From NCBI GenBank assembly GCA_016783455.1, contig JADHWN010000009.1, positions 1-64,000 of the forward strand: a DNA stretch of 64,000 bases. The letters run 5' to 3'. Under the pieces are notes generated by a model. That model had not been told where the DNA came from, did no database searches, and was given only the letters and a program-made list of their open reading frames with translations. This document shows, in pieces, positions 1-64,000 of the stretch. The translations under genes and the position numbers were made by a program. This stretch comes from Candidatus Bathyarchaeota archaeon. GTDB taxonomy: Archaea > Thermoproteota > Bathyarchaeia > TCS64. Position 1 is the first letter of the stretch; every line of letters begins with the position of its first letter.

Positions 1-110
1 AAATCCTCTCCTCCATAGTTGTACCAACCCCACAATCAGCTTAAGTAACTTCCCAACACCATCGATCTTGCGCTGAATTAAATAGACCCAAGCAGCCCTC
101 CTAAAACAGG

Positions 111-545
111 ATGTCAAAGGATCACCCCACCTGGATAGAGGACCCACTCTACAACGAGATCACGTCTGTCATCCCCATCGCCTGCCTGGACCTCCTCGTA
201 GTCCACGACGGACGCCTCCTCCTTATGCTGAGGAACAACGCACCCGGGAAAGGAGTCTGGTTCGCACCCGGGGGAAGGATCCTCAGGGGAGAGACGCTGG
301 AGGAGGCGGTTACCCGCGTGCTCGGGAAGGAGACAGGGCTAGAGGCGACCCGGATAGAGCAGAAGGGCACCATGGCCCACATCTGGCCTCAGATCCACAC
401 AGTGACGACCTTCTACAGGGTGGACGTGGCCAGCGGCGACGTCGAGATGAACGACGAGCACAGCGACTACAGATGGATCACCGAGAACGCCGAGGACCTG
501 CACCCCTACGTCGCGGAGATGATAGAGCGGGCGGATATATTCTGA
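111..545 (+). CDS. Nudix hydrolase (GDP-mannose mannosyl hydrolase-like)
   Basis: Nudix-like box GGRILRGETLEEAVTRVLGKETG; PGGR and WFAPGG context; full-length copy of a tail that recurs downstream. Confidence 0.85.
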   Translation: MSKDHPTWIEDPLYNEITSVIPIACLDLLVVHDGRLLLMLRNNAPGKGVWFAPGGRILRGETLEEAVTRVLGKETGLEATRIEQKGTMAHIWPQIHTVTTFYRVDVASGDVEMNDEHSDYRWITENAEDLHPYVAEMIERADIF

Positions 546-862
546 GGACTGTGATCCCCCCCAATTAATGGTACCATTAAATGTGGAGGAAGACGCCCGC
601 GTTGCACCAACTCAACCAGCATACACTACGACAGGTTCAAAACACTCACCCCAGCAACCCACGTAACAGAGCAGCCCGCAGATATCAGGCTCACCGCGAA
701 GACTGTGAGACCATCGTCACACACGAACACCCGGTCCACCACCCCAGACAACCACACCAGCACCGAGGCAACGATATGCTCACCGTATGCAGGCATGAGA
801 GCCAGACAAACCACTAAATGGGAACCCATATAAACATGGGATTCAGATACAAAATGGGGACA

Positions 863-1111
863 AACATGGAGATGGAGACCAAAAAGGTGGACACCCAGGG
901 ACGCGTCAGCCTGCCCCCCGAGTGGAGACGCGAAGCCCTAGACGAAAACAGAGAAGTAATAATACAGCGAGAAGGAGACACCCTGATAATAAAACCCAAA
1001 CCCAGACCAAACCTCACGGCACACTTCGACTCCATCACGGTAGACATACCCCCAGAAACCTTCCAGGACCCCCACATCCTACGAAAAACACTGTACGAGA
1101 CCAGAGGATGA
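863..1111 (+). CDS. vapB: AbrB/SpoVT-type antitoxin (VapB-like)
   Basis: METKKVDTQGRVSLPPEWR swapped-hairpin motif; ATGA overlap with the downstream PIN gene; start could be 818. Confidence 0.75.
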   Translation, partial: NMEMETKKVDTQGRVSLPPEWRREALDENREVIIQREGDTLIIKPKPRPNLTAHFDSITVDIPPETFQDPHILRKTLYETRG

Positions 1112-1527
1112 GATTCCTCGACGCGTCCACGTTCCTCTACGCCATCCTCAAACCAGCGCGGCAGCTGCCACCACAGATAGCCAAAAACAAGCTACGGGCA
1201 CAGGCAATAATCACACGAATACAGGAAGGCGAACCAGTGACCACGACCATCGTCCACCTCTCAGAGACAGCCAACATACTAGAGTCGAGAACCACACAGG
1301 GAGACGCCAGAAACATCATCCAAGACATCCTGGACACGAGCAACATAACCATCACCCCCGTCGATCAAATCCAGTACGAGGCAGCCGTCAAAGAAGCCGA
1401 AAACCACGACATCGGCATTAACGACGCGCTGGCATACATCACCATGATGGAGAAAGGGATACACGAGATATACAGCTACGACAAACACTTCGACAACCTC
1501 CCAGAGGTAACCCGAGTCTGGCGGTAA
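1108..1527 (+). CDS. vapC: PIN-domain toxin (VapC-like)
   Basis: MRFLDASTFLYAIL...IGINDALAYITMMEKGIHEIYSYDKHFD, PIN acidic residues; true start is inside ORF 922..1527. Confidence 0.8.
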   Translation: MRFLDASTFLYAILKPARQLPPQIAKNKLRAQAIITRIQEGEPVTTTIVHLSETANILESRTTQGDARNIIQDILDTSNITITPVDQIQYEAAVKEAENHDIGINDALAYITMMEKGIHEIYSYDKHFDNLPEVTRVWR

Positions 1528-1626
1528 AAAAGCCAGGAACAACAGCAACGGCTTACACGTTTACCCGGTGATCAATAATCCACAACACCCAGATCACCCC
1601 GCACACAGCCCACACAAGACCGGACA

Positions 1627-1778
1627 CCCACACAACGACCACCCCTCACAGAGTAGACATCGCCAGAAGCAACTTAGAGATGAACGGCGAGCACCGCCAG
1701 TACAGGTGGGTCACCAGCCCCAGCGACCTCCACCCCTACGTCGCGGAGATGATAGAACGAGCCGGGATCTTCAGATAA
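1627..1778 (+). pseudogene. Nudix hydrolase C-terminal tail fragment (copy N2)
   Basis: RVDIARSNLEMNGEHRQYRWVTSPSDLHPYVAEMIERAGIFR* matches the end of the 111..545 protein (RVDVASGDVEMNDEHSDYRWITENAEDLHPYVAEMIERADIF*). Confidence 0.85.
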
Positions 1779-2211
1779 ACATGGAAGGATTCGCCCCTGG
1801 CTCAAGGTCATCCCCGTCTCGCCTTCGGAGCGCCCCCTATGCAGCCCTCAACGGAGATTAATTATTATTTTACATTACCCGAAGGTAACTATCAGGACAG
1901 CTAAGAACGCGTTATTAACCGCTCCATGAACGCATGGATTCACTAACCCTCATCCCAATCGAGGTATTACTGCAGCACATCCCAGCTGAACTCCGGGTAC
2001 CTGGGCCTCCCCGTCCTCCCGGGCCTTGCAGAGATCCCGTGCGCGCGAATCCAGAGGAAAAGAAGGAGATCATGGAGAGGTAGAAAACCAGGGTATATCC
2101 AATAGACATCGCTACCCCCGCCCGTCAAAAGATGATCGCTTTCACAGGTCATCCTCAAAATGCGCGACAAGTTTATGTATTCAAAATGTATACGTATTCA
2201 CGGTGTCCCGC

Positions 2212-2484
2212 ATGGAAGAGGTCATCACATCCAGATTCTCGGAGGAACTGGTCAAGAAGGTGGACGAGGCCGTCTCAAGAGGCCACTTCCGAAGCAGAAG
2301 CGACGCCCTCAGGGCGATGGTCGAAGAGTACCTAACAGAACACCCGGAGCTTTTCCTGGGAGAAGGGACCAGAGAACTGCTCACAAACGCACCAACCATG
2401 TCAGACGACGAGTTAGAGAGCCTCGGATTCAAGCTGTTTAAGGGCCTGAACGTGGCCAGACTCGTCGCCGAGGGCCGACGATGA
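2212..2484 (+). CDS. Ribbon-helix-helix antitoxin
   Basis: MEEVITSRFSEELVKKVDEAVSRGHFRSRSDALRAMVEEYL (RHH/CopG pattern); ATGA overlap with the PIN gene; start moved inside ORF 2026..2484. Confidence 0.8.
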   Translation: MEEVITSRFSEELVKKVDEAVSRGHFRSRSDALRAMVEEYLTEHPELFLGEGTRELLTNAPTMSDDELESLGFKLFKGLNVARLVAEGRR

Positions 2485-3032
2485 AAATGCTCCTCTATCT
2501 CGACACCAACATCATCCTCGCAAGGTACGCCCCAGACGAACCCCAGCACGAAGAAGCGAAAAACCTTCTAGTAAAAATAGAGGAAGGGAAGCTGGCCTCC
2601 GTGACATCCATCCTGACCCTGATCGAGGTGGTGAGCACGACAAGCAGGGCCTACAACAGGTTCAAGGGCGAACCTGAATCCATGAAACGGGAAGAGGTCG
2701 CCGGAGCCTTCCTCCGAAGAGTCTCAAACACCCAAAACCTGGGCTTCATCCCCACCGGCGGAGAGGTCTCCATAGACATCGAGGAACAAAAGGTCAAGCT
2801 CCCTGCACTATTTGCGGTCGCCCTTGAGATAGGCTCAAAGACCGGGGTAAAAACCCTAGACAACATCCACCTCGCATCAGCCCATATAGCATCACGAATC
2901 TACGGGCAGAAAATCGACTACTTCATAACGTTAGATGAGGATATCCTGAAGCACAAAGAAGAGATAAAGAACCTAATAGAGGTCAAGATCGCCACCCCAT
3001 CCGAAATATCCGAGATGACCTTTGACTCGTGA
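2481..3032 (+). CDS. vapC: PIN-domain toxin (VapC-like)
   Basis: MLLYLDTNIILARY...LDNIHLASAHIA...DYFITLDEDIL. Confidence 0.85.
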   Translation: MKMLLYLDTNIILARYAPDEPQHEEAKNLLVKIEEGKLASVTSILTLIEVVSTTSRAYNRFKGEPESMKREEVAGAFLRRVSNTQNLGFIPTGGEVSIDIEEQKVKLPALFAVALEIGSKTGVKTLDNIHLASAHIASRIYGQKIDYFITLDEDILKHKEEIKNLIEVKIATPSEISEMTFDS

Positions 3033-3035
3033 ACT

Positions 3036-3067
3036 ACCTCCCTACAAGTTGGGGGGCTTCCTGTTTC
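3036..3067. repeat. Direct repeat flanking AbiE-1, left copy (cctacaagttggggggcttcctgtttc)
   Basis: Near-copy of 4960..4990; contains a partial hairpin. Confidence 0.7.
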
Positions 3068-3202
3068 ACAGGATAAGCTTGAACCGCCGCGCGCAGTCAG
3101 GTTTCTCATACGCGAAACGTTATCGTCCTACGGGGAAACCCTAATCTTCTATTTATGTACAAAATAGTAATTTATTTATAATTTGTTACATAAAATACAT
3201 CC

Positions 3203-3832
3203 ATGAAGCGCTTAACCAGATACATCCTAACCACGTTCGGCGACGAAACGGTGCGAAAAGCCAGCCTGGAAGACGCCTGCAAGAAGTTCGAGGCTGACCC
3301 GAAATACACGATCAACTACATGTCAGCCTACGGATACCTGGTTCGCATCCTAAACGACATCTACTATGTTAAAACTCTAGAGGAATTCTCGTTGAAGAAA
3401 GCCCTAGACCCGCATAGGATAATATCGATGGGACTAGAGGAGCTGGCCGCTAACTGGTACTTCGGCCTCAACACGGCGCTGCGAATGAACGGGGCAACTC
3501 ACGAGTACTCTGACACAATATTTGTGCTGAACGATAAGGTATACAGAAACAAGGAAGTCAGAATAGCAGAGACAAAAGTTAAGTTCATTAAAATAAGCCC
3601 AAAACTACTGGGTTTTGGAGTGGTAAAAGAAAATAGCATACGCTACTCTGATCTAGAAAAGACGATTCTCGACATCATCTACCTCTCCCGGTATAGGTCT
3701 GTACCGGAAGGCAGGATCGTCACAACAGTGGAGGAATACAAAGAAAAAGTGGACAGTGGGAAGATGCGCGAACACCTGTCAGCCTATCCATCGAAAGTAG
3801 AGGAGATCGCGAAGAATGCCGGACTTGTCTGA
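3203..3832 (+). CDS. AbiEi-like antitoxin (type IV TA)
   Basis: Overlaps and precedes the AbiEii-like nucleotidyltransferase; winged-helix-like N-terminus. Confidence 0.65.
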   Translation: MKRLTRYILTTFGDETVRKASLEDACKKFEADPKYTINYMSAYGYLVRILNDIYYVKTLEEFSLKKALDPHRIISMGLEELAANWYFGLNTALRMNGATHEYSDTIFVLNDKVYRNKEVRIAETKVKFIKISPKLLGFGVVKENSIRYSDLEKTILDIIYLSRYRSVPEGRIVTTVEEYKEKVDSGKMREHLSAYPSKVEEIAKNAGLV

Positions 3833-4724
3833 GTTCATCGGATTCGTTTCCAGCAAAGCCCGCGTCTACAAACCGTTGCTGATCGAACAGGACATTCTCA
3901 TCCACAGACTACTAGATACAATAAACACATCACCTCCGTTTACAGGCAACTACCTATTCAAAGGCGGAAGTTGCTTGGTAAAGTGCTATTTCGGGTACTA
4001 CCGCTTCAGCGTGGATCTGGACTTCACTTGGAAACACCAGACTCACTTCAACGTTGCCAAGAGCACGCTCCAGAGGCGTCTTAAAGATGAGACCACGTCC
4101 TTCGGTAAATCCCTTATGGAGGCAGCTAAGAAGCTTGACCTTGACTTCAAGAACGACCCAACGGATAGGCGCTACATCGAATTCGGTGGCAGCAAACGTA
4201 TGACCACATATAAGCTGTGGAAAGGAAAAGACATGATTAAAGTGCAGATCAACTTCGTTGAAGACCTGCTGTTCCCCGGCAAAAAAATCCAAGTTAGGAC
4301 ACTACTAGACAGCATTGAGCTGGAAAGGGACGAGCAAGCATACTTTAGCGAGTACCTTGAAGCTTACAAGACATTCATCGTTGAAGCATACGATGAACGA
4401 GAAATACTCTGCGAAAAGGTAAGGGCTATCCTCACAAGGAAGACCCAGAAGCTACGCGACTTTTACGACCTGTTTATGCTGGATGGGCATGGATTCAAAG
4501 CTGAGCAGTTCACCGAAGAGATTGTGCGCAAAACACGGGCATCGCTCCATTACAGAAAATACAGAAATAACCTAGAAGCCAATAAGGCGATCATTGAATT
4601 AGGTCATGATATACTTGAAAACCCGTACGAGAGAGGACTATTCATAACAAATCCGCCTACAGCTTTCGACAGGTTCATGGACAAAATGTCCGACCAGCTG
4701 AAAGAGCTAGCCGCAAGATTCTGA
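3816..4724 (+). CDS. AbiEii-like nucleotidyltransferase toxin
   Basis: GNYLFKGGSCLVKCYFGYYRFSVDLDFTW (KGGT...R.S.DLDF pattern) plus C-terminal REILCEKVRAIL...RDFYDLF. Confidence 0.85.
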   Translation: MPDLSEFIGFVSSKARVYKPLLIEQDILIHRLLDTINTSPPFTGNYLFKGGSCLVKCYFGYYRFSVDLDFTWKHQTHFNVAKSTLQRRLKDETTSFGKSLMEAAKKLDLDFKNDPTDRRYIEFGGSKRMTTYKLWKGKDMIKVQINFVEDLLFPGKKIQVRTLLDSIELERDEQAYFSEYLEAYKTFIVEAYDEREILCEKVRAILTRKTQKLRDFYDLFMLDGHGFKAEQFTEEIVRKTRASLHYRKYRNNLEANKAIIELGHDILENPYERGLFITNPPTAFDRFMDKMSDQLKELAARF

Positions 4725-4959
4725 ATCAGCGGCTTTGCAGTTTCTGTAAAATGATATACATGCAGGTTTCTAAGTAAAAAGAAGACGTCTTTAAACCTTC
4801 AAACCCTACGTCTATACCCTCAAAGTCTCATCACCACGGTTCCTAACTGTCGCCATCACTCTCCCACACTAAAAAATCAAACCTTCTATACGAATTGGGG
4901 AGAACATTTTCTCCAAATCGGATAGACTAGAATATAACGTCATTCAACAGCGTGATCAA

Positions 4960-4990
4960 ACTCCCAACAAGTTGGGAGGCTTCCTGTTTC
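4960..4990. repeat. Direct repeat flanking AbiE-1, right copy, with perfect hairpin CTCCCAAC-AA-GTTGGGAG
   Basis: ctcccaacaagttgggaggcttcctgtttc, near-copy of 3036..3067. Confidence 0.7.
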
Positions 4991-4995
4991 GCGCG

Positions 4996-5080
4996 CAACG
5001 TAATCGTCCTACTGGAAAACGATAATTAATCATAATTGTTTTCCTTCAGGACAATAAAGGTTATAAATCGTGCGCGCGCG
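4996..5080. repeat. 75-85 bp intergenic repeat R1
   Basis: caacgtaatcgtcctactggaaaacgataattaatcataattg...cttcaggacaataaaggt, near-identical to 8687..8770; CG tracts on both sides. Confidence 0.8.
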
Positions 5081-5193
5081 GCCAGCGGCGACGTCGAGAT
5101 GAACGACGAGCACAGCGACTACAGGTGGATCACCGAGAACCTGCAACCCTTCGTCAGGGAGATGATAGCCCGATCTGGTATCTTCTTATTATC
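5081..5193 (+). pseudogene. Nudix hydrolase C-terminal tail fragment (copy N3)
   Basis: ASGDVEMNDEHSDYRWITENLQPFVREMIARSGIF matches the end of the 111..545 protein. Confidence 0.85.
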
Positions 5194-5211
5194 TCTCGCG
5201 TGGCGCACGAG

Positions 5212-6132
5212 CTACCTCCCCTTCTTCACAGATTGTATGTACCTCTCGAGGTCCTCCCTTGAGATAACCCAGTTCCTCCCCTTCTTGAAGGCCCCGAGAG
5301 CCCCCCTCCTAGCCAGGAGGCTAAGGTACTCCTGAGAATACGGTACCAGCCGACTCGCCTCAGTTAGAGTCAGCAACCTAGGCTCCTCCAGAACCTGAAG
5401 GTAGACATCCAACGCCCTCTCCACACTCAACGCCACAAAGTCCACGAAGGCGGCAGGGTCGCCCATGTCCGCCTCTGAGAGGGCCCTCAGATACTTCCCC
5501 CTATCCCTGGAGGTGACGTTCACGATGAAAGGATATCCATATCTCATCAGGACGAGGTTCATGAGGAGCCGCGCCGCCCTCCCGTTGCCCTCCGAAAAGG
5601 GATGAATCTGAACGAACCTGTGGTGGAACACCGCTGCCAACTCGATCGGATTATACTCCTCGGGGTTCCCCTCAAGCCAGGAAAGGAGCTCCCTCACCCT
5701 CGTCCTCACCTCTCCGCTGGGCGGCGGAGAGAACGTCGCCCCCGCAACACGCACACCCGAGCTCCTATACCTACCTGCGTCCTCCTCAATGCCCTGCAGG
5801 ACCAGCTGATGTAACCGGAGGACATCCCCCTCACCCAACTCACCTCCATCCTCCACCAGCCCCTCCACGTACCGGATGGCGTCAGGATGGTTCCTGGCGG
5901 CCAGATGCTCCCCCAGAGACCTCCCACCGACCGTGACCCCCTCCTCGATGACCAGCCTCGTCTCCCGCAGGGTCAGGGTGCTGCCCTCGATGGCGTTGGA
6001 ATCGTAGGTGTACTCTATCATCAACTCGCCCCTGAGCCTCCTCACCAGCCCGGGGGGGAAGGGCCGATGGGCGTCCAACCTTGCCTTCTTCTCGAGTAAA
6101 CGTCGATGAATGCGTTGGTTGATCAGGGGCAT
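5212..6132 (-). CDS. fic: Fic family protein (predicted AMP-transferase)
   Basis: Fic motif HPFSEGNGRAARLL; N-terminal inhibitory-helix-like motif SNAIEGS. Confidence 0.95.
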   Translation of the reverse strand: MPLINQRIHRRLLEKKARLDAHRPFPPGLVRRLRGELMIEYTYDSNAIEGSTLTLRETRLVIEEGVTVGGRSLGEHLAARNHPDAIRYVEGLVEDGGELGEGDVLRLHQLVLQGIEEDAGRYRSSGVRVAGATFSPPPSGEVRTRVRELLSWLEGNPEEYNPIELAAVFHHRFVQIHPFSEGNGRAARLLMNLVLMRYGYPFIVNVTSRDRGKYLRALSEADMGDPAAFVDFVALSVERALDVYLQVLEEPRLLTLTEASRLVPYSQEYLSLLARRGALGAFKKGRNWVISREDLERYIQSVKKGR

Positions 6133-6578
6133 CGCAGCCCAATTTAAGTCAGAACCGACATATAATAATATCGGATAAACATACTATAACATCTATCCGA
6201 TATGGAAACATCCAAACACGTTAACAACAAACAGATCGAGACAGAAACATCACTGAACACACGCCATCATCTGCGACAACCGCCCCTCCACACCATTGTC
6301 GTGCGCGCGAATAATCCCTAAGCCCACGAAACTTCCCCCATTCAAAAAGAAGAGATTTCGAATCACTCAAGTTCATACAAGTCTGCCCAGCACTCCGCCA
6401 GCTGCCAGGTGAACTCCGAGTACCTTGGCCTCCCCGGCTCGTCCTCAGAAACGCTCAACGTCTCGGATACTTCCCTAACCTCCAAAGCGGCCTCAAACCC
6501 CTCGATTAAGAGGACTCGGTATAAACATTTTCGAAGCCAACAGCCTCACCGACGCTTCCTCAACCCATATACCCCTTC

Positions 6579-6650
6579 AACCTTGACATCGCTAAGAGAG
6601 TAAATCTCCGGCTCCCCTTCAAAGAACGCCCCCAAGGATGCCCTCAGCCG
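6579..6650 (-). repeat. Gene-tail repeat, copy 2 (reverse strand)
   Basis: ccttgacatcg...gagta...ggctccccttcaaagaacgccyccaargatgccctcagcc matches 7411..7490; reverse reading GSLEAFFEGEPVLYSLDDVKVV-like. Confidence 0.7.
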
Positions 6651-6712
6651 TGCGCGCGGCCGGTATACAGGCGACGACTGGAATCTTCTCCACGTCCTCT
6701 GCTCCGCCTGAG

Positions 6713-7078
6713 TCACACATACTTCGACGCTTCCACTAGCAGGTCTCTGATGGCAGGTCTCCTAGAGTGCTGAGGCTCTGATTTATCAGCCACATGCTTG
6801 TGATGCGGGAAGGTCTCAACGTCGGGGTAATGCGGCCGGTTATCGTATCTCAGAATCATCCTACCCCCGGCGTCTTGAAGGTGGTAGGCGTACTTATCAA
6901 CTTCACCGCGTAGCCGATACTCGAAAAGGCGGAGTTCGCCGCCGTTTATGAACCTCGCGACCAGCCTGATGTACCCCTCATCGCCGAGCCTCAGCCCGCT
7001 GACGACGCTAACATCAACAATCAGCGGGTGACGCTTTATCTCGTTGACGAGCTCGGTAAATCGTTCCTCTAGGCTCAA
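6713..7078 (-). CDS. tumE: TumE-like toxin (DUF6516)
   Basis: RLFEYRLRGEVDKYAYHLQDAGGRMILRYDNRPHYPDVETFPHHKHV (RYDN.PH..e..tfPhHKH signature). Confidence 0.85.
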   Translation of the reverse strand: MSLEERFTELVNEIKRHPLIVDVSVVSGLRLGDEGYIRLVARFINGGELRLFEYRLRGEVDKYAYHLQDAGGRMILRYDNRPHYPDVETFPHHKHVADKSEPQHSRRPAIRDLLVEASKYV

Positions 7079-7380
7079 GGTAAGATCTCTTTAAGGGCCT
7101 CTCTCTCCTTCGAGAGCCTCTTCAACAGGTCAATACATGTCTCCCACTCAAGGAAATCAACATCGTCCTCAAGAACGCCCTGACCGCTCCTCTCCTGAAA
7201 CTCCCTCGATGCGAAGCCATACCTCTCCTCAAAATCCTTCAACCTCAACTGAAGCTTACCTATCGTCTTATCCACATCGCTCAACCTCAGACTGAGGCTG
7301 CTGAGGACCACCCTCTTAACCTCCTCCTCCGGAATCTTCGTTCCAACGACCTCAATCTTAGCCGATACGCCCACCCCCAT
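7075..7380 (-). CDS. Putative partner antitoxin of the TumE-like toxin
   Basis: Immediately upstream of and overlapping the DUF6516 gene; charged helical protein. Confidence 0.6.
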   Translation of the reverse strand: MGVGVSAKIEVVGTKIPEEEVKRVVLSSLSLRLSDVDKTIGKLQLRLKDFEERYGFASREFQERSGQGVLEDDVDFLEWETCIDLLKRLSKEREALKEILP

Positions 7381-7410
7381 TCAATTTAACTTTGCACAAC
7401 ACTTCTACAC

Positions 7411-7490
7411 GACCTTGACATCGTCCAAAGAGTAGAGTACAGGCTCCCCCTCAAAGAACGCCTCCAAAGAGCCCTCAGCCAGTTTCATCA
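7411..7490 (-). repeat. Gene-tail repeat, copy 1 (reverse strand)
   Basis: Partner of 6579..6650; the two copies bracket the TumE module. Confidence 0.7.
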
Positions 7491-7754
7491 CCGAAAGAGC
7501 CTCCCGATCACCTATCAGCAGATCTATCTTCTCATTCAACATGGACAGGAACTCCCTGATCTCCATGAAGCCCACACTGAACTCTTCAGATCGATCTTCT
7601 TAAACATTCTTCTTAAGGCTCGAACCATGACGCCGACTATGCTCCGCTCCTCGTTCAACGCGGGAATGCAGGCAACGACGAACAGATCAGACTCAGTCAT
7701 GGAGACAACATGCCCGATACAGCGACATATGCTCCATCATGGGCCGCGTTCCAG

Positions 7755-7976
7755 TCACACCCATCCTGAGAACTCTCCCAAGAACTGCCCTGAGGAGCAT
7801 ACCTTCGTCCCAGAGACCTCTCCGCATCTCCGCAGATCCTCTCTCAGAGCCCTGTCCCCGGTGACAGCGAAATCCGGTTCACCCGCGATAACAGCAGCGA
7901 GAACGGGAACATCCTTCCTATCCCTGACCTGCCCCGCGCGCGCGCGAGACTGGACGGTGACCTCCCCAAAGTCCAC
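7755..7976 (-). pseudogene. PIN/VapC fragment
   Basis: VRDRKDVPVLAAVIAGEPDFAVTGDRALREDLRRCG...FLGEF (DxkDxpvLaaa...TGD PIN C-terminal half); N-terminal half absent; contains a CG tract at 7935-7947. Confidence 0.65.
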
Positions 7977-8168
7977 AAGCTAATACTAAGCGACAAAGCA
8001 ACAGCCACCATATAGATCTAGGTCCAAAAAGCACTGAAGAAAGGACGACCCAAGAGCAGGAAACCCTGAAACTGACCAGCGGTACCCCATATATAACAGT
8101 AAGAGGAACCCGCAGAGATACCAAAGTTTATTTAGCCTCTCTTTCTACAGCTTTTCAGGTGGCAGAGA

Positions 8169-8375
8169 ATGGACGTAACGGTTACTGAAAGCCAACTAAA
8201 CCAGGTGCTGAATAGATTGGACATGGTAAGGCTCGAAATATTAAAACTTAGAGCAATGCTTCTGCCAGAGGACGAGTTGAAGGAAGACGAGGCGAAGGAG
8301 CTTGAGGAGGCTCGAAAGGAGATATCCAAAGGCTCCGGCACAACCCTTGAAGACCTGATGAAGGAACTAGGCTGA
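8169..8375 (+). CDS. Putative RelB-like antitoxin
   Basis: Small charged protein directly upstream of the RelE-like gene. Confidence 0.55.
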   Translation: MDVTVTESQLNQVLNRLDMVRLEILKLRAMLLPEDELKEDEAKELEEARKEISKGSGTTLEDLMKELG

Positions 8376-8381
8376 CGCAAC

Positions 8382-8645
8382 TTGTTCCAAGTCGTCATCT
8401 CACCCAGGGCAAGAAAATCCCTGAAGAAACTGCCTGCTCATTACAGACAGAGGATCGTTGAGCTACTCCTAATCTTCCGAGAAAACCCTGTCCCAGCCGA
8501 ATACTACGACATTAAAAAGCTCAAAGGACTCACAAACACCTATAGAACAAGAATCGGCGACACCCGTGTGATCTCTGAAATCCTCTGGGACAGCAAGATG
8601 GTTCACGTGCTTCTGATTAACCGTAGAGAAAGAGCCTATACATAG
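8382..8645 (+). CDS. relE: RelE/ParE-family toxin
   Basis: MFQVVISPRARKSLKKLPAHYRQRI...KLKGLTNTYRTRIGDTRVISEI...HVLLINRRERAY. Confidence 0.85.
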   Translation: MFQVVISPRARKSLKKLPAHYRQRIVELLLIFRENPVPAEYYDIKKLKGLTNTYRTRIGDTRVISEILWDSKMVHVLLINRRERAYT

Positions 8646-8686
8646 AACTACCACGTACAGCCTCATAGGCAGAAACGTCGCGCGCG

Positions 8687-8770
8687 CAACGTAATCGTCC
8701 TACTGGAAGACGATAATTAACCATAATTGAATTCCTTCAGGACAATAAAGGTCGTAGATCATAGCGCGCG
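8687..8770. repeat. 75-85 bp intergenic repeat R2
   Basis: caacgtaatcgtcctactggaagacgataattaaccataattgaattccttcaggacaataaaggt; copy of 4996..5080. Confidence 0.8.
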
Positions 8771-8839
8771 AGAGGACGTGTGTTGGGGGTGATAAAGGGA
8801 TAACCTCTTCACCTAATTTACCCTATATTTACCCTATAA

Positions 8840-9391
8840 ATGCTAAATTTGAATACATTTATTACTCAGGAAAATGTGATGAATACATGGATGACATCAA
8901 CAGGCAGGTGGACCCAGGACGAGGAGCGCCTCATGGAGGAACTCTACCCGATAACCGACACCCCCTTCCTCTCGAAGATCCTCGACAGGCGCGTATCCGC
9001 CATCGAGGACAAGGCCTCCAGGATGGGCCTCAAGAAGACGGACAGCCGTGAACCCCCCGCTGAGAACAGGATAAGGATAATTGAGAGGGGCTTCAAGCTC
9101 AGGACGCGGAAGGTCAGGATAGACTACGTCCTCGACACACGGAAGATCATCGAGAACGCCATCACCAACCTTGAGGAGCTGGCCGGAGAGGCCCACACAC
9201 GCGCCACCGCCAAGTACCTCTCCACCGACACACGGCAGAAGTGGGCCCGCATCGAGACCTACATCTACCAGACAATAAACACCCTCACCAAGAACTACGA
9301 CAGCCAGCAGATAGCCCAACGGCTCGAGGAGCTGAACACCCGTGTCGAGAAACTTATGGAAGAAGCTCAGGAGCCTGGAGACCCAGATTAA
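8840..9391 (+). CDS. Putative small terminase-like DNA-binding protein
   Basis: N-terminal Myb/HTH-like segment (WTQDEERLMEELYPITDTPFLSKILDRRVSAIEDKASRMGL); overlaps and precedes TerL. Confidence 0.5.
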   Translation: MLNLNTFITQENVMNTWMTSTGRWTQDEERLMEELYPITDTPFLSKILDRRVSAIEDKASRMGLKKTDSREPPAENRIRIIERGFKLRTRKVRIDYVLDTRKIIENAITNLEELAGEAHTRATAKYLSTDTRQKWARIETYIYQTINTLTKNYDSQQIAQRLEELNTRVEKLMEEAQEPGDPD

Positions 9392-10703
9392 CGACCTCAC
9401 GTACAGGCCCCCGCCCCTCCCCCGGGACCCAGCGGAGTTCTGCAGGCGGATACTCCGCATCGAGCCCACAGACTACCAGAGGAGGCTCCTCGAATCCCAG
9501 GCGAAGCGCATAGTCCTCCGATGGGCCCGGCAGACGGGGAAGACCACCGCCCTCGCCTGCAGATGCATAACCCACTCCGCCCTCAACCCCGACAACACGA
9601 CCCTCATCGTCGCCCCCGGCCTCCGCCAGTCCATGATCCTAGGCGACAGGATCAGGGAGCTACTGGACCGCATACCCCGCAGACATCAACCCATCGTAGG
9701 CCAGAGGCTCCGCACCATCTTCCGCTTCAGGAACGGGAGCACCATCACCGTCCTCCCCAACTCCGAGAACCAGCTCAGAGGATTCACAGCCCACCTCATC
9801 GTCATCGACGAGGCCGCCTTCTTCCACAACGACGAATCCATATTCCACAACATCCTCCCCCCCATGCTCGCCACCACCGCCGGCACACTCATCGTCTCCA
9901 GCACCCCCTGGGGCAAGAACACAGTCTTCTACGCCCTCAACCAGGACCCCGACTACGAGAAACACACCGCCACCTGGAGAGACGCCGTCCGGGAACACCG
10001 CTACAGCCCAGAATTCACCACCCAGCTCCAGAAAGTGAAGGAGTCCCGCCCCCAGGTCTTCACAATGGAGTACGAAGCCCAGTTCACCGAGGAGGTCGAC
10101 ACATGGCTCACCCAGGACCTCCTCGCCAAATGCTGCAGCCACGACGCCGAATACCACGGCTTCAACACCGAGCAGAACGGCCGCTTCTACATGGGCATAG
10201 ACCTAGCGGAACGCGTCGACTACACCGCCATAGCCGTCATCCAGCGAATCGGAGCCCACCTACACCTCGTCCACATGCACCGCCCCAGGAAGGGCACAAC
10301 CATCGCATCCGCCATCGGCTACGCCAAGATCCTCAACCAACGATGGACCACCATAGAGGCCATCTACGTCGACAACACAAAACACGGCGACTACATAATC
10401 CAGGACATGGACCACGCAGGCCTACCCCAAACCACAGGCATACACTTCACCCAGAACACCAAACAGGAGATGGCCCAGATCCTCAAACAACGCATGACCG
10501 AGGGCACCCTCAGCATCCCCTACGACCGCGACACCCTCGACGAGCTCAACACAGAGAAATACGAGCTAACCAAGACAGGCCGCATAACCTTCAGCCACCC
10601 CCACGGCACCCACGACGACAGATTCTGGGCCCTCGCCCTCGCAGCCTACGCCGCCGAGAAAGCACATCCACCGCCAAGCAGACCCACCGCGAAGACCATA
10701 TGA
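9342..10703 (+). CDS. terL: Large terminase subunit (ATPase-nuclease)
   Basis: Walker A RWARQTGKTTA, Walker B LIVIDEAAF, SSTPWGKNTVFY, RNase H-like nuclease MGIDLAERVDYTAIAV and GTHDDRFWALALAAYA. Confidence 0.9.
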   Translation: MSRNLWKKLRSLETQINDLTYRPPPLPRDPAEFCRRILRIEPTDYQRRLLESQAKRIVLRWARQTGKTTALACRCITHSALNPDNTTLIVAPGLRQSMILGDRIRELLDRIPRRHQPIVGQRLRTIFRFRNGSTITVLPNSENQLRGFTAHLIVIDEAAFFHNDESIFHNILPPMLATTAGTLIVSSTPWGKNTVFYALNQDPDYEKHTATWRDAVREHRYSPEFTTQLQKVKESRPQVFTMEYEAQFTEEVDTWLTQDLLAKCCSHDAEYHGFNTEQNGRFYMGIDLAERVDYTAIAVIQRIGAHLHLVHMHRPRKGTTIASAIGYAKILNQRWTTIEAIYVDNTKHGDYIIQDMDHAGLPQTTGIHFTQNTKQEMAQILKQRMTEGTLSIPYDRDTLDELNTEKYELTKTGRITFSHPHGTHDDRFWALALAAYAAEKAHPPPSRPTAKTI

Positions 10704-10850
10704 GGACGTCGTCACGACCATCAATCGACAATGACGAGTCTTCAGGCATGGAGTCAACCCGCTCCAAAGCATTTATAACATTCTATGTAACAATAATTTA
10801 CTAGAAGGGAAGTTTCGTTACATGGAATATAGTTTAGGTCCCCTCGAGGC
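10689..10850 (+). repeat. Terminase-end repeat, copy A
   Basis: gcgaagaccatatgaggacgtcgtcacgaccatcaatcgacaatgacgagtctycaggcatggagtcaaccc... recurs at 13457 and 15780. Confidence 0.9.
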
Positions 10851-11625
10851 CGAACTAGTGTTCACCCTAGAGAAGGACAGCAGAACCGTATTCACCGTAG
10901 ACGACGCCAGAGGTCTACTGGACGCCTCAGATGAAGTCCTGTGGAAGCTACTCCACAGGTTGACCCTCAAGGGGAGGATACAGAGAATTAAAAGGGGTTT
11001 CTACGTCCTCGTCCCTGCTAAGGCCGGCTACCTGCCCAAGTGGCGGGAGCAGGTCTACGCGATGATCGACGACCTCCTCGACGACTACTATCTCGGGTAC
11101 TGGACCGCGATGAACCACTGGCACATGACGGAGCAGCTCCCCCTCACAGCGTTCATCGCCACGACGTCCAGGAGAAGGGACTTCGTCTACGACGACGCCG
11201 TCCCCATAAACTTCATCACGCTGAAGCCCCGCAAGTTCTTCGGGTGGACCACCGAGGAGGCTGGAAGCCACAGGTTCCGTGTATCCGACCCCGAGAAGAC
11301 CGTCGTGGACTCGATGGACCTCCCCCAGTACTCCGGCGGCATGGCGGAGGCGGCCAAGACCCTCTCCCACGATCTGGACTGGAGTAAGGTGATAGAGTAC
11401 GCAGACAGGCAGGGAAACAGGACCGTGCACAAGAGACTGGGATACCTCATCGAGCTCCAAGGGACGGACGTCCCCTCGGACGCCCTGAAGCAGCTGAGAT
11501 CCAGGATAAGCTCAGGCTACAGCTGGCTAGACCCCACGGCCCCCCACAAACCCCTGAGACACGACTCACGGTGGAACCTAAAGATCAACCTCCCCCACGA
11601 GGCCCTGGAGGAGCATCAGACGTGA
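10822..11625 (+). CDS. AbiEi-like antitoxin (winged HTH)
   Basis: MEYSLGPLEAELVFTLEKDSRTVFTVDDARGLL...LTLKGRIQRIKRGFYVLVP. Confidence 0.8.
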   Translation: MEYSLGPLEAELVFTLEKDSRTVFTVDDARGLLDASDEVLWKLLHRLTLKGRIQRIKRGFYVLVPAKAGYLPKWREQVYAMIDDLLDDYYLGYWTAMNHWHMTEQLPLTAFIATTSRRRDFVYDDAVPINFITLKPRKFFGWTTEEAGSHRFRVSDPEKTVVDSMDLPQYSGGMAEAAKTLSHDLDWSKVIEYADRQGNRTVHKRLGYLIELQGTDVPSDALKQLRSRISSGYSWLDPTAPHKPLRHDSRWNLKINLPHEALEEHQT

Positions 11626-12398
11626 TAACCGACATAGAGCTCCGCCGGCTCTCCGTGGAAACAGGCGTACCCGTGGGCACCGTCGAGAAGGACCTCGCCA
11701 TAACATGCGCACTCTACGCCATCTCAAGAAGGAGGCTGAGGGACCACCTGGCGTTCAAAGGAGGAACGGCCATCAAGAAGATATACCACCCCGGAGCCAG
11801 ATTCTCCGAGGACCTGGACTTCACCACCATAGACCTGGAGGAGGAAGAAGCCGCAACCCAGCTGGAGTCCCTCAACGACGCCGAGATCAACTCCATCACA
11901 TTCATGGAGATACACCAGGACGGACACACCCACAGAGGCACAAGGTACAGGCTCCCCTACATCGGCCCACTCAACCACGTAAACAGCATACGCCTCGACC
12001 TCTCATTCAGAGACGACCTCATCCTCCCCCAGGAGGAGAGAACCGTCCAATCGGGCTTCAGCGAGGACATAACCTCAAGAGTCAAAGCCCTATCCTTCAC
12101 CGAGCTCATGGCCGAAAAACTGAGAGCCATGATGACACGTGAGAACCCCAGAGACTACTACGACGCATGGGCACACCTACACAAGATAGACGAAAAAGAG
12201 CACCTCAAAGAACTCACCCAGAGAAAATGCGCCCTGGCCGAGTACCCCTACAACCCGTCAAAAATCCTCGACCAAGACGTACTATCAAGAATAGAATCCG
12301 CCTGGAAAACACAGCTGCAGCACCTGACCCCCGACTACGTCGAGTTCCAGACGATAATCCCCAAGCTGAAAGAACAGACAAGATTCCTCTTCACCTGA
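11622..12398 (+). CDS. AbiEii-like nucleotidyltransferase toxin
   Basis: RRRLRDHLAFKGGTAIKKIYHPGARFSEDLDFTTIDL; GTG start overlapping the AbiEi stop (ORF 11571 trimmed). Confidence 0.9.
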   Translation: MITDIELRRLSVETGVPVGTVEKDLAITCALYAISRRRLRDHLAFKGGTAIKKIYHPGARFSEDLDFTTIDLEEEEAATQLESLNDAEINSITFMEIHQDGHTHRGTRYRLPYIGPLNHVNSIRLDLSFRDDLILPQEERTVQSGFSEDITSRVKALSFTELMAEKLRAMMTRENPRDYYDAWAHLHKIDEKEHLKELTQRKCALAEYPYNPSKILDQDVLSRIESAWKTQLQHLTPDYVEFQTIIPKLKEQTRFLFT

Positions 12399-12409
12399 AA
12401 CCAAACCAG

Positions 12410-12608
12410 AAACCTCAGCATCCCCTACGATCGCACCCTCCTCGACGAGCTCAACACCCAACGACACGCCCTCACCAAGACAGGCCGCATAGCCCTCGAC
12501 CACCCACCCGGAACCCACGACGACAGGTTCTGGGCCCTCGCCCTCGCAGCCTACGCCGCCGAAAAAGCACAGCCCCCGCCCAGCACCCCCATAGCGAAGC
12601 ACATCTAA
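12410..12608 (+). pseudogene. Terminase C-terminal tail fragment (T2)
   Basis: LSIPYDRTLLDELNTQRHALTKTGRIALDHPPGTHDDRFWALALAAYAAEKAQPPPSTPIAKHI* matches the end of 9342..10703. Confidence 0.9.
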
Positions 12609-12715
12609 CACCCAAATTCCGTCAGAATATTACATAGACATCCATAAAACCCACCATAGATAATAATAAACACGTTTAAATAGTATTTAACAGACAAAAA
12701 TAGTAGTGTAAACCT

Positions 12716-12973
12716 TTGTCATATGAGACCAGGGTAACGAGGCAGGGACAGACGACGATCCCGAAGCCTCTCCGAGACAGATACGGGATCCAGGAGGGAG
12801 ATGAGGTCACCTACATAGACCTGGGAGACCACATCGCCATGATACCTGTACCAAAACACCCTCTGGAGACACTGAAGCAGCTTGAAATAGACATAGAAGA
12901 ATCCGTGCACGAGATGAGGGATGAGGCGAGGGAAGCCGCCAGAAGGCTGGTGGAAGAGAAGCACGGGAGGTGA
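12716..12973 (+). CDS. vapB: AbrB-type antitoxin
   Basis: YETRVTRQGQTTIPKPLRDRYGIQEGDEVTYIDLGDHIAMIPV. Confidence 0.85.
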   Translation: MSYETRVTRQGQTTIPKPLRDRYGIQEGDEVTYIDLGDHIAMIPVPKHPLETLKQLEIDIEESVHEMRDEAREAARRLVEEKHGR

Positions 12974-13396
12974 CCCCGCATCCTCATCGAGTCAGACCTC
13001 CTCCTCGCCTACATCAAGAAGAGCGACTGGCTGAAACCCACATCCGAGAAGATACTCGAACACATAGCCTCAGGTGAAGCCCCCGACGTCTACGCCTCCA
13101 CCGCCACACTCCAGGAGATCATCTTCTGGTTCTTCAACAGAGACCTGAAGAGGGAGCTGATCCAGGCCACGAACGCGATATCCCACATAGACAACATCAG
13201 ATGGATCCCCCTCACCCCAGACACCTGCCTCACCGCCTCCATGCTCATCAAGGAATACGGGGTAAACCCCTTCGACGCATACCACGCCGCCATAGCACTA
13301 TCCGAGGACAAAACGATACTCAGCACGGAACACGTATACGACAGAATCAAGGGAATAACGAGAATCGACCCCGAGACATACGCCAGACTACTATAG
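12970..13396 (+). pseudogene. vapC: PIN-domain toxin with apparent 1-nt frameshift after the start
   Basis: RILIESDLLLAYIKKSDWLKP...NPFDAYHAAIALSEDKTILSTEHVYDRI is open from 12974 to 13396 but lacks a start; GTG at 12970 is out of frame by one C in CCCC. Confidence 0.75.
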
Positions 13397-13456
13397 ACAC
13401 CACCCCCGCCCAGCCCCCACCCAAGCCACCAACAGCCAACGCCAAACAGGCCAGTA

Positions 13457-13650
13457 GCCAAGATCATATGAGAACGTCGTCACGACCATCAATCGACAAT
13501 GACGAGTCTCCAGGCATGGAGTCAACCCACCCCAAAGCATCTAGGATATTCCATGTAACAATAATTTACTAGAAGGGAGGTATCGTTACACGGAATATAG
13601 TCTGGGTCCTCTCGAAGCACATCTAGCGTTCACACTTGAGAGGGATATCA
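13457..13650 (+). repeat. Terminase-end repeat, copy B, running into a degenerate AbiEi start
   Basis: gccaagatcatatgagaacgtcgtcacgaccatcaatcgacaatgacgag...; then TEYSLGPLEAHLAFTLERD, an AbiEi N-terminus with ATG changed to ACG at 13590. Confidence 0.85.
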
Positions 13651-13786
13651 GGCACGTGGCCAAGACCATATGACATATCCAGCCTTAAAATCCCAATATC
13701 ACCAAAAAAACATAAATATGGGAAAAGAAAGAAAACACGACAAAAAACTAATAAATAACCAAGACACTGACTTCCTGGTGAAACCC

Positions 13787-14038
13787 ATGGCCGTCGAAGT
13801 CGGAAAATACGGTCGCATCCTCCTCCCAAAGGACGTAAGGAAAAGATACGACCTGGACGAGGACTCCAGACTCATAGTCCGAGAACGCCGAGGCGAGATC
13901 ATACTCATCCCAGTGAAAAGATACAAGAACCCCACCGAAGCCCTCTACGGGAGCCTGAAGACCGAGACCCAGATAGACGACCCCAAGGAATACGCCCGGA
14001 GCCACATCGCGAAGAAGCTGAGAGAGGAACTACAGTGA
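13787..14038 (+). CDS. vapB: AbrB-type antitoxin
   Basis: MAVEVGKYGRILLPKDVRKRYDLDEDSRLIVRERRGEIILIPV; start moved inside ORF 13670..14038. Confidence 0.85.
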   Translation: MAVEVGKYGRILLPKDVRKRYDLDEDSRLIVRERRGEIILIPVKRYKNPTEALYGSLKTETQIDDPKEYARSHIAKKLREELQ

Positions 14039-14436
14039 CACGCTTCGTCGACACCAACATCTTCATATACGCCATGACAGGCCACCCCGAGTTCGGAGAC
14101 ACCGCCAGAGACATCCTCAAACGCATCGAGGAAGGAGAAAAGGCATGCACCTCAACCCTAGTCCTCTGCGAGATAGCATGGGTGTTGGAAGCCATGGGCA
14201 GACAACCCGAAATAAAACCCACCCTAGAGAAGATCCTCTCCTACGACACCCTGGAGATAGCGGGATACGACGAGGACGACCTCTTAGTAGGAGCACAGAC
14301 CGCGGTCAAGCATCGCATCGACTTCAACGACGGCGTAAACCTCGCGATAATGATGAAAGCCTCCATCACCGACGCCTACACCAACGACATGAAACACCTC
14401 GGCACAGTAGACTTCATCACCACCCACTTCGAATAG
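14035..14436 (+). CDS. vapC: PIN-domain toxin (VapC-like)
   Basis: MTRFVDTNIFIYAMTGHPE...CEIAWVLE...IDFNDGVNLAIM. Confidence 0.9.
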   Translation: MTRFVDTNIFIYAMTGHPEFGDTARDILKRIEEGEKACTSTLVLCEIAWVLEAMGRQPEIKPTLEKILSYDTLEIAGYDEDDLLVGAQTAVKHRIDFNDGVNLAIMMKASITDAYTNDMKHLGTVDFITTHFE

Positions 14437-14538
14437 AACCCACATTCACAAGAACAAAGACGCCACACCAATCTCAAACATACACAAGAACAGGTCATAT
14501 CCACCCACACCCCATGAAACGTCCAAGCCCCTCTCGTC

Positions 14539-14708
14539 AACACACCCTCCTCGACGAACTCAACACCCAACGCCACACACTCACCAAGACAGGCCGCATA
14601 GCCCTCGACCACCCACCAGGAACCCACGACGACAGATTCTGGGCCCTCGCCCTCGCAGCCCACGCCGCCGAACAGCCAACACCAAGCCCGCCTATAGCAA
14701 AGAACTGA
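14539..14708 (+). pseudogene. Terminase C-terminal tail fragment (T4)
   Basis: TLLDELNTQRHTLTKTGRIALDHPPGTHDDRFWALALAAHAAEQPTPSPPIAKN*. Confidence 0.9.
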
Positions 14709-14810
14709 AGACCACGTCAAACACTCGATCATAAACTACTAAGACAGTCCGGAGAAGCGATGACTGAGCTCCTGAATCAGCGCAGAACGAAGAGGTGATG
14801 GGTAAACTGA

Positions 14811-15083
14811 ATGAAAAAAGGGCATACTTATAACATAATGGGTAAAAGGATCACCTGTGGAAACATGAGCGCAGTCTCAATGGACGACCGTGGTCGAGTT
14901 ACCCTCCCAGCCGAGATGAGGTCAAAGATCAACGCAAAAAAATTCATCGCCTATCTAGAGGGAGACACAATCATGCTAATACCCATCCCAGACCCCTCAG
15001 AGGCCAAAGGATCCGTGAATATACCATGGAGCATCGAGGAGCTGGAGGAGGCAGGTGAGGAGCTTGCTCCCAAGAGAGGCTGA
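14811..15083 (+). CDS. vapB: AbrB-type antitoxin
   Basis: MSAVSMDDRGRVTLPAEMRSKINAKKFIAYLEGDTIMLIPI. Confidence 0.85.
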   Translation: MKKGHTYNIMGKRITCGNMSAVSMDDRGRVTLPAEMRSKINAKKFIAYLEGDTIMLIPIPDPSEAKGSVNIPWSIEELEEAGEELAPKRG

Positions 15084-15510
15084 AAAGAAGGCCCTCATAG
15101 ACTCGGATGTCTTCATATCCTACGTCAAAGGCGACGAGATGATCGAACACTCCGAGAGCGTCGTAGATTCGATAATAGGCGGAAGAATGGAGGCCCTGAT
15201 CTCAAGCATCCTCTTCGACGACGTCATAACAGGGCTCCGCTCGAAGGGCATGGAGATCAGCGAGGTGATAAAGGTCATCCTGGCCATCGCCTCCATCGAC
15301 CACACAGCCCTACCCCTTAACTCAGCCATCGCCGTCAACGCTTTAATGCTATACGAGAAACACGGAGGACCCAGAAGACTACACTACTTCGACGCATTCC
15401 ACGTAGCGACCGGGAAACTTCACGACCTACCCCTGATAACGAGCGATAAATACATCATAGAATATCAACGAGAACTAGGGATCAAAGCAATAGACCTGAG
15501 AACCATTTGA
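15055..15510 (+). CDS. vapC: PIN-domain toxin (VapC-like)
   Basis: ALIDSDVFISYVKGDEMIEHSE...LHYFDAFHVATGKLHDLPLITSDKYI. Confidence 0.9.
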   Translation: MRSLLPREAEKKALIDSDVFISYVKGDEMIEHSESVVDSIIGGRMEALISSILFDDVITGLRSKGMEISEVIKVILAIASIDHTALPLNSAIAVNALMLYEKHGGPRRLHYFDAFHVATGKLHDLPLITSDKYIIEYQRELGIKAIDLRTI

Positions 15511-15730
15511 CCCACCAAACCCCCAAAACAACTATGTCCACCAATGATAAAAGAGACCACAGAACCCCTCTCCCAAAACAGGACGACCCGAAAAACTACA
15601 CCAAAAACCACTTGAAGAGCCCCATAGGACACCACCATTACCTGGAATCGATACAACGCTTAAAACAACAAACAGAGACCACAGTCACCACATCAAGCCC
15701 CTCAAGAACCCCCTAGACCAGCAGACCCCC

Positions 15731-15900
15731 GGCAGCCCACGCCGCCGAGAAAGCACAGCCACCGCCAAGCAGACCCACCGCGAAGACCATATGAGAACGT
15801 CATCACGACCATCAATCAACAACGACGAGTTTCCAGGCATGGAGCCAACCCACCCCAAAGCATCTGGGATATCCCATGTAACAATAATTAACCAGAAGGC
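15731..15900 (+). repeat. Terminase tail fragment (T5) plus terminase-end repeat, copy C
   Basis: gcagcccacgccgccgagaaagcacagccaccgccaagcagacccaccgcgaagaccatatgagaacgtcatcacgaccatcaatc... nearly identical to 10646..10735. Confidence 0.9.
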
Positions 15901-15953
15901 AAGTCTCGTTCGTACGCGCGAGAGGTGCCCGGCTGTCGCAATTTAGCAAATCC

Positions 15954-16379
15954 CTACCCATCCGCGAAGGAAGCCAAGCCCGTTATCCTCCCCGTCTCCG
16001 CGGCCTTCTCCGCGAGCCTCACGTCCGCTGTGACCAGGGTGATGTCCCGTTGAACTGCCAGGGACAAGTAAGCTGCGTCATACATCGTGGTATCGTACCT
16101 GTCGGCGAGTTCAACAGCCTTCACCATCCCTCCCTGGGTCGGAGGCTCAAGCACGATCCCCATCAGGAAGAGAGCCGCGGCCGCCCTCTCCTGATCCTCA
16201 ACGGTCAGGGACGGATTGCAGCGGAGGGCGTTGGCGACCTCGTACGCCAACAGGGTCGGCGCCGTCAACGTCAGCCCCCCGTCCATGTGAGACCGCCTGA
16301 GAATCAACGCCTCCCCCCTCTGGTCCTCCTGAGTGAACCACTTGACGACGACGCTGGCGTCGACGACGAGCCTACTCAT
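15954..16379 (-). CDS. vapC: PIN-domain toxin (VapC-like)
   Basis: MSRLVVDASVVVKWFTQED...YDTTMYDAAYLSLAVQRDITLVTADVRL. Confidence 0.92.
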   Translation of the reverse strand: MSRLVVDASVVVKWFTQEDQRGEALILRRSHMDGGLTLTAPTLLAYEVANALRCNPSLTVEDQERAAAALFLMGIVLEPPTQGGMVKAVELADRYDTTMYDAAYLSLAVQRDITLVTADVRLAEKAAETGRITGLASFADG

Positions 16380-16587
16380 CTCTACTCCGCCATCTACGGA
16401 TCTCTCGGGCCCCGCTCCAATGGGGATCCGTCTTACGCGAGAGCCCGTCCATGACCTCGGAGGCCTCCCTCATCTCCTCCTCCCTGACCCGCCTCTCAAC
16501 GTTCTCCCTTATGTACTCAGACCAGTTGATCTGGGGGTACCTCCCCATCTTCTCCTTGAGGCCCTCGTCAACCCTAACGGATATCAT
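16372..16587 (-). CDS. vapB: VapB-type antitoxin
   Basis: MISVRVDEGLKEKMGRYPQINWSEYIRENVERRVREEE; ATGA overlap with VapC. Confidence 0.85.
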   Translation of the reverse strand: MISVRVDEGLKEKMGRYPQINWSEYIRENVERRVREEEMREASEVMDGLSRKTDPHWSGAREIRRWRSRDE

Positions 16588-16631
16588 ATACACACATGTA
16601 TATACATGGATGTATATATACGTATGTGTGG
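16583..16631. promoter_or_regulatory. Imperfect inverted repeat upstream of vapBC (candidate operator)
   Basis: CACACATGTATATACATGGATGTATATATACGTATGTGTG; arms read CACACAT(AC)GTATATAyACAT on both strands. Confidence 0.6.
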
Positions 16632-16714
16632 AGCGAGGAACAGAAAAACGCAAACCCGAAGCAAAACCGCCCCCCTAAACATCAAACAAGCATCTCGAAC
16701 ACACGCAGGAAAGC

Positions 16715-16800
16715 CTCAAACCACCCACCCGAAACCCACGACCACAGGCCCCAAGTACACGTTACGGCAGCCCACGCCGCAGAAGAGCCGACACCCAGCA
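16715..16800 (+). pseudogene. Degraded terminase C-terminal tail fragment (T6)
   Basis: ctcaaaccacccacccgaaacccacgaccacaggcccc...gcagcccacgccgc aligns with ctcgaccacccacccggaacccacgacgacaggttctgggccctcg...gcagcctacgccgcc of T2. Confidence 0.7.
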
Positions 16801-16807
16801 CCCCCAT

Positions 16808-17006
16808 CACCCACACCACCCAAACCACACACCCACACCACCCAAGCAAAACCACAGCAGAACAGCAGCAAAACAGCACCCAAACCAACAAAACAAAACC
16901 CAAAAACCAAACAAAAACAAAAAACAAACAAGAAAAAACCACCACCCCCCCCCCAAACACCCCAACAGAAGGGGACCCAGCCACACACCGCACGGAGCAC
17001 GAGGCA
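16808..17006 (+). other. 199-nt tract without any T on the + strand (A/C-rich, C10 run)
   Basis: Direct reading; first T after 16807 is at 17007. Confidence 0.95.
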
Positions 17007-17059
17007 TTGAACATAGGAACGGGGCCGCCCCAACCTCGCACACGCACAAGTCCCTAATC

Positions 17060-19195
17060 GTGCAATACTTTGATAAAAGCTGGGTGAGAGTCCTTCCCAT
17101 GGCCGCGGCAGGGCTGCTTCTAGGCGTCGACATCGGCGGCACGTTCACCGACCTCATGCTCTTCGACCCTGAGACAGGGTCGATGGACTTCACAAAGATT
17201 CTGACGACCCCAGACGACCTCTCCAGGGGCGTCCTCAAGGGGATCAGGACGATCACCGAGGCCAGAGAAACATCTGCAGAAGAAATCTCCTCGGCGATCC
17301 ACGGCAGCACCATCGGCATCAACACCATCATCGAGCGGAAAGGAGCGAGGACCGGCCTCATAACCACCATGGGCTTCGAGGACGTGCTCCTCATCGGGAG
17401 ACAGACGAGGCCCAGGATCTACGACTGGACCGTAGGGAGGCCCAGGCCCCTCGCCCCCGGATCCCTAAGAAAGGGAGTCCGGGAGAGGATCTCCTACACG
17501 GGCGAAATCCTAGAGCCCCTGGACCTCGAAGGCCTCGGAGAATCGTTAAGACACCTCAAGGAAGACGGGGCTGAGTCGGTAGCCATCTGCCTCCTCCACT
17601 CATATGCGAACCCCAGCCACGAGAAGGAGATCGAGAAAGCCATCAAGTCGATGTGGCCGGAAGCCTATGTCTCAGTCTCATCGGAACTCCTACCCGAGTT
17701 CCGGGAATACGAGAGAATGAGCACCACAGTGGCAAACGCGTACATCGGCCCCATCGTCTCCAAGTACATCGAGGACCTAGAGAAATCTGTAGAGGACGTC
17801 GGTGTACGACAGCTCTTGGTAATGCAGGCCAACGGGGGGCTCATGACCACCAAGGACGCGATGACTAAGGCGGTGAACACCGTCGAGTCGGGGCCAGCCG
17901 GCGGGGTCATCGCAGCCGCCTATATCGGCGGCCTCGTGGGCAGGGGGAAGATCATCTCCTTTGACATGGGAGGAACCACGGCGAAGAGCAGCATCGTTAT
18001 CGACGGAAAGCCCCTAGTCACCACCGAGTACGAGATCTCACCCCTCGAGCACGGCGAGAGGATCGTGAAGGGCTCGGGCTACCCCATTAAGACCCCCGTC
18101 GTCGACCTCGTTGAGGTGGGAGCCGGGGGAGGGAGCATCGCCTGGATCGACTCGGGAGGAGCCCTCAGGGTGGGCCCAATGAGCGCTGGAGCGGACCCAG
18201 GCCCGGCCTGCTACAGGATGGGAGGAATGGAGCCCACAATCACTGACGCCAACGTCATCCTGGGGAGGATCAACCCAGACTATTTCCTGGGGGGCGAGAT
18301 GAGCCTCGACGCCCAGGCCTCGAGGAGGGCCCTAGCGGGAATCGCCGGGGAGCTGGGGGTCGGTATTGTGGAGGCCGCGGAGGGGATCGTCATGGTGGCC
18401 AACTCGACGATGGCCAGGAGTATCAGGTATGTCACCACCGAGAGGGGGTACGACGCCCGGGAGTTCTCCATCGTGGCATTTGGCGGAGCCGCCCCTGTCC
18501 AAGTGGTCGACCTCGCGGAGGCGGTGGGGATAGGCGAGGTGATTATACCGCCTTCCCCGGGTGTATTCTCGGCGTTTGGCTTCCTGGTTGCCGACGTCGT
18601 GCACAACTACGTCAAGACGGTCTACATTAAGACCCCGGAGGCCAATGCTGAGCGGGTCGAGGCTATATTCATGGAGATGGAGGAGACGGGGTCAATCCAG
18701 CTCGACGTGGACGAGACTCCCCGCGAGGACAGGAGGCTGGACAGATCCGTCGACATGCGTTATATCGGTCAGAGCCACGAGCTGAATGTCCCGGTGCCCT
18801 CAGAGATAAGGGAGGACGGCCTCGAGGAGATCGTGAGACGCTTCCACACTATCCACATGAAACATTACGGCTACAGCATGCCCGATGAGGAGGTGGCCCT
18901 CGTCAGCTTCAGGCTCGTGGCGAGGGGCATAAGGTCGAAACCCGCGATTGAGGTGAAATCGACGCGTGTCGGTGACATCTCTGAGGCTTTGAAAGGGAGC
19001 AGGCCCGTCCACTTCGCGGACGGGAGCTGGATCGAATGTGACGTGTACGACAGGGAGCTGTTGAATCCCAGGAGCCTCTTTCAAGGGCCCTGCGTCGTGG
19101 AGGAGTGGGACACAACAACAATAGTGAACGGCGGCTACAGGGCAGAGGTCGACGCCTGGGGTAATCTATTATTGACTCGGGGAGGTGGAGCCTAG
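17060..19195 (+). CDS. hyuA: Hydantoinase/oxoprolinase A subunit (HyuA)
   Basis: LLGVDIGGTFTDLMLFD...HGSTIGINTIIERKGARTGLITTMGFEDVLLIGRQ...ISFDMGGTTAKSSIV; start may be 17099. Confidence 0.95.
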   Translation: MQYFDKSWVRVLPMAAAGLLLGVDIGGTFTDLMLFDPETGSMDFTKILTTPDDLSRGVLKGIRTITEARETSAEEISSAIHGSTIGINTIIERKGARTGLITTMGFEDVLLIGRQTRPRIYDWTVGRPRPLAPGSLRKGVRERISYTGEILEPLDLEGLGESLRHLKEDGAESVAICLLHSYANPSHEKEIEKAIKSMWPEAYVSVSSELLPEFREYERMSTTVANAYIGPIVSKYIEDLEKSVEDVGVRQLLVMQANGGLMTTKDAMTKAVNTVESGPAGGVIAAAYIGGLVGRGKIISFDMGGTTAKSSIVIDGKPLVTTEYEISPLEHGERIVKGSGYPIKTPVVDLVEVGAGGGSIAWIDSGGALRVGPMSAGADPGPACYRMGGMEPTITDANVILGRINPDYFLGGEMSLDAQASRRALAGIAGELGVGIVEAAEGIVMVANSTMARSIRYVTTERGYDAREFSIVAFGGAAPVQVVDLAEAVGIGEVIIPPSPGVFSAFGFLVADVVHNYVKTVYIKTPEANAERVEAIFMEMEETGSIQLDVDETPREDRRLDRSVDMRYIGQSHELNVPVPSEIREDGLEEIVRRFHTIHMKHYGYSMPDEEVALVSFRLVARGIRSKPAIEVKSTRVGDISEALKGSRPVHFADGSWIECDVYDRELLNPRSLFQGPCVVEEWDTTTIVNGGYRAEVDAWGNLLLTRGGGA

Positions 19196-19197
19196 CG

Positions 19198-20919
19198 ATG
19201 GCTGGCCTCGACGCCGCGACCCTCGAGGTGATGAGGAACTCCCTATTCTCCATCGCCGAGGAGATGGGAGCGGTCCTCGTGAGGGCTGCCTACTCGACGA
19301 ACATCAAGGACCGGAGGGACTGCAGCTGTGCAATCTACACTCCCCGGGGGGAGCTTGCGGCCCAGGCGGAGCACATACCCCTCCATCTTGGCATCATGCC
19401 CTCGGCGGTAAGGGGGCTCCTCTCCTACTGCAAGGATCACTCGATCGAGATGGAGCCGGGGGACGCCTTCCTCTTCAACGACCCGTTCATAACGGGATCC
19501 CACACCTGGGACCTGATGGTGGCCACACCAGTGTTCCACGGCGGAGAGATACAGGCTATAGTCGGCAATCTCGCCCACCACGCCGACATCGGGGAGCACA
19601 AGAGCCACATCCCCACCGAAGCCCTCGACGAAGGAATCCGCATCCCGCCGGTAAAGATCCAAAAAAAGGGAGATCTAGACGAAGAGATTCTGAGCCTCAT
19701 TAGATCTAACGTCAGGATCGAGGAGGTAGGGAGAGACTTGCTGGCCCAGCTCGGGGCCAACGCGAAGGGAGTCGAGAGGATGGGGGATCTCATCGAGCGC
19801 CACGGCAGAACAGGTTCTCGAATGTACATGGATGAGTTGATAAGTTACTCGGAGCGGAGGATCAGGGCAGGGATATCACGGCTACCGAAGAGAAGAGTCT
19901 CCTTCGAAGACTATGTCGAGGGCGACGGGATCACCGACGAACCTGTCAAGATCAAGGCGACCGTCTCGATCGAGGACTTCGACATCATCATCGACTTCAC
20001 CGGAACCGATCCCATGGTCAGGGGCCCCATTAATTCTCCGTTCCCGGTCACGATGGCGTGCGCAGGGTACTGCGTCAAGAGCCTCGTCGACCCCGACGCC
20101 CCCAGCAACGAGGGGATATACAGGCCCATACGCGTCGAGGCTCCGGAGGGATCACTGGTGAACGCCAGGTATCCTGCCGCGGTAGCCTACGCCAACTCGG
20201 TCATCTGCATGCGCTTGGTCGATGTCATTCTAGGCGCCTTCGCGAAGATCGTGCCGGATCGGGTATGCGCCGCCTCAACGGGGACGATGAACGCCCTCAA
20301 CATCAAAGGAGTCGATCCAAGGACCGGGAGGTTCTACGGCTACATCGAGACCTACGGAGGGGGCTGGGGGGCGATGCGGGGTATGGACGGTCTCGACGCC
20401 ACCCACACCCACATGACCAACACGAGGAACGCTCCCATCGAGGCCATCGAGATCGCCTACCCCCTCAGGGTCCACAGGTATGGGATCTTAAGAGACAGCG
20501 AAGGGGCTGGCGAGCGGAGGGGGGGCGTCGGCATCATCCGGGAGATCGAAGCCATCAACCACGCCGCCACCCTCGGGGGACGGGGAGATCGGGTGAAGAT
20601 CAAGCCCTGGGGGCTCGAGGGAGGAAAGGAGGCCTCGGGTTCCAGGTATTACAAGAAGCTGGGAGACGGAGAAAGCGTCCCCCTCCCGTCGAAGTTCCAG
20701 GGGATCATCCTCAAACCCGGGGAGAGGATCGTGATCGAGACGGCGGGAGGCGGAGGCTGGGGAGACCCACACGCAAGGGACCCCGAACTCGTGAGGAGGG
20801 ACGTCGTCGAGGGGTTGATAACCCTTGAGAGGGCTCGAGAGGTCTACGGCGTAGCGATCGACCCGGAGACCCTCGAGGTTCTCCATGTAGAGACACGCGC
20901 GCGACGCGAATATACTTGA
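19198..20919 (+). CDS. hyuB: Hydantoinase B / oxoprolinase family protein (HyuB)
   Basis: ATLEVMRNSLFSIAEEMGAVLVRAAYSTNIKDRRDCSCAIYTPRGELAAQAEHIPLHLG...GGGGWGDPHARDPELVRRDV. Confidence 0.95.
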   Translation: MAGLDAATLEVMRNSLFSIAEEMGAVLVRAAYSTNIKDRRDCSCAIYTPRGELAAQAEHIPLHLGIMPSAVRGLLSYCKDHSIEMEPGDAFLFNDPFITGSHTWDLMVATPVFHGGEIQAIVGNLAHHADIGEHKSHIPTEALDEGIRIPPVKIQKKGDLDEEILSLIRSNVRIEEVGRDLLAQLGANAKGVERMGDLIERHGRTGSRMYMDELISYSERRIRAGISRLPKRRVSFEDYVEGDGITDEPVKIKATVSIEDFDIIIDFTGTDPMVRGPINSPFPVTMACAGYCVKSLVDPDAPSNEGIYRPIRVEAPEGSLVNARYPAAVAYANSVICMRLVDVILGAFAKIVPDRVCAASTGTMNALNIKGVDPRTGRFYGYIETYGGGWGAMRGMDGLDATHTHMTNTRNAPIEAIEIAYPLRVHRYGILRDSEGAGERRGGVGIIREIEAINHAATLGGRGDRVKIKPWGLEGGKEASGSRYYKKLGDGESVPLPSKFQGIILKPGERIVIETAGGGGWGDPHARDPELVRRDVVEGLITLERAREVYGVAIDPETLEVLHVETRARREYT

Positions 20920-21016
20920 GGGCCTTTTGCGCGCGCGAATAATCCATGGAGGGGCCTTTACTTTCAACCTCTCACACACACAAAACACAAAAAATATCCA
21001 CCCCCCATAATACATC

Positions 21017-22357
21017 ATGGAAGACCACGGCATCAAACTACCAAAAGAATTCTACCTGGGCACCGCAAGCGCGGCCTACCAGATCGAGGGTGCAACGACC
21101 CAAGACGAAAGAGGCCCCAGCATCTGGGACCAATACGTCAAAGTACCCGGCGCCATAGAAAACGGAGACACCGGAGACATAGCCTGCGACCACTACAACA
21201 GGTGGCGCGAAGACCTAGAAATAATGAAACACCTTGGACTCAACGCATACAGGTTCAGCATTAGCTGGAGCCGAGTAATACCCAAAGGCAGAGGCAAATT
21301 AAACAAGAAAGGACTCGACTTCTACAGCCAGCTCGTCGACGTCCTGCTGGAATACAAGATCACTCCCTTCGTCACCCTGAACCACTTCGACCTGCCCCAA
21401 AAGCTGCAGGAAGAGGGAGGCGGCTGGCTTAGAAGGGGTGTGCACAACGACTTCAATGAATACACGGACATAGTCACCCAAGAACTCGGAGACCGAGTCA
21501 AACACTGGACCACATTCAACGAGCCATGGGAACTTGCGTGGCAAGGATACCACACGGGAGAAGACGCGCCTGGGCTCAAACTGGGCGTTGACGCAGCCCT
21601 AGAGGCGAGTCATAACGTCTACCTCAGTCACGGACACGTCGTACAGACCATCCGAGACAACGTGCCAGACGCTGAGGTAGGCATAGTCATCCATCTAAAC
21701 CACGTGGAACCCGCGACCAAGAACCCGAAAGACATCGCAGCCGCGAAACGCTGGGAAGGCTGCCAAAACCGCTGGTATCTCGACCCAATATATCAGGGAC
21801 AATATCCCGAGGACATGATGAAACTCTACGGACCGCTACTACCAGAGATCCAACCCGGTGACATGGAGACGATAAATCAACCCCTAGACTACCTGGGGCT
21901 CAACATGTACAGGAGAAGCGTCATATCCGGGGGCACAGACCTCGCCCCGGTGAACATCAAAAGAGTGAACCCCCCAGGAGAGTACAGCGACATGGGGTGG
22001 GAGATCTACCCCAAAGGACTGTACGACATACTCAAATGGACTGACAGTAACTACCCCACGAAGAAGATATACGTGACAGAGAACGGCGTCGCATGCAACG
22101 ACCCCATCACACCAGACGGTAGATGTCACGACACACGACGTGTCACCTACCTCCGAGAACACATCAAGCAAGCCCTTAAAGCCAGAGAAGAAGGCGTACC
22201 CGTCCACGGCTACTTCGCGTGGAGCACCATGGACAACTTCGAGTGGGCATATGGATACAACATGCGGTTCGGCGTCATACACATAGACTTCAAGACCCAG
22301 AAGAGAACTATCAAAAACAGTGCATACCTACTCCAGAACATAGCGAAAACCCAATAA
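21017..22357 (+). CDS. Glycoside hydrolase family 1 (beta-glucosidase-like)
   Basis: TASAAYQIEGA...RFSISWSRVIPKG...TFNEPWELAWQGYHTG...YVTENGVA...WSTMDNFEWAYGYNMRFG. Confidence 0.95.
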   Translation: MEDHGIKLPKEFYLGTASAAYQIEGATTQDERGPSIWDQYVKVPGAIENGDTGDIACDHYNRWREDLEIMKHLGLNAYRFSISWSRVIPKGRGKLNKKGLDFYSQLVDVLLEYKITPFVTLNHFDLPQKLQEEGGGWLRRGVHNDFNEYTDIVTQELGDRVKHWTTFNEPWELAWQGYHTGEDAPGLKLGVDAALEASHNVYLSHGHVVQTIRDNVPDAEVGIVIHLNHVEPATKNPKDIAAAKRWEGCQNRWYLDPIYQGQYPEDMMKLYGPLLPEIQPGDMETINQPLDYLGLNMYRRSVISGGTDLAPVNIKRVNPPGEYSDMGWEIYPKGLYDILKWTDSNYPTKKIYVTENGVACNDPITPDGRCHDTRRVTYLREHIKQALKAREEGVPVHGYFAWSTMDNFEWAYGYNMRFGVIHIDFKTQKRTIKNSAYLLQNIAKTQ

Positions 22358-22419
22358 CATCTTCATTAACCTTTTGGGGGGGGTTAAACTATATCGCGCG
22401 CGCGTGTAACCCCTTTTAC

Positions 22420-22962
22420 TTAATGTGTTTCCGGAGCCTGGAATGTGTTGAAGCTCACGATTTTTTCAATAGACTTCTTCGTGGTCAATCTTTCACGCAT
22501 ATCCTGAAAGTTTGCAGGGAACCGGTTTTCTCCTTCAGCTGGATAGCCGAATGTGACGAGTGCGACCACCTTCCAGTTGTCGGGAATATTGAGGAGTTGT
22601 TTCACGTCTCCTTCCTTGAAGGCTCCTAGCCAACAGGATCCCACATCCATAGCCCATGCAGCGATGACCATGTTCTGTAAAGCGATGGTGGTGTCCATGA
22701 TTGACCAATTACCTGTATCTGTGGTAGCACATCCCACAATTGTGAGGGGGGCATCTTTGATGAACCAGTTGACCCGTCCCCACGATAATTTATGCTTAAT
22801 CTCCTCGTCTGTTATAGCTATGAAGTGCCATGGCTGCCTGTTTCCTGCTGAGGGGGCTTGTCGACCGGCTTCGAGAATGTTGTTCAACACGGGGGTTGGA
22901 ATTCTCTTTTTAGTATATGCTCTGATACTTCGTCGACCTAGCACCTTATCTATGAGAGACAT
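22420..22962 (-). CDS. Nitroreductase family protein
   Basis: RRSIRAYTKKRIPTPVLNNILEAGRQAPSAGNRQPWHFIAITD...GSCWLGAFKE. Confidence 0.9.
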   Translation of the reverse strand: MSLIDKVLGRRSIRAYTKKRIPTPVLNNILEAGRQAPSAGNRQPWHFIAITDEEIKHKLSWGRVNWFIKDAPLTIVGCATTDTGNWSIMDTTIALQNMVIAAWAMDVGSCWLGAFKEGDVKQLLNIPDNWKVVALVTFGYPAEGENRFPANFQDMRERLTTKKSIEKIVSFNTFQAPETH

Positions 22963-23210
22963 CTGGCTTTTTCACTCCTAGCATACGCAGTTATACCTTG
23001 TCTCTTTTTGAATTTATCTAACCTGTGAAACTCGCGCTCGCGACACTCAAAATCCTACAAAACGGTAATAAGCTATCAAGGCGGAACAAGGATGAAAACT
23101 GCTGGGACTGAGCGCGCGAATATTGATGGATAGCAGACTTACTAATAACAAATACAGCAGATCCTAACGAAAGGCATAGAGCGCGTGCCCAACAGTCAAA
23201 TGCTGTAAAG

Positions 23211-24596
23211 CTAGATTGAGGGGACTCCCATGTCCCCAAGTTCCTTCTTGATTCCTTCGTAGAGGTCCAAGTACTCCTTCGAGGGTGTGATGGTCTTCAG
23301 GTCGTAACATTCCTGGAACATCTTCCCCAGGGGAGCGTTACCCAGCTTGCCCTCGTATTTGGCGATTATCCCTTTCACCAACTCGTTCGCATCCTCCCGC
23401 TTCAGCCTCTCTTCGACGGATCCGTATCCCACCTCGCATGCCAGCCTCGCCTCGAGGGGTGTCGCCCTGTTCTTGTGCTTGTTCTCGGCCGTGGCGATCT
23501 CCCAAAGGTTGGCGCCGGAGACAGTGCTCGCCAGTCCGTGGGCGGCGGCCTCGTAGAGGACCATGGGGGTGCAGGGGCCGGCGTCGGTGAAGCCCCCCGA
23601 GAGGGAGATGAACGGGGTGTTCCTGGAGAGGGCCTGGTAGGTGACGCTGAGGACCCAGAGGAGCTCCCGGGAGGTGTTGTAGGAGTACCTGAAGTGGATG
23701 GGGAAGTAGAGGGACCAGTAGGTCTGGTTCACCATGAGGGCCATGATGTGGAACGCGATGCCAACCAGGGCCGTCCCCTCTGCCCCGCCGCTGTACCCCC
23801 CGTAAAGGGGACCGAACAGGGCGCCGGGTATCCCGCCGTACTGGTGGAAGTGGACCATCTTGTTGAGGAGGCTATAGTCGATCTTGAGCTCGGCGATGCT
23901 GGGGACGAACCTGGTGTCGGAGGGCCTCGCCCCCCACTCCGGGTTGCTCACCGCGATCTGGGCGGCGTCCGACTCGGCTGTCCCCACGCTCTGGAGGTTG
24001 AGGCCGGGCTTCCCCACTCGCCGGGCTGCCTCCCTGAACATCATCGCGTGGGCGATGGAGGCCTTCACCTCCATTGGGGAGCCCGACTTGATGGGTATCC
24101 CCTCGATGGTGTCCAGGATCGGGGCGCAGACCCCGTCCGCCAACGGTTCCTGGAGGTAGGCGATGGTGTAGGGGGTGAAGATCTCCTCGTCGCAGGTGAT
24201 GTCGGGGCTCAGGATGCAGTGGGGGGTCCTCGTGTCCTCGATCTCGCGCTTCCCCATCCTCCGGGCGTCTCTGCCGGTACCCACGGTGATCTCGCTGGAG
24301 GAGAACCTCATGGCCTCCTTGATCTCGCTCTCCTCGAACAGGATCCTCCGGTGGTTGCTGAGACACAGGGTCCCCACGTCCAAGTAAAGGTCCCACGCAG
24401 CGTTCCAAAGGTCGTCGGCGAGGGAGTCGTCGCTGGGAACTATCTCCTCGGGGTCGAACTTGAGGTCGTACTCCTTGATGAGGGAGCGGAGCTTTGGGTA
24501 GAGTATCCGGAGGTCGAAGTCTCTCTCGGTGCATATGGGGCCGGTCTCGACGCGCTCCAGTAGCTGGTTCAGCCTCCAAGGGGGCACCATCTTCAT
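23211..24596 (-). CDS. MtmB-like methyltransferase without a pyrrolysine codon (copy 1)
   Basis: Colinear with monomethylamine methyltransferase MtmB as I recall it (TERDFD..., AELKIDYSLLNKM, GPLYGGYSGGAEGTA, FQECYDLKTITPSKEYLDLYEG); open with no in-frame TAG; start trimmed to MKMVPP. Confidence 0.8.
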   Translation of the reverse strand: MKMVPPWRLNQLLERVETGPICTERDFDLRILYPKLRSLIKEYDLKFDPEEIVPSDDSLADDLWNAAWDLYLDVGTLCLSNHRRILFEESEIKEAMRFSSSEITVGTGRDARRMGKREIEDTRTPHCILSPDITCDEEIFTPYTIAYLQEPLADGVCAPILDTIEGIPIKSGSPMEVKASIAHAMMFREAARRVGKPGLNLQSVGTAESDAAQIAVSNPEWGARPSDTRFVPSIAELKIDYSLLNKMVHFHQYGGIPGALFGPLYGGYSGGAEGTALVGIAFHIMALMVNQTYWSLYFPIHFRYSYNTSRELLWVLSVTYQALSRNTPFISLSGGFTDAGPCTPMVLYEAAAHGLASTVSGANLWEIATAENKHKNRATPLEARLACEVGYGSVEERLKREDANELVKGIIAKYEGKLGNAPLGKMFQECYDLKTITPSKEYLDLYEGIKKELGDMGVPSI

Positions 24597-25264
24597 CCCC
24601 TCCTCCTCTTCTCGACGAGCTCCTTGGCGAGCTCCACGGCTTTCGGAGCGATCTCGGCCCACCCGTCGGCGCCTATCTCGTCTGCCCAGAGAAGGCTCGT
24701 GGAGCCTCCACCCACCATCACTATGAACTCGTCCCGCGTCTCCATCGCCTCCAGGATGTCGATGACCTCCTTCTGACTCGGCATCGTGGTGGTCATGAGT
24801 GCTGAGAGAGCGATGATGTCAGCCTTGTACTCCCGGGCCCGCTGCACGATCTCCATGGAGTCGACCCCCCTGCCGAGGTCGATGACCTTGAACCCGTTCA
24901 CAGTGAGGAGCATGCTTAAGATGTTCTTGCCGATGTCATGGATGTCCCCGAAGACCGTGGCCGTGATCGCGGTCCCCACCGTCCTCGCCTCCATCTCGTC
25001 CCTCTTCTCATTGCTTAAGCCCCCCATGAGGACCTCGGAGGCGGCCTGCATCGCCTCCCCCGCCAGCATCAGCTCGGGGAGATAGTACTCCTCGGACTCG
25101 AACTTGTCGCTGACGACGTTTGCCCCCGAAGATATCCCCTCCTCGATGACCTTCAGGGGATCGATGTCAGCCGTCACGATCTCCTCGGCAACCTTCCTCG
25201 CCTCATCCTCGTCGTACGCGATGATGCTCTCCTTCAGCCGTTCAATGAGCGCGTTCTCCGTCAA
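24593..25264 (-). CDS. Corrinoid (B12-binding) methyl-carrier protein, MtmC-like
   Basis: VFGDIHDIGKNILSMLLTVNGFKVIDLGRGVD (DxHxxG cobalamin lower-axial-ligand motif); ATGA overlap with 23211..24596. Confidence 0.9.
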   Translation of the reverse strand: MTENALIERLKESIIAYDEDEARKVAEEIVTADIDPLKVIEEGISSGANVVSDKFESEEYYLPELMLAGEAMQAASEVLMGGLSNEKRDEMEARTVGTAITATVFGDIHDIGKNILSMLLTVNGFKVIDLGRGVDSMEIVQRAREYKADIIALSALMTTTMPSQKEVIDILEAMETRDEFIVMVGGGSTSLLWADEIGADGWAEIAPKAVELAKELVEKRRRG

Positions 25265-25370
25265 AACCGTCGACCCAAACTCTATCTCGACTCAATCGTA
25301 ATATAATTTTGGAGAAGTTCACCAGCCTATGTATGGCAGTGGTAGGCCCGTGAGGGTCAGCCATCCCCTA

Positions 25371-26759
25371 TCAGTAGATGTAGTCGATGCCGAGGTCCCT
25401 GAACTCCGCCTTGACTCTGCCGTAGATCTCCTGGTACTCCTTGGAGGGCTCCAAGGTCTCCAGGTCGTAGCACTCCTCGAAGGTCTTCCCCAGGGGAGCG
25501 TTGCCCAGCTTTTCCTCGTACTTGGGCAGTATCTTCTTGACGATCTCGTTGACGTCGGATCTCTTGAGCCTAGATTTCACCGCGCTGAGGCCGGTCTCGC
25601 AGCCCATCCTCGCCTCCATAGGGGTGGTGCGCTCGAAATGCTTGTTCATGGCTGAGGCGATCTCCCAGAGCACCGCTGCCCCTGAGACGGCGCTCACCAT
25701 CCCGTGGAGCCCCGCCTCGTACATCACCATCTCAGTGCAAGGGCCCGCTACGGCGAAGCCGTTGGAGCCCGAGATGAGCCTCGAGTTGCTTGCGAGGGCC
25801 TGGTAGCTGAGGCTTACGAGCCAGAGCATCTCCCTGCTCGTGTTGTTGAGGTGTCTGATGTGGATGGGGAAGTAGCATGTGTAGTTTCCCTGGTTCACCA
25901 TGAGGCCTTGGAGGTGGGATGCGATGCCCAGGACCGTGGTCCCCTCGATGCCTGCGTAGGCCCCGAAGAGGGGGCTGGTGAGGGTGCCGATGTTGGCGCC
26001 ATTCTGCCTGAAGTGGAGGGCCTTGTTCATGAGGTCGTGGTCGATCTTGAGCTCGCTGATCACGGATACCAACCTGATGTCGGAGGGCCTCGCGCCCCAG
26101 ATAGGGTTGCTGGACGCTATCTGGGAGGCCGCGGAGAGGGCGGTCCCCGTAAGGCAGATGGCCATCCCAGGCCTCCCGACGCGGATGGCGGCCTGGCGGG
26201 AGTTAAGGGCGTGCACTGAGCCTCCCTGCTGCTCGAAGGGGCTGTGGGTCTTGGTGTATCCCCCGTCCACCTTCTCCAATATGGGAGTGGATACAGCGTC
26301 TGCGAGGGGCTCCTGCATGTAGGCCATAACGAGTTTGACGAAGTTCTTCTCGGAACATCGGACTCCTACAGGGGAGAACAGGCATCCGGGACGTCTTGGG
26401 TCCTCGATGCTCCGGGGGGACCAGGTTTTCCGGTCCTGACCTATTCCCAGTTCGATGCTGTCGTGGTAGTTCCAGAGGGCCTCCTTGAGCTCGTCGTCGG
26501 TGAATATCATCCTCCTGCTGGTGGAGGTGCAGAACACCCCCACGGAGAGGAATAGGTCCACCCCCGCGTTCCAGATGTCCTTCGCCAGGGAGTCGTCTGA
26601 GGGGACCGGGGTCTCGGGGTCATACTTGATGTCGTACTCCTTCACGACCCTCTTGATCTCGGGGACCAGCACCCGTCTGTCGAAGTCCCTCTCGGTTACC
26701 AGGGGGCCCGTCTCGGATCGGCGGAGAACCGATGTTATTCGCCAGGGCGGCACGGGCAT
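25371..26759 (-). CDS. MtmB-like methyltransferase without a pyrrolysine codon (copy 2)
   Basis: SELKIDHDLMNKALHFRQNGANIGTLTSPLFGAYAGIEGTT...FEECYDLETLEPSKEYQEIYG; paralogous to copy 1. Confidence 0.8.
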   Translation of the reverse strand: MPVPPWRITSVLRRSETGPLVTERDFDRRVLVPEIKRVVKEYDIKYDPETPVPSDDSLAKDIWNAGVDLFLSVGVFCTSTSRRMIFTDDELKEALWNYHDSIELGIGQDRKTWSPRSIEDPRRPGCLFSPVGVRCSEKNFVKLVMAYMQEPLADAVSTPILEKVDGGYTKTHSPFEQQGGSVHALNSRQAAIRVGRPGMAICLTGTALSAASQIASSNPIWGARPSDIRLVSVISELKIDHDLMNKALHFRQNGANIGTLTSPLFGAYAGIEGTTVLGIASHLQGLMVNQGNYTCYFPIHIRHLNNTSREMLWLVSLSYQALASNSRLISGSNGFAVAGPCTEMVMYEAGLHGMVSAVSGAAVLWEIASAMNKHFERTTPMEARMGCETGLSAVKSRLKRSDVNEIVKKILPKYEEKLGNAPLGKTFEECYDLETLEPSKEYQEIYGRVKAEFRDLGIDYIY

Positions 26760-26761
26760 CC

Positions 26762-27412
26762 CTACTCAACCCCCATTATCGCCTTTGCCATGGCGACCCC
26801 ATCCCAAACTGTCTCGCCCCAGCCGTCAGCCTCGATGCTCTCGTTCCACTCGGGGCTTGTGGAGCCTCCCCCGATAATGATCTTGATCTTCTCCCTGTTC
26901 CCGAACTCGGTGAGCATCTCGATGACCTCTTTCTGGGAGGGCATCGTGGTGGACATCAGGGAGGAGAGGGCGATGATGTCGGCACCGGTCTCCATAGCCT
27001 TGTTAACGACCTGTATGCTAGGGACATCTCTTCCGAGGTCGTGGACCTCGAAGCCGTGGATCTTCAGCATCTGGGAGAGGAGGTTCTTCCCGATGTCGTG
27101 GATGTCTCCGTAGACCGTTGCGATGACTACGGTCCCCTTCTTCTCTATCCTGTCGCCCGCGGGGAGGACGAATATGAATCTGTTCAATGACTTCGTGATT
27201 ATCTCCTCAGCGATCAGGAGTTCCCCCAAGAAATACTCCATGGACTCGAATTTTTCACCGATGATCCTCGCTGCCTCGGTGATCCCTTTCTCGATGATCT
27301 CGTTTATGTCGAAATTTGTGGCTATGATTTCCTCGGTGGTCTTCTCCGCAAGGTCTTCGTCGAGGCCCACGATGGCATCCTTTAACGTGATAATTAATTC
27401 ATCGATCGACAT
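26762..27412 (-). CDS. Corrinoid (B12-binding) methyl-carrier protein, MtmC-like
   Basis: VYGDIHDIGKNLLSQMLKIHGFEVHDLGRDV. Confidence 0.9.
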   Translation of the reverse strand: MSIDELIITLKDAIVGLDEDLAEKTTEEIIATNFDINEIIEKGITEAARIIGEKFESMEYFLGELLIAEEIITKSLNRFIFVLPAGDRIEKKGTVVIATVYGDIHDIGKNLLSQMLKIHGFEVHDLGRDVPSIQVVNKAMETGADIIALSSLMSTTMPSQKEVIEMLTEFGNREKIKIIIGGGSTSPEWNESIEADGWGETVWDGVAMAKAIMGVE

Positions 27413-27517
27413 GGATTAACGAATCTTCTAGAACATAATAAAACCTCTCACGATGTGAACCCCAGCGCTGACGGGGTCCAAATACCCGAAAGTTATCCTC
27501 GGGGCACTGCTACAGGA

Positions 27518-29441
27518 TTAGATCTTCTGACCGAATCTCCTGAGGAGCTCCACGGTCTCGGGGTATTTTGTTAGGTCAGCGTGGGGGAAGTAGAGGGAGT
27601 TGATGTACTCCTTCTGGAAGTCCTTGTCCGCCGCGAGCTCGTAGTACTTGACCTTGGAGCTGATCTCCTCGGCGTACTCCCTCATCTCAGCGGACATCAG
27701 GGTCATCCTGGCCCCCGTCCCCGCGAGGTTCCCGGCGAACTCGATGCGCTCCAGGGGTATCTCAGGGTACATCCCTATGATGCGGGCGTTCTCGGGATCG
27801 ATGTAGTTACCGAAGGCACCGGCGACTACGAGCTTGCTGATGCTTTCATCGGTGACCCCCATCCTCTGCATCAGGAGGTCTGCGCCGGTGTGGATGGCGC
27901 CCTTCGCCTTCTGGAGCTCCCTGATGTCTCCGAGGGTGATCACGATGTCCGTGTCGATCTCTGTCTCCTTCTTCCAGGCGATCACGAACTCCCAGCCGTT
28001 GAGGCCCTTCCGGAGCCTGTCCGTCCTTTCGGTCATCTCAGTGACGAAGTTCCCACGGGGCATGATAAGGCCCGTCTTCAGGAACTCCGCGGGGGCGTCC
28101 ACGAGCCCGGAGCCGCAGATTCCGATGGGTGACGCATCCCCGATGGTCCTGTAGTAGACGTCGAAGGTGTCGGGGTCGATGCTGATCTTCTCAATGGAGC
28201 CGGTGGTGGCCCGCATCCCGAACTTGATCTCCATCCCTTCGAAGGCGGGGCCCGAGGCGCAGGAGTCCGCCATGACCAAGTCTTTGTTCCCGAGGTCGAT
28301 CTCCGTGTTGGTGCCCACGTCGATGGCCATTACCATCTCGTCGGACTCCAGCATCTTGGACGCTAGAACCACGGCGACGTTGTCGGCCCCCACGAATCCC
28401 CCTATAACTGGGAGGTGGTGGGCGTTGGCTCCCGGGTTGGCTCGGAGGCCTAGGGTGGAGGCCTTGACGTCGACCCCTCTCCTGCCGGCGGGGGTGTAGG
28501 GGGCAAATGCGACGTGTCGGGGCCAGACTCCGAGGAAGAGGAGCTGCATCACGGTGTTCCCCACGAAGTTGAGCTCGTAGATCTCCTCTGGCTTCACGTC
28601 GGCCTTCTCGCAGCACTCCTCGATGATCTCGTTGACCCCCGATATCACGGCTCCCTGGAGCTCGTTGACGGCGTCCCATCCCCCCATCATGACTCGGGTG
28701 ACCCGGGACATGATGTCCTCCCCGAAGGGGATCTGAGGGTTCATCCGGGCGGCGACGCCGACGACTGCTCCAGATCTTAGGTCTAGTAGGAATCCGGCGA
28801 TCTTGGTGGTCCCCACGTCCACTGCGAGCCCGTAGCATCTGTCCGACGTGTCCCCAGGTTCAAGGGCGATGATCCGGTTCCCCCAGACCACGGCGGTGGC
28901 CTCCCAGTCGGCCTCGCGAAGTGTGACTGGGAGGTTCCGATACACGTCGAAGTCGACCCCTAGCTCCGGCAGGCCGTATTGCTCGGTCAATGCAGCCAGG
29001 AGCCTATCCTCGTCGGCTCTGGAGTCCTGGAGCTGGGGCTTGGGCATGGTCACCCTGTACTTCCGTACGAGGGGGCTCGGCTCCACGGGTACATCAAGGC
29101 CCTCCGTCTGGAGCCTCTGACTGCCCACTCTGCTCCTCAGAGGCACGTAGATAACCGTGGACTCCCCCAGGCGGGTCAGGCATGCGAGTCTTATCCCTGC
29201 TTGGACCTCGTCTTCGGAGAGGTGCTTCATCTCGCTCTCAGTTCGTTCAAGACGTGTTGTGGCTTCTCCCATGACTCGGATCTTGCACTTCCCGCAGGTG
29301 CCTTTCCCCGCGCAGAGAGTCGAGATGTCCACCCCGAGGGCCTGGGCTGCCTCCATCACCGTGATGCCTGGGGGGAAATTTGCCCGCTTGCCATGGGGTT
29401 GGAATGTGACCTCGATCTCAGGGGGGGCCAGGTCTGTTCAC
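27518..29441 (-). CDS. Reductive activator of corrinoid proteins (RACE/RamA-like, [2Fe-2S] + ASKHA domain); apparent frameshift near the start
   Basis: DISTLCAGKGTCGKCKIRV Fer2 cysteines; LAVDVGTTKIAGFLLDL, MAIDVGTNTEIDLG ASKHA motifs. ORF track starts at 29359, but Fer2 homology (EIEVTFQPHGKRANFPPGIT) continues to about 29441. Confidence 0.85.
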
Positions 29442-29445
29442 TCTC

Positions 29446-30144
29446 CTAACTGGATCCGTCCTCTTCCTTCATAGACTCCGCGGTGGCGATTATAGTGTCG
29501 ATCAGTGTCTTGATCTTGCTGACGGCCTCCGTGGCGTCTTTGCCGTAGGCGTCTGAGCCTATCCGCTCCCTCCACTCCTCGCTCACGGAGCCGCCCCCGA
29601 TGATGGTCCTTACCTTTCCCTTCATGCCCTCCTTGTCCAGGCTCTGCTCGACGTCCTGCATCGACATGAGGGTGGGGGTCATCAGTGTGGACATCGCGAT
29701 CACCTGAGCCCCCTCGCTCTTCGCCTTCTCTATGAACTCAGGAGTGGGAACGTCCCTCCCCAAGTCTATGACCTCGTACCCCGAGGCGGTTAGCATCACC
29801 TTGACGATGTTCTTACCGATGTCGTGGACGTCCCCCTCCACGACCCCGAGGATGATCTTCCCCTTGGATCTCGATGCATCCTTGGGGATATGAGGCGTCA
29901 GTATGTTCAGCCCGGCGTACATGGCGTCAGCCGATAGGAGCATGTCGGGGAGGAAGTACTCCTTCCTCTCGTACTTGTCCCCCACGAGCTTCATGCCCTC
30001 GGCGAGACCGTGGATTATGGCGTCGTAGGGGGGCACCTCTTCGGCCAGCGCCTCGTTGGCTCCCTCCGCCGCGAGCTCCTCGTCGCCGAGATCGACTGCA
30101 TGTGTCAGCTTCTTGAAGACTCTCTCCCTGGTGCTCTCGCTCAT
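29446..30144 (-). CDS. Corrinoid (B12-binding) methyl-carrier protein
   Basis: VEGDVHDIGKNIVKVMLTASGYEVIDLGRDVPTPEF; start trimmed to MSEST. Confidence 0.9.
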   Translation of the reverse strand: MSESTRERVFKKLTHAVDLGDEELAAEGANEALAEEVPPYDAIIHGLAEGMKLVGDKYERKEYFLPDMLLSADAMYAGLNILTPHIPKDASRSKGKIILGVVEGDVHDIGKNIVKVMLTASGYEVIDLGRDVPTPEFIEKAKSEGAQVIAMSTLMTPTLMSMQDVEQSLDKEGMKGKVRTIIGGGSVSEEWRERIGSDAYGKDATEAVSKIKTLIDTIIATAESMKEEDGSS

Positions 30145-30209
30145 GTATATCAGACCGTTTTTCGGTGGAGATGGTACTATTATCTGTATACCGGATAAAA
30201 TGATTTGCT

Positions 30210-31241
30210 TCACGTCTTCGCGTGTTTGACCACAGCATCGACGAAGGCCTTGATGTTGTCGGTCGGGGTCTCGAGCCAGAAGTCGCATCCGGGAGCCACC
30301 ATGTCCACTCCATCCTTAACGGCGTTATCGACGGCTTCTCCGATCCTCTCGACTGGCCCAGCGTGAATCACGTCATAAGCAGGGATGTTGCCGATAATGG
30401 GATACCCGGGCTGCTTGCCTTCGACTATTCTCCTAGCGCCGTGGATAGGAGTTCTCTCGTCCACCGCGATCGCCGTTGCGCCGCAGTCCATCATGGACTC
30501 GAGGATCGTCATGGTTGATCCGCAGATGTTCAGCACCGTGGGTGTCTTCACCCGTCTGGTTATCTCGCGGAGGTAGGGCTTCACGAACTCGTCGAAGTGG
30601 GTGGGGGAGATGATGTCCGTGGAGGCCCCCATCTCGTGGAGGGTGATCACATTGGCCCCGGCCTCCTCGTAGAGGTTCGCGATCTCCACGTAGGTGTCGA
30701 GGGTGGCTCTGCAGAACTCGTGGACGGTCTCAGGGGACCGCCTCAGCCACTTCAGGAATGAGATGCTGTCCACGAGGTAGCTGCTGATACTCGTGAACGG
30801 CGGGGCCAGGTACGCGTTAACCGGGACGACTCCTCCGAACTCCTCCTTGAGAAGACGGATCGCCTCGACGACCACGGGGACCCTCCCGGCCTCCGAGACG
30901 TCCTCGGGAATACTTAATTCGGATGGCTCAGTGATCTTAAACTCCCTTATCGAAGGCCACCTGGCCGAGCCCTCGTGGAAATCGATCGCGGAACCGAACA
31001 CCTCGGCCTCCACGGTCATGCAGAAGGGGACCGAGACGTTGTCGAGGCCGCAGAGCCTGTGGGCTGCGGAGCCCAGCCTCGCCATCTTTCCGGGGTCGTG
31101 GTGGGCGGCGGGCCAGTGGGCGTCGTAGGCATCCATGAACCCGAGGGTGGCAACGCTGGTGGTATTGACACACGGGGTCCTGTCGGCCTCCTCAGGCCTC
31201 CCATCCAGGACCGCCATGAACCGATCATACGACGAGGGCAT
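30210..31241 (-). CDS. UroD-fold methyltransferase (MtaA/MtbA-like), paralog 1
   Basis: GANVITLHEMGASTDIISPTHFDEFVKPYLREI...LNICGS...APGCDFWLETPTDN. Confidence 0.85.
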   Translation of the reverse strand: MPSSYDRFMAVLDGRPEEADRTPCVNTTSVATLGFMDAYDAHWPAAHHDPGKMARLGSAAHRLCGLDNVSVPFCMTVEAEVFGSAIDFHEGSARWPSIREFKITEPSELSIPEDVSEAGRVPVVVEAIRLLKEEFGGVVPVNAYLAPPFTSISSYLVDSISFLKWLRRSPETVHEFCRATLDTYVEIANLYEEAGANVITLHEMGASTDIISPTHFDEFVKPYLREITRRVKTPTVLNICGSTMTILESMMDCGATAIAVDERTPIHGARRIVEGKQPGYPIIGNIPAYDVIHAGPVERIGEAVDNAVKDGVDMVAPGCDFWLETPTDNIKAFVDAVVKHAKT

Positions 31242-31281
31242 AATGGATCACATTACCCTGCATTGGTTGTATGCGTATCGG

Positions 31282-32238
31282 TCAAGCTCCCCGGGCTTTC
31301 TCGATCTTCTCGACGAACTCAGGGAACAGCTTGTAGAGGGGGTGCTCGTCGGTCAGGGTCTCTATATCATGCTCGATCTGGGCGGTGGATGCGATCATGG
31401 CATCGACGGCGGCGCACGCCGGGAAGACCCAGGGAGCAGCCTCGATGACTCCGTAGAGGAGAAAGTCGGCTCCCAGGGCAAGGGGGACCATCTGGGGAGC
31501 CACGTAGTTGACCTTAGCTACGTCCGGCCCCCATTCCTCTGGCTGTTTCCAGACCGCTGTGGCGTTCCCCGGAGCCCCCCCGGCAGGCAGCCCAAGCTCC
31601 TCCTTCACCCTGAAACACGCCCTGGCCCCCATGCCGATGCTGGGGATGTATGTGAAGATTGTGGTGTCCACCAGGGGCTTGGTGATGCCGGCCCTCTCGG
31701 AGACCTCGAGGAGCCCCAGCTTCTCATCGGTTCCCCTCAGGAGAGAGAGCACGCCCTCGGTGGTCCTGTCCTTGACGTTGTAGGCGAGGAGTATCGCGGC
31801 CTCTATCCCCGAGTCCCTGATGGCGTCGACCTCGGCCTCAGTGGGGGAGTAGATGCTGTTGTAGACTATCCTGTCGGTGAGCCCTATCTCCGTGACGTAT
31901 TCTAGGGCCTCCAGGCGGACCTTGGGGTAGGCATCTAGGAGGATGGGGGCCTCGGTGGCCTCGGAGACGAAGTCGATGTAGCTCCTGGCCGCCTCGATGG
32001 ATGTGCAGACTACGTCCAGCATGCAGGGGTTCCCGGTGAGATCGGAGAGCTCGTCCTGCTTCACTATGAGCTCCATTGCCCGGGTCCTGTCGAAGATCCC
32101 CTTCTTGGGGTCCTCCACGATCTTGTGGCCCTGGTAGAAGATGGATCCGATGAGGGTTGCCGGGAGCTCCCCCGGCTGTCCTCCGATCCTTTTTCCCCCG
32201 ATCTCGTAGATCTTCTGGGGGGTCTCAAACTTGAACAC
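31282..32238 (-). CDS. mtrH: Tetrahydromethanopterin S-methyltransferase subunit H-like (MtrH)
   Basis: MFKFETPQKIYEIGGKRIGGQPGELPATLIGSIFYQGHKIVEDPKKGIFDR...DLTGNP...LTDRIVYNSI. Confidence 0.93.
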   Translation of the reverse strand: MFKFETPQKIYEIGGKRIGGQPGELPATLIGSIFYQGHKIVEDPKKGIFDRTRAMELIVKQDELSDLTGNPCMLDVVCTSIEAARSYIDFVSEATEAPILLDAYPKVRLEALEYVTEIGLTDRIVYNSIYSPTEAEVDAIRDSGIEAAILLAYNVKDRTTEGVLSLLRGTDEKLGLLEVSERAGITKPLVDTTIFTYIPSIGMGARACFRVKEELGLPAGGAPGNATAVWKQPEEWGPDVAKVNYVAPQMVPLALGADFLLYGVIEAAPWVFPACAAVDAMIASTAQIEHDIETLTDEHPLYKLFPEFVEKIEKARGA

Positions 32239-32244
32239 TGCCCA

Positions 32245-33306
32245 TCATCTCCCATACGGCGATTTCCCGAACTCCTTCACCGCCTCGACGAACGCCTTCA
32301 CGTGCGCCGTGGGGGTCTCGAGCCAGAAGTCGCATCCCAGGGCCACCATGTCCGCCCCCTCCTCGATGGCGACCCTGACGTGGTCCCTGATTCGTTCAAC
32401 GGGGCCATTGTGTATGACGTTGTAGGCGCTGACGTTTCCTCCTATGGGGTAGCCAGATTTTACCCGGTCGGCGATCTCCTTCGCGGCCCGCATCGAGGTG
32501 GTCTCCCCGATGGTGATAGCCTCGGCTCCGCACTCCATCATCCCGGTGATGAGTTCCAGATCGCCGCTGACACACTGGCCGCAGATGTGGATTATCCTGG
32601 GAGCCCTGGTTAGGGCCACCATCTTCTTCAGGTAGGGCTTGATGAGATCATCGAAGTGGCGGGGGGAGATGCTGTCGAGGGAGGCCCCCTCCTCCCTGAA
32701 TGTGATGATGTCGGCTCCGGCCTCGACGAAAGCGTTCGCGACCTCTGCATAGCGGGGGTACATCTCGTTGCAGAGCTGGGTGATCTTCTCTGGGGCTCTT
32801 TTAATCCACTTGAGAAACTCGCTGGGCTCCACAAGGTAGCTCCCGATGCTCGTGAAGGGAGCGTTGACGTACGCGATCACGGGGATCTCCCCGCCGTACT
32901 CCTCCCTCAGGATGCCCAGGGCCTTCAGTACCGTGGGGATTCTCCCGGCTGAGAGTAGGTCTCCGGGGATCCGGAGATCGGAGGCATCATCGGCGATGAA
33001 CTCCTTCACCGTGGGCCACTTCACCTGGCCCTCGAAAAAGTCGACCGGTGCGCCGAAGGCCTCGGCCTCGAGAGTCAGGTCGAAGGGAACCGTGATGTTG
33101 TCGAGGCCCGCGAGCATGGATAGGCCAGCGGCGAGCCTCGCCATCTTCTCGGGGTTCCTGTGGGCGTCGGGCCAGTGCGCGTCGAGGGCCTCCATGGAGT
33201 CCAGGGTGTAGGTCCCCACGGAGCTCATAGCGGGGAGCCGATCAATGTCTCGCCTATTCCCCTTCAGGATGGCGGTCAAACGGTCGAAGGCGTTCATGGG
33301 CCTCAC
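32245..33306 (-). CDS. UroD-fold methyltransferase (MtaA/MtbA-like), paralog 2
   Basis: GADIITFREEGASLDSISPRHFDDLIKPYLKKM...IIHICGQC...ALGCDFWLETPT. Confidence 0.87.
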   Translation of the reverse strand: MRPMNAFDRLTAILKGNRRDIDRLPAMSSVGTYTLDSMEALDAHWPDAHRNPEKMARLAAGLSMLAGLDNITVPFDLTLEAEAFGAPVDFFEGQVKWPTVKEFIADDASDLRIPGDLLSAGRIPTVLKALGILREEYGGEIPVIAYVNAPFTSIGSYLVEPSEFLKWIKRAPEKITQLCNEMYPRYAEVANAFVEAGADIITFREEGASLDSISPRHFDDLIKPYLKKMVALTRAPRIIHICGQCVSGDLELITGMMECGAEAITIGETTSMRAAKEIADRVKSGYPIGGNVSAYNVIHNGPVERIRDHVRVAIEEGADMVALGCDFWLETPTAHVKAFVEAVKEFGKSPYGR

Positions 33307-33327
33307 TCTAACATGGTCCTTGATGAT

Positions 33328-34380
33328 TTAAGGCACGCCTGCCGAGGGTAACGAGTGGATCCTCGCGGAATCGACCAGAGCAATGATGTTCCTGTTGGGG
33401 GTCACCGGGGAGATGCCGCAACTAGGCGCCAGGATGTCCACCCCTGCCTCGATGGCCGCCCTGCACTCCTCCCGCACGTCTTCAGGCCCTTTGAGTAGCA
33501 GGGTCACCGTGGTGGAGATGTTGCCCGTTATCTTGGCCTTACCAGAAACCAGCCCCTTAGCCTGCCGGGCGTCCACCTTGTCGGAGATGCTGATGGAGTT
33601 GACCCCGGTCTCCGCCATGTCCCCGAGTATCGGGGTGCAGTTGCCGCAGATGTGAAGGAAAGAAGTCCCGCCGATTGCCTCAACTATCCTGGCGATGGCG
33701 GGCTTGACGATCCCTCGGAACATCCGGGGGCTGATGATGTCCGAGGAGGCGCTGGGGTCGGCGATGGAGATCACGTCGGCGCCAGCCTCCATGAGCGCCT
33801 TGCCGTAGATGGATCCGATCTCGGTGGCGAGCTGGATGAAACCCATGTATTTGTCAGGTTTCCGGATGAGGCCTTTGAGCATGGGCTCGATGCCGCTGAG
33901 GTGGCCTGCGAGGGTGAAGGGGCCCGTCATCCCGGCGACCACGGGGAGGGTGTCCCCCACCCGCTCCTTGAGGATGCTGATCGCCTCCAGTATAACGGGG
34001 ACCCGCTTCGCCATGAGGAGGTCCTCCGGGACCACGACCTCGTCAAAGTCCGTGTAGGGAGTACCTGTTATCTGGGGGATGCTGTCCCTCTTGCTCCCGA
34101 AGTCGGTGTAGCACCCCAGAGCCTCGGCCTCGATGCTGAGGCAGTAGGGGACTCCGGCGACCTCCAGGCCAGTGAGGTCATACGTGGATCTAGAGAGCTC
34201 CGCCATCTTCCCCGGGTCGCGGTGAGCCTCGGGCCAGTAGACCCTGATGGCCTCCATGCTCTCCACGGTGACTGTCTGGGAGCACCCCGAGCAGAAAGTG
34301 GGTATCCTATCGATTGGCCGGTCATTCAGCGCGTTGAAGAGCCGCTCCTTGGGGGTCATATCTGTCATAAGAGTACCCAA
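33328..34380 (-). CDS. UroD-fold methyltransferase (MtaA/MtbA-like), paralog 3
   Basis: GADVISIADPSASSDIISPRMFRGIVKPAI...SFLHICGNCTPILGDMAETGVNSISI...ILAPSCGISPVTPNRN. Confidence 0.9.
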   Translation of the reverse strand: MGTLMTDMTPKERLFNALNDRPIDRIPTFCSGCSQTVTVESMEAIRVYWPEAHRDPGKMAELSRSTYDLTGLEVAGVPYCLSIEAEALGCYTDFGSKRDSIPQITGTPYTDFDEVVVPEDLLMAKRVPVILEAISILKERVGDTLPVVAGMTGPFTLAGHLSGIEPMLKGLIRKPDKYMGFIQLATEIGSIYGKALMEAGADVISIADPSASSDIISPRMFRGIVKPAIARIVEAIGGTSFLHICGNCTPILGDMAETGVNSISISDKVDARQAKGLVSGKAKITGNISTTVTLLLKGPEDVREECRAAIEAGVDILAPSCGISPVTPNRNIIALVDSARIHSLPSAGVP

Positions 34381-34480
34381 TCCGTCCTCGTAAATCGTAC
34401 ATGTGTTTCATTTTAAAGACCGATCATAGAGTGAAACCCCGCTAGGTCCTCGCGCGCGCAGTATGATCGAGCGAAACGAA

Positions 34481-35626
34481 TCATATGTACTGTAGTATGG
34501 ATCTTGGATGCTCGTTCTTCAGATCCAAGTAGTAACTGCAGAACCATCGGAGGATCACCAAGCCGATGATCCAGAAGGCTCCCGTCTCCCAGAGGTTGAG
34601 ATCGTAGAATCTGGGCTGGTCCATCCAGAAGGGGCGGATGCGATAGAGAATCAGGTGGGCGACGTAGAAGAACAACGGGGTCCTACCGAAGAGGAGAACG
34701 GTCTGGACTAGCCTGTTCTCAATGAACCTCGATTCTTGGAGGTGCAGCCCCAATGCCAGGAATATGAACATCTCCCCCAGGGTGAACAGGAGGAACGCAA
34801 GGCTCGGAGGGTACTTCGACACTGACAGCCAGGCCACGAGGGTGTCCCCGCTTCTTGGTACGAGGACTCCGAAGCCGTTCATCCACCTTACCGCAACGAA
34901 AAGGACCCAACTCAGTATCCCCGCAATCCCCAGGGAGACCTTGAGCCCGCGCATCCGCTCCTCTCCGAGGGAAGAGATTAACACCCCGAACACCCAGCCC
35001 AGCCCCATAACCCCGATCCAGGGGATAATTGGATAGAGGCCGCCGAATGGCCATTGCACGCGCATCGACGCCGGTTCGTGGAGGATGACCCTCAAGTAGA
35101 ATCCAATGCCTTGGTTTCGAATGAAATCAAGGTTGAGATAAGGATGGAAAAGAACGACAGCAAGTGAACCGACAAGGATCGCTGGTGTGGGCAGCCGCCT
35201 CAGCACACTCCAAAGTATGAAGCAGGCCCCGAAGCAAGCCATAACCCCGAAGTAGAGGGGACCCGTCCCGAAGGCAGGGCCCACGATGTAGATGGCCAGC
35301 AACCACATGATCATGCCCCTCGTCGCCAATCTCTTGCTGATGCTCCACTGATCCTCGCCTCTGTTGAGGCGCTTTAGAGTGGAGAGGGCCATTGAGGCAC
35401 CCGCTAGAAACATGAAGGCGGGGGCGCAGACGTGGGTGAGGAGCCTGAGGTAGAACTGGTTGACATCGACAACGTAGGGGAAGTAGCCCCTCAAGCCCTC
35501 GCCACCCATTTTGCCTGGGTTCCAGAAACCCGAGACGTGGTCCCAAGCCATGAAGACCATCACGATCCCCCTAGCGAAGTCTATGAAAGGGAGCCTTGAG
35601 GAATGGCTAGTTGTAGAGGAGGTCAT
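34481..35626 (-). CDS. DUF1624/HGSNAT-like multi-pass acyltransferase-type membrane protein
   Basis: RLPFIDFARGIVMVFMAWDHVSGFWNPG; repeated TM segments. Confidence 0.7.
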   Translation of the reverse strand: MTSSTTSHSSRLPFIDFARGIVMVFMAWDHVSGFWNPGKMGGEGLRGYFPYVVDVNQFYLRLLTHVCAPAFMFLAGASMALSTLKRLNRGEDQWSISKRLATRGMIMWLLAIYIVGPAFGTGPLYFGVMACFGACFILWSVLRRLPTPAILVGSLAVVLFHPYLNLDFIRNQGIGFYLRVILHEPASMRVQWPFGGLYPIIPWIGVMGLGWVFGVLISSLGEERMRGLKVSLGIAGILSWVLFVAVRWMNGFGVLVPRSGDTLVAWLSVSKYPPSLAFLLFTLGEMFIFLALGLHLQESRFIENRLVQTVLLFGRTPLFFYVAHLILYRIRPFWMDQPRFYDLNLWETGAFWIIGLVILRWFCSYYLDLKNEHPRSILQYI

Positions 35627-35792
35627 TACTCTCCGCGAGGCTCAATAGTTTAGATAAGATTTGTCATAATCTTAACAGTCTAAAATTTATTACGCGCGCA
35701 TAAAAATGAAACAGTTCAACGTTTTAAAAGAATGTGTGTAGGCTGCTTCCTCCATTTTAAACGAAGGGAAGCCCTATCATATCCTGATCGCG

Positions 35793-36590
35793 TTGAGGCT
35801 AAGCATCACCACTGACATGTTCAACTACTCCTTCAGACCAGGATTCGAGAGGAAGTTTAGACTCTTCAAGGAAACGGGGTTTGACTACATTCACTGGTGC
35901 GACAACTGGAACGATGACAAGCTCTACTCCCGGGATGAGATGCACGGGATATACGGATTCATCGAGAATGCTGGGCTCAAGTGCCTCGATGTACACGGGA
36001 CAGCGACCAAGAGGATCGCCATCGATACCTTCGACGACGAGGCGCACAGGAAGTACATCAGCCTCCTAGAGAACCGGATAGAGTTCTGCCACCTCATAGG
36101 CGGAGACGCAGTGGTAGTTCATCCCCCAAGATACCACGCAAGCGACATCGAACGGCGCTTCTCACGATCATTGGACGTCATCGAAGCCGTCAAGGGCCTC
36201 TGCCAGGACCTAGGCGTCAACCTCGCAGTGGAAAACTGCCACAGGGATGATCACCTCCTCCTGGAGCGTTACTTCACCCTCTATGAACCCGAACTCGTGG
36301 GCTTCTGCTACGACTCGGGACACGCCAACATCCATGACAACCTCGACGACCTCCTCCAGTACAGGGATATAGTCACAGTCACGCACCTTCACGACAACAA
36401 GGGGAAAAAGGATGACCATCAGCCCCCCGGGTTCGGAACTGTAGACTGGGAAAGGGTCATCGAGTGGCTGGATGGCCTCGGGAAACCGCTTAACTTCGAG
36501 GTTACCCACAACCCATTGCTCTTCTTGGGCTCCATGAAGGGATTCCTGAAGCGAACATGGGAGTCGATAGAGTCCCTGAAAGTAGTATAG
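35793..36590 (+). CDS. Sugar phosphate isomerase/epimerase (AP endonuclease 2 TIM barrel)
   Basis: LAVENCHRDDHLL...VGFCYDSGHANIHDN...VTHLHDNKGKKDDHQPPGFGTVDW. Confidence 0.85.
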   Translation: MRLSITTDMFNYSFRPGFERKFRLFKETGFDYIHWCDNWNDDKLYSRDEMHGIYGFIENAGLKCLDVHGTATKRIAIDTFDDEAHRKYISLLENRIEFCHLIGGDAVVVHPPRYHASDIERRFSRSLDVIEAVKGLCQDLGVNLAVENCHRDDHLLLERYFTLYEPELVGFCYDSGHANIHDNLDDLLQYRDIVTVTHLHDNKGKKDDHQPPGFGTVDWERVIEWLDGLGKPLNFEVTHNPLLFLGSMKGFLKRTWESIESLKVV

Positions 36591-36841
36591 GTTCGCCATC
36601 CCAGTAGGTTTTAATGGGTTTTGGATAGAAACAAGAAGTGGGACAGGTACACGAGCTGGAGTTACCTAGAGTTGGGCACCGATTACCTTGACTCTCACGC
36701 GTGATCTGAGGGTGGCTCTCCTTCCAGAACTTCCCAGTGAACTCGTTGTACTCCTCGAACCCGCGTTGATTCTAGTTAACTTAAAGGATAAGTAAACCTG
36801 CCCAGAACGTTTATTATTTCGTCCCGTTGTAATGCGCTGTA

Positions 36842-37067
36842 ATGTCCTTCGACGTAGACAAACAGAACTTCGAGAACATGGTTCACTACAACTCCAAAGC
36901 TTAGGTTTATTCAGAGAGGATGGGACCCCTATCAAGTCCTAACCCTACCAGAGAGGCAACGCCTAATCAAAGAAGGGATCCTGAAAAACGGAAGCAGGAA
37001 CGACGACATAATACTGTCAGAAAAAGCAATGGAGCTCCTAAACGATATCTACAAGAATCCGCTCTAG
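36842..37067 (+). pseudogene. Small wHTH-like gene with apparent frameshift (paralog of 43496..43723)
   Basis: MSFDVDKQNFENMVHYNSK // LRFIQRGWDPYQVLTLPERQRLIKEGILKNGSRNDDIILSEKAMELLNDIYKNPL* resembles ...VNYHEKELRRIQKGTSASKVFNLSERHRLLRYGVLIRKG... Confidence 0.5.
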
Positions 37068-37186
37068 ACGCGCACGCAGACCGCCAAACATGATAAAGTT
37101 AGGACGTTGAAACTAAAGACTCGCGTGCGTGAATGGTCCCATTATCACTATTAGGTGCACCACTTATTTCGTGCATTGATTAGGAT

Positions 37187-39289
37187 TTAGCGGTAGTCTA
37201 TCAACCCCATCTCACGCAGATCCTCAGCGAAGTGGAGGACGTACTCGACGCTGGTCTCCTTGAACTCGAAGGACACGATGTCCCGGATATCCAGAAGGCT
37301 ACGTTCCCCGTCTACCAGATTCAGTATCTCAAAAGCATCCCCGCCGAGTCGCGTCATGGGAGAACCGAAATACTCGCTGTACCAGTCTGCCCTCTCATCC
37401 CCGAGCTCCTCCCTTATGTTCTCCAGCGCGCTGCTCAGGGGCCCGTCAGACAGGCATCTCGGCACCAGGGACTCGGCCTTCACGTAGGGCTCGCTGGGCT
37501 CGTATGGCTTCTCCTCAAGTCCATACTGCTCCAGCAGCAGACGATAGAACGAGTCAATCCTCTCCATCTCCCTCCCCGCCTGCCCAAGAAGGGTCCCAGC
37601 CATTCCCTCAATGAGCCTGCCCGCCTCATCCCCACCGAGCTCTTTGACCTCGCGGACGTTCGCCGCCTCGACCTCAGCGTGGAGACTCGGGTACCGCCTC
37701 ACGTTCCAGTAGGCCTCCGCAAGGCCCTCAGTGGACGCCTTCTCCTGCAGAAGCTTCAGGGACCTCCCCGTGACCTCAGCCATCCTGACGTGGGCCTGGC
37801 TCACCACCTTCCTCGCTATCCTCAGTCCCTCCTCGTCCCCCGCGTTAGCTAGGAACAGCGTCCCCGCCTCCGCCAAACTTGTGATCCTCTTCAGCTCCGT
37901 GGGGTCACACGTATCGGTGGTATCCTCGCTGGTGTGGTGGAAGACGTTGCTGTGCCCCAGCATCACCGACGGCACCGAGAACGCTGAGTAGTCGAAGAGG
38001 ACGTGGTCGGAGCCCCCCGAGAAGTGGGTAACCCTGTAGTTGAACCTGTACCTGCTCCCCCGGGGACTATAGAACACATCCCCCTCCAGCCAGGGCAGCA
38101 GGTCCGCCAAGACCTCGTTGATATACCCCGGCACCGAGTACGGCGAACAAGTAAGGTTGAAGTTGGCCTTGCAGAGCCCATAGTCCTCGCCGATCATGTC
38201 GAGGTTGATCCCCGCGATGCCCCGCTCCCCGATATCCGGATACCGCGACAGGTACGCCGCCGCCCCATGCAACTCAGGCAGGAACAGGAACCGTATGGTC
38301 CTCCTCGGAGGCTCCATGACGCCCATCTCCACCATGGAGGCGATGTTCCTGATGATCTCCACCATCCCCGCGCAGCCAGACGCGTTATCGTTCGCCCCGG
38401 GCTTGTAGTGGTCCAGGTGGCCCATCAGTATCACCTCCTGCTTCGGGTGCTCCGAACCTGGGAACCAGGCGTCGATGGTTGGCATCTCCCCCTCGATAAG
38501 CTCAGCGTCCACCCACGCCCTCATCCGCACCGTCTTCCCATCCCGGAAGTAGGACTCCAATTCCCGCGTCTGCTTCAGGGAGAGAGCGAAGCCGAACCCC
38601 GCATCCTTCACCTCCTCCTTCTTAGGCAGCAGCCTGCTCACCTCCACGAGGTCAGGGTAATCCAGCCTATCCGCCCTACCCGTAGGCCCCACGATGATCC
38701 CAGTCGCGCCCCGTTTGATCACCGCCTCCCTGTGCACCTTAGTCCCGTTCCCACCCACGGCGAAGACGAGCTTCCCATTGACGTCAACACCCTCGTAGTC
38801 CTCGTCCTTCTTGCCCCCGCCGACGAAGACCACCTCGGACTCCGCCTCACCCCCCTTGGAGTAGGGCATCAGACTCACCGCCATATCCGAGAACCGGGCC
38901 AGAAGCCTCTCCTCGGGCTCCAGGAGCCAGAGCTCCGCCTCTTTTACCCTCCATCCAATGGGGGCAAGCCATCCCAGGTACTTCTTCTCGCCGTCAGTCG
39001 CGAACTTCTCGATCTTCACTTCGAGGCCCTTCACCTTCCCGAGCTCCTCCGCCAGCCACTCGACACAGCGGTTGTAGCCCGAGCCCACTCCTCCCCCTCG
39101 GATACGGTGGAACCTGGAGATCTTGGAGACAGTGTCCCAAGTCCGCTCACCCGAGACTTCGCTCTCGATCCTCCTCAGCAGCTTCCCACCCACGAGGAAC
39201 CTCCCATAGTCCTTGGAAGGAGACCACATAACAGACATATTTGGACTAGCGACCCTTCTTGACTTAACCCTTCCCCCGCGCGCACGCAC
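37187..39289 (-). CDS. M28-family zinc aminopeptidase-like protein with PA-like insert
   Basis: VILMGHLDHYKPGANDNASGCAGMVEIIRNIA...FLFLPELHGAAAYL...FSGGSDHVLFD. Confidence 0.88.
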   Translation of the reverse strand: MRARGGRVKSRRVASPNMSVMWSPSKDYGRFLVGGKLLRRIESEVSGERTWDTVSKISRFHRIRGGGVGSGYNRCVEWLAEELGKVKGLEVKIEKFATDGEKKYLGWLAPIGWRVKEAELWLLEPEERLLARFSDMAVSLMPYSKGGEAESEVVFVGGGKKDEDYEGVDVNGKLVFAVGGNGTKVHREAVIKRGATGIIVGPTGRADRLDYPDLVEVSRLLPKKEEVKDAGFGFALSLKQTRELESYFRDGKTVRMRAWVDAELIEGEMPTIDAWFPGSEHPKQEVILMGHLDHYKPGANDNASGCAGMVEIIRNIASMVEMGVMEPPRRTIRFLFLPELHGAAAYLSRYPDIGERGIAGINLDMIGEDYGLCKANFNLTCSPYSVPGYINEVLADLLPWLEGDVFYSPRGSRYRFNYRVTHFSGGSDHVLFDYSAFSVPSVMLGHSNVFHHTSEDTTDTCDPTELKRITSLAEAGTLFLANAGDEEGLRIARKVVSQAHVRMAEVTGRSLKLLQEKASTEGLAEAYWNVRRYPSLHAEVEAANVREVKELGGDEAGRLIEGMAGTLLGQAGREMERIDSFYRLLLEQYGLEEKPYEPSEPYVKAESLVPRCLSDGPLSSALENIREELGDERADWYSEYFGSPMTRLGGDAFEILNLVDGERSLLDIRDIVSFEFKETSVEYVLHFAEDLREMGLIDYR

Positions 39290-39345
39290 GCACAGTTATA
39301 GAGCACTTCTTACCGTTCGCGCGCGAGGGGTTGATATTATAGATG

Positions 39346-40335
39346 TTAATCAGAGGATGTAAATTTTCGAATGAGATCGACCTCATCCTGTCTGTATGGC
39401 GTCCCATCTTTATGGAATATCTCATGGAACCATGTCTCAGGTTCAGGTGATCTCTTCTCTGAACGCCACGGATACTTGGTCTGGGTCTTCCCGTCGACAA
39501 GCCCCCAGTTTATGCACCCCACGTTCTCCCGTTTGAACACAGGGAGGCATGTCTCGAACAGACTCCCTCTGGTCCTCGCCATGTATTCAGTGCATATCAT
39601 GGGTCGTCCGTGCATTCTGAGTCGATATATCTGCTCCTCGAGGTTCTCTGCATCGTTGTAGTTGTGGAACGTGACGATATCAGAGTTAGAGAGCTGGAAA
39701 TCGTTGAGCACATCGTTGTCAAACCAGACTCCCACTGATATCGGTTGGGAAGGCTCAGCTTCCCTTGTCCACCTGAAAATTTCTTTGAGTAGTCCGAGTG
39801 ATTTCCGTCCCAGATCTCCTCCACCGGGCTCGTTATACAGGTCCCACATGAGGACCCGGTCGTCATCCCCAAAGGAGTTCAAAATATCTTTCACGTACTC
39901 CTCGAGCTGCCCCCAGGTAGATGGATCAAGCACCTTATTTGCCCCAGGACTCTGGACCCAACCAGAGTTGTGCACACCGGGCTTGGGCTCGGGTTGCTTC
40001 CCGGGTAGGAAATCCGGGTTCCAGACGTCATCGAAGAAGACGAACATCGGCTTGATACCCTTACTGGATGCGATCTCCAGGAAACGGTCAACTCGTTCAA
40101 AGAACCCTGTTGAATCGTTCTCCCACACAAGGTCATGCAAGTAGACCCTGGCCGTGTTAAAACCCAGACCACTGGCCCAGCCAAGCTCGCGTTCAATAGT
40201 CAAAGGATCGAAAGTATCAGCCTGCCACATCTCTAGCTGGTTGATGGCAGTGCTAGGGATGAAGTTACACCCTACAAGCCACCTATGCCCTTTATACCAC
40301 TCCCAAGCCCTCTCCTCGCTCCATCGATCTGTCAT
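39346..40335 (-). CDS. Glycoside hydrolase family 5-like (TIM barrel)
   Basis: GFNTARVYLHDLVWENDSTGF...VLMWDLYNEPGGGD...MICTEYMARTRGS. Confidence 0.85.
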   Translation of the reverse strand: MTDRWSEERAWEWYKGHRWLVGCNFIPSTAINQLEMWQADTFDPLTIERELGWASGLGFNTARVYLHDLVWENDSTGFFERVDRFLEIASSKGIKPMFVFFDDVWNPDFLPGKQPEPKPGVHNSGWVQSPGANKVLDPSTWGQLEEYVKDILNSFGDDDRVLMWDLYNEPGGGDLGRKSLGLLKEIFRWTREAEPSQPISVGVWFDNDVLNDFQLSNSDIVTFHNYNDAENLEEQIYRLRMHGRPMICTEYMARTRGSLFETCLPVFKRENVGCINWGLVDGKTQTKYPWRSEKRSPEPETWFHEIFHKDGTPYRQDEVDLIRKFTSSD

Positions 40336-40441
40336 GGTTAGTGGATAACCGGAGCGACGATAAAGGATTTCAGGTATCGCGCGCGCTTAAGAAACTCCAT
40401 TTTCATATTGTAGTCGTTCCTGAGTTTCAGATGCCCGAAAT

Positions 40442-41545
40442 ATGTCCACGGGGCGTCAACATGCACCCATGCCTTATATTTCAATAAAATATGATTATGC
40501 GATAATCATGTCTCTAGTAGGTGGAACCCCATTCTGGTTAAAGATTGAAGCCGCCAAGTACGCCCACAAGATCATCAACGAGCGATGCGCGGTCAAACCC
40601 GGCGAGGAGGTACTCATCCTCACGGACACCAAAACAGAGCTTGAGATGTCCATGAGCCTCGCGCAGGCAGCCGCAGCAGCGGGCGCTCGATGGAACCTGC
40701 TTGTTCAAGACTCCTGGATGGATGAATCCAGCCCCAGGATCCTGACGGACATAGCCAAGAAAGCACTTCTGGCAACCGACCTGTTCATCGACGTAGGATA
40801 CTCCCTATACCCGGATGTCCCACCTGAGTACACTCAGATGATGGAGGACAAGAAGACACGTCGGATGACCCTGGAGTGCAGGACCCTGAGAAGCATGATC
40901 GGAGGAGGCACCGATTGCGACCCAAAGGTCTTCCACGACATCGGGGAGAGGATCAGACCCTACGTGGAGGAGGGAGAAGGAGAAGTCCACTGCACCAGCA
41001 AGCTGGGCACCGACCTGAGATGTAACGTCAAAGGCGCCAGGAACATCAACTACACAGGGATGGCGGACAAGCCCGGCACATCGGGCTGCACGCCCGACGG
41101 GGAGTTCGAGATCTACCCCGTCCTGGGCTCCGCCAACGGCGTCATAGTCGCGGATGGACCCATGAACCATGTCAGGGAGAGCACAGGAGTCTACGGCAAC
41201 TACCCGTGGGACTCCGTCAACAAGCCGTTGAAGCTGATCGTAGAGGAAGGCAAGTACGTGGAGGCCATCGGAGAGGGCGGTGACGCGGACAAGTTCCGCT
41301 GGCTCATCGAGAACATCCCCAACGCAGATAACTTCGGGGAGTTCGCCCTCGGCACTAATCCTCTTTGCCGTGAGACAGGAGAATTCTCGGAGGAGAAGAA
41401 GCGTCTCGGAAACGTTCATGTGGCCTATGGCAGGGGCTGCACTCCCGCTGTTCCCTGTAACATTCACCTAGACATCGTTCTGAGAAAGCCAAGGGTGGAG
41501 ATCGATGGAGTGCCGATCATCGACAAGGGGAAACTCCTCATCTAA
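40442..41545 (+). CDS. Aminopeptidase-family protein (M29/NicX-like)
   Basis: KYAHKIINERCAVKPGEEVLILTD...CTSKLGTDLRCNVKG...TPDGEFEIYP; start may be 40508. Confidence 0.7.
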   Translation: MSTGRQHAPMPYISIKYDYAIIMSLVGGTPFWLKIEAAKYAHKIINERCAVKPGEEVLILTDTKTELEMSMSLAQAAAAAGARWNLLVQDSWMDESSPRILTDIAKKALLATDLFIDVGYSLYPDVPPEYTQMMEDKKTRRMTLECRTLRSMIGGGTDCDPKVFHDIGERIRPYVEEGEGEVHCTSKLGTDLRCNVKGARNINYTGMADKPGTSGCTPDGEFEIYPVLGSANGVIVADGPMNHVRESTGVYGNYPWDSVNKPLKLIVEEGKYVEAIGEGGDADKFRWLIENIPNADNFGEFALGTNPLCRETGEFSEEKKRLGNVHVAYGRGCTPAVPCNIHLDIVLRKPRVEIDGVPIIDKGKLLI

Positions 41546-41590
41546 ATTGCGCGCACACGGTGGGGGGTTTACGATTTTACCCCAAACATA

Positions 41591-42430
41591 CTAGTAGTGG
41601 GGCCGAGTCTCCCCCACTACCTTCAGGAACCGGGACCTGTACTCTTCGGAGCCGCCAATCGCCTCAGAGATATCATCGTACTCTTGCTTCAGGTCATCGG
41701 TCGTTGGGACTGGCCTGGGTGGATTATTGACGCCCAGCTCGTTTTTCATATAATCAAATATCGCGGGATTTCCCATTGCGGGACGCCCCATCATCACTCC
41801 ACCGACACCCATCTCCACTAGCGATTGAACCATCTCCGGAGTCTCAATCCCCCCGTTGGCGATAACAGGGATCCCCCTCGCAGCCTCAACGCACTCCGGG
41901 TAGACAGAGTTATCCTCCTTCTCATCCGAGCTCTGAGCCGCATGCTTGGCGTGGACCACGAAGAAGTCCGGGTCAACCCCTCCCAGGTTATTGAGGTAGA
42001 GCCTATTGTCCTTCTCGTACTGGTTCAACCCAAGCCTGATCTTGACGGAGACGGGGTGCCCGTGGTCCCTTATCGTCGACACAAGCCTCGCGGTCTTCTC
42101 GGCCCTCTTGACCATGGCGGCACCCTTACCCTGCCTGATGACGTCCTTGCTGGGGCAGCTCAGGTTCAGGTTGAACCCCATGAAGCCATCAAATGGCTTG
42201 AAACTCGACAGAAAACGGTCAAGCCTACCCTCGTTGCCGGACAAGACCTGAATCTGAACAGGGGTGGCGTCCCTTGGCTCTATCTTCTCAAGCGACACCC
42301 TGTTCCTCCTCAGGAAGCTCTCCACGTGGGCCATCTCGGTGAAAGTCAGGTCTGCGCCGTGGCTATAGCACAGGGTACGGAACACGCTATCCGAGTAACG
42401 TTCCAGCGATGCGAGCATGAACCTGAACAA
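41591..42430 (-). CDS. tRNA-dihydrouridine synthase-like protein
   Basis: PVQIQVLSGNEGRL...GFNLNLSCPSKDVIRQGKGAAMVKR...VSVKIRLG...VIANGGIETPE...GVMMGRPAMGNP. Confidence 0.9.
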   Translation of the reverse strand: MFRFMLASLERYSDSVFRTLCYSHGADLTFTEMAHVESFLRRNRVSLEKIEPRDATPVQIQVLSGNEGRLDRFLSSFKPFDGFMGFNLNLSCPSKDVIRQGKGAAMVKRAEKTARLVSTIRDHGHPVSVKIRLGLNQYEKDNRLYLNNLGGVDPDFFVVHAKHAAQSSDEKEDNSVYPECVEAARGIPVIANGGIETPEMVQSLVEMGVGGVMMGRPAMGNPAIFDYMKNELGVNNPPRPVPTTDDLKQEYDDISEAIGGSEEYRSRFLKVVGETRPHY

Positions 42431-42789
42431 GGCGTGAGATAGAACGATTTGATGAATAAAAGGATGGGTAAAAGAACCTCGTCCCAGCTACCCGAGATCC
42501 GCTCGAAGCGCGCGCGCCTTTAAAACATAATGCACACGCTACATTTAGCCGCGCTTGCGTGTGAATGATTCGAAGGATCGGCAACGAAACTCTACATCAA
42601 TTACATCCAAATTAGTCCCGTAGAAATAAACAAGAATACGTGGTGAATCTACCTTTTCTCACATGTAGATCCTTACAATTAATACATCGCACCAAAATAT
42701 TCCGTACCACACTCAAGGTTCAGTAGTGTAAGGAACACCCATCTTCATACAATACACTCGCGAAGTATGGTTGCCAGGTGACGAACACT

Positions 42790-42993
42790 CTAGGGAGAGC
42801 GCGCACGTTGAGATCTTTCATCCTCATCCAGCTGAGTACATCTTGGGCACGGCGGAATGTGAAGAGGCCTGTCGGGGAATATCATCAGGATCTCCTTACC
42901 TCTTCGAGGATAGTCAGGGCAATCTGTTTTCCAGTGATAGTACTCCTCTTGATCAGGTTGTCTCCTATGAAGTCTTTTCACATATTCAGCCAT
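42790..42993 (-). CDS. Small cysteine-containing protein (possible zinc-binding)
   Basis: EEYYHWKTDCPDYPRRGKEILMIFPDRPLHIPPCPRCTQLDED; CPDYP/CPRC pair. Confidence 0.45.
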   Translation of the reverse strand: MAEYVKRLHRRQPDQEEYYHWKTDCPDYPRRGKEILMIFPDRPLHIPPCPRCTQLDEDERSQRARSP

Positions 42994-43059
42994 TACTCGC
43001 TCACGTCTACTTCATCTAACCCAAGCTTAATAGCTCTTATCCGATTGACGCGGTGAAAA

Positions 43060-43331
43060 ATGCCAGTCGAAAACGTCGTTTACAGAGGAAGCAAACCGGT
43101 TATGAGCTACTGCTTGGCTGGTCTTACCTCACTGAATGACGAGGGGGCAGTGTTGCGTAGAAAGCAAGAGGCAGTGCCTTAAACACAGCCGTAGATGCGG
43201 CGGAGGTGACGAGGATCAGGTTCATGGAAAATCTCACAGTTGAGAATATAGAGATCGGAACTGGAGAGCTTGAATCTGAGGGACGGATAAGGAACGTCAG
43301 CACGATAAAAATTGTTCAAAAAAAACATTGA
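43060..43331 (+). pseudogene. alba: Alba-family chromatin protein gene with apparent -1 frameshift near 43158
   Basis: MPVENVVYRGSKPVMSYCLAGLTSLNDEGAVLR // KARGSALNTAVDAAEVTRIRFMENLTVENIEIGTGELESEGRIRNVSTIKIVQKKH*; absent from the ORF track as one protein. Confidence 0.85.
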
Positions 43332-43495
43332 AGTAAAAATACATCTACTCCCTTTATCACGCGCGCGGTTTATTAGCGTTCTACCTTCTGCATACGCCGG
43401 CTCATTTTTTCCAAAGCGAAGGCGAAACGCCATGATTTTACTCCAGAACGCCTATTATACCATCAAGTGCTATATCTTACAAGGTCGTTGACGAG

Positions 43496-43723
43496 TTGAA
43501 TCCAGAAAAGTCCAGCAACTTTGAGGAGCTAAGCTTCACAAATCAAGTCAACTACCACGAAAAAGAGCTGAGAAGGATCCAAAAGGGCACATCTGCATCG
43601 AAAGTTTTCAACCTCTCAGAACGTCATAGGCTCTTGCGATACGGTGTGCTCATCCGAAAAGGGCGGGGAAAGTATGTTCGGTGGATGGTCTCTGAACGGG
43701 CAAGAGGCATCCTTGAGGTATAA
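43496..43723 (+). CDS. Small wHTH-like hypothetical protein
   Basis: KVFNLSERHRLLRYGVLIRKGRGKYVRWMVSERARGILEV; weak paralog at 36842. Confidence 0.5.
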   Translation: MNPEKSSNFEELSFTNQVNYHEKELRRIQKGTSASKVFNLSERHRLLRYGVLIRKGRGKYVRWMVSERARGILEV

Positions 43724-43811
43724 ATGCTGATTATTTTACCCGCACACGAAGCGCGCGCAAAACCACAAGGTATTTTATTGTAGTTACCTTTACTCAGGAG
43801 AGTGTTTATCA

Positions 43812-44261
43812 ATGAAAGGTAAGATCATAAAGTATTTCTCGTTCAGAGGATTCGGATTTATAGCGCCTGAGGATAGTCAGGACGAAGTATTTTTCCATGT
43901 ATCAAGCTACCCGGAAGTAGCCCAACCCGAAATAGGCAAGGATGTAGAATTCGAACTAATTGAAACCCCTAAGGGAAAAGAAGCGACTAAAATCGAAATT
44001 CTACCTGAAACGCCAGAAGACGAACCCGTAGAAACACCAGCAGACGAACCCGTTGAAGCTGAGAGTCCTGAAGCTTCAATTATGGAGGTCGGAGAAATCA
44101 AAGGCGTGGGCAAGGCGACTGAGGAGAAACTTAGGAAGGCCGGGTTCGACACTGTGGAATCGATAGCCACTGTTGACGCGGATACTGTATCAGAGAAGAC
44201 AGGTATGTCCTCAAAGGTGGCGGCCAAGCTCGTTGCGTCAGCCAAAGAGCTCCTCGAATAG
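43812..44261 (+). CDS. Cold-shock domain protein fused to a C-terminal helix-hairpin-helix domain
   Basis: MKGKIIKYFSFRGFGFIAPEDSQDEVFFHVSSY (RNP1/RNP2) + acidic linker + IKGVGKATEEKLRKAGFDTVESIA. Confidence 0.88.
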   Translation: MKGKIIKYFSFRGFGFIAPEDSQDEVFFHVSSYPEVAQPEIGKDVEFELIETPKGKEATKIEILPETPEDEPVETPADEPVEAESPEASIMEVGEIKGVGKATEEKLRKAGFDTVESIATVDADTVSEKTGMSSKVAAKLVASAKELLE

Positions 44262-44350
44262 TTCGCGCGCACGACTAATACACGCTCGGGTGCGCGCGCA
44301 GCCTCTCACGCGCGCATGGGTAAAACCAATCTGAACAGGTCTTTGATGAA

Positions 44351-45271
44351 ATGATAAAGGCGGATACGATTACACGGTGCCCCGATTGCGGGGACGTCCA
44401 TCTCATCCGTGACCTCAAAGCGGGAGAGCTCATCTGCGAACGCTGTGGCCTGGTCATATCCACATCTCTTCTAAATTACGGACCGGAATGGAGGGCCTTC
44501 GACAACGTGCAACTTGAGAAACGAACTCGCGTCGGAGCTCCCATCACTTGGACAATCCACGACGTAGGCCTCTCAACCACCATCGACACGAGCGGCCGAG
44601 ATAGCCGAGGCCAGAGGCTTTCCGACCATCAGAAGGCCCAGCTCTACAGGCTCCGTAAGTGGCATCGCCGGTCCAAGGTTTCAAGCTCATCGGACAGGAA
44701 CCTTGCATATGCACTCTCGGAGCTCACAAAGGCAGCATTCAAACTGAATCTCCCTAGGAACGTCATCGAGACTGCAGCGTTCATCTATCGTCAGGCAGTG
44801 AAGAAACGCCTAGTAAGGGGTCGTTCCATCAAGGGAGTCACTGCGGCCTCCCTCTACATTGCCTGCCGTCAGTGCAACATCACGAGGAGCATCGAGGAGG
44901 TCGCCACGGCAACTCAGCTATCCAAGAAGGAGACAGGGCGTATATACAGGTACTTGATGAGGAGACTGAACGCCAAGGTGCCCCGCTCAAACCCTCGCGA
45001 CTACGTCTCCAAGTACGTGAGCCAGCTCTCCCTATCCGGTGACACGGAAAGCATAGCATTGGGTATATTGGACCATGCTATGGAACTCGGGTTGACGAAT
45101 GGTCGGAGTCCGGCTGGTATGGCGGCTGCATCCACCTACATCGCGAGTGTGCTGATGGGCGAGAAACGTACTCAACACGAGTACGCTGAGACGGGGAACA
45201 TAACTGAGGTTACTATACGGAACCGCTACAAGGAGCTCACGCAGAAACTTCATATCAAAGTAGATATGTAG
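44351..45271 (+). CDS. tfb: Transcription initiation factor TFB
   Basis: CPDCGDVHLIRDLKAGELICERCGLVI zinc ribbon; two cyclin-fold repeats; SRNLAYALSEL, GVTAASLYIACRQCN, SPAGMAAASTYIA. Confidence 0.97.
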   Translation: MIKADTITRCPDCGDVHLIRDLKAGELICERCGLVISTSLLNYGPEWRAFDNVQLEKRTRVGAPITWTIHDVGLSTTIDTSGRDSRGQRLSDHQKAQLYRLRKWHRRSKVSSSSDRNLAYALSELTKAAFKLNLPRNVIETAAFIYRQAVKKRLVRGRSIKGVTAASLYIACRQCNITRSIEEVATATQLSKKETGRIYRYLMRRLNAKVPRSNPRDYVSKYVSQLSLSGDTESIALGILDHAMELGLTNGRSPAGMAAASTYIASVLMGEKRTQHEYAETGNITEVTIRNRYKELTQKLHIKVDM

Positions 45272-45322
45272 CAAGCCGCAAGTTGCGCGCGCAGCGTGAG
45301 TAAGGTATAGGTTTCATGCGCA

Positions 45323-45332
45323 CATTATAAAA
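45323..45332 (+). promoter_or_regulatory. Candidate TATA box upstream of the aldo/keto reductase gene
   Basis: attataaaag about 30 nt upstream of the ATG at 45356; archaeal promoter spacing for a short leader. Confidence 0.5.
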
Positions 45333-45355
45333 GAGAGGTTCTGTTACACTCAAAT

Positions 45356-46207
45356 ATGGAAAAAAGGGTTCTGGGCAGGACCAACCACAGGAGCAGCATC
45401 GCAACCCTAGGGGGAGCCGTCTTCATCTACCCCATCGAGACCCATGTGGGAGACCAGTTCATCAAGCACGCCCTTGACCGGGGCGTGAACCACATCGACG
45501 TCGCCCCCACCTACGGCAACGCCGAGGCGAGACTCGGGAAATGGGTGAGGGAGTACCGGGACGACCTCTTCCTCGCCTGCAAGACGGGAAAACGGACGAA
45601 GCAGGAGACCGCCGAGGAGCTCAGGAGCAGCCTGGAACGCCTCCAGACGGACCACCTCGACCTCTACCAGTTCCACGGGCTGGACACCCAGGAGGACCTC
45701 AACACGGTGGTCGGCGAGGGCGGTGCCCTCCAGGCCTTCCAAGAGGCAAAGGAGGAGGGGCTCATCAACCACATCGGGATCACGAGCCATAACCCAGAGA
45801 ATATCCTCCGGGCCCTGGAGCTCATGGACCTCGACACCATCCTCCTCCCCGTCAACTACGTCCTGGGCGCCCACCCGGAACCCGGAAACGACTTCCGCCC
45901 CGTCTTATCCGCGGCGGAGGAGCGGGACATCGGGGTGATCGCCATGAAGGCGGTGGCCAAGGGCCCCTACCCAGGCGAGAGGACCCGGGACTGCTGGTAC
46001 CAGCCCTTCACAGCGAAAAATGAGATCAAGGAGGCCCTACGGTTCACCCTTTCGCAGCCCCTCACGACCGCCGCGACCTCCTCTGACATGGAGATAGCCA
46101 AGATGACCATAGACGCAGCCGAGAACTACAAACCTATGGACAGGGATGAACAGGAGGCCCTCATCGCGAGAGCCGCAGACTGGAGACCACTCTTCCCCAG
46201 AAACTAG
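45356..46207 (+). CDS. Aldo/keto reductase
   Basis: GVNHIDVAPTYGNAEARLGKWV...LACKTGKRTKQETAEELRSSLERLQTDHLDLYQFHGL. Confidence 0.95.
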   Translation: MEKRVLGRTNHRSSIATLGGAVFIYPIETHVGDQFIKHALDRGVNHIDVAPTYGNAEARLGKWVREYRDDLFLACKTGKRTKQETAEELRSSLERLQTDHLDLYQFHGLDTQEDLNTVVGEGGALQAFQEAKEEGLINHIGITSHNPENILRALELMDLDTILLPVNYVLGAHPEPGNDFRPVLSAAEERDIGVIAMKAVAKGPYPGERTRDCWYQPFTAKNEIKEALRFTLSQPLTTAATSSDMEIAKMTIDAAENYKPMDRDEQEALIARAADWRPLFPRN

Positions 46208-46278
46208 CGCGCGAAAACGCCCTCTGTTCGTGTGCGTAAATTATTTAGCGTGATTAGACATATGCCTAACTGAGTTCT

Positions 46279-46971
46279 ATGAAAGTACTCGCGCTCAACG
46301 CAAGCCCCAGGAAGGCAAACGGAGTATCGGAGGTACTAATGAACAAGTTCCTCGAGGGCGCCTCTAAGGCGGGGGCGGAGATCGAGAGACACTACGTCAC
46401 CGACCTCGACATCAAAGGCTGTGTGGGCTGCTTCAGTTGCTGGTGGGTGACCCCCGGGAGATGCGCTCAGAGGGACGACATGGACTGGCTGCTGCCCAAG
46501 ATAGCCGAGGCGGACGTTCTGTACCTCGGCACACCGATCTACCACTACAACATAATCCACTACCTCCAGAGACTGCGGGAGCGGACGCTGCCCCTCGCCA
46601 TGCCGGAGATGTACGTCGAGGAAGGGGATACCCACCATCCAGCGAGATCCAGAAACGAGAATCAGGTGATCGTGCTGGCCGCCGTCTGCGGGTTTCCCGA
46701 CCTGGTGAACTTCAGGCAGGCGAAGGGGCTGTATCCAGAAGCGGTCCACATCTTCCTGCCCGCGGCACAGATCATCGCCAATGAAGAGGGCAGAAAGTAC
46801 CTAGAGGGCTTTTTGGACGCAGTGGAGACTGCGGGGAGGACGTTGGCTGAGACCGGCGAGGTCACTGATACGGTAAGAGATATGCTCGTCGTCGATTATC
46901 CCGACGAGGTGAAACAGATGATCCTGAGGCAGCATAACGAGTACTCGGCGTCACTCTCCACCGAGAAATAA
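46279..46971 (+). CDS. NADPH-dependent FMN reductase / flavodoxin-fold protein
   Basis: MKVLALNASPRKANGVSEVLMNKFLEGA...CVGCFSCWWVTPGRCAQRDDMDWLL...LGTPIYHYNI. Confidence 0.9.
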   Translation: MKVLALNASPRKANGVSEVLMNKFLEGASKAGAEIERHYVTDLDIKGCVGCFSCWWVTPGRCAQRDDMDWLLPKIAEADVLYLGTPIYHYNIIHYLQRLRERTLPLAMPEMYVEEGDTHHPARSRNENQVIVLAAVCGFPDLVNFRQAKGLYPEAVHIFLPAAQIIANEEGRKYLEGFLDAVETAGRTLAETGEVTDTVRDMLVVDYPDEVKQMILRQHNEYSASLSTEK

Positions 46972-47047
46972 GGATTTCTCGCGCGCGGTCATTAATCGGA
47001 TCAGCCTATTGCGCGCACAGATGTCTAGCTTGCTACGCATATGGATC

Positions 47048-48466
47048 CTATTTAATCTCCTTCTCAACTTCTCCGATAGACCTGTCCAGCAGGTCGACTA
47101 TCTCGTCTATCTCTGAGCGCTCCACTACCAAAGGTGGAGCGACCTGAATGTGGTTGCCCTTGACGCCGTCCACGGTGCCGTAGCCGGGGTAGACGAGCAG
47201 CCCGTTCCGGTAGCACTGCTCCACGATCAACTGTGTGAGGCAAACCTCGGGCGGGAATGGCTCCTTGGTCTCCTTGTCCTTGACGAACTCGACGCCAGCA
47301 AATACCCCCATGCCCCTGACGTCCCCGACGGTAGGATGCTCATAGAGCTCACGCAGCCTCTCGTGGAGGTACACTCCCAGCTCCGCTGAGCGCTCAGTGA
47401 GCTTATGCTTCACTAGATAATCAAGCGCTGCAGCCCCGGCTGCACAGACGACGGGGTGACTCCCATAGGTGTGACCATGGGCGAAGCCTCCTGAGAAAGC
47501 CTCGAAGACCTTCTCGGAGGCTATGACAGCGCCGAGAGGTAGGTAGCCGCTGGCGAGGCCCTTGGCGGAGGCGATGATATCTGGCACGGTCTCCCAGTGA
47601 TCGAGGCCCCACATCTTGCCGGTCCTCCCCAGCCCCGTCATCACCTCGTCAGCGATGAAGAGGACGCCATGCTCGTCGCAGATCTCCCTGATCAGCTGAA
47701 AGTAGCCCTCCGCCGCCGGGACGGTGCCCAAGGTCGCTCCCACCACCGGTTCGGCTATGAACGCCGACACATACTTCGGACCTGTCGCCCTGATCGTCGC
47801 GTCAAGGGCCCGGGCGCACTCCAAGTCGCACTCACCGCGGCTCCTCCCGTACCAACACCTGTAGCAGTACGCCGGGGGAATGTGCGGGAAGTCCAGGAGG
47901 AGGGGGACGAACCTGCTGCGACGGGCGATGTTCCCCGACATGGAGAGAGCCCCCAGCGTGTTCCCGTGGTAGCTCTGCCACCGGGCGATCACCTTGTACC
48001 TGGTCGCCTCACCGTTCTCCAGGTGGTACTGCCGGGCCATCTTTGCCGTCGCCTCTGTGGCCTCGGACCCGCCGGAGCAGAAGAAGACACGTCTCAACCC
48101 AGGGGGCGCGAGGCTGGCCAGCTTCTCGGCGCAGTCCGTCACCGACTTTGTGTAGAAGTGGCCGCTGTGGACATAGGAGATCTCAGAGACCTGTTTCGCG
48201 ATGGCCTCGGCTACCTCCTTCACGCCGTGGCCGATGTTGACGCAGATGGGGCCTGCGCTCCCGTCGATATATCTGCGCCCCTCGGAGTCATAGACGTAGA
48301 TACCCTCCGCCTTCACGATCTTGTGGAGGTCTTCTGAGCTTCTGCCGAAGATGTTGGAGAAACCTGGTTCGGACACACTAACCACAGTTTTAGACTGCTT
48401 TCTAGACGTGATAACGCTTGTGCTCGCGCGTGCTCCTGATCTCGTCCAGCGACTCCCGGTTCTCAA
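47048..48466 (-). CDS. Class III (PLP) aminotransferase
   Basis: GRRYIDGSAGPICVNIGHG...LFIADEVMTGLGRTGKMWGLDHW...SAKGLASGYLPLGAV; start probably downstream of 48466. Confidence 0.93.
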   Translation of the reverse strand: MRTGSRWTRSGARASTSVITSRKQSKTVVSVSEPGFSNIFGRSSEDLHKIVKAEGIYVYDSEGRRYIDGSAGPICVNIGHGVKEVAEAIAKQVSEISYVHSGHFYTKSVTDCAEKLASLAPPGLRRVFFCSGGSEATEATAKMARQYHLENGEATRYKVIARWQSYHGNTLGALSMSGNIARRSRFVPLLLDFPHIPPAYCYRCWYGRSRGECDLECARALDATIRATGPKYVSAFIAEPVVGATLGTVPAAEGYFQLIREICDEHGVLFIADEVMTGLGRTGKMWGLDHWETVPDIIASAKGLASGYLPLGAVIASEKVFEAFSGGFAHGHTYGSHPVVCAAGAAALDYLVKHKLTERSAELGVYLHERLRELYEHPTVGDVRGMGVFAGVEFVKDKETKEPFPPEVCLTQLIVEQCYRNGLLVYPGYGTVDGVKGNHIQVAPPLVVERSEIDEIVDLLDRSIGEVEKEIK

Positions 48467-50354
48467 CCACGGATATGTCCGCAGGCTCGCTTCCCGTCAT
48501 GACGGCCTTGACGATCCGCCTCATGATCTTCCCAGCTCGGTTCCTCGGCAGATCCCTTACGAGGAACACGTCCTCCGGGGCGAAGGGCTTCCCCATCGAG
48601 GCCACGATGAGCCCCCTGATCTCCTCCACCAGCCCCAAGCTAGGCTCATGACCTGGATTCAGGGCGACGAAGCAGGCCAGCACCTCCCCCTTCAGCTCGT
48701 GGGGGAGACCTATGCACGCGGATTCCCGCACAGCCTTATGCTCATTGATGATGGACTCCACCTCAGCGGGGCCCAGCCTCTTCCCTGCGACCTTGATCAC
48801 GTCATCCGTCCTCCCGTGAAGGAACCAGTATCCGTCCTTGTCTACGGAGGCCCAGTCCCCGTGGAACCAGACACCGGGCCACCTGGACCAGTAGGTCTCG
48901 ATGTACCTCTCCGGCTCGTTCCAGAAGCCCCGGGTCATGGAGGGCGCTGGCTTCTTGCAGACCAAGTAGCCCACCTCGTCTCTGACCGGCTCGCCGTCGT
49001 CGTCGAAGACGTCGATTGCCATCCCGAGGCCGGGACCCCCGAGGGTGGAGGGCTTCAAGGGCATGATCGGGAGGGGAAGGAGGAAGCAGCCGAAGATCTC
49101 CGTGCCCCCGGAGAGGTTGATGAGGGGGCACCTGCCCTCCCCGACGGTTTCCATCAGCCAGGTCCAGGTGTCGGGGTCGATGGGCTCCCCTGTGTTCCCA
49201 GTCACCCTGAGGCTGCCCAGGTCGTGGGCCTCCACCCACTCGTCCCCGAGGCTCTTCAGCATCCTATAGGCGGTGGCGGAGCCCCCGAGGTGGGTGACCT
49301 CGAACTCCTCCACCATGGACCAGACTCTGTCCGGCGCAGGGTAGTTGATGGTGCCCTCGAAGATGACGTGGGTGCCCCCTAGGTTCTGGGCTCCTATTAT
49401 CTGCCAGGGCCCCATCATCCAGCCGATGTCCGTGATCCACATGAGGACGTCCCCCGGCTTCAGGTCCATGTTGAAGTGGATCTCCTTGGAGCTCTGGAGA
49501 AGGGCTCCAGCGTGGGAGATGATCGCCCCCTTCGGTCTCCCCGTCGTCCCCGAGGTATACAGGAAGAGGGCGGGGTGCTCCGGGTCCACCGGCTTGGTGT
49601 CATAACTCGCTGACTGACAGGAGCAGGCATTATCCCACCAGATATCCCGTCCCTCGTTCCAGGGCACCTCGATGCCAGCCCTCTTCACCACGATGACCTT
49701 CTCAAGCATGGGAGCGCTCTCGGTGGCCTCGTCAAGGTCTTCCTTTATTCTGATCACCCTCCCCCGCCTGTGGGTCCCGTCGACGGTAACGAGAACCTTG
49801 GCCCCTGAGCTCGCGAGCCTTGTGGCGATGGCAGGGGAGCCGAGCCCCGTGAAAATAGGCATCACGATAGCACCAACCTTCAGAACTGAGTAGAGGCTGA
49901 CGATGGTCTCCGGGATCATGGGCAGTAGTAGGGCGACCGGGTCCCCCTCCCCTACTCCGAGGCCCTCGAGGACGTTAGCGAGCCTGTTCGCCTCCTGGTG
50001 GAGTTCCCCATAGGTGTACCTCTCCACGGTGCCGTCCTCCCCGGCCCAGATGAAGGCGACCCTATCCTTCGCGTCGGAGGCGGCGTGTCTGTCTAAGGCG
50101 TTGTGGGCCACGTTCATCCTGCCGTCGATGAACCACCTCGCCCACTCGACACCCCTTGAAGTATCCAGCACCTTTGAGTAGGGCTGGAACCATTCGACCC
50201 CGAGCTCCTTCTCCGCCTCGGACCAGAACCACTCTATGTCCTTGACAGATCTCTGGATGAGATCTCTGTAATCGTTGAGACCGTGTCTCTCCATGAATCT
50301 CTTCACGTTGCTGTTCTCGACGAGGGATTCGGGGGGATACCAGAGATCTGTCAT
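48402..50354 (-). CDS. AMP-forming acyl-CoA synthetase (acetyl-CoA synthetase-like)
   Basis: LFLYTSGTTGRPKGAIISHAG...NLSGGTEI...WFHGDWASVDKDGYWFLHGRTDDVIKVAGKRLGPAEVES. Confidence 0.95.
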   Translation of the reverse strand: MTDLWYPPESLVENSNVKRFMERHGLNDYRDLIQRSVKDIEWFWSEAEKELGVEWFQPYSKVLDTSRGVEWARWFIDGRMNVAHNALDRHAASDAKDRVAFIWAGEDGTVERYTYGELHQEANRLANVLEGLGVGEGDPVALLLPMIPETIVSLYSVLKVGAIVMPIFTGLGSPAIATRLASSGAKVLVTVDGTHRRGRVIRIKEDLDEATESAPMLEKVIVVKRAGIEVPWNEGRDIWWDNACSCQSASYDTKPVDPEHPALFLYTSGTTGRPKGAIISHAGALLQSSKEIHFNMDLKPGDVLMWITDIGWMMGPWQIIGAQNLGGTHVIFEGTINYPAPDRVWSMVEEFEVTHLGGSATAYRMLKSLGDEWVEAHDLGSLRVTGNTGEPIDPDTWTWLMETVGEGRCPLINLSGGTEIFGCFLLPLPIMPLKPSTLGGPGLGMAIDVFDDDGEPVRDEVGYLVCKKPAPSMTRGFWNEPERYIETYWSRWPGVWFHGDWASVDKDGYWFLHGRTDDVIKVAGKRLGPAEVESIINEHKAVRESACIGLPHELKGEVLACFVALNPGHEPSLGLVEEIRGLIVASMGKPFAPEDVFLVRDLPRNRAGKIMRRIVKAVMTGSEPADISVVENRESLDEIRSTREHKRYHV

Positions 50355-50384
50355 CTAAATTCATGCCCCGTTGCGTACGCGCGG

Positions 50385-51236
50385 TTAGCCTTTCCCCAGT
50401 TTTAGGATGCTCCTCGCCTCATCGGGGGACGCCACCTCGATGTTGAGCGCCTCGGCTATCGTGACGATCCGCTCCACCAGCTGGGCGTTGCTCTTCGCGA
50501 GCTCTCCTCGCTTGATGTAGATGTTGTCCTCGAAGCCGACCCGGACGTGGCCTCCCAGGGTCATCGCCAACGCCCCCATCGGCAGCTCATGCCTCCCGAG
50601 GGCGCAGACCGACCACGTCCAGTCGTCAGGCGTCTCATCGAGACAGTACAGCAGAGCCCTCGGTGTCGGCGAGAATCCGGTCCTGCCGATCATCACGAAC
50701 TGGATGTGAAGGGGTTCCTCGAAGACCCCCTCACCCGCGAGCATCTTCGCCGTGTTGATCATCCCGGTGTCGTAGATCTCCAGCTCGGGTTTCACCCCTG
50801 CATCCCTCATATAGCCAGCCCAGCGCTTGATGGTCGGCACCTGATTCATGAACGTCCCCCTGTAGGGCGGGGTCCAGGAGTTAACGGAGCCCATGTTCAT
50901 CGAGGATATCTCCTGCCCCAGCTGGCACCTCTCCCGGATCATCTCGTCCAGCTTCTCAGCCGTCGCGCGTCGTCCTCCCCCCGTCGTCACGTTGAGGATG
51001 ATGTCGCAGCGATCCCTGATCATCTCTATGTACTGCTTCAGGAGGGGGTTCGGGTCGGGTGCCGGCTTCCCCGTCCCGGGCTCCTTGGCGTGGAGATGGA
51101 CGATGGAGGCCCCTGCCTCCCAGCACTTCACGGTCTCCTCGACGATCTCCTCAGGACTACATGGGACGTAGGGCGTCATCTCCCTTGAGACTGGCTCCCC
51201 TCCGGTCACCGCGGCGGTGATTATCAATTTGGCCAT
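50385..51236 (-). CDS. Beta-keto acid cleavage enzyme family (BKACE, DUF849)
   Basis: KLIITAAVTGGEPVSREMTPYVPCSPEEIVEETVKCWEAGASIVHLHAK...GHVRVGFEDNIYIKRGELAKSNAQLVERIV. Confidence 0.95.
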   Translation of the reverse strand: MAKLIITAAVTGGEPVSREMTPYVPCSPEEIVEETVKCWEAGASIVHLHAKEPGTGKPAPDPNPLLKQYIEMIRDRCDIILNVTTGGGRRATAEKLDEMIRERCQLGQEISSMNMGSVNSWTPPYRGTFMNQVPTIKRWAGYMRDAGVKPELEIYDTGMINTAKMLAGEGVFEEPLHIQFVMIGRTGFSPTPRALLYCLDETPDDWTWSVCALGRHELPMGALAMTLGGHVRVGFEDNIYIKRGELAKSNAQLVERIVTIAEALNIEVASPDEARSILKLGKG

Positions 51237-51473
51237 AAAGTTCAGGTGATGAATACGCAGATGGGGGATTAACGTTTTCCATTCACTTACTGAGTAACAA
51301 GCGCAAGGGTTGGCAGAGATTTATTCTGCTCGCGCGCGAAATGGTGGATATTTTTATAGCCCTGAAAACATGTCTCAAGTGGTGAAGCACCCACAACCCT
51401 TCGAAGACGAATGGAAGGGCATGGTGTCTGAGCTTCTTGATTAGTATGTATAACGCGTGTAGAGGTATAGAAA

Positions 51474-52172
51474 ATGAGTTGGATAGACGAGGCAAAGAAA
51501 AGGGCAGCAGCCCAGGCTGTAGACCAAGTTGAGAGCGGCATGGTCCTGGGTATCGGAAGCGGCACCACAACTGCTGAAGCAATCAAGATCATCGGAAAGA
51601 AACTGGAAGACGGACAACTACGGGACATCAAGGGAGTACCCACAAGCTACCATTCCATCCAGGAAGCCGTGAAAGCGAGAATACCCCTGACAACCCTCGA
51701 CGAATATCCCCGGTTGGACCTAGGTATCGACGGCGCGGACCAGATCGACCCCCATCTAAATGCCATAAAGGGACACGGAGGGGCTATGCTCCGAGAGAAG
51801 ATCGTTGCAGCATCCTGCAGGAGATACATCCTCATCGTTGACGAAACTAAGCTAACAGACACGTTAGGTACAAGCCAAGAAGTATTCTTGGAGGTACACC
51901 CATTCGCCATCACACCAGCACTGAAAAAGATCATCGAGATGGGAGCCAAAGCAACAGTGAGGCAGGCTGCCTACAAACTAGGACCCGTCATAACCGATAA
52001 CGGAAATAATTTAGTCGATGCATTATTTGGGCCCATCGAGGATCCACGTGAACTAAACGGCAGACTCCACTCGGTGCAGGGCTTGATAGAGACCGGACTT
52101 TTCATCGGTTACGCTGACACCGCATATGTAGGTACTGAGTTCGAAGTCAAGCAATTAAAGCCCGAGTCTTAG
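51474..52172 (+). CDS. rpiA: Ribose-5-phosphate isomerase A
   Basis: VESGMVLGIGSGTTTAEAIKII...DLGIDGADQIDPHLNAIKGHGGAMLREKIVA. Confidence 0.96.
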   Translation: MSWIDEAKKRAAAQAVDQVESGMVLGIGSGTTTAEAIKIIGKKLEDGQLRDIKGVPTSYHSIQEAVKARIPLTTLDEYPRLDLGIDGADQIDPHLNAIKGHGGAMLREKIVAASCRRYILIVDETKLTDTLGTSQEVFLEVHPFAITPALKKIIEMGAKATVRQAAYKLGPVITDNGNNLVDALFGPIEDPRELNGRLHSVQGLIETGLFIGYADTAYVGTEFEVKQLKPES

Positions 52173-52242
52173 ACTGAATATGAAATCTGCATTACACTAA
52201 TGCATGTCATTTAAACGACTATTATGGCGCGAGTGTGCACTC

Positions 52243-52791
52243 TTAACTAAGGGACGCCACAAGGTAATCCAGGACTTTTTGGCTTGTCTCCTCGATGTTG
52301 CCGACATTATCTACGATGAAATCTGCTCCTTCGTAGTCTTGATGCTCTTGAGCACGGACAACCCTATTCAGTACTTCCTTGTAGGATTCACGCCCCCGTT
52401 CAATAATCCTATCCGCTGTCACGTCCAGGGGTACACGGATGAAGATCACCCTCACGTCAGGGAACTTTTCTCTCGCTGTTTGAACTACATTCCTCGAGAT
52501 GTTCAATAGCACTGGATGACCAGCATCAAGCCAATCCAATACCTCACGCCGTATCCCGTAGAAATTCTCGTATGACTCCCACTCTAATATGAACTCACCA
52601 GACTCTCTTAACTTGTAGAATGTCTCTGTATCCACCGATTCGAATTTCTCAGTGTCAGAGCTTTGCCTCGTGATAACTCTCTTGGGGACCTGTAATTTCT
52701 TGATATGAGAAGGGAACCTTCTAAGAACCTCGTCTATTATTGAGTCCTTCCCTGCACCGGAATTTCCTATGATTAAGAAAACTTTACTCAT
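52243..52791 (-). CDS. Guanylate-kinase-fold / ribose 1,5-bisphosphokinase (PhnN)-like kinase
   Basis: VFLIIGNSGAGKDSIIDEVLRRF...RVITRQSSDTEKFESVD...EFILEWESYENFYGIRREV. Confidence 0.75.
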   Translation of the reverse strand: MSKVFLIIGNSGAGKDSIIDEVLRRFPSHIKKLQVPKRVITRQSSDTEKFESVDTETFYKLRESGEFILEWESYENFYGIRREVLDWLDAGHPVLLNISRNVVQTAREKFPDVRVIFIRVPLDVTADRIIERGRESYKEVLNRVVRAQEHQDYEGADFIVDNVGNIEETSQKVLDYLVASLS

Positions 52792-52897
52792 TGTTGGTAC
52801 TCTTGGTGTCTAACAAAATTTTAAGGACAATATATAAATCGCGCGTAACTCAGCGCGCGCATAAACGTTTTAGTCATGGTTGTAGAGAGATGCATTC

Positions 52898-53854
52898 ATG
52901 TCCGACTACGACTGGTCCATCTACGACAGGGAGTGGTACGAATGGCCCCCCAAGAGACAGGGAGAGTTCCTGACTGACACGCTGGAGCTATATGGAGACC
53001 CCGTCGCAATGGCATGGTTCCCGCAGAGCACCCTCCCGCCGAAGCTCGAAAGATACATCTACAAAGGCGAGCTGAAGATGGTCCACTGTCAGTTCATGCA
53101 GAGAGCCCGCTTCAGAGGCGAGACATACATCCTCGAGAGGGACCTGAGCAGGCCAGCCCCCCCTGTCTGCAACGGAGACGCCTACGTGGGCCTATGTGAG
53201 CTGGATGAACGACTGGAACCGGGCCTGACCCACTCCAGGACGGACCCGGCCTCCGGACAATCCGCCCGCCTCGGCATCTTCGGAAGCCCCGTCGCCAGCA
53301 GGAGGAGCCTAATTCACGCCTATCACATCGTCCCCAACGACACCAGGTACTTCGCCATCGCACCCCTGAACGACTGTCCCTTCGACCCAGATGTCGTCAC
53401 AATCACATGCACACCGCGGCAGGCCACCATGGCAAGCAGGGCCCTCCAGTACTACACGGGGAAGGCCACCATCGGAGAGACAGGTCCCGGGACATGCTCA
53501 TCCAGCTGGGTCGCCTCATACCTCACCGGGGAGCCCCGCTACACCCTCGGCTGCCACGGGGTCTTCGGCACCATGGGCATCGACCCCACGGAGGTCTGCC
53601 TCTCCATTCCCGGGGAGCAGATGACCACCCTCTGCCAGGTACTGGAGCTCTGGAAGGAGAGGGGCAAACCCCTATACCAGGAGGCGCCCCCCAACGAGGA
53701 GCGGGGATACATCAAAGCCCCGTACGAGGGCCCATACCGCGCTCACGCCCGTGTCCAGTTCGAGAGAGGGGTCAGATCCCCCGAAAAGGATGACAATGAG
53801 AACAGATATGTCCCATGGAGCGATAGAAAGAGTAAAACACATTCGAAATCTTGA
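52898..53854 (+). CDS. DUF169-family protein
   Basis: PVAMAWF...VHCQFMQRARFRGETYIL...CPFDPDVVTITCTPRQAT...GCHGVFG. Confidence 0.75.
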   Translation: MSDYDWSIYDREWYEWPPKRQGEFLTDTLELYGDPVAMAWFPQSTLPPKLERYIYKGELKMVHCQFMQRARFRGETYILERDLSRPAPPVCNGDAYVGLCELDERLEPGLTHSRTDPASGQSARLGIFGSPVASRRSLIHAYHIVPNDTRYFAIAPLNDCPFDPDVVTITCTPRQATMASRALQYYTGKATIGETGPGTCSSSWVASYLTGEPRYTLGCHGVFGTMGIDPTEVCLSIPGEQMTTLCQVLELWKERGKPLYQEAPPNEERGYIKAPYEGPYRAHARVQFERGVRSPEKDDNENRYVPWSDRKSKTHSKS

Positions 53855-53921
53855 CAGCGGAGAACTCGCGTGCTCGCGCGCGAGATTATTTAGGACCCTA
53901 TAACGTCTCTATCTGATTGAC

Positions 53922-54200
53922 ATGACTGAGAATTGGTGGGCGCAAAAAGTCCGAATAACCTGTGAGTCTAAACACGGGGTCTGTGAGCACAACGTCGGCG
54001 ACACATACGTCTTCGAACACGTTCAAGACTATGTGAAGGGACTATGCAGTGGCATACAAGACCCTGCGAGGCCCTATGCTGCTTACTGTGCCCTAGGGCA
54101 GCCTTCATGGGAGAGCGATGACAAGAGCATATACCGGATCCACTGCATCTCTAAAAAAGGGACGGTATGGAAGCTTGAGAGGATTCCGGACGAAAAATGA
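53922..54200 (+). CDS. TIGR04076-family small protein
   Basis: KVRITCESKHGVCEHNVGDTYVFEHVQDYVKGLCSGIQDPARPYAAYCALGQ. Confidence 0.7.
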   Translation: MTENWWAQKVRITCESKHGVCEHNVGDTYVFEHVQDYVKGLCSGIQDPARPYAAYCALGQPSWESDDKSIYRIHCISKKGTVWKLERIPDEK

Positions 54201-54239
54201 TTGTTCACTCGAATACGGCGGACAGAGCGCGCGCTCGAA

Positions 54240-55400
54240 TTATTCCTTCCAATATTCTTTCGGATCTTTCATTTTCCCGTAGCCTAACACTTCGTCGCTC
54301 CAGACGAAGAACCTGTTAAGCTGTGGCACGTTTCTAATGAACCACTTAATAATATTGTGACTGACACCTCTCTCCTTCGTGAAGCTGCAGACCCTGAAAC
54401 AAACGCTGCAGCCCGTACCAATCTCCCGCCAGTATTCATAGCAGGTGTCAGCGTTACAGAACCACCTCAATACACCGGGGTTATTGGCTTCCGTAAAGCC
54501 CTCATAGGTTCTGGGACCCAGGGGTATTGACTGGCTGGGACAGTACTTGGCACATTTCTCACAGGCTTCACAGTACTCAATGATGCCTTCAGGGGCTATG
54601 GGACTGGGGGCGAGAGGCATATCAGTGAAGATCTTTGCTATCCGAACCATGGGGCCCTCATTCCACGTTATGAGTCGTCCATGTCGACCAACGTGACCGA
54701 GTCCGGCCTGAATGGCGATGGGTACGCTGATGGCTGTGTCGTTTCCACTTGGAATCGCGTGATAGCCTAATCCTCGGATGAACTCAGCCAGGCTTCCTGC
54801 GACGATGGGCATCCTGCTGTAACCCATACGCGCGACCGGGGTCAGGGCGGTGGGAGCGTACATGACCTCCTCCACCTCCATGGGCACTGTGATGGCTATC
54901 ACCCATTTGTGACTGTTCGGTATGACGACTTTCTTATCGGTGATGTAGCCCTCTTCGACATCCTCGAAGACGATTGGTCTGTCATCTGTGGTGTGGCTGT
55001 AGACCCATCTCTTGTCCAGCTCACAGAATCCTATGTCAGCAGCACCGTAATAGAGACCTGCCTTCCGGATAACAGAGGCTGCTTCTTTCAGAGTGCCTTC
55101 CCATCTAGGTATTTCCTCAGGCTTGACTGTAGCTCCCAGGGGCTTCCACGAGTAGAAGCCCTGATTCATGTTTCCTCTTCCTGAGTGGGAGGCCAATGCC
55201 ACAGTGAGAGCCGCGTCACTGAAGGAGTAATCGATGAGGGAGAATCCTGGTATACCCTGCCTCATCTTCTCAACTTTCTTGTCAATATTCGAATAGCTTC
55301 TTTCACCAGTACTCAGCACTCTCTGAAAGGCAGTATTAGCCAAATGGAACCTATCATACTCCCCTCGAGACGGGTAAATGTCATCAAAACTCCGGGGCAT
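54240..55400 (-). CDS. Reductive-dehalogenase-like / QueG-like iron-sulfur protein without Tat signal
   Basis: CEACEKCAKYCPSQSIPLG and CNADTCYEYWREIGTGCSVCFRVC 4Fe-4S motifs; N-terminus lacks RR motif. Confidence 0.8.
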   Translation of the reverse strand: MPRSFDDIYPSRGEYDRFHLANTAFQRVLSTGERSYSNIDKKVEKMRQGIPGFSLIDYSFSDAALTVALASHSGRGNMNQGFYSWKPLGATVKPEEIPRWEGTLKEAASVIRKAGLYYGAADIGFCELDKRWVYSHTTDDRPIVFEDVEEGYITDKKVVIPNSHKWVIAITVPMEVEEVMYAPTALTPVARMGYSRMPIVAGSLAEFIRGLGYHAIPSGNDTAISVPIAIQAGLGHVGRHGRLITWNEGPMVRIAKIFTDMPLAPSPIAPEGIIEYCEACEKCAKYCPSQSIPLGPRTYEGFTEANNPGVLRWFCNADTCYEYWREIGTGCSVCFRVCSFTKERGVSHNIIKWFIRNVPQLNRFFVWSDEVLGYGKMKDPKEYWKE

Positions 55401-55500
55401 AGAATCAACACCAATGAATTAAGGCATGAAATAATTATGTTTTTTTCACGTGTGCACGCTCACGCATAATCATAACTTCAGCCGTGTGCGCGAAAAGTCT

Positions 55501-57231
55501 CTAGAACCCCTTTGCGCACCCACTTGGGGTCCGCGGATCTGAAGCGCCAAAGAACCTTCCTTCTTCGAACGTAATGCTCTGTGAGCTCCCCATGGCTCCC
55601 TTGATGACGACATTGTGACCTCTCTCCTTCAGCAGCTTGATGGTGTCCTCGCTGAACCCCCTCTCCAGCCTCAGCTCGTCTGGCATCCACTGATGGTGGA
55701 ACCGGGGGACGCTCACCGCCTCGGCTATGTTCATACCGTGATCCATGACGTTCATCATCACCTGCAGCGTGCCGGATATAATCCTCCCACCTCCCACGTT
55801 GCCCGTAACCATGAAGGGCTCTCCCCCCTTCGTCACGATCGTTGGCGTCATGGAGCTGAGGGGCCTCTTCAGGGGAGCGATCGTGTTGTGGACCCCACCG
55901 CTCATACCCGAGCCGTCCACGTAGCCCACCTGCGCCGTGAAGTCCCCCATCTCGTTGTTCAGCAGGATTCCCGTTCCCGGCGCCATGAACTTGGAGCCGA
56001 AGCCCAGTGCCAACGTATAGGTGTTGGCAACCATGTTGCCCTCCCCGTCCATCACGCTGAAATGGGTCGTCTCTCCGCTTTCATAGCTGAAAGGATCAGC
56101 GGGGGTAGCCTCCGTGCGGGGCGACGACCTCTCAAGATCGACGTAGGCCCTCAGCTCCTCGGCATACTCCCTAGAGGTCAACCCCTCCACCGGGACATCG
56201 ACGAAATCCGTGTCCCCGAGGTACATGAACCGGTCATGGTAGGCCAGCTTCATGACCTCTGACATGAGATGGATGTACTCAGCCGTGTTGTGCCCCATGT
56301 CCCCGACGGGGTACGCCTCCAGGATGTTCAGCATCTGCACGAGGTGTACGCCCCCCGAGCTCGGAGGGGGCATGGTGTAGACCTCGTGGCCCCTGTATGT
56401 TCCAGAGACAGGTTCCCGCATCGTCGGCTCATATCCCTCAAGATCATCCATCGTGAAGATGCCACCGTTTCCCCGAACGTACTCCATGATCGCCCTCCCG
56501 ATCTCACCTGAGTAGAAATGGTCAAGACCCTCAGCGGACAACTCCCTCAGGCTCCTTGCCAGGTCTCTCTGGACAAGCGTCTCACCGACCATGCGGGGAG
56601 CCCCACCCTCCTTGAAGAAGACCTTCATGCTCGCCGGTGACCACTGCATCAACTCTCTCGCCCCCACGAGCGACGCAGCCAGACGGGGATAGAGGGGGAA
56701 ACCGTTCTCCGCATGTCTAATGGCGGGCTCCATAGCCCTCTTCAGCGAAATGGTGCCATACTTCTCAAGCGCCAAAGAGAGCCCGGCGGGCGTCCCCGGA
56801 ACACCGATGGACAGGAAGCTACGGCTCGGCTTCATCTCGTCCACCCTCCCGTCCTCACCAAGGAACAGGCCCTCATCCGCTGCGAGGGGGGCCCTCTCCC
56901 GATAGTCAACGATGACTACCTCTTCGTTAAGTCGCATGACCATGAAGCCCCCGCCACCGAGATTCCCAGCGTTGGGAAGAGTGACCGCCAGGGTTAGAGC
57001 CACCGTGACAGCCGCGTCAACTGCGTTCCCACCCTCCATGAGGACCTCCACGCCTGCCTCTGTTGCGAGACGTTCCTGTGTAGAAACCAAGCCATTCACG
57101 GAGACCACTGGATGAAAGATAGTATCACGGTGGTAGATCTTTTCTAGCTTCCCAAAATCGTCCATGAGGCTCATTAAAACACCATCTTGATTCCTTAAAG
57201 CACGTGTGGCATGCTCTGGAGTAGCACGCAC
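55501..57231 (-). CDS. ggt: Gamma-glutamyltransferase
   Basis: GGNAVDAAVTVALTLAVTLPNAGNLGGGGFMVM...TTHFSVMDGEGNMVANTYTL...LNNEMGDF. Confidence 0.95.
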   Translation of the reverse strand: MRATPEHATRALRNQDGVLMSLMDDFGKLEKIYHRDTIFHPVVSVNGLVSTQERLATEAGVEVLMEGGNAVDAAVTVALTLAVTLPNAGNLGGGGFMVMRLNEEVVIVDYRERAPLAADEGLFLGEDGRVDEMKPSRSFLSIGVPGTPAGLSLALEKYGTISLKRAMEPAIRHAENGFPLYPRLAASLVGARELMQWSPASMKVFFKEGGAPRMVGETLVQRDLARSLRELSAEGLDHFYSGEIGRAIMEYVRGNGGIFTMDDLEGYEPTMREPVSGTYRGHEVYTMPPPSSGGVHLVQMLNILEAYPVGDMGHNTAEYIHLMSEVMKLAYHDRFMYLGDTDFVDVPVEGLTSREYAEELRAYVDLERSSPRTEATPADPFSYESGETTHFSVMDGEGNMVANTYTLALGFGSKFMAPGTGILLNNEMGDFTAQVGYVDGSGMSGGVHNTIAPLKRPLSSMTPTIVTKGGEPFMVTGNVGGGRIISGTLQVMMNVMDHGMNIAEAVSVPRFHHQWMPDELRLERGFSEDTIKLLKERGHNVVIKGAMGSSQSITFEEGRFFGASDPRTPSGCAKGF

Positions 57232-57306
57232 TCGTGCGCGAGGAGCCTCTCGCTCGTAGAAACTACGTGAAACCCAATTCTTATCCCCTGTTCAGCCTTT
57301 ACGTCT

Positions 57307-58587
57307 TTGACGAATATGTCACCTTCTCGAAAAGCACGGTTGTTGGATTCATTATCACGGAGGAGATCCGAACTCGTAGAGCTCTGCTCAAACATGGTTA
57401 AGATCCCCAGTGACAACCCACCCGGAGACACCACTCAACTGGCCACATTCATGGCGGACTGTCTCTCAGAGAGGGGGGTCAAGGTCGACACATACGAGAC
57501 CCAGCCAGGTATAGTGAACCTCGTAGCACATTCGGGCGAGGGCTCCCCCCACCTGATCCTTAACGGTCACCTGGACCAGTTCCCAGGGGACGTGGGAGAA
57601 CCATGGAGTGTCCCACCTTACTCCGGGAGGATAGCCGACGGCAAGATATTCGGGAGGGGGAGTGGCGACATGAAGGGGGGGCTCGCGTCCCTCCTCTTCA
57701 CGTTCGGTATTCTCGCCCAGGAGGAGGGTGTGCCCGGGAGGGTGACGTTCACGGGGACCTCCGACGAGGAGACCGGGGGGAGATGGGGGGCCCTCTGGCT
57801 GCTCCAGAATGTCGAGGGCGTCAGGGGAGACGCCGTTCTCAACGGTGAGCCCTCAGGACTGACGGTGAGGATCGGCGAGAAGGGGAGGGTCCCGTTCAAG
57901 CTGATGGCCCCGGGGAAGGCGGCCCACGGGAGTTTCGCGGGCTACGTCGGCGAGAACGCCATCATGAAGATGGTAAAGGCCCTACCAGTGGTCGAGGAGA
58001 TGCGGGAGATGAGGGCTGTATTCACTCCTGAGACCAAGAGGCTCACCGAGGAGGTGATGAAGGGCTACGAGCAGCAGTACGGCCACGAGTCGAGGGAGAT
58101 GGCAGAGGTCCTCAGACATGTGACCGTGAACATCGGGGTCATCAGGGGGGGCACGAAGGACAACATCGTGCCCGCCCGCTGCGAGGCGGAGGTCGACATG
58201 AGGATCCCCCTGGGGATCGACCCCTTGGACCTGAAGGTAGAGCTGGAGTCAAGGATTAGCGGTGTAGACCCATCGATCACGGTGGAATGGGGGAGGCATC
58301 AATCAACCATCATCGAGTCCACGTACACTTCGAGCCAGAGCGAGATAGCCTCCTCCCTCTGGAAAAATTCGAAGGAGATCACGGGCACTGACCCCCTCCT
58401 GAGCTTCACATCCGGGGGAACCGACTGCAGGTTCTGGAGGAAGATCGGCGTCCCAGCGGTGTCCTATGGTCCCAGGGTCTACGGAATGGGGGGAGTGGAC
58501 GAGCACATCACGACAGACGACCTTGTAAAGATGGCCAAGGTCCACATGGGAACAGCCCTTGACTTCGTACACTCTAGATCACGGTAG
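57307..58587 (+). CDS. M20-family peptidase/deacylase (ArgE/DapE-like)
   Basis: LILNGHLDQFPGD...GRGSGDMKGGLASLLF...GTSDEETGGRWG...FTSGGTDCRFWRKIGVP. Confidence 0.95.
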   Translation: MTNMSPSRKARLLDSLSRRRSELVELCSNMVKIPSDNPPGDTTQLATFMADCLSERGVKVDTYETQPGIVNLVAHSGEGSPHLILNGHLDQFPGDVGEPWSVPPYSGRIADGKIFGRGSGDMKGGLASLLFTFGILAQEEGVPGRVTFTGTSDEETGGRWGALWLLQNVEGVRGDAVLNGEPSGLTVRIGEKGRVPFKLMAPGKAAHGSFAGYVGENAIMKMVKALPVVEEMREMRAVFTPETKRLTEEVMKGYEQQYGHESREMAEVLRHVTVNIGVIRGGTKDNIVPARCEAEVDMRIPLGIDPLDLKVELESRISGVDPSITVEWGRHQSTIIESTYTSSQSEIASSLWKNSKEITGTDPLLSFTSGGTDCRFWRKIGVPAVSYGPRVYGMGGVDEHITTDDLVKMAKVHMGTALDFVHSRSR

Positions 58588-58665
58588 TTATTCGTGAAAT
58601 CGCGCATGTGATGACTGTAAAGAACATACAAACAGAGTTATGACGACTAGAATAGAGCCTACGCA

Positions 58666-58758
58666 ATGTATGTGAGCTGGTTAAACTGGATTATACTGAT
58701 CTCCTTCGCGCTATCCGGGATATCAGGGCTCATAGCGGTGGGACGAAGTAAAAGGTAG
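58666..58758 (+). CDS. Candidate 30-aa single-TM microprotein
   Basis: MYVSWLNWIILISFALSGISGLIAVGRSKR*; not in the ORF track because of size. Confidence 0.35.
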   Translation: MYVSWLNWIILISFALSGISGLIAVGRSKR

Positions 58759-58884
58759 CCCCCGCAAGGTTTCATCGTACACTTCTCTAGGATATACTGA
58801 TAACATCGAGTGTTAACGCCGCGCGCGCAGAGACAGTGACAGCATCCACCCTAGCAGTGTGTAAATGAAAAAAGAAAAAGGGAA

Positions 58885-59592
58885 TTAACCTGCTGAAAGT
58901 TTCTCTCCCAGGCCTGTTCTTTCGAAGAGTATTGCAGCTATTAGACAGATCAGCGCCGATCCAACGGTGTAAGGTGTCTTCCAAGTAGGCGTAGTGAGGC
59001 TCTCCATATACCCGATGAAGAGTCCCAACCTGCCCATGAAAGTCTGGGCGAAGATGGCTCCGAAGCCTATGTACATGAGGTACTCGCCTACTCTGGACGT
59101 CCAGAATAGCGGTCCGCTCAGCTCCATTGTGTAGAGGAAGAACGTCAGTATCGTTAACACGGAGACCGCGATGGTTACCCTGTAGAGGAAGTCCAGTGGC
59201 ACGTTTGTCCAGAGCTTGACGATCGTCGCGTTTATCTGTCTGATGAACGACGTGAAGATCTGAGTCCTCAGCGATAGCGCCAGCCCCGTCCCGACGGTGA
59301 AGGCCAGCGGCAGCCTCGAAATATAGCCGTATGTTGGATGTACCCTGAAAAGCATCATCAACCCAAGTATTATCGAGAAGATTAGGATCCAGTCACCCGC
59401 CTGTATGCCGAGGACGGCCGTGTTCCAGATGTAGGTTAGGCCGATGACGACGCTGACGCCTGTCCCGGCTCCCAGGTATGAGAACTCAGCCCATGACCTG
59501 AGGGGGTTAGGCCTCCCGTAGAGGGTAGTGTACATGGCGAAGGATATGAATATCCCCACCACCACTGCAGCAAAACTTAAAAACTCGTTCAT
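58885..59592 (-). CDS. Multi-pass membrane protein (membrane cluster gene D)
   Basis: Several hydrophobic segments; tightly linked to the next three genes. Confidence 0.7.
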   Translation of the reverse strand: MNEFLSFAAVVVGIFISFAMYTTLYGRPNPLRSWAEFSYLGAGTGVSVVIGLTYIWNTAVLGIQAGDWILIFSIILGLMMLFRVHPTYGYISRLPLAFTVGTGLALSLRTQIFTSFIRQINATIVKLWTNVPLDFLYRVTIAVSVLTILTFFLYTMELSGPLFWTSRVGEYLMYIGFGAIFAQTFMGRLGLFIGYMESLTTPTWKTPYTVGSALICLIAAILFERTGLGEKLSAG

Positions 59593-59604
59593 TTCATCTT
59601 CCTC

Positions 59605-60480
59605 CTACCTTATCCCCGTCCTTTCCCTTGCACCTGAGCGCCTAGTCCATCCGTAGTGACCGATGTTTCCGATGATGATGAAGATTATCAGCGAGTAGTG
59701 CCCGAAGGTGAAGGCGTCCATCGACTTCAGCCCTGGGCCTGGAGAATTGATTAGGAACTCCAGCTCAGCCCCTCCCCTCGTGCTGGCCAACAACGCTGTT
59801 ATTAGGCCTGCGTCGAGGTTGGCTAGGTGCCCGGGAACCGAGACGCCGATAGAGTTCACCACCATGGGGACGCCGTACTGCAGCACCACGTGGTTTATGA
59901 GGTTTGTTGTGGCTAGTCCGGTAGTGTAGTCCGAGATCATGTCGAAGTCGCCTGCGTTCTGGATCTCGTCAAGGAAGGTGCCCTCGATGGACTGTCCCTT
60001 CCAGTCGACCCTTACGTTTGCGTGGAAGTCCTGTGCCAGGGCTGCGACTGCAGCTTCGTTGGGGAACACGTATCCGATGATGACGTAGTCCTCTCCCTCG
60101 GTGTAGTCGTAGTCGTCGGTCCATTTCTTCAACTGCTTGAAGATCTCCGGTGGGAGGGCTACGCCTTCGAAGTGCCCGAAGGCAATGCAAAGCTTGACGC
60201 CTTTCTCGATGAATATCTTGTGTGTGGCTAGTACCCCTGGTTTAAGCTCCATGTAGCCGCTGAACTCCATGTTCCATGTACTGAAGACGAGGTCACCCTC
60301 CTGGAGGGTATCGAGCTCCGTCTTATAGGCCTTAGTCTGGGCGCTGATCCCGATTGGCATCCCAATCGGACGGATCAGTGAGTATAGGACGATAGCGAAT
60401 AGGGCGAGGTATACCCATCTCTTGTCGTATGTTGCCATCTTCTTGTAGATTCCGCCTTCGTCAGACATCCTATTCATCAC
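59605..60480 (-). CDS. Membrane-anchored protein with large soluble domain (gene C)
   Basis: N- and C-terminal TM segments around EGDLVFSTWNMEFSGYMELKPGVLATHKIFIEKGVKLCIAFGHFEG... Confidence 0.7.
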   Translation of the reverse strand: MMNRMSDEGGIYKKMATYDKRWVYLALFAIVLYSLIRPIGMPIGISAQTKAYKTELDTLQEGDLVFSTWNMEFSGYMELKPGVLATHKIFIEKGVKLCIAFGHFEGVALPPEIFKQLKKWTDDYDYTEGEDYVIIGYVFPNEAAVAALAQDFHANVRVDWKGQSIEGTFLDEIQNAGDFDMISDYTTGLATTNLINHVVLQYGVPMVVNSIGVSVPGHLANLDAGLITALLASTRGGAELEFLINSPGPGLKSMDAFTFGHYSLIIFIIIGNIGHYGWTRRSGARERTGIR

Positions 60481-61114
60481 CCTCCCCGAAGCCCAAGAAC
60501 GCGACCTCCTTCCCCGTCAGCATGCGCACACCGAGAACGATGGCGCCGATGCTGACGCTGATGGAGAACATCCTTGAGACAGACATTCCGAAGGTGTCAG
60601 TTAGATAGGTCGCCGCTCCCTCGATCCCGGGGAAGAAGGCGCCCGTCAACGGGGCTTGGTACATTAGGACGACGAATCCGGCTATTAGTAGCAGTGCAGA
60701 CTGGGGGCTCCGAGCCCTGAAGGCCCTAGCCCCTGCCGAGGACATGTAGAACGCAAGGATCCCGTAGATGACTGAGCTCAGCGGAGTCACGACAGCCAAT
60801 AGGAGCCATTCGTACGCCCCCGCATGCTGACCGAAGATGAACCCGCTTAGGGTCATTATCGCCATCAATGCGAGGAGGTAGATATGGTAGACCCATCCCT
60901 TCCTCCTCTCGTTGATGAATCGGCCGCTTCTCCTGAACTGGGAGTAGACGGCGATCACGATGGTGAAGGCGTTCGTGACGGCTGCGATGGTCATCAGCTT
61001 ACCTGAGAGCCAGTCTAGGGGCCCCCATGGTATGAAGTACGGCACGAAGACAAGGAGGAACGAGACAATCAGAACGGTTATCTGCGCACTCCGACTCTTA
61101 AAGAATGAAGACAT
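60470..61114 (-). CDS. Multi-pass membrane protein (gene B)
   Basis: Hydrophobic segments; 11-nt overlap with gene C. Confidence 0.7.
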   Translation of the reverse strand: MSSFFKSRSAQITVLIVSFLLVFVPYFIPWGPLDWLSGKLMTIAAVTNAFTIVIAVYSQFRRSGRFINERRKGWVYHIYLLALMAIMTLSGFIFGQHAGAYEWLLLAVVTPLSSVIYGILAFYMSSAGARAFRARSPQSALLLIAGFVVLMYQAPLTGAFFPGIEGAATYLTDTFGMSVSRMFSISVSIGAIVLGVRMLTGKEVAFLGFGEGDE

Positions 61115-61125
61115 TTCATTTCACC

Positions 61126-61920
61126 TCAAGTCGCCAACAGCCTGTTGATGATGTCGCTGCCCAAGTTGACTGCGATGAGCCCAACTAGGATAGTGCCGAT
61201 GGCGATAAACTTGTAGATGTCCTGCACGCGTATGCTGGCCATCTGAGCGGGGTCCCTTGACAGATAGGCACCTGCAGCGGGCTGCTCCTCTCCCAGCATG
61301 ATGTAGTCAGAGGCACAGGCGAGGGCCGCCATGTTAGATGTATAGCATCCGGCTGTGATGGTGACGGCGCCGACGGCGTTGGCCATCTCAGCGAGGTTCA
61401 TGGCCTCGGACCAGTGCGAACCGGTCATGACCATAGTGCCGGGCCTCTCCCTAACGAGGATGCCTACGTAGCCCGGAGTGTAAGCGTACTGCTCACCACT
61501 CAGGAATGGCATGTCATCCTCATTGAAGGCCTCAGGCCTACCAGCGGCCGTGTACGCATTCCTGACCAAGTCGACGGCAGCCTCTCGCACGATGTACGAG
61601 CTGGCGCTCCCTCCAGTCGGTACAATGAGCCTTGTGTCCGTCTCTGCGCAGATTTTCGCGACGTATCCCAGTATGCTTAGCCCAGCTATGGTCCAGTAGT
61701 CGAACCCACCGCAGCCATAAGAGCAGACGACGGGCTTCCCCATCTCTGTTGATCGTCCTACGGCGTCTTCAATGGCATCGAGAGCTGGTACGCGGCGGAT
61801 GTAAGGAACTTTTGCACTTCCCATGAAGTTTATGGCTAAAACGAATATCAGTATCAGAAGCAAGAGACCGATGAGTCTCCCTTCAGCAAAACCTGGTAAT
61901 GTGAATAACGCATTTGTCAT
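61126..61920 (-). CDS. Membrane-anchored DUF6754-like protein (gene A)
   Basis: N- and C-terminal TM plus SYGCGGFDYWTIAGLSILGYVAKICAETDTRLIVPTGGSASSYIVREAA...SDYIMLGEEQPAAGAYLS. Confidence 0.65.
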   Translation of the reverse strand: MTNALFTLPGFAEGRLIGLLLLILIFVLAINFMGSAKVPYIRRVPALDAIEDAVGRSTEMGKPVVCSYGCGGFDYWTIAGLSILGYVAKICAETDTRLIVPTGGSASSYIVREAAVDLVRNAYTAAGRPEAFNEDDMPFLSGEQYAYTPGYVGILVRERPGTMVMTGSHWSEAMNLAEMANAVGAVTITAGCYTSNMAALACASDYIMLGEEQPAAGAYLSRDPAQMASIRVQDIYKFIAIGTILVGLIAVNLGSDIINRLLAT

Positions 61921-62168
61921 TTTGATTCACTGTTTACCCGTCTCATTAGTCTTATGATCATTATAATAGATTAACGGTGACAGTTATCATAAAATAGTAA
62001 TAAAATATGATAATTATAATACAATTCGTGTAATAATAACAGAATTATATTAATATATATAGTAAATTATTAAAATTATATTAATAATCCCTAATGTCTG
62101 TTACCATAACTGTGAAGTCGTGAAGTTTACCCTAATACTATTACATTATAAACGTCGAGGAAGGGCTA

Positions 62169-62840
62169 ATGACGGTCCCAAATTACATGCAGTCAAGAGA
62201 GGAGATGGTCATGCGATACCTGAAACGTGGCTATCTCCGGACGCCTAGACTAGCGGAGTCGATGAGAAGAGCCCCCAGGGAGCTGTTCGTAGAATCCCAT
62301 TTTTCACACCTAGTCTACTCTGATAGACCCATACCGATCCCACATTCAAAAGGTGACTGGACCCCACAGGCATACCAACACTCCCTCTTCTACGAGCCTC
62401 TAGACCTCCAGAAAGGTGACTCGTTCCTAGAGGTGGGTACAGGATCCGGCTACGGGGCAGCCCTGGCTTGGGAGATGGTGGGATCTAGAGGGAGGGTGGT
62501 TACCCTGGAGATAGACGAGGAGGCTTACAGCTTCGCCAAGATGTGCCTCGCCAGAGCCGAGTATCCCGAAGTCATCGTAGTGAACACGAACGGGTACGCA
62601 GGCTACCCTGAGATGGCGCCCTACGACAAGATCTGCGTCACCGCTTCGTCCGAAGCAATTCCAAGTGAACTGTTACAGCAGCTGAAAAAGCCTGGAAGGC
62701 TTGTAGCTCCACTAGGGGCGAAGGCCGAGCTCCGAGGTCAGGACCTCATGCTCTTCAAGAAGGACAGGGAGGGCAAAGTTACCGAGGAGAAACTTGGCAC
62801 GGTCATCTGCAGCCCTATGGTTGTGGATGAAGACAGGTAA
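62169..62840 (+). CDS. pcm: Protein-L-isoaspartate O-methyltransferase
   Basis: DRPIPIPHSKGDWTPQAYQHSLFYEPLDLQKGDSFLEVGTGSGYGAALAWEM...ICVTASSEAIPSELLQQLKKPGRLVAPLG. Confidence 0.9.
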   Translation: MTVPNYMQSREEMVMRYLKRGYLRTPRLAESMRRAPRELFVESHFSHLVYSDRPIPIPHSKGDWTPQAYQHSLFYEPLDLQKGDSFLEVGTGSGYGAALAWEMVGSRGRVVTLEIDEEAYSFAKMCLARAEYPEVIVVNTNGYAGYPEMAPYDKICVTASSEAIPSELLQQLKKPGRLVAPLGAKAELRGQDLMLFKKDREGKVTEEKLGTVICSPMVVDEDR

Positions 62841-62852
62841 GCCAGTGCTGTC

Positions 62853-63590
62853 TTATTTTTTACCCCTGAGTATGTCGAAGATGCTCTTCTTCCTACCGGC
62901 TGATTCGCTCGTCGGCTCTCTTCGCCCTATCCCTGCGAATGAGGAGGTGTCGACGTCAAATCCGACGCTGCTATTGAGGACTTCAATTAGGGATACTATC
63001 CCCAACCAGTTCGTGGCGTTGATGCTCATCGTCGGGGTCAAGAGCCCCGTGAATGTCACACCCTTATCCTGACATAGCTCTAGGAACGCCGCGTTCATCC
63101 CCGTTATAGCCCCGCTCGTTAAAGGGAGCACCCCCAACCTGCCGAGATCCGCAAGCTTCAGCTGGTCGGTGGAGTATCCGACGACGCTGCCCTCCAAGGT
63201 CTCGTCAGCCATGGGGAGGCCATTCAAGGCCACGATCTCGCCGACGTTTCTCTCCATGAGCCAGTCCATGAGCTCTCTCGCAATGGTCCTGTGGTGCTCC
63301 ATCGGGATCGGCTGGTTATCAACGATGATCAGGACATCCAGACCCTCATCGCCGTATATCCTGAATGGAAACTTCGTCCCAGCTCCTACCACGACGAGCA
63401 TGGGGGGTATGAGCTCGGACTCAATGTGGGCGATCTCCGTCATCTTCAGCGAGTCCTGTATTAGCATCGTCGTCGTCTCGCCTACGAAGCCCGGACCTGG
63501 AAAGCCCATTATCACGGTGGGCTCCTCGAGTTCAATCTCAGCGTCTTTAACCACTTTCACGATGCCGCTTATCTCCTGTCCCTCCGTCAA
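62853..63590 (-). CDS. PAC2-family protein (proteasome assembly chaperone-like)
   Basis: VIMGFPGPGFVGETTTMLIQDSLKMTEIAHIESELIPPMLVV...NGLPMADET...GAITGMNAAFLELCQDKG. Confidence 0.88.
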   Translation of the reverse strand: MTEGQEISGIVKVVKDAEIELEEPTVIMGFPGPGFVGETTTMLIQDSLKMTEIAHIESELIPPMLVVVGAGTKFPFRIYGDEGLDVLIIVDNQPIPMEHHRTIARELMDWLMERNVGEIVALNGLPMADETLEGSVVGYSTDQLKLADLGRLGVLPLTSGAITGMNAAFLELCQDKGVTFTGLLTPTMSINATNWLGIVSLIEVLNSSVGFDVDTSSFAGIGRREPTSESAGRKKSIFDILRGKK

Positions 63591-63667
63591 CTATCTAGAT
63601 TAATTATGTCTAACAGCCGTTTAAGCGTTGACAAGGTCACTTATTGAGGGCTATAGTAGTCCTCAGG

Positions 63668-63994
63668 CTATCTGGCTTCTTCAGATTCATCTTCCGAACT
63701 GTCGTCCACCAGTATCTCTACACCTTCGGAGTCTGGATCCCCGTTTTCTCCGAGTACCTCTCTGGAGACCTGTTTCCCCAGCCTCCTCTTGGTGGTCAGG
63801 GAGGTGTACCCTATGGCTATGGTCACCAGATTGATCACGACGAGGGGCTGGACGAAGGCATCTCCGATGAAGCCCATCATGAAGACTAGGTCAAAAAGGA
63901 CTGTTACCACCATGATGATGTCGAATGCAGCGAGGGTGCGACGGAGGTTCGGGGTCATCCTGCTCTGCAGGGCCCTCTGGAACTCCTTTTTCAT
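63668..63994 (-). CDS. Hypothetical two-TM membrane protein
   Basis: IMVVTVLFDLVFMMGFIGDAFVQPLVVINLVTIAIGY; may extend past the window. Confidence 0.5.
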   Translation of the reverse strand: MKKEFQRALQSRMTPNLRRTLAAFDIIMVVTVLFDLVFMMGFIGDAFVQPLVVINLVTIAIGYTSLTTKRRLGKQVSREVLGENGDPDSEGVEILVDDSSEDESEEAR

Positions 63995-64000
63995 CTCCTT

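Follow-up and report, generated by a model that had tools for sequence, protein, structure and literature searches.

A terminase gene followed by toxin-antitoxin cassettes and copies of its own 3′ tail in Bathyarchaeia

The terminase locus and its tail copies

The window, a stretch of 64,000 nucleotides from a Candidatus Bathyarchaeota archaeon (contig JADHWN010000009.1), carries an intact gene for the terminase large subunit (TerL), followed by five toxin-antitoxin (TA) modules with copies of the TerL 3′ tail between them (Table 1). This layout had been proposed in an initial annotation of the sequence and was borne out by DNA repeats and Pfam searches. Both Terminase_6N and Terminase_6C scored above cut-off in TerL, the RQTGKT, DEAA and GTHDDRFW motifs were all present in its alignment, and close orthologue pairs in relatives indicated purifying selection (w 0.12-0.14). 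The gene upstream, which occupies the same position in G013:C8, G018:C194 and G019:C18, is named TerS-like from its position only, since it matched no Pfam family above cut-off. Three MazE/AbrB-PIN pairs were assigned by Pfam in the array; the first PIN gene may be inactive, as position 12980 reads ATC, against ATG in a relative.

Table 1. Features of the terminase array and of the other copied tails in the window
Feature	Position	Strand	Basis or match
NUDIX-like hydrolase, second platform gene; 3′ tail copied downstream	111-545	+	NUDIX by motif reading
NUDIX 3′ tail copy; AbrB-PIN in between	1628-1775	+	75%
NUDIX 3′ tail copy; VapBC-like and AbiE-like pairs in between	5077-5186	+	82%
3′ tail copy of small gene	6580-6649	-	81%
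Two-gene TA-like module, between small gene and its tail copy	6713-7380	-	
Small gene, 56 aa, third platform	7405-7575	-	
TerS-like gene, 183 aa, overlaps TerL	8840-9391	+	ORF; directly 5′ of TerL
TerL, 453 aa, platform gene	9342-10703	+	Pfam Terminase_6N 6e-10, Terminase_6C 2e-8
Conserved core GACGACAGATTCTGGGCCCTCGCCCTCGCAGCC, codes DDRFWALALAA	10614-10646	+	Breakpoint profiles, unit edges
Cassette 1: AbiEi 10822-11625, AbiEii 11571-12398	10822-12398	+	AbiEi/AbiEii assignments
T2, TerL tail copy, 65-66 codons, frame open, no start codon	12402-12605	+	
Cassette 2: AbrB/MazE 12716-12973, PIN with frame open from 12980	12716-13396	+	Pfam
T3: TerL 3′ end, intergenic sequence, initial ~60 nt of an AbiEi copy since lost	13432-13651	+	84% to 10664-10883
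Extra bare 15-nt TerL 3′ end GCCAAGACCATATGA, closes AbiEi remnant	13659-13673	+	Repeat family D7
Cassette 3: AbrB/MazE 13670-14038, PIN 14035-14436	13670-14436	+	Pfam
T4, TerL tail copy, ~54 codons	14522-14713	+	DNA repeat
Cassette 4: AbrB-like 14811-15083, PIN 15055-15510	14811-15510	+	Pfam
T5: last 20 TerL codons, intergenic sequence, AbiE upstream remnant	15731-15910	+	88% to 10641-10819
Cassette 5, inverted: VapC-like PIN 15954-16379, VapB-like 16372-16653	15954-16653	-	ORFs; names by reading
T6, degraded TerL tail, closes array	16692-16817	+	Profile score 13.5

The repeated tail corresponds to the last ~65 codons of TerL. In the DNA repeats, TerL 10508-10699 matched T2 (12413-12604) at 83% and T4 (14522-14713) at 65%, while T2 and T4 matched each other at 87%. 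T2 and T4 do keep the nuclease active-site end, as had been noticed: the core GACGACNGNTTCTGGGCCCTCGCCCTCGCAGCC occurs three times in the window, in TerL, T2 and T4 only (shuffles expect 0), and the 24-nt core was found nowhere else in the genome with 3 mismatches allowed. The core GACGACAGATTCTGGGCCCTCGCCCTCGCAGCC lies at or just 5′ of the point where homology between TerL orthologues ends (35-75 nt before the stop), and conservation of its A-L-A-L codons is above the codon-usage prediction (columns 41-50: 0.57 vs 0.48). A third tail, at first confined to 13457-13471, is present but longer (the T3 block), and a second, bare 15-nt end lies at 13659-13673; T5, at first ended at 15794, runs on to 15910 with AbiE upstream sequence. 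The AbiE remnants in T3 and T5 are not predicted by a simple stepwise model. T6 matches weakly, yet its place and strand fit the array. Polarity of tail decay along the array was suggestive in the window, but it was absent in G013:C50 and G019:C32 and was rejected.

Arrays and shared cassettes in relatives

TerL or a remnant of it, followed by cassettes that each end in a TerL tail, was found on about a dozen further contigs, all of Candidatus Bathyarchaeota or misbinned relatives. The description as a TA-cassette array holds for the window, but the cargo in these relatives is more varied: besides TA modules it comprises a PARIS-like gene, a MEDS protein, a metallo-beta-lactamase fold, a metabolic operon and genes without assignment. 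Because relatives share the layout with other cargo, cassette stacking at the TerL 3′ end is a recurrent way of adding genes. We counted roughly 33 satellite tails in about 15-20 loci, none longer than ~69 codons (~207 nt) against ~455-505 codons for a full TerL. They have the same orientation as TerL and usually keep its 3′ end; their 5′ ends are ragged, they lack their own start codon, and stops and frameshifts interrupt many of them. Tails diverge from TerL by 8-35%, and therefore no recent event was caught in the act.

Close TerL orthologues are ~85-95% identical, with a collapse at about 75 to 35 nt before the stop (six comparisons), and homology of the downstream cassettes is lost together with that of TerL. 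The value of pS was 0.66-0.71 in the last 30 codons vs 0.30-0.31 in the rest, and close orthologues have different sequences over the last ~20 codons. The control genes (FAH, MFS, 206-aa and 234-aa) showed no comparable drop, and the TerL pair G006/G011 was an exception, being homologous to just beyond the stop. Part of the drop may reflect loose constraint on the C-terminus.

The same cassettes were found in arrays of different genera and different TerL types. A 206-aa cassette is common to G013:C8 and G011:C1, whose TerL types differ (88.6% over 1188 nt), the match starting within the 3′ half of the tail before the cassette and reaching the core of the tail after it. In the window, the AbiE unit at 10590-12398 has a counterpart in G013:C50 (76% over 1822 nt, up to the AbiEii stop), and a 67-aa unit is common to G013:C8 and G000:C58. 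At two orthologous chromosomal sites (G013:C50/G019:C60 and G013:C8/G019:C18), left flanks and TerL are ~90% identical and the cassettes are different. These MAGs are incomplete and fragmented; they yielded no empty site or excised circle for any cassette, and no clean empty one among the orthologous sites. Since homology is lost jointly in TerL and cassettes, and cassettes are shared across arrays, we infer that cassettes entered the TerL 3′ end repeatedly, with recombination within the tail. Repeated entry with duplication of the tail, as initially proposed, is supported by the further arrays, the two orthologous sites and the shared cassettes.

Copied 3′ tails at other genes

The tail-copy pattern is not specific to TerL and also occurs at other Bathyarchaeia genes. 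It had been ascribed to TerL, where it is real, but two other genes of the window also have copied tails around TA modules (Table 1), and in another family (L312) a PIN gene lies behind a YchF-like GTPase with a copied tail around the insert. Inserts at TerL, the NUDIX-like gene, the small gene and others lie between repeats of 54-460 nt. In unselected sequence there were 7 tail-duplication candidates in 800 kb of the window's family and 2 in 400 kb of two other families, so that restriction of tail duplication to the window's family was rejected; arrays of TerL tails, by contrast, were nearly confined to that family. These results flag gene 3′ ends, those of viral terminase genes especially, as accretion sites in Bathyarchaeia.

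The initial annotation knew of no described element of this kind. For restriction-modification genes, however, a process called insertion with long target duplication has been described (Nobusato et al. 2000, following the account in Mruk & Kobayashi 2013, PMC3874152), in which duplications are variable, of the order of 100 bp, and no transposase is visible. The terminase arrays are probably related to this little-studied process. Both involve addiction-type genes, long variable duplications and no visible transposase, and the direct repeats that flank the inserts here are derived from the target. The arrays differ in that a single gene 3′ end has received many stacked insertions, a wider range of cargo is carried, the host is archaeal, and the TerL 3′ end was apparently swapped for an incoming one and not purely duplicated.

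Possible origins of the arrays

Starting from what is directly seen (arrays, swapped 3′ ends, shared cassettes and orthologous sites with different cassettes), we favour, with moderate confidence, the explanation that cassettes were stacked successively at the TerL 3′ end, with joins in the tail and no dedicated recombinase. The platform would be a terminase gene from a head-tailed provirus, and the incoming DNA would consist of a module (TA pairs in the window) and a copy of the TerL 3′ end. Within the last ~90 nt of TerL, recombination would fuse the 5′ part already in place with the 3′ end brought in, which keeps TerL complete, and would displace the old 3′ end to a position downstream of the new module, as a satellite tail. 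The first capture may have been an illegitimate join near the gene 3′ end, giving a long duplication, and spread between arrays could proceed by ordinary homologous recombination between tails, via excised circles or transferred DNA. The same mode of capture would operate at other genes, TerL being a favoured site, perhaps as a gene that the cell can spare and that related viruses have in common. The arrays preserve a series of captures at a single gene; cassettes shared across genera, together with orthologous sites of different content, make the movement of TA and defence modules in the absence of visible transposases testable by comparative genomics and simple recombination assays.

We consider it unlikely that the TerL 3′ end (~200 nt, with the DDRFWALALAA core) is the attachment site of a site-specific cassette system whose recombinase lies elsewhere, in the manner of integron cassettes, dif modules or integrase-less islands stacked at a gene 3′ end. 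Such a system would account for breakpoints within a ~40-nt stretch, unit edges at the core, the bounded satellite length, the single orientation of all tails and the codon conservation of A-L-A-L. Tyrosine integrases above cut-off were found outside the arrays in 19 of the 27 family genomes; being common in these incomplete MAGs, with arrays or not, they could include one acting in trans. However, no recombinase-like ORF was noticed in or adjoining the arrays, the integron integrase TIGR02249 exceeded its cut-off in 0 of 27 family genomes, and serine recombinases were absent from the array genomes. Eight tails showed no attC-like single-strand folding (z -0.54 to 1.33), and the same pattern occurs at genes with unrelated 3′ ends. 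In the TerL-bearing elements examined, no direct repeat joined left and right ends; the TerL 3′ end was rejected as a provirus attP, the left end of the G000:C58 provirus having no tail and the other elements no end repeats. Somewhat more doubtful still is a dedicated archaeal cassette system that parallels integrons in function, in which a domesticated terminase gene would offer its 3′ end as recombination site and TerL or another recombinase would exchange cassettes at the nuclease active-site codons.

Integrons and CALINs, archaeal ones included (Ghaly et al. 2022, PMC9668308), resemble the arrays in having a platform followed by cassettes with repeated sites between them, and cassettes common to several arrays. 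With neither integron integrase nor folding attC-like site, and with the tail of a protein-coding gene as repeat, the arrays were rejected as integrons; integron-looking gene arrays can arise without an integron integrase. The dif (pdif) modules of Acinetobacter plasmids are small, count TA pairs among their cargo and are moved in trans (PMC6449649). The modules here are likewise small, with TA cargo and repeated sites as bounds, but these are gene tails of 60-207 nt instead of short Xer sites. SCC composite islands at orfX and integrase-less islands likewise enter a single gene 3′ end time after time and leave the gene intact, as TerL is; unlike for them, neither recombinase genes nor short att repeats were found here. 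At phage and satellite defence hotspots, such as those of P2/P4, defence and TA cargo is similarly exchanged beside a fixed viral gene, but mostly by replacement, whereas the arrays here gain cargo and build up gene tails.

Tandem duplication of TerL-TA units with loss of the TerL 5′ parts in all but one, the other origin initially envisaged, is disfavoured and in our opinion very improbable. The tail of TerL itself (T1), T3 and T5 share the TerL end and AbiE upstream sequence, which is what duplication of a TerL-AbiE unit would give, but random 5′ loss should have left pieces longer than those of the roughly 33 satellites, the cassettes are of different kinds, and tails also follow unrelated cargo. 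We give marginally less credence to the tail as a packaging site (cos/pac) cut by the terminase, with related viruses moving the cassettes and tails recombining on arrival. This would explain why TerL is kept: it remains intact, with purifying selection, where the viral structural genes have been lost, the G000:C58 provirus has it at its right end, and in G027:C12 it abuts a chromosomal gene. However, these viruses have no known packaging site, and the copied tails of non-viral genes require no terminase. A viral search with a single TerL protein gave no matches, and one with the TerL alignment gave relatives at up to ~50% identity. Viruses were rejected as carriers, as the IMG/VR TerL loci viewed had the portal after TerL and no array, and the exact core motif was absent from IMG/VR. 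Finally, the tails are almost certainly not independent small genes of one family, a reading that could have overturned the initial annotation: the open frame of T2 spans 69 codons, but the satellites have ragged 5′ ends, no starts of their own and, in many, stops and frameshifts.

TerL tails between toxin-antitoxin modules

Between 9.3 and 17 kb the window carries a TerS-like gene, then an intact terminase large subunit gene (TerL) with Terminase_6N and 6C domains (profile match), then five toxin-antitoxin (TA) modules. The initial annotation had proposed that copies of the TerL tail separate these modules and close the array, and direct repeats bear this out: the TerL 3' end recurs between successive modules and behind the last one. 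A 33-nt core within the tail is present in three copies in the window and in none of the shuffled sequences, and no other occurrence of a 24-nt core was found across the 2.2-Mb assembly. The tails listed earlier are present; overlooked were a second, bare TerL end and the fact that T3 and T5 additionally duplicate sequence past the TerL stop plus the upstream part of AbiEi (the T3 copy extends into its first ~60 nt). The frame of the first PIN toxin reads ATC at 12980, where the relative G011:C156 (genome:contig) has ATG; this toxin may be inactive or use an unusual start.

Satellite tails all lie in the orientation of TerL. Most extend to the TerL 3' end while their 5' ends are ragged, none beginning further 5' than position ~390 of 459 in the full-length TerL profile; the longest reaches ~69 codons (207 nt), compared with ~455-505 codons for whole TerL. 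Since many hold stops or frameshifts, they are not genes.

Arrays and cassettes in relatives

TerL was searched against 100 relatives, and the tail profile was then run on 27 family and 257 class genomes; every genome is a MAG from an uncultured organism, one per species, and the titled relatives are Candidatus Bathyarchaeota. Isolated C-terminal tails were found by this profile mainly within the window's own family. Read contig by contig, relatives show the order TerL, cassette, tail, cassette, tail, with diverse cargo, whose names are backed by family searches for the proteins tested, many others having no family. The two contigs filed under bacterial MAGs are probably misbinned Bathyarchaeia. 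No description of TerL-tail arrays was found in the open-access literature.

Features of the window and arrays in relatives
Feature	Position or contig	Strand	Details
NUDIX-like gene	111-545		3' tail copies at 1628-1775 and 5077-5186, flanking TA modules (window self-comparison)
Small gene	7405-7575	minus	tail copy at 6580-6649, beyond a two-gene TA-like module (window self-comparison)
Bare 15-nt TerL end	13659-13673
Array	G013:C50		410-aa protein, membrane protein, 93-aa protein, AbiE pair
Array	G019:C32		356-aa, 145-aa, MEDS, metallo-beta-lactamase fold
Array	G013:C8		206-aa, 67-aa, PARIS AriAB-like ATPase
Array	G019:C18		5.5-kb metabolic operon
Further arrays	G018:C194, G011:C1
TerL-tail arrays	L152, L155		contigs assigned to MAGs labelled Thermotogae and Desulfobacterales

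G013:C8 and G011:C1 belong to different genera and have different TerL types, yet both hold the 206-aa cassette (88.6% identity over 1188 nt). The conserved unit takes in the 3' half of the tail on the upstream side and continues to the core of the tail downstream. The window's AbiE unit has a counterpart on G013:C50 (76% identity across 1822 nt), and a 67-aa unit is common to G013:C8 and G000:C58. G013 and G019 have two chromosomal sites in common where the cassettes differ despite ~90% identity in the left flank and TerL.

At these sites TerL evolves under purifying selection (w 0.12-0.14), although viral structural genes are missing from them. G000:C58 carries a provirus that ends on the right in a related TerL; its portal, capsid and tail genes were identified by reading ORFs. 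This head-tailed provirus occupies 44.9-78 kb, with an ABC-ATPase/acetyltransferase fusion just upstream of TerS-TerL and a tyrosine integrase near its left end. A second TerL type (L002 and L003, on G000:C50 and C58) has an insertion of ~39 residues with four cysteines at the point matching residue 388 of the window TerL, immediately ahead of the tail. Other Bathyarchaeia families (G064:C68, G080:C62, G082:C9, G038:C1) have TerL in two reading frames, split near residue 272-280 and separated in G064 by ~1.6 kb.

Copied tails at other genes

The stretch 111-5186, upstream of TerL, forms another array of this kind, in which NUDIX tail copies enclose AbrB-PIN and VapBC-like plus AbiE-like pairs. 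G006:C281 holds three gene-tail pairs, two of which enclose AbrB-PIN or AbiE-like pairs. Unselected sequence yielded 7 candidate tail pairs in 800 kb from the window's family and 2 in 400 kb from two other families, small counts that include unverified candidates; in one of the latter two, a YchF-like GTPase gene is followed by a PIN gene. On such sequence comparisons, the copied-tail pattern is not TerL-specific. Paralogous genes also lie in tandem at 23.2-27.4 kb and 30.2-33.2 kb of the window (64-69% identity).

Probable exchange within the tail

Close TerL orthologues are ~85-95% identical as far as the core and collapse at about -75 to -35 nt before the stop (six comparisons, two TerL types), with no homology downstream. 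Synonymous difference rises from 0.30-0.31 in the TerL body to 0.66-0.71 over the final 30 codons. Control genes on the same contigs held homology up to their stop codons, except one TerS-like gene, which falls to 0.62. The six comparisons are not independent, being drawn from two groups of three loci, and therefore require at least four events.

The best-supported reading is that the 3' end of TerL has captured cassettes repeatedly, with exchange within the tail. As the agent, homologous recombination is the preferred candidate over a trans-acting tyrosine recombinase or terminase cleavage, since the pattern recurs at unrelated genes and the arrays are not accompanied by any particular enzyme. 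The closest known process is insertion with long target duplication; restriction-modification genes are described as inserting with long, variable duplications on the order of 100 bp (PMC3874152). TerL arrays differ from plain insertion of this type in that the resident 3' end appears to be replaced, as if the incoming DNA supplied its own TerL 3' end and displaced the resident one. As integrons, the arrays fail both the integrase and the site-folding tests.

Alternating CG runs, a lead only as a junction motif, occur no more than 15 nt from 12 of the 102 repeat boundaries in the window and relatives (3.1 expected at random intergenic positions). These boundaries were placed manually once the motif was known, and the P-value is therefore not clean. 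GCGCGC runs also flank a 90-nt repeat (90% identical; 4990-5078 and 8681-8770, perhaps a third copy near 3120), whose copies directly precede a NUDIX tail copy and TerS.
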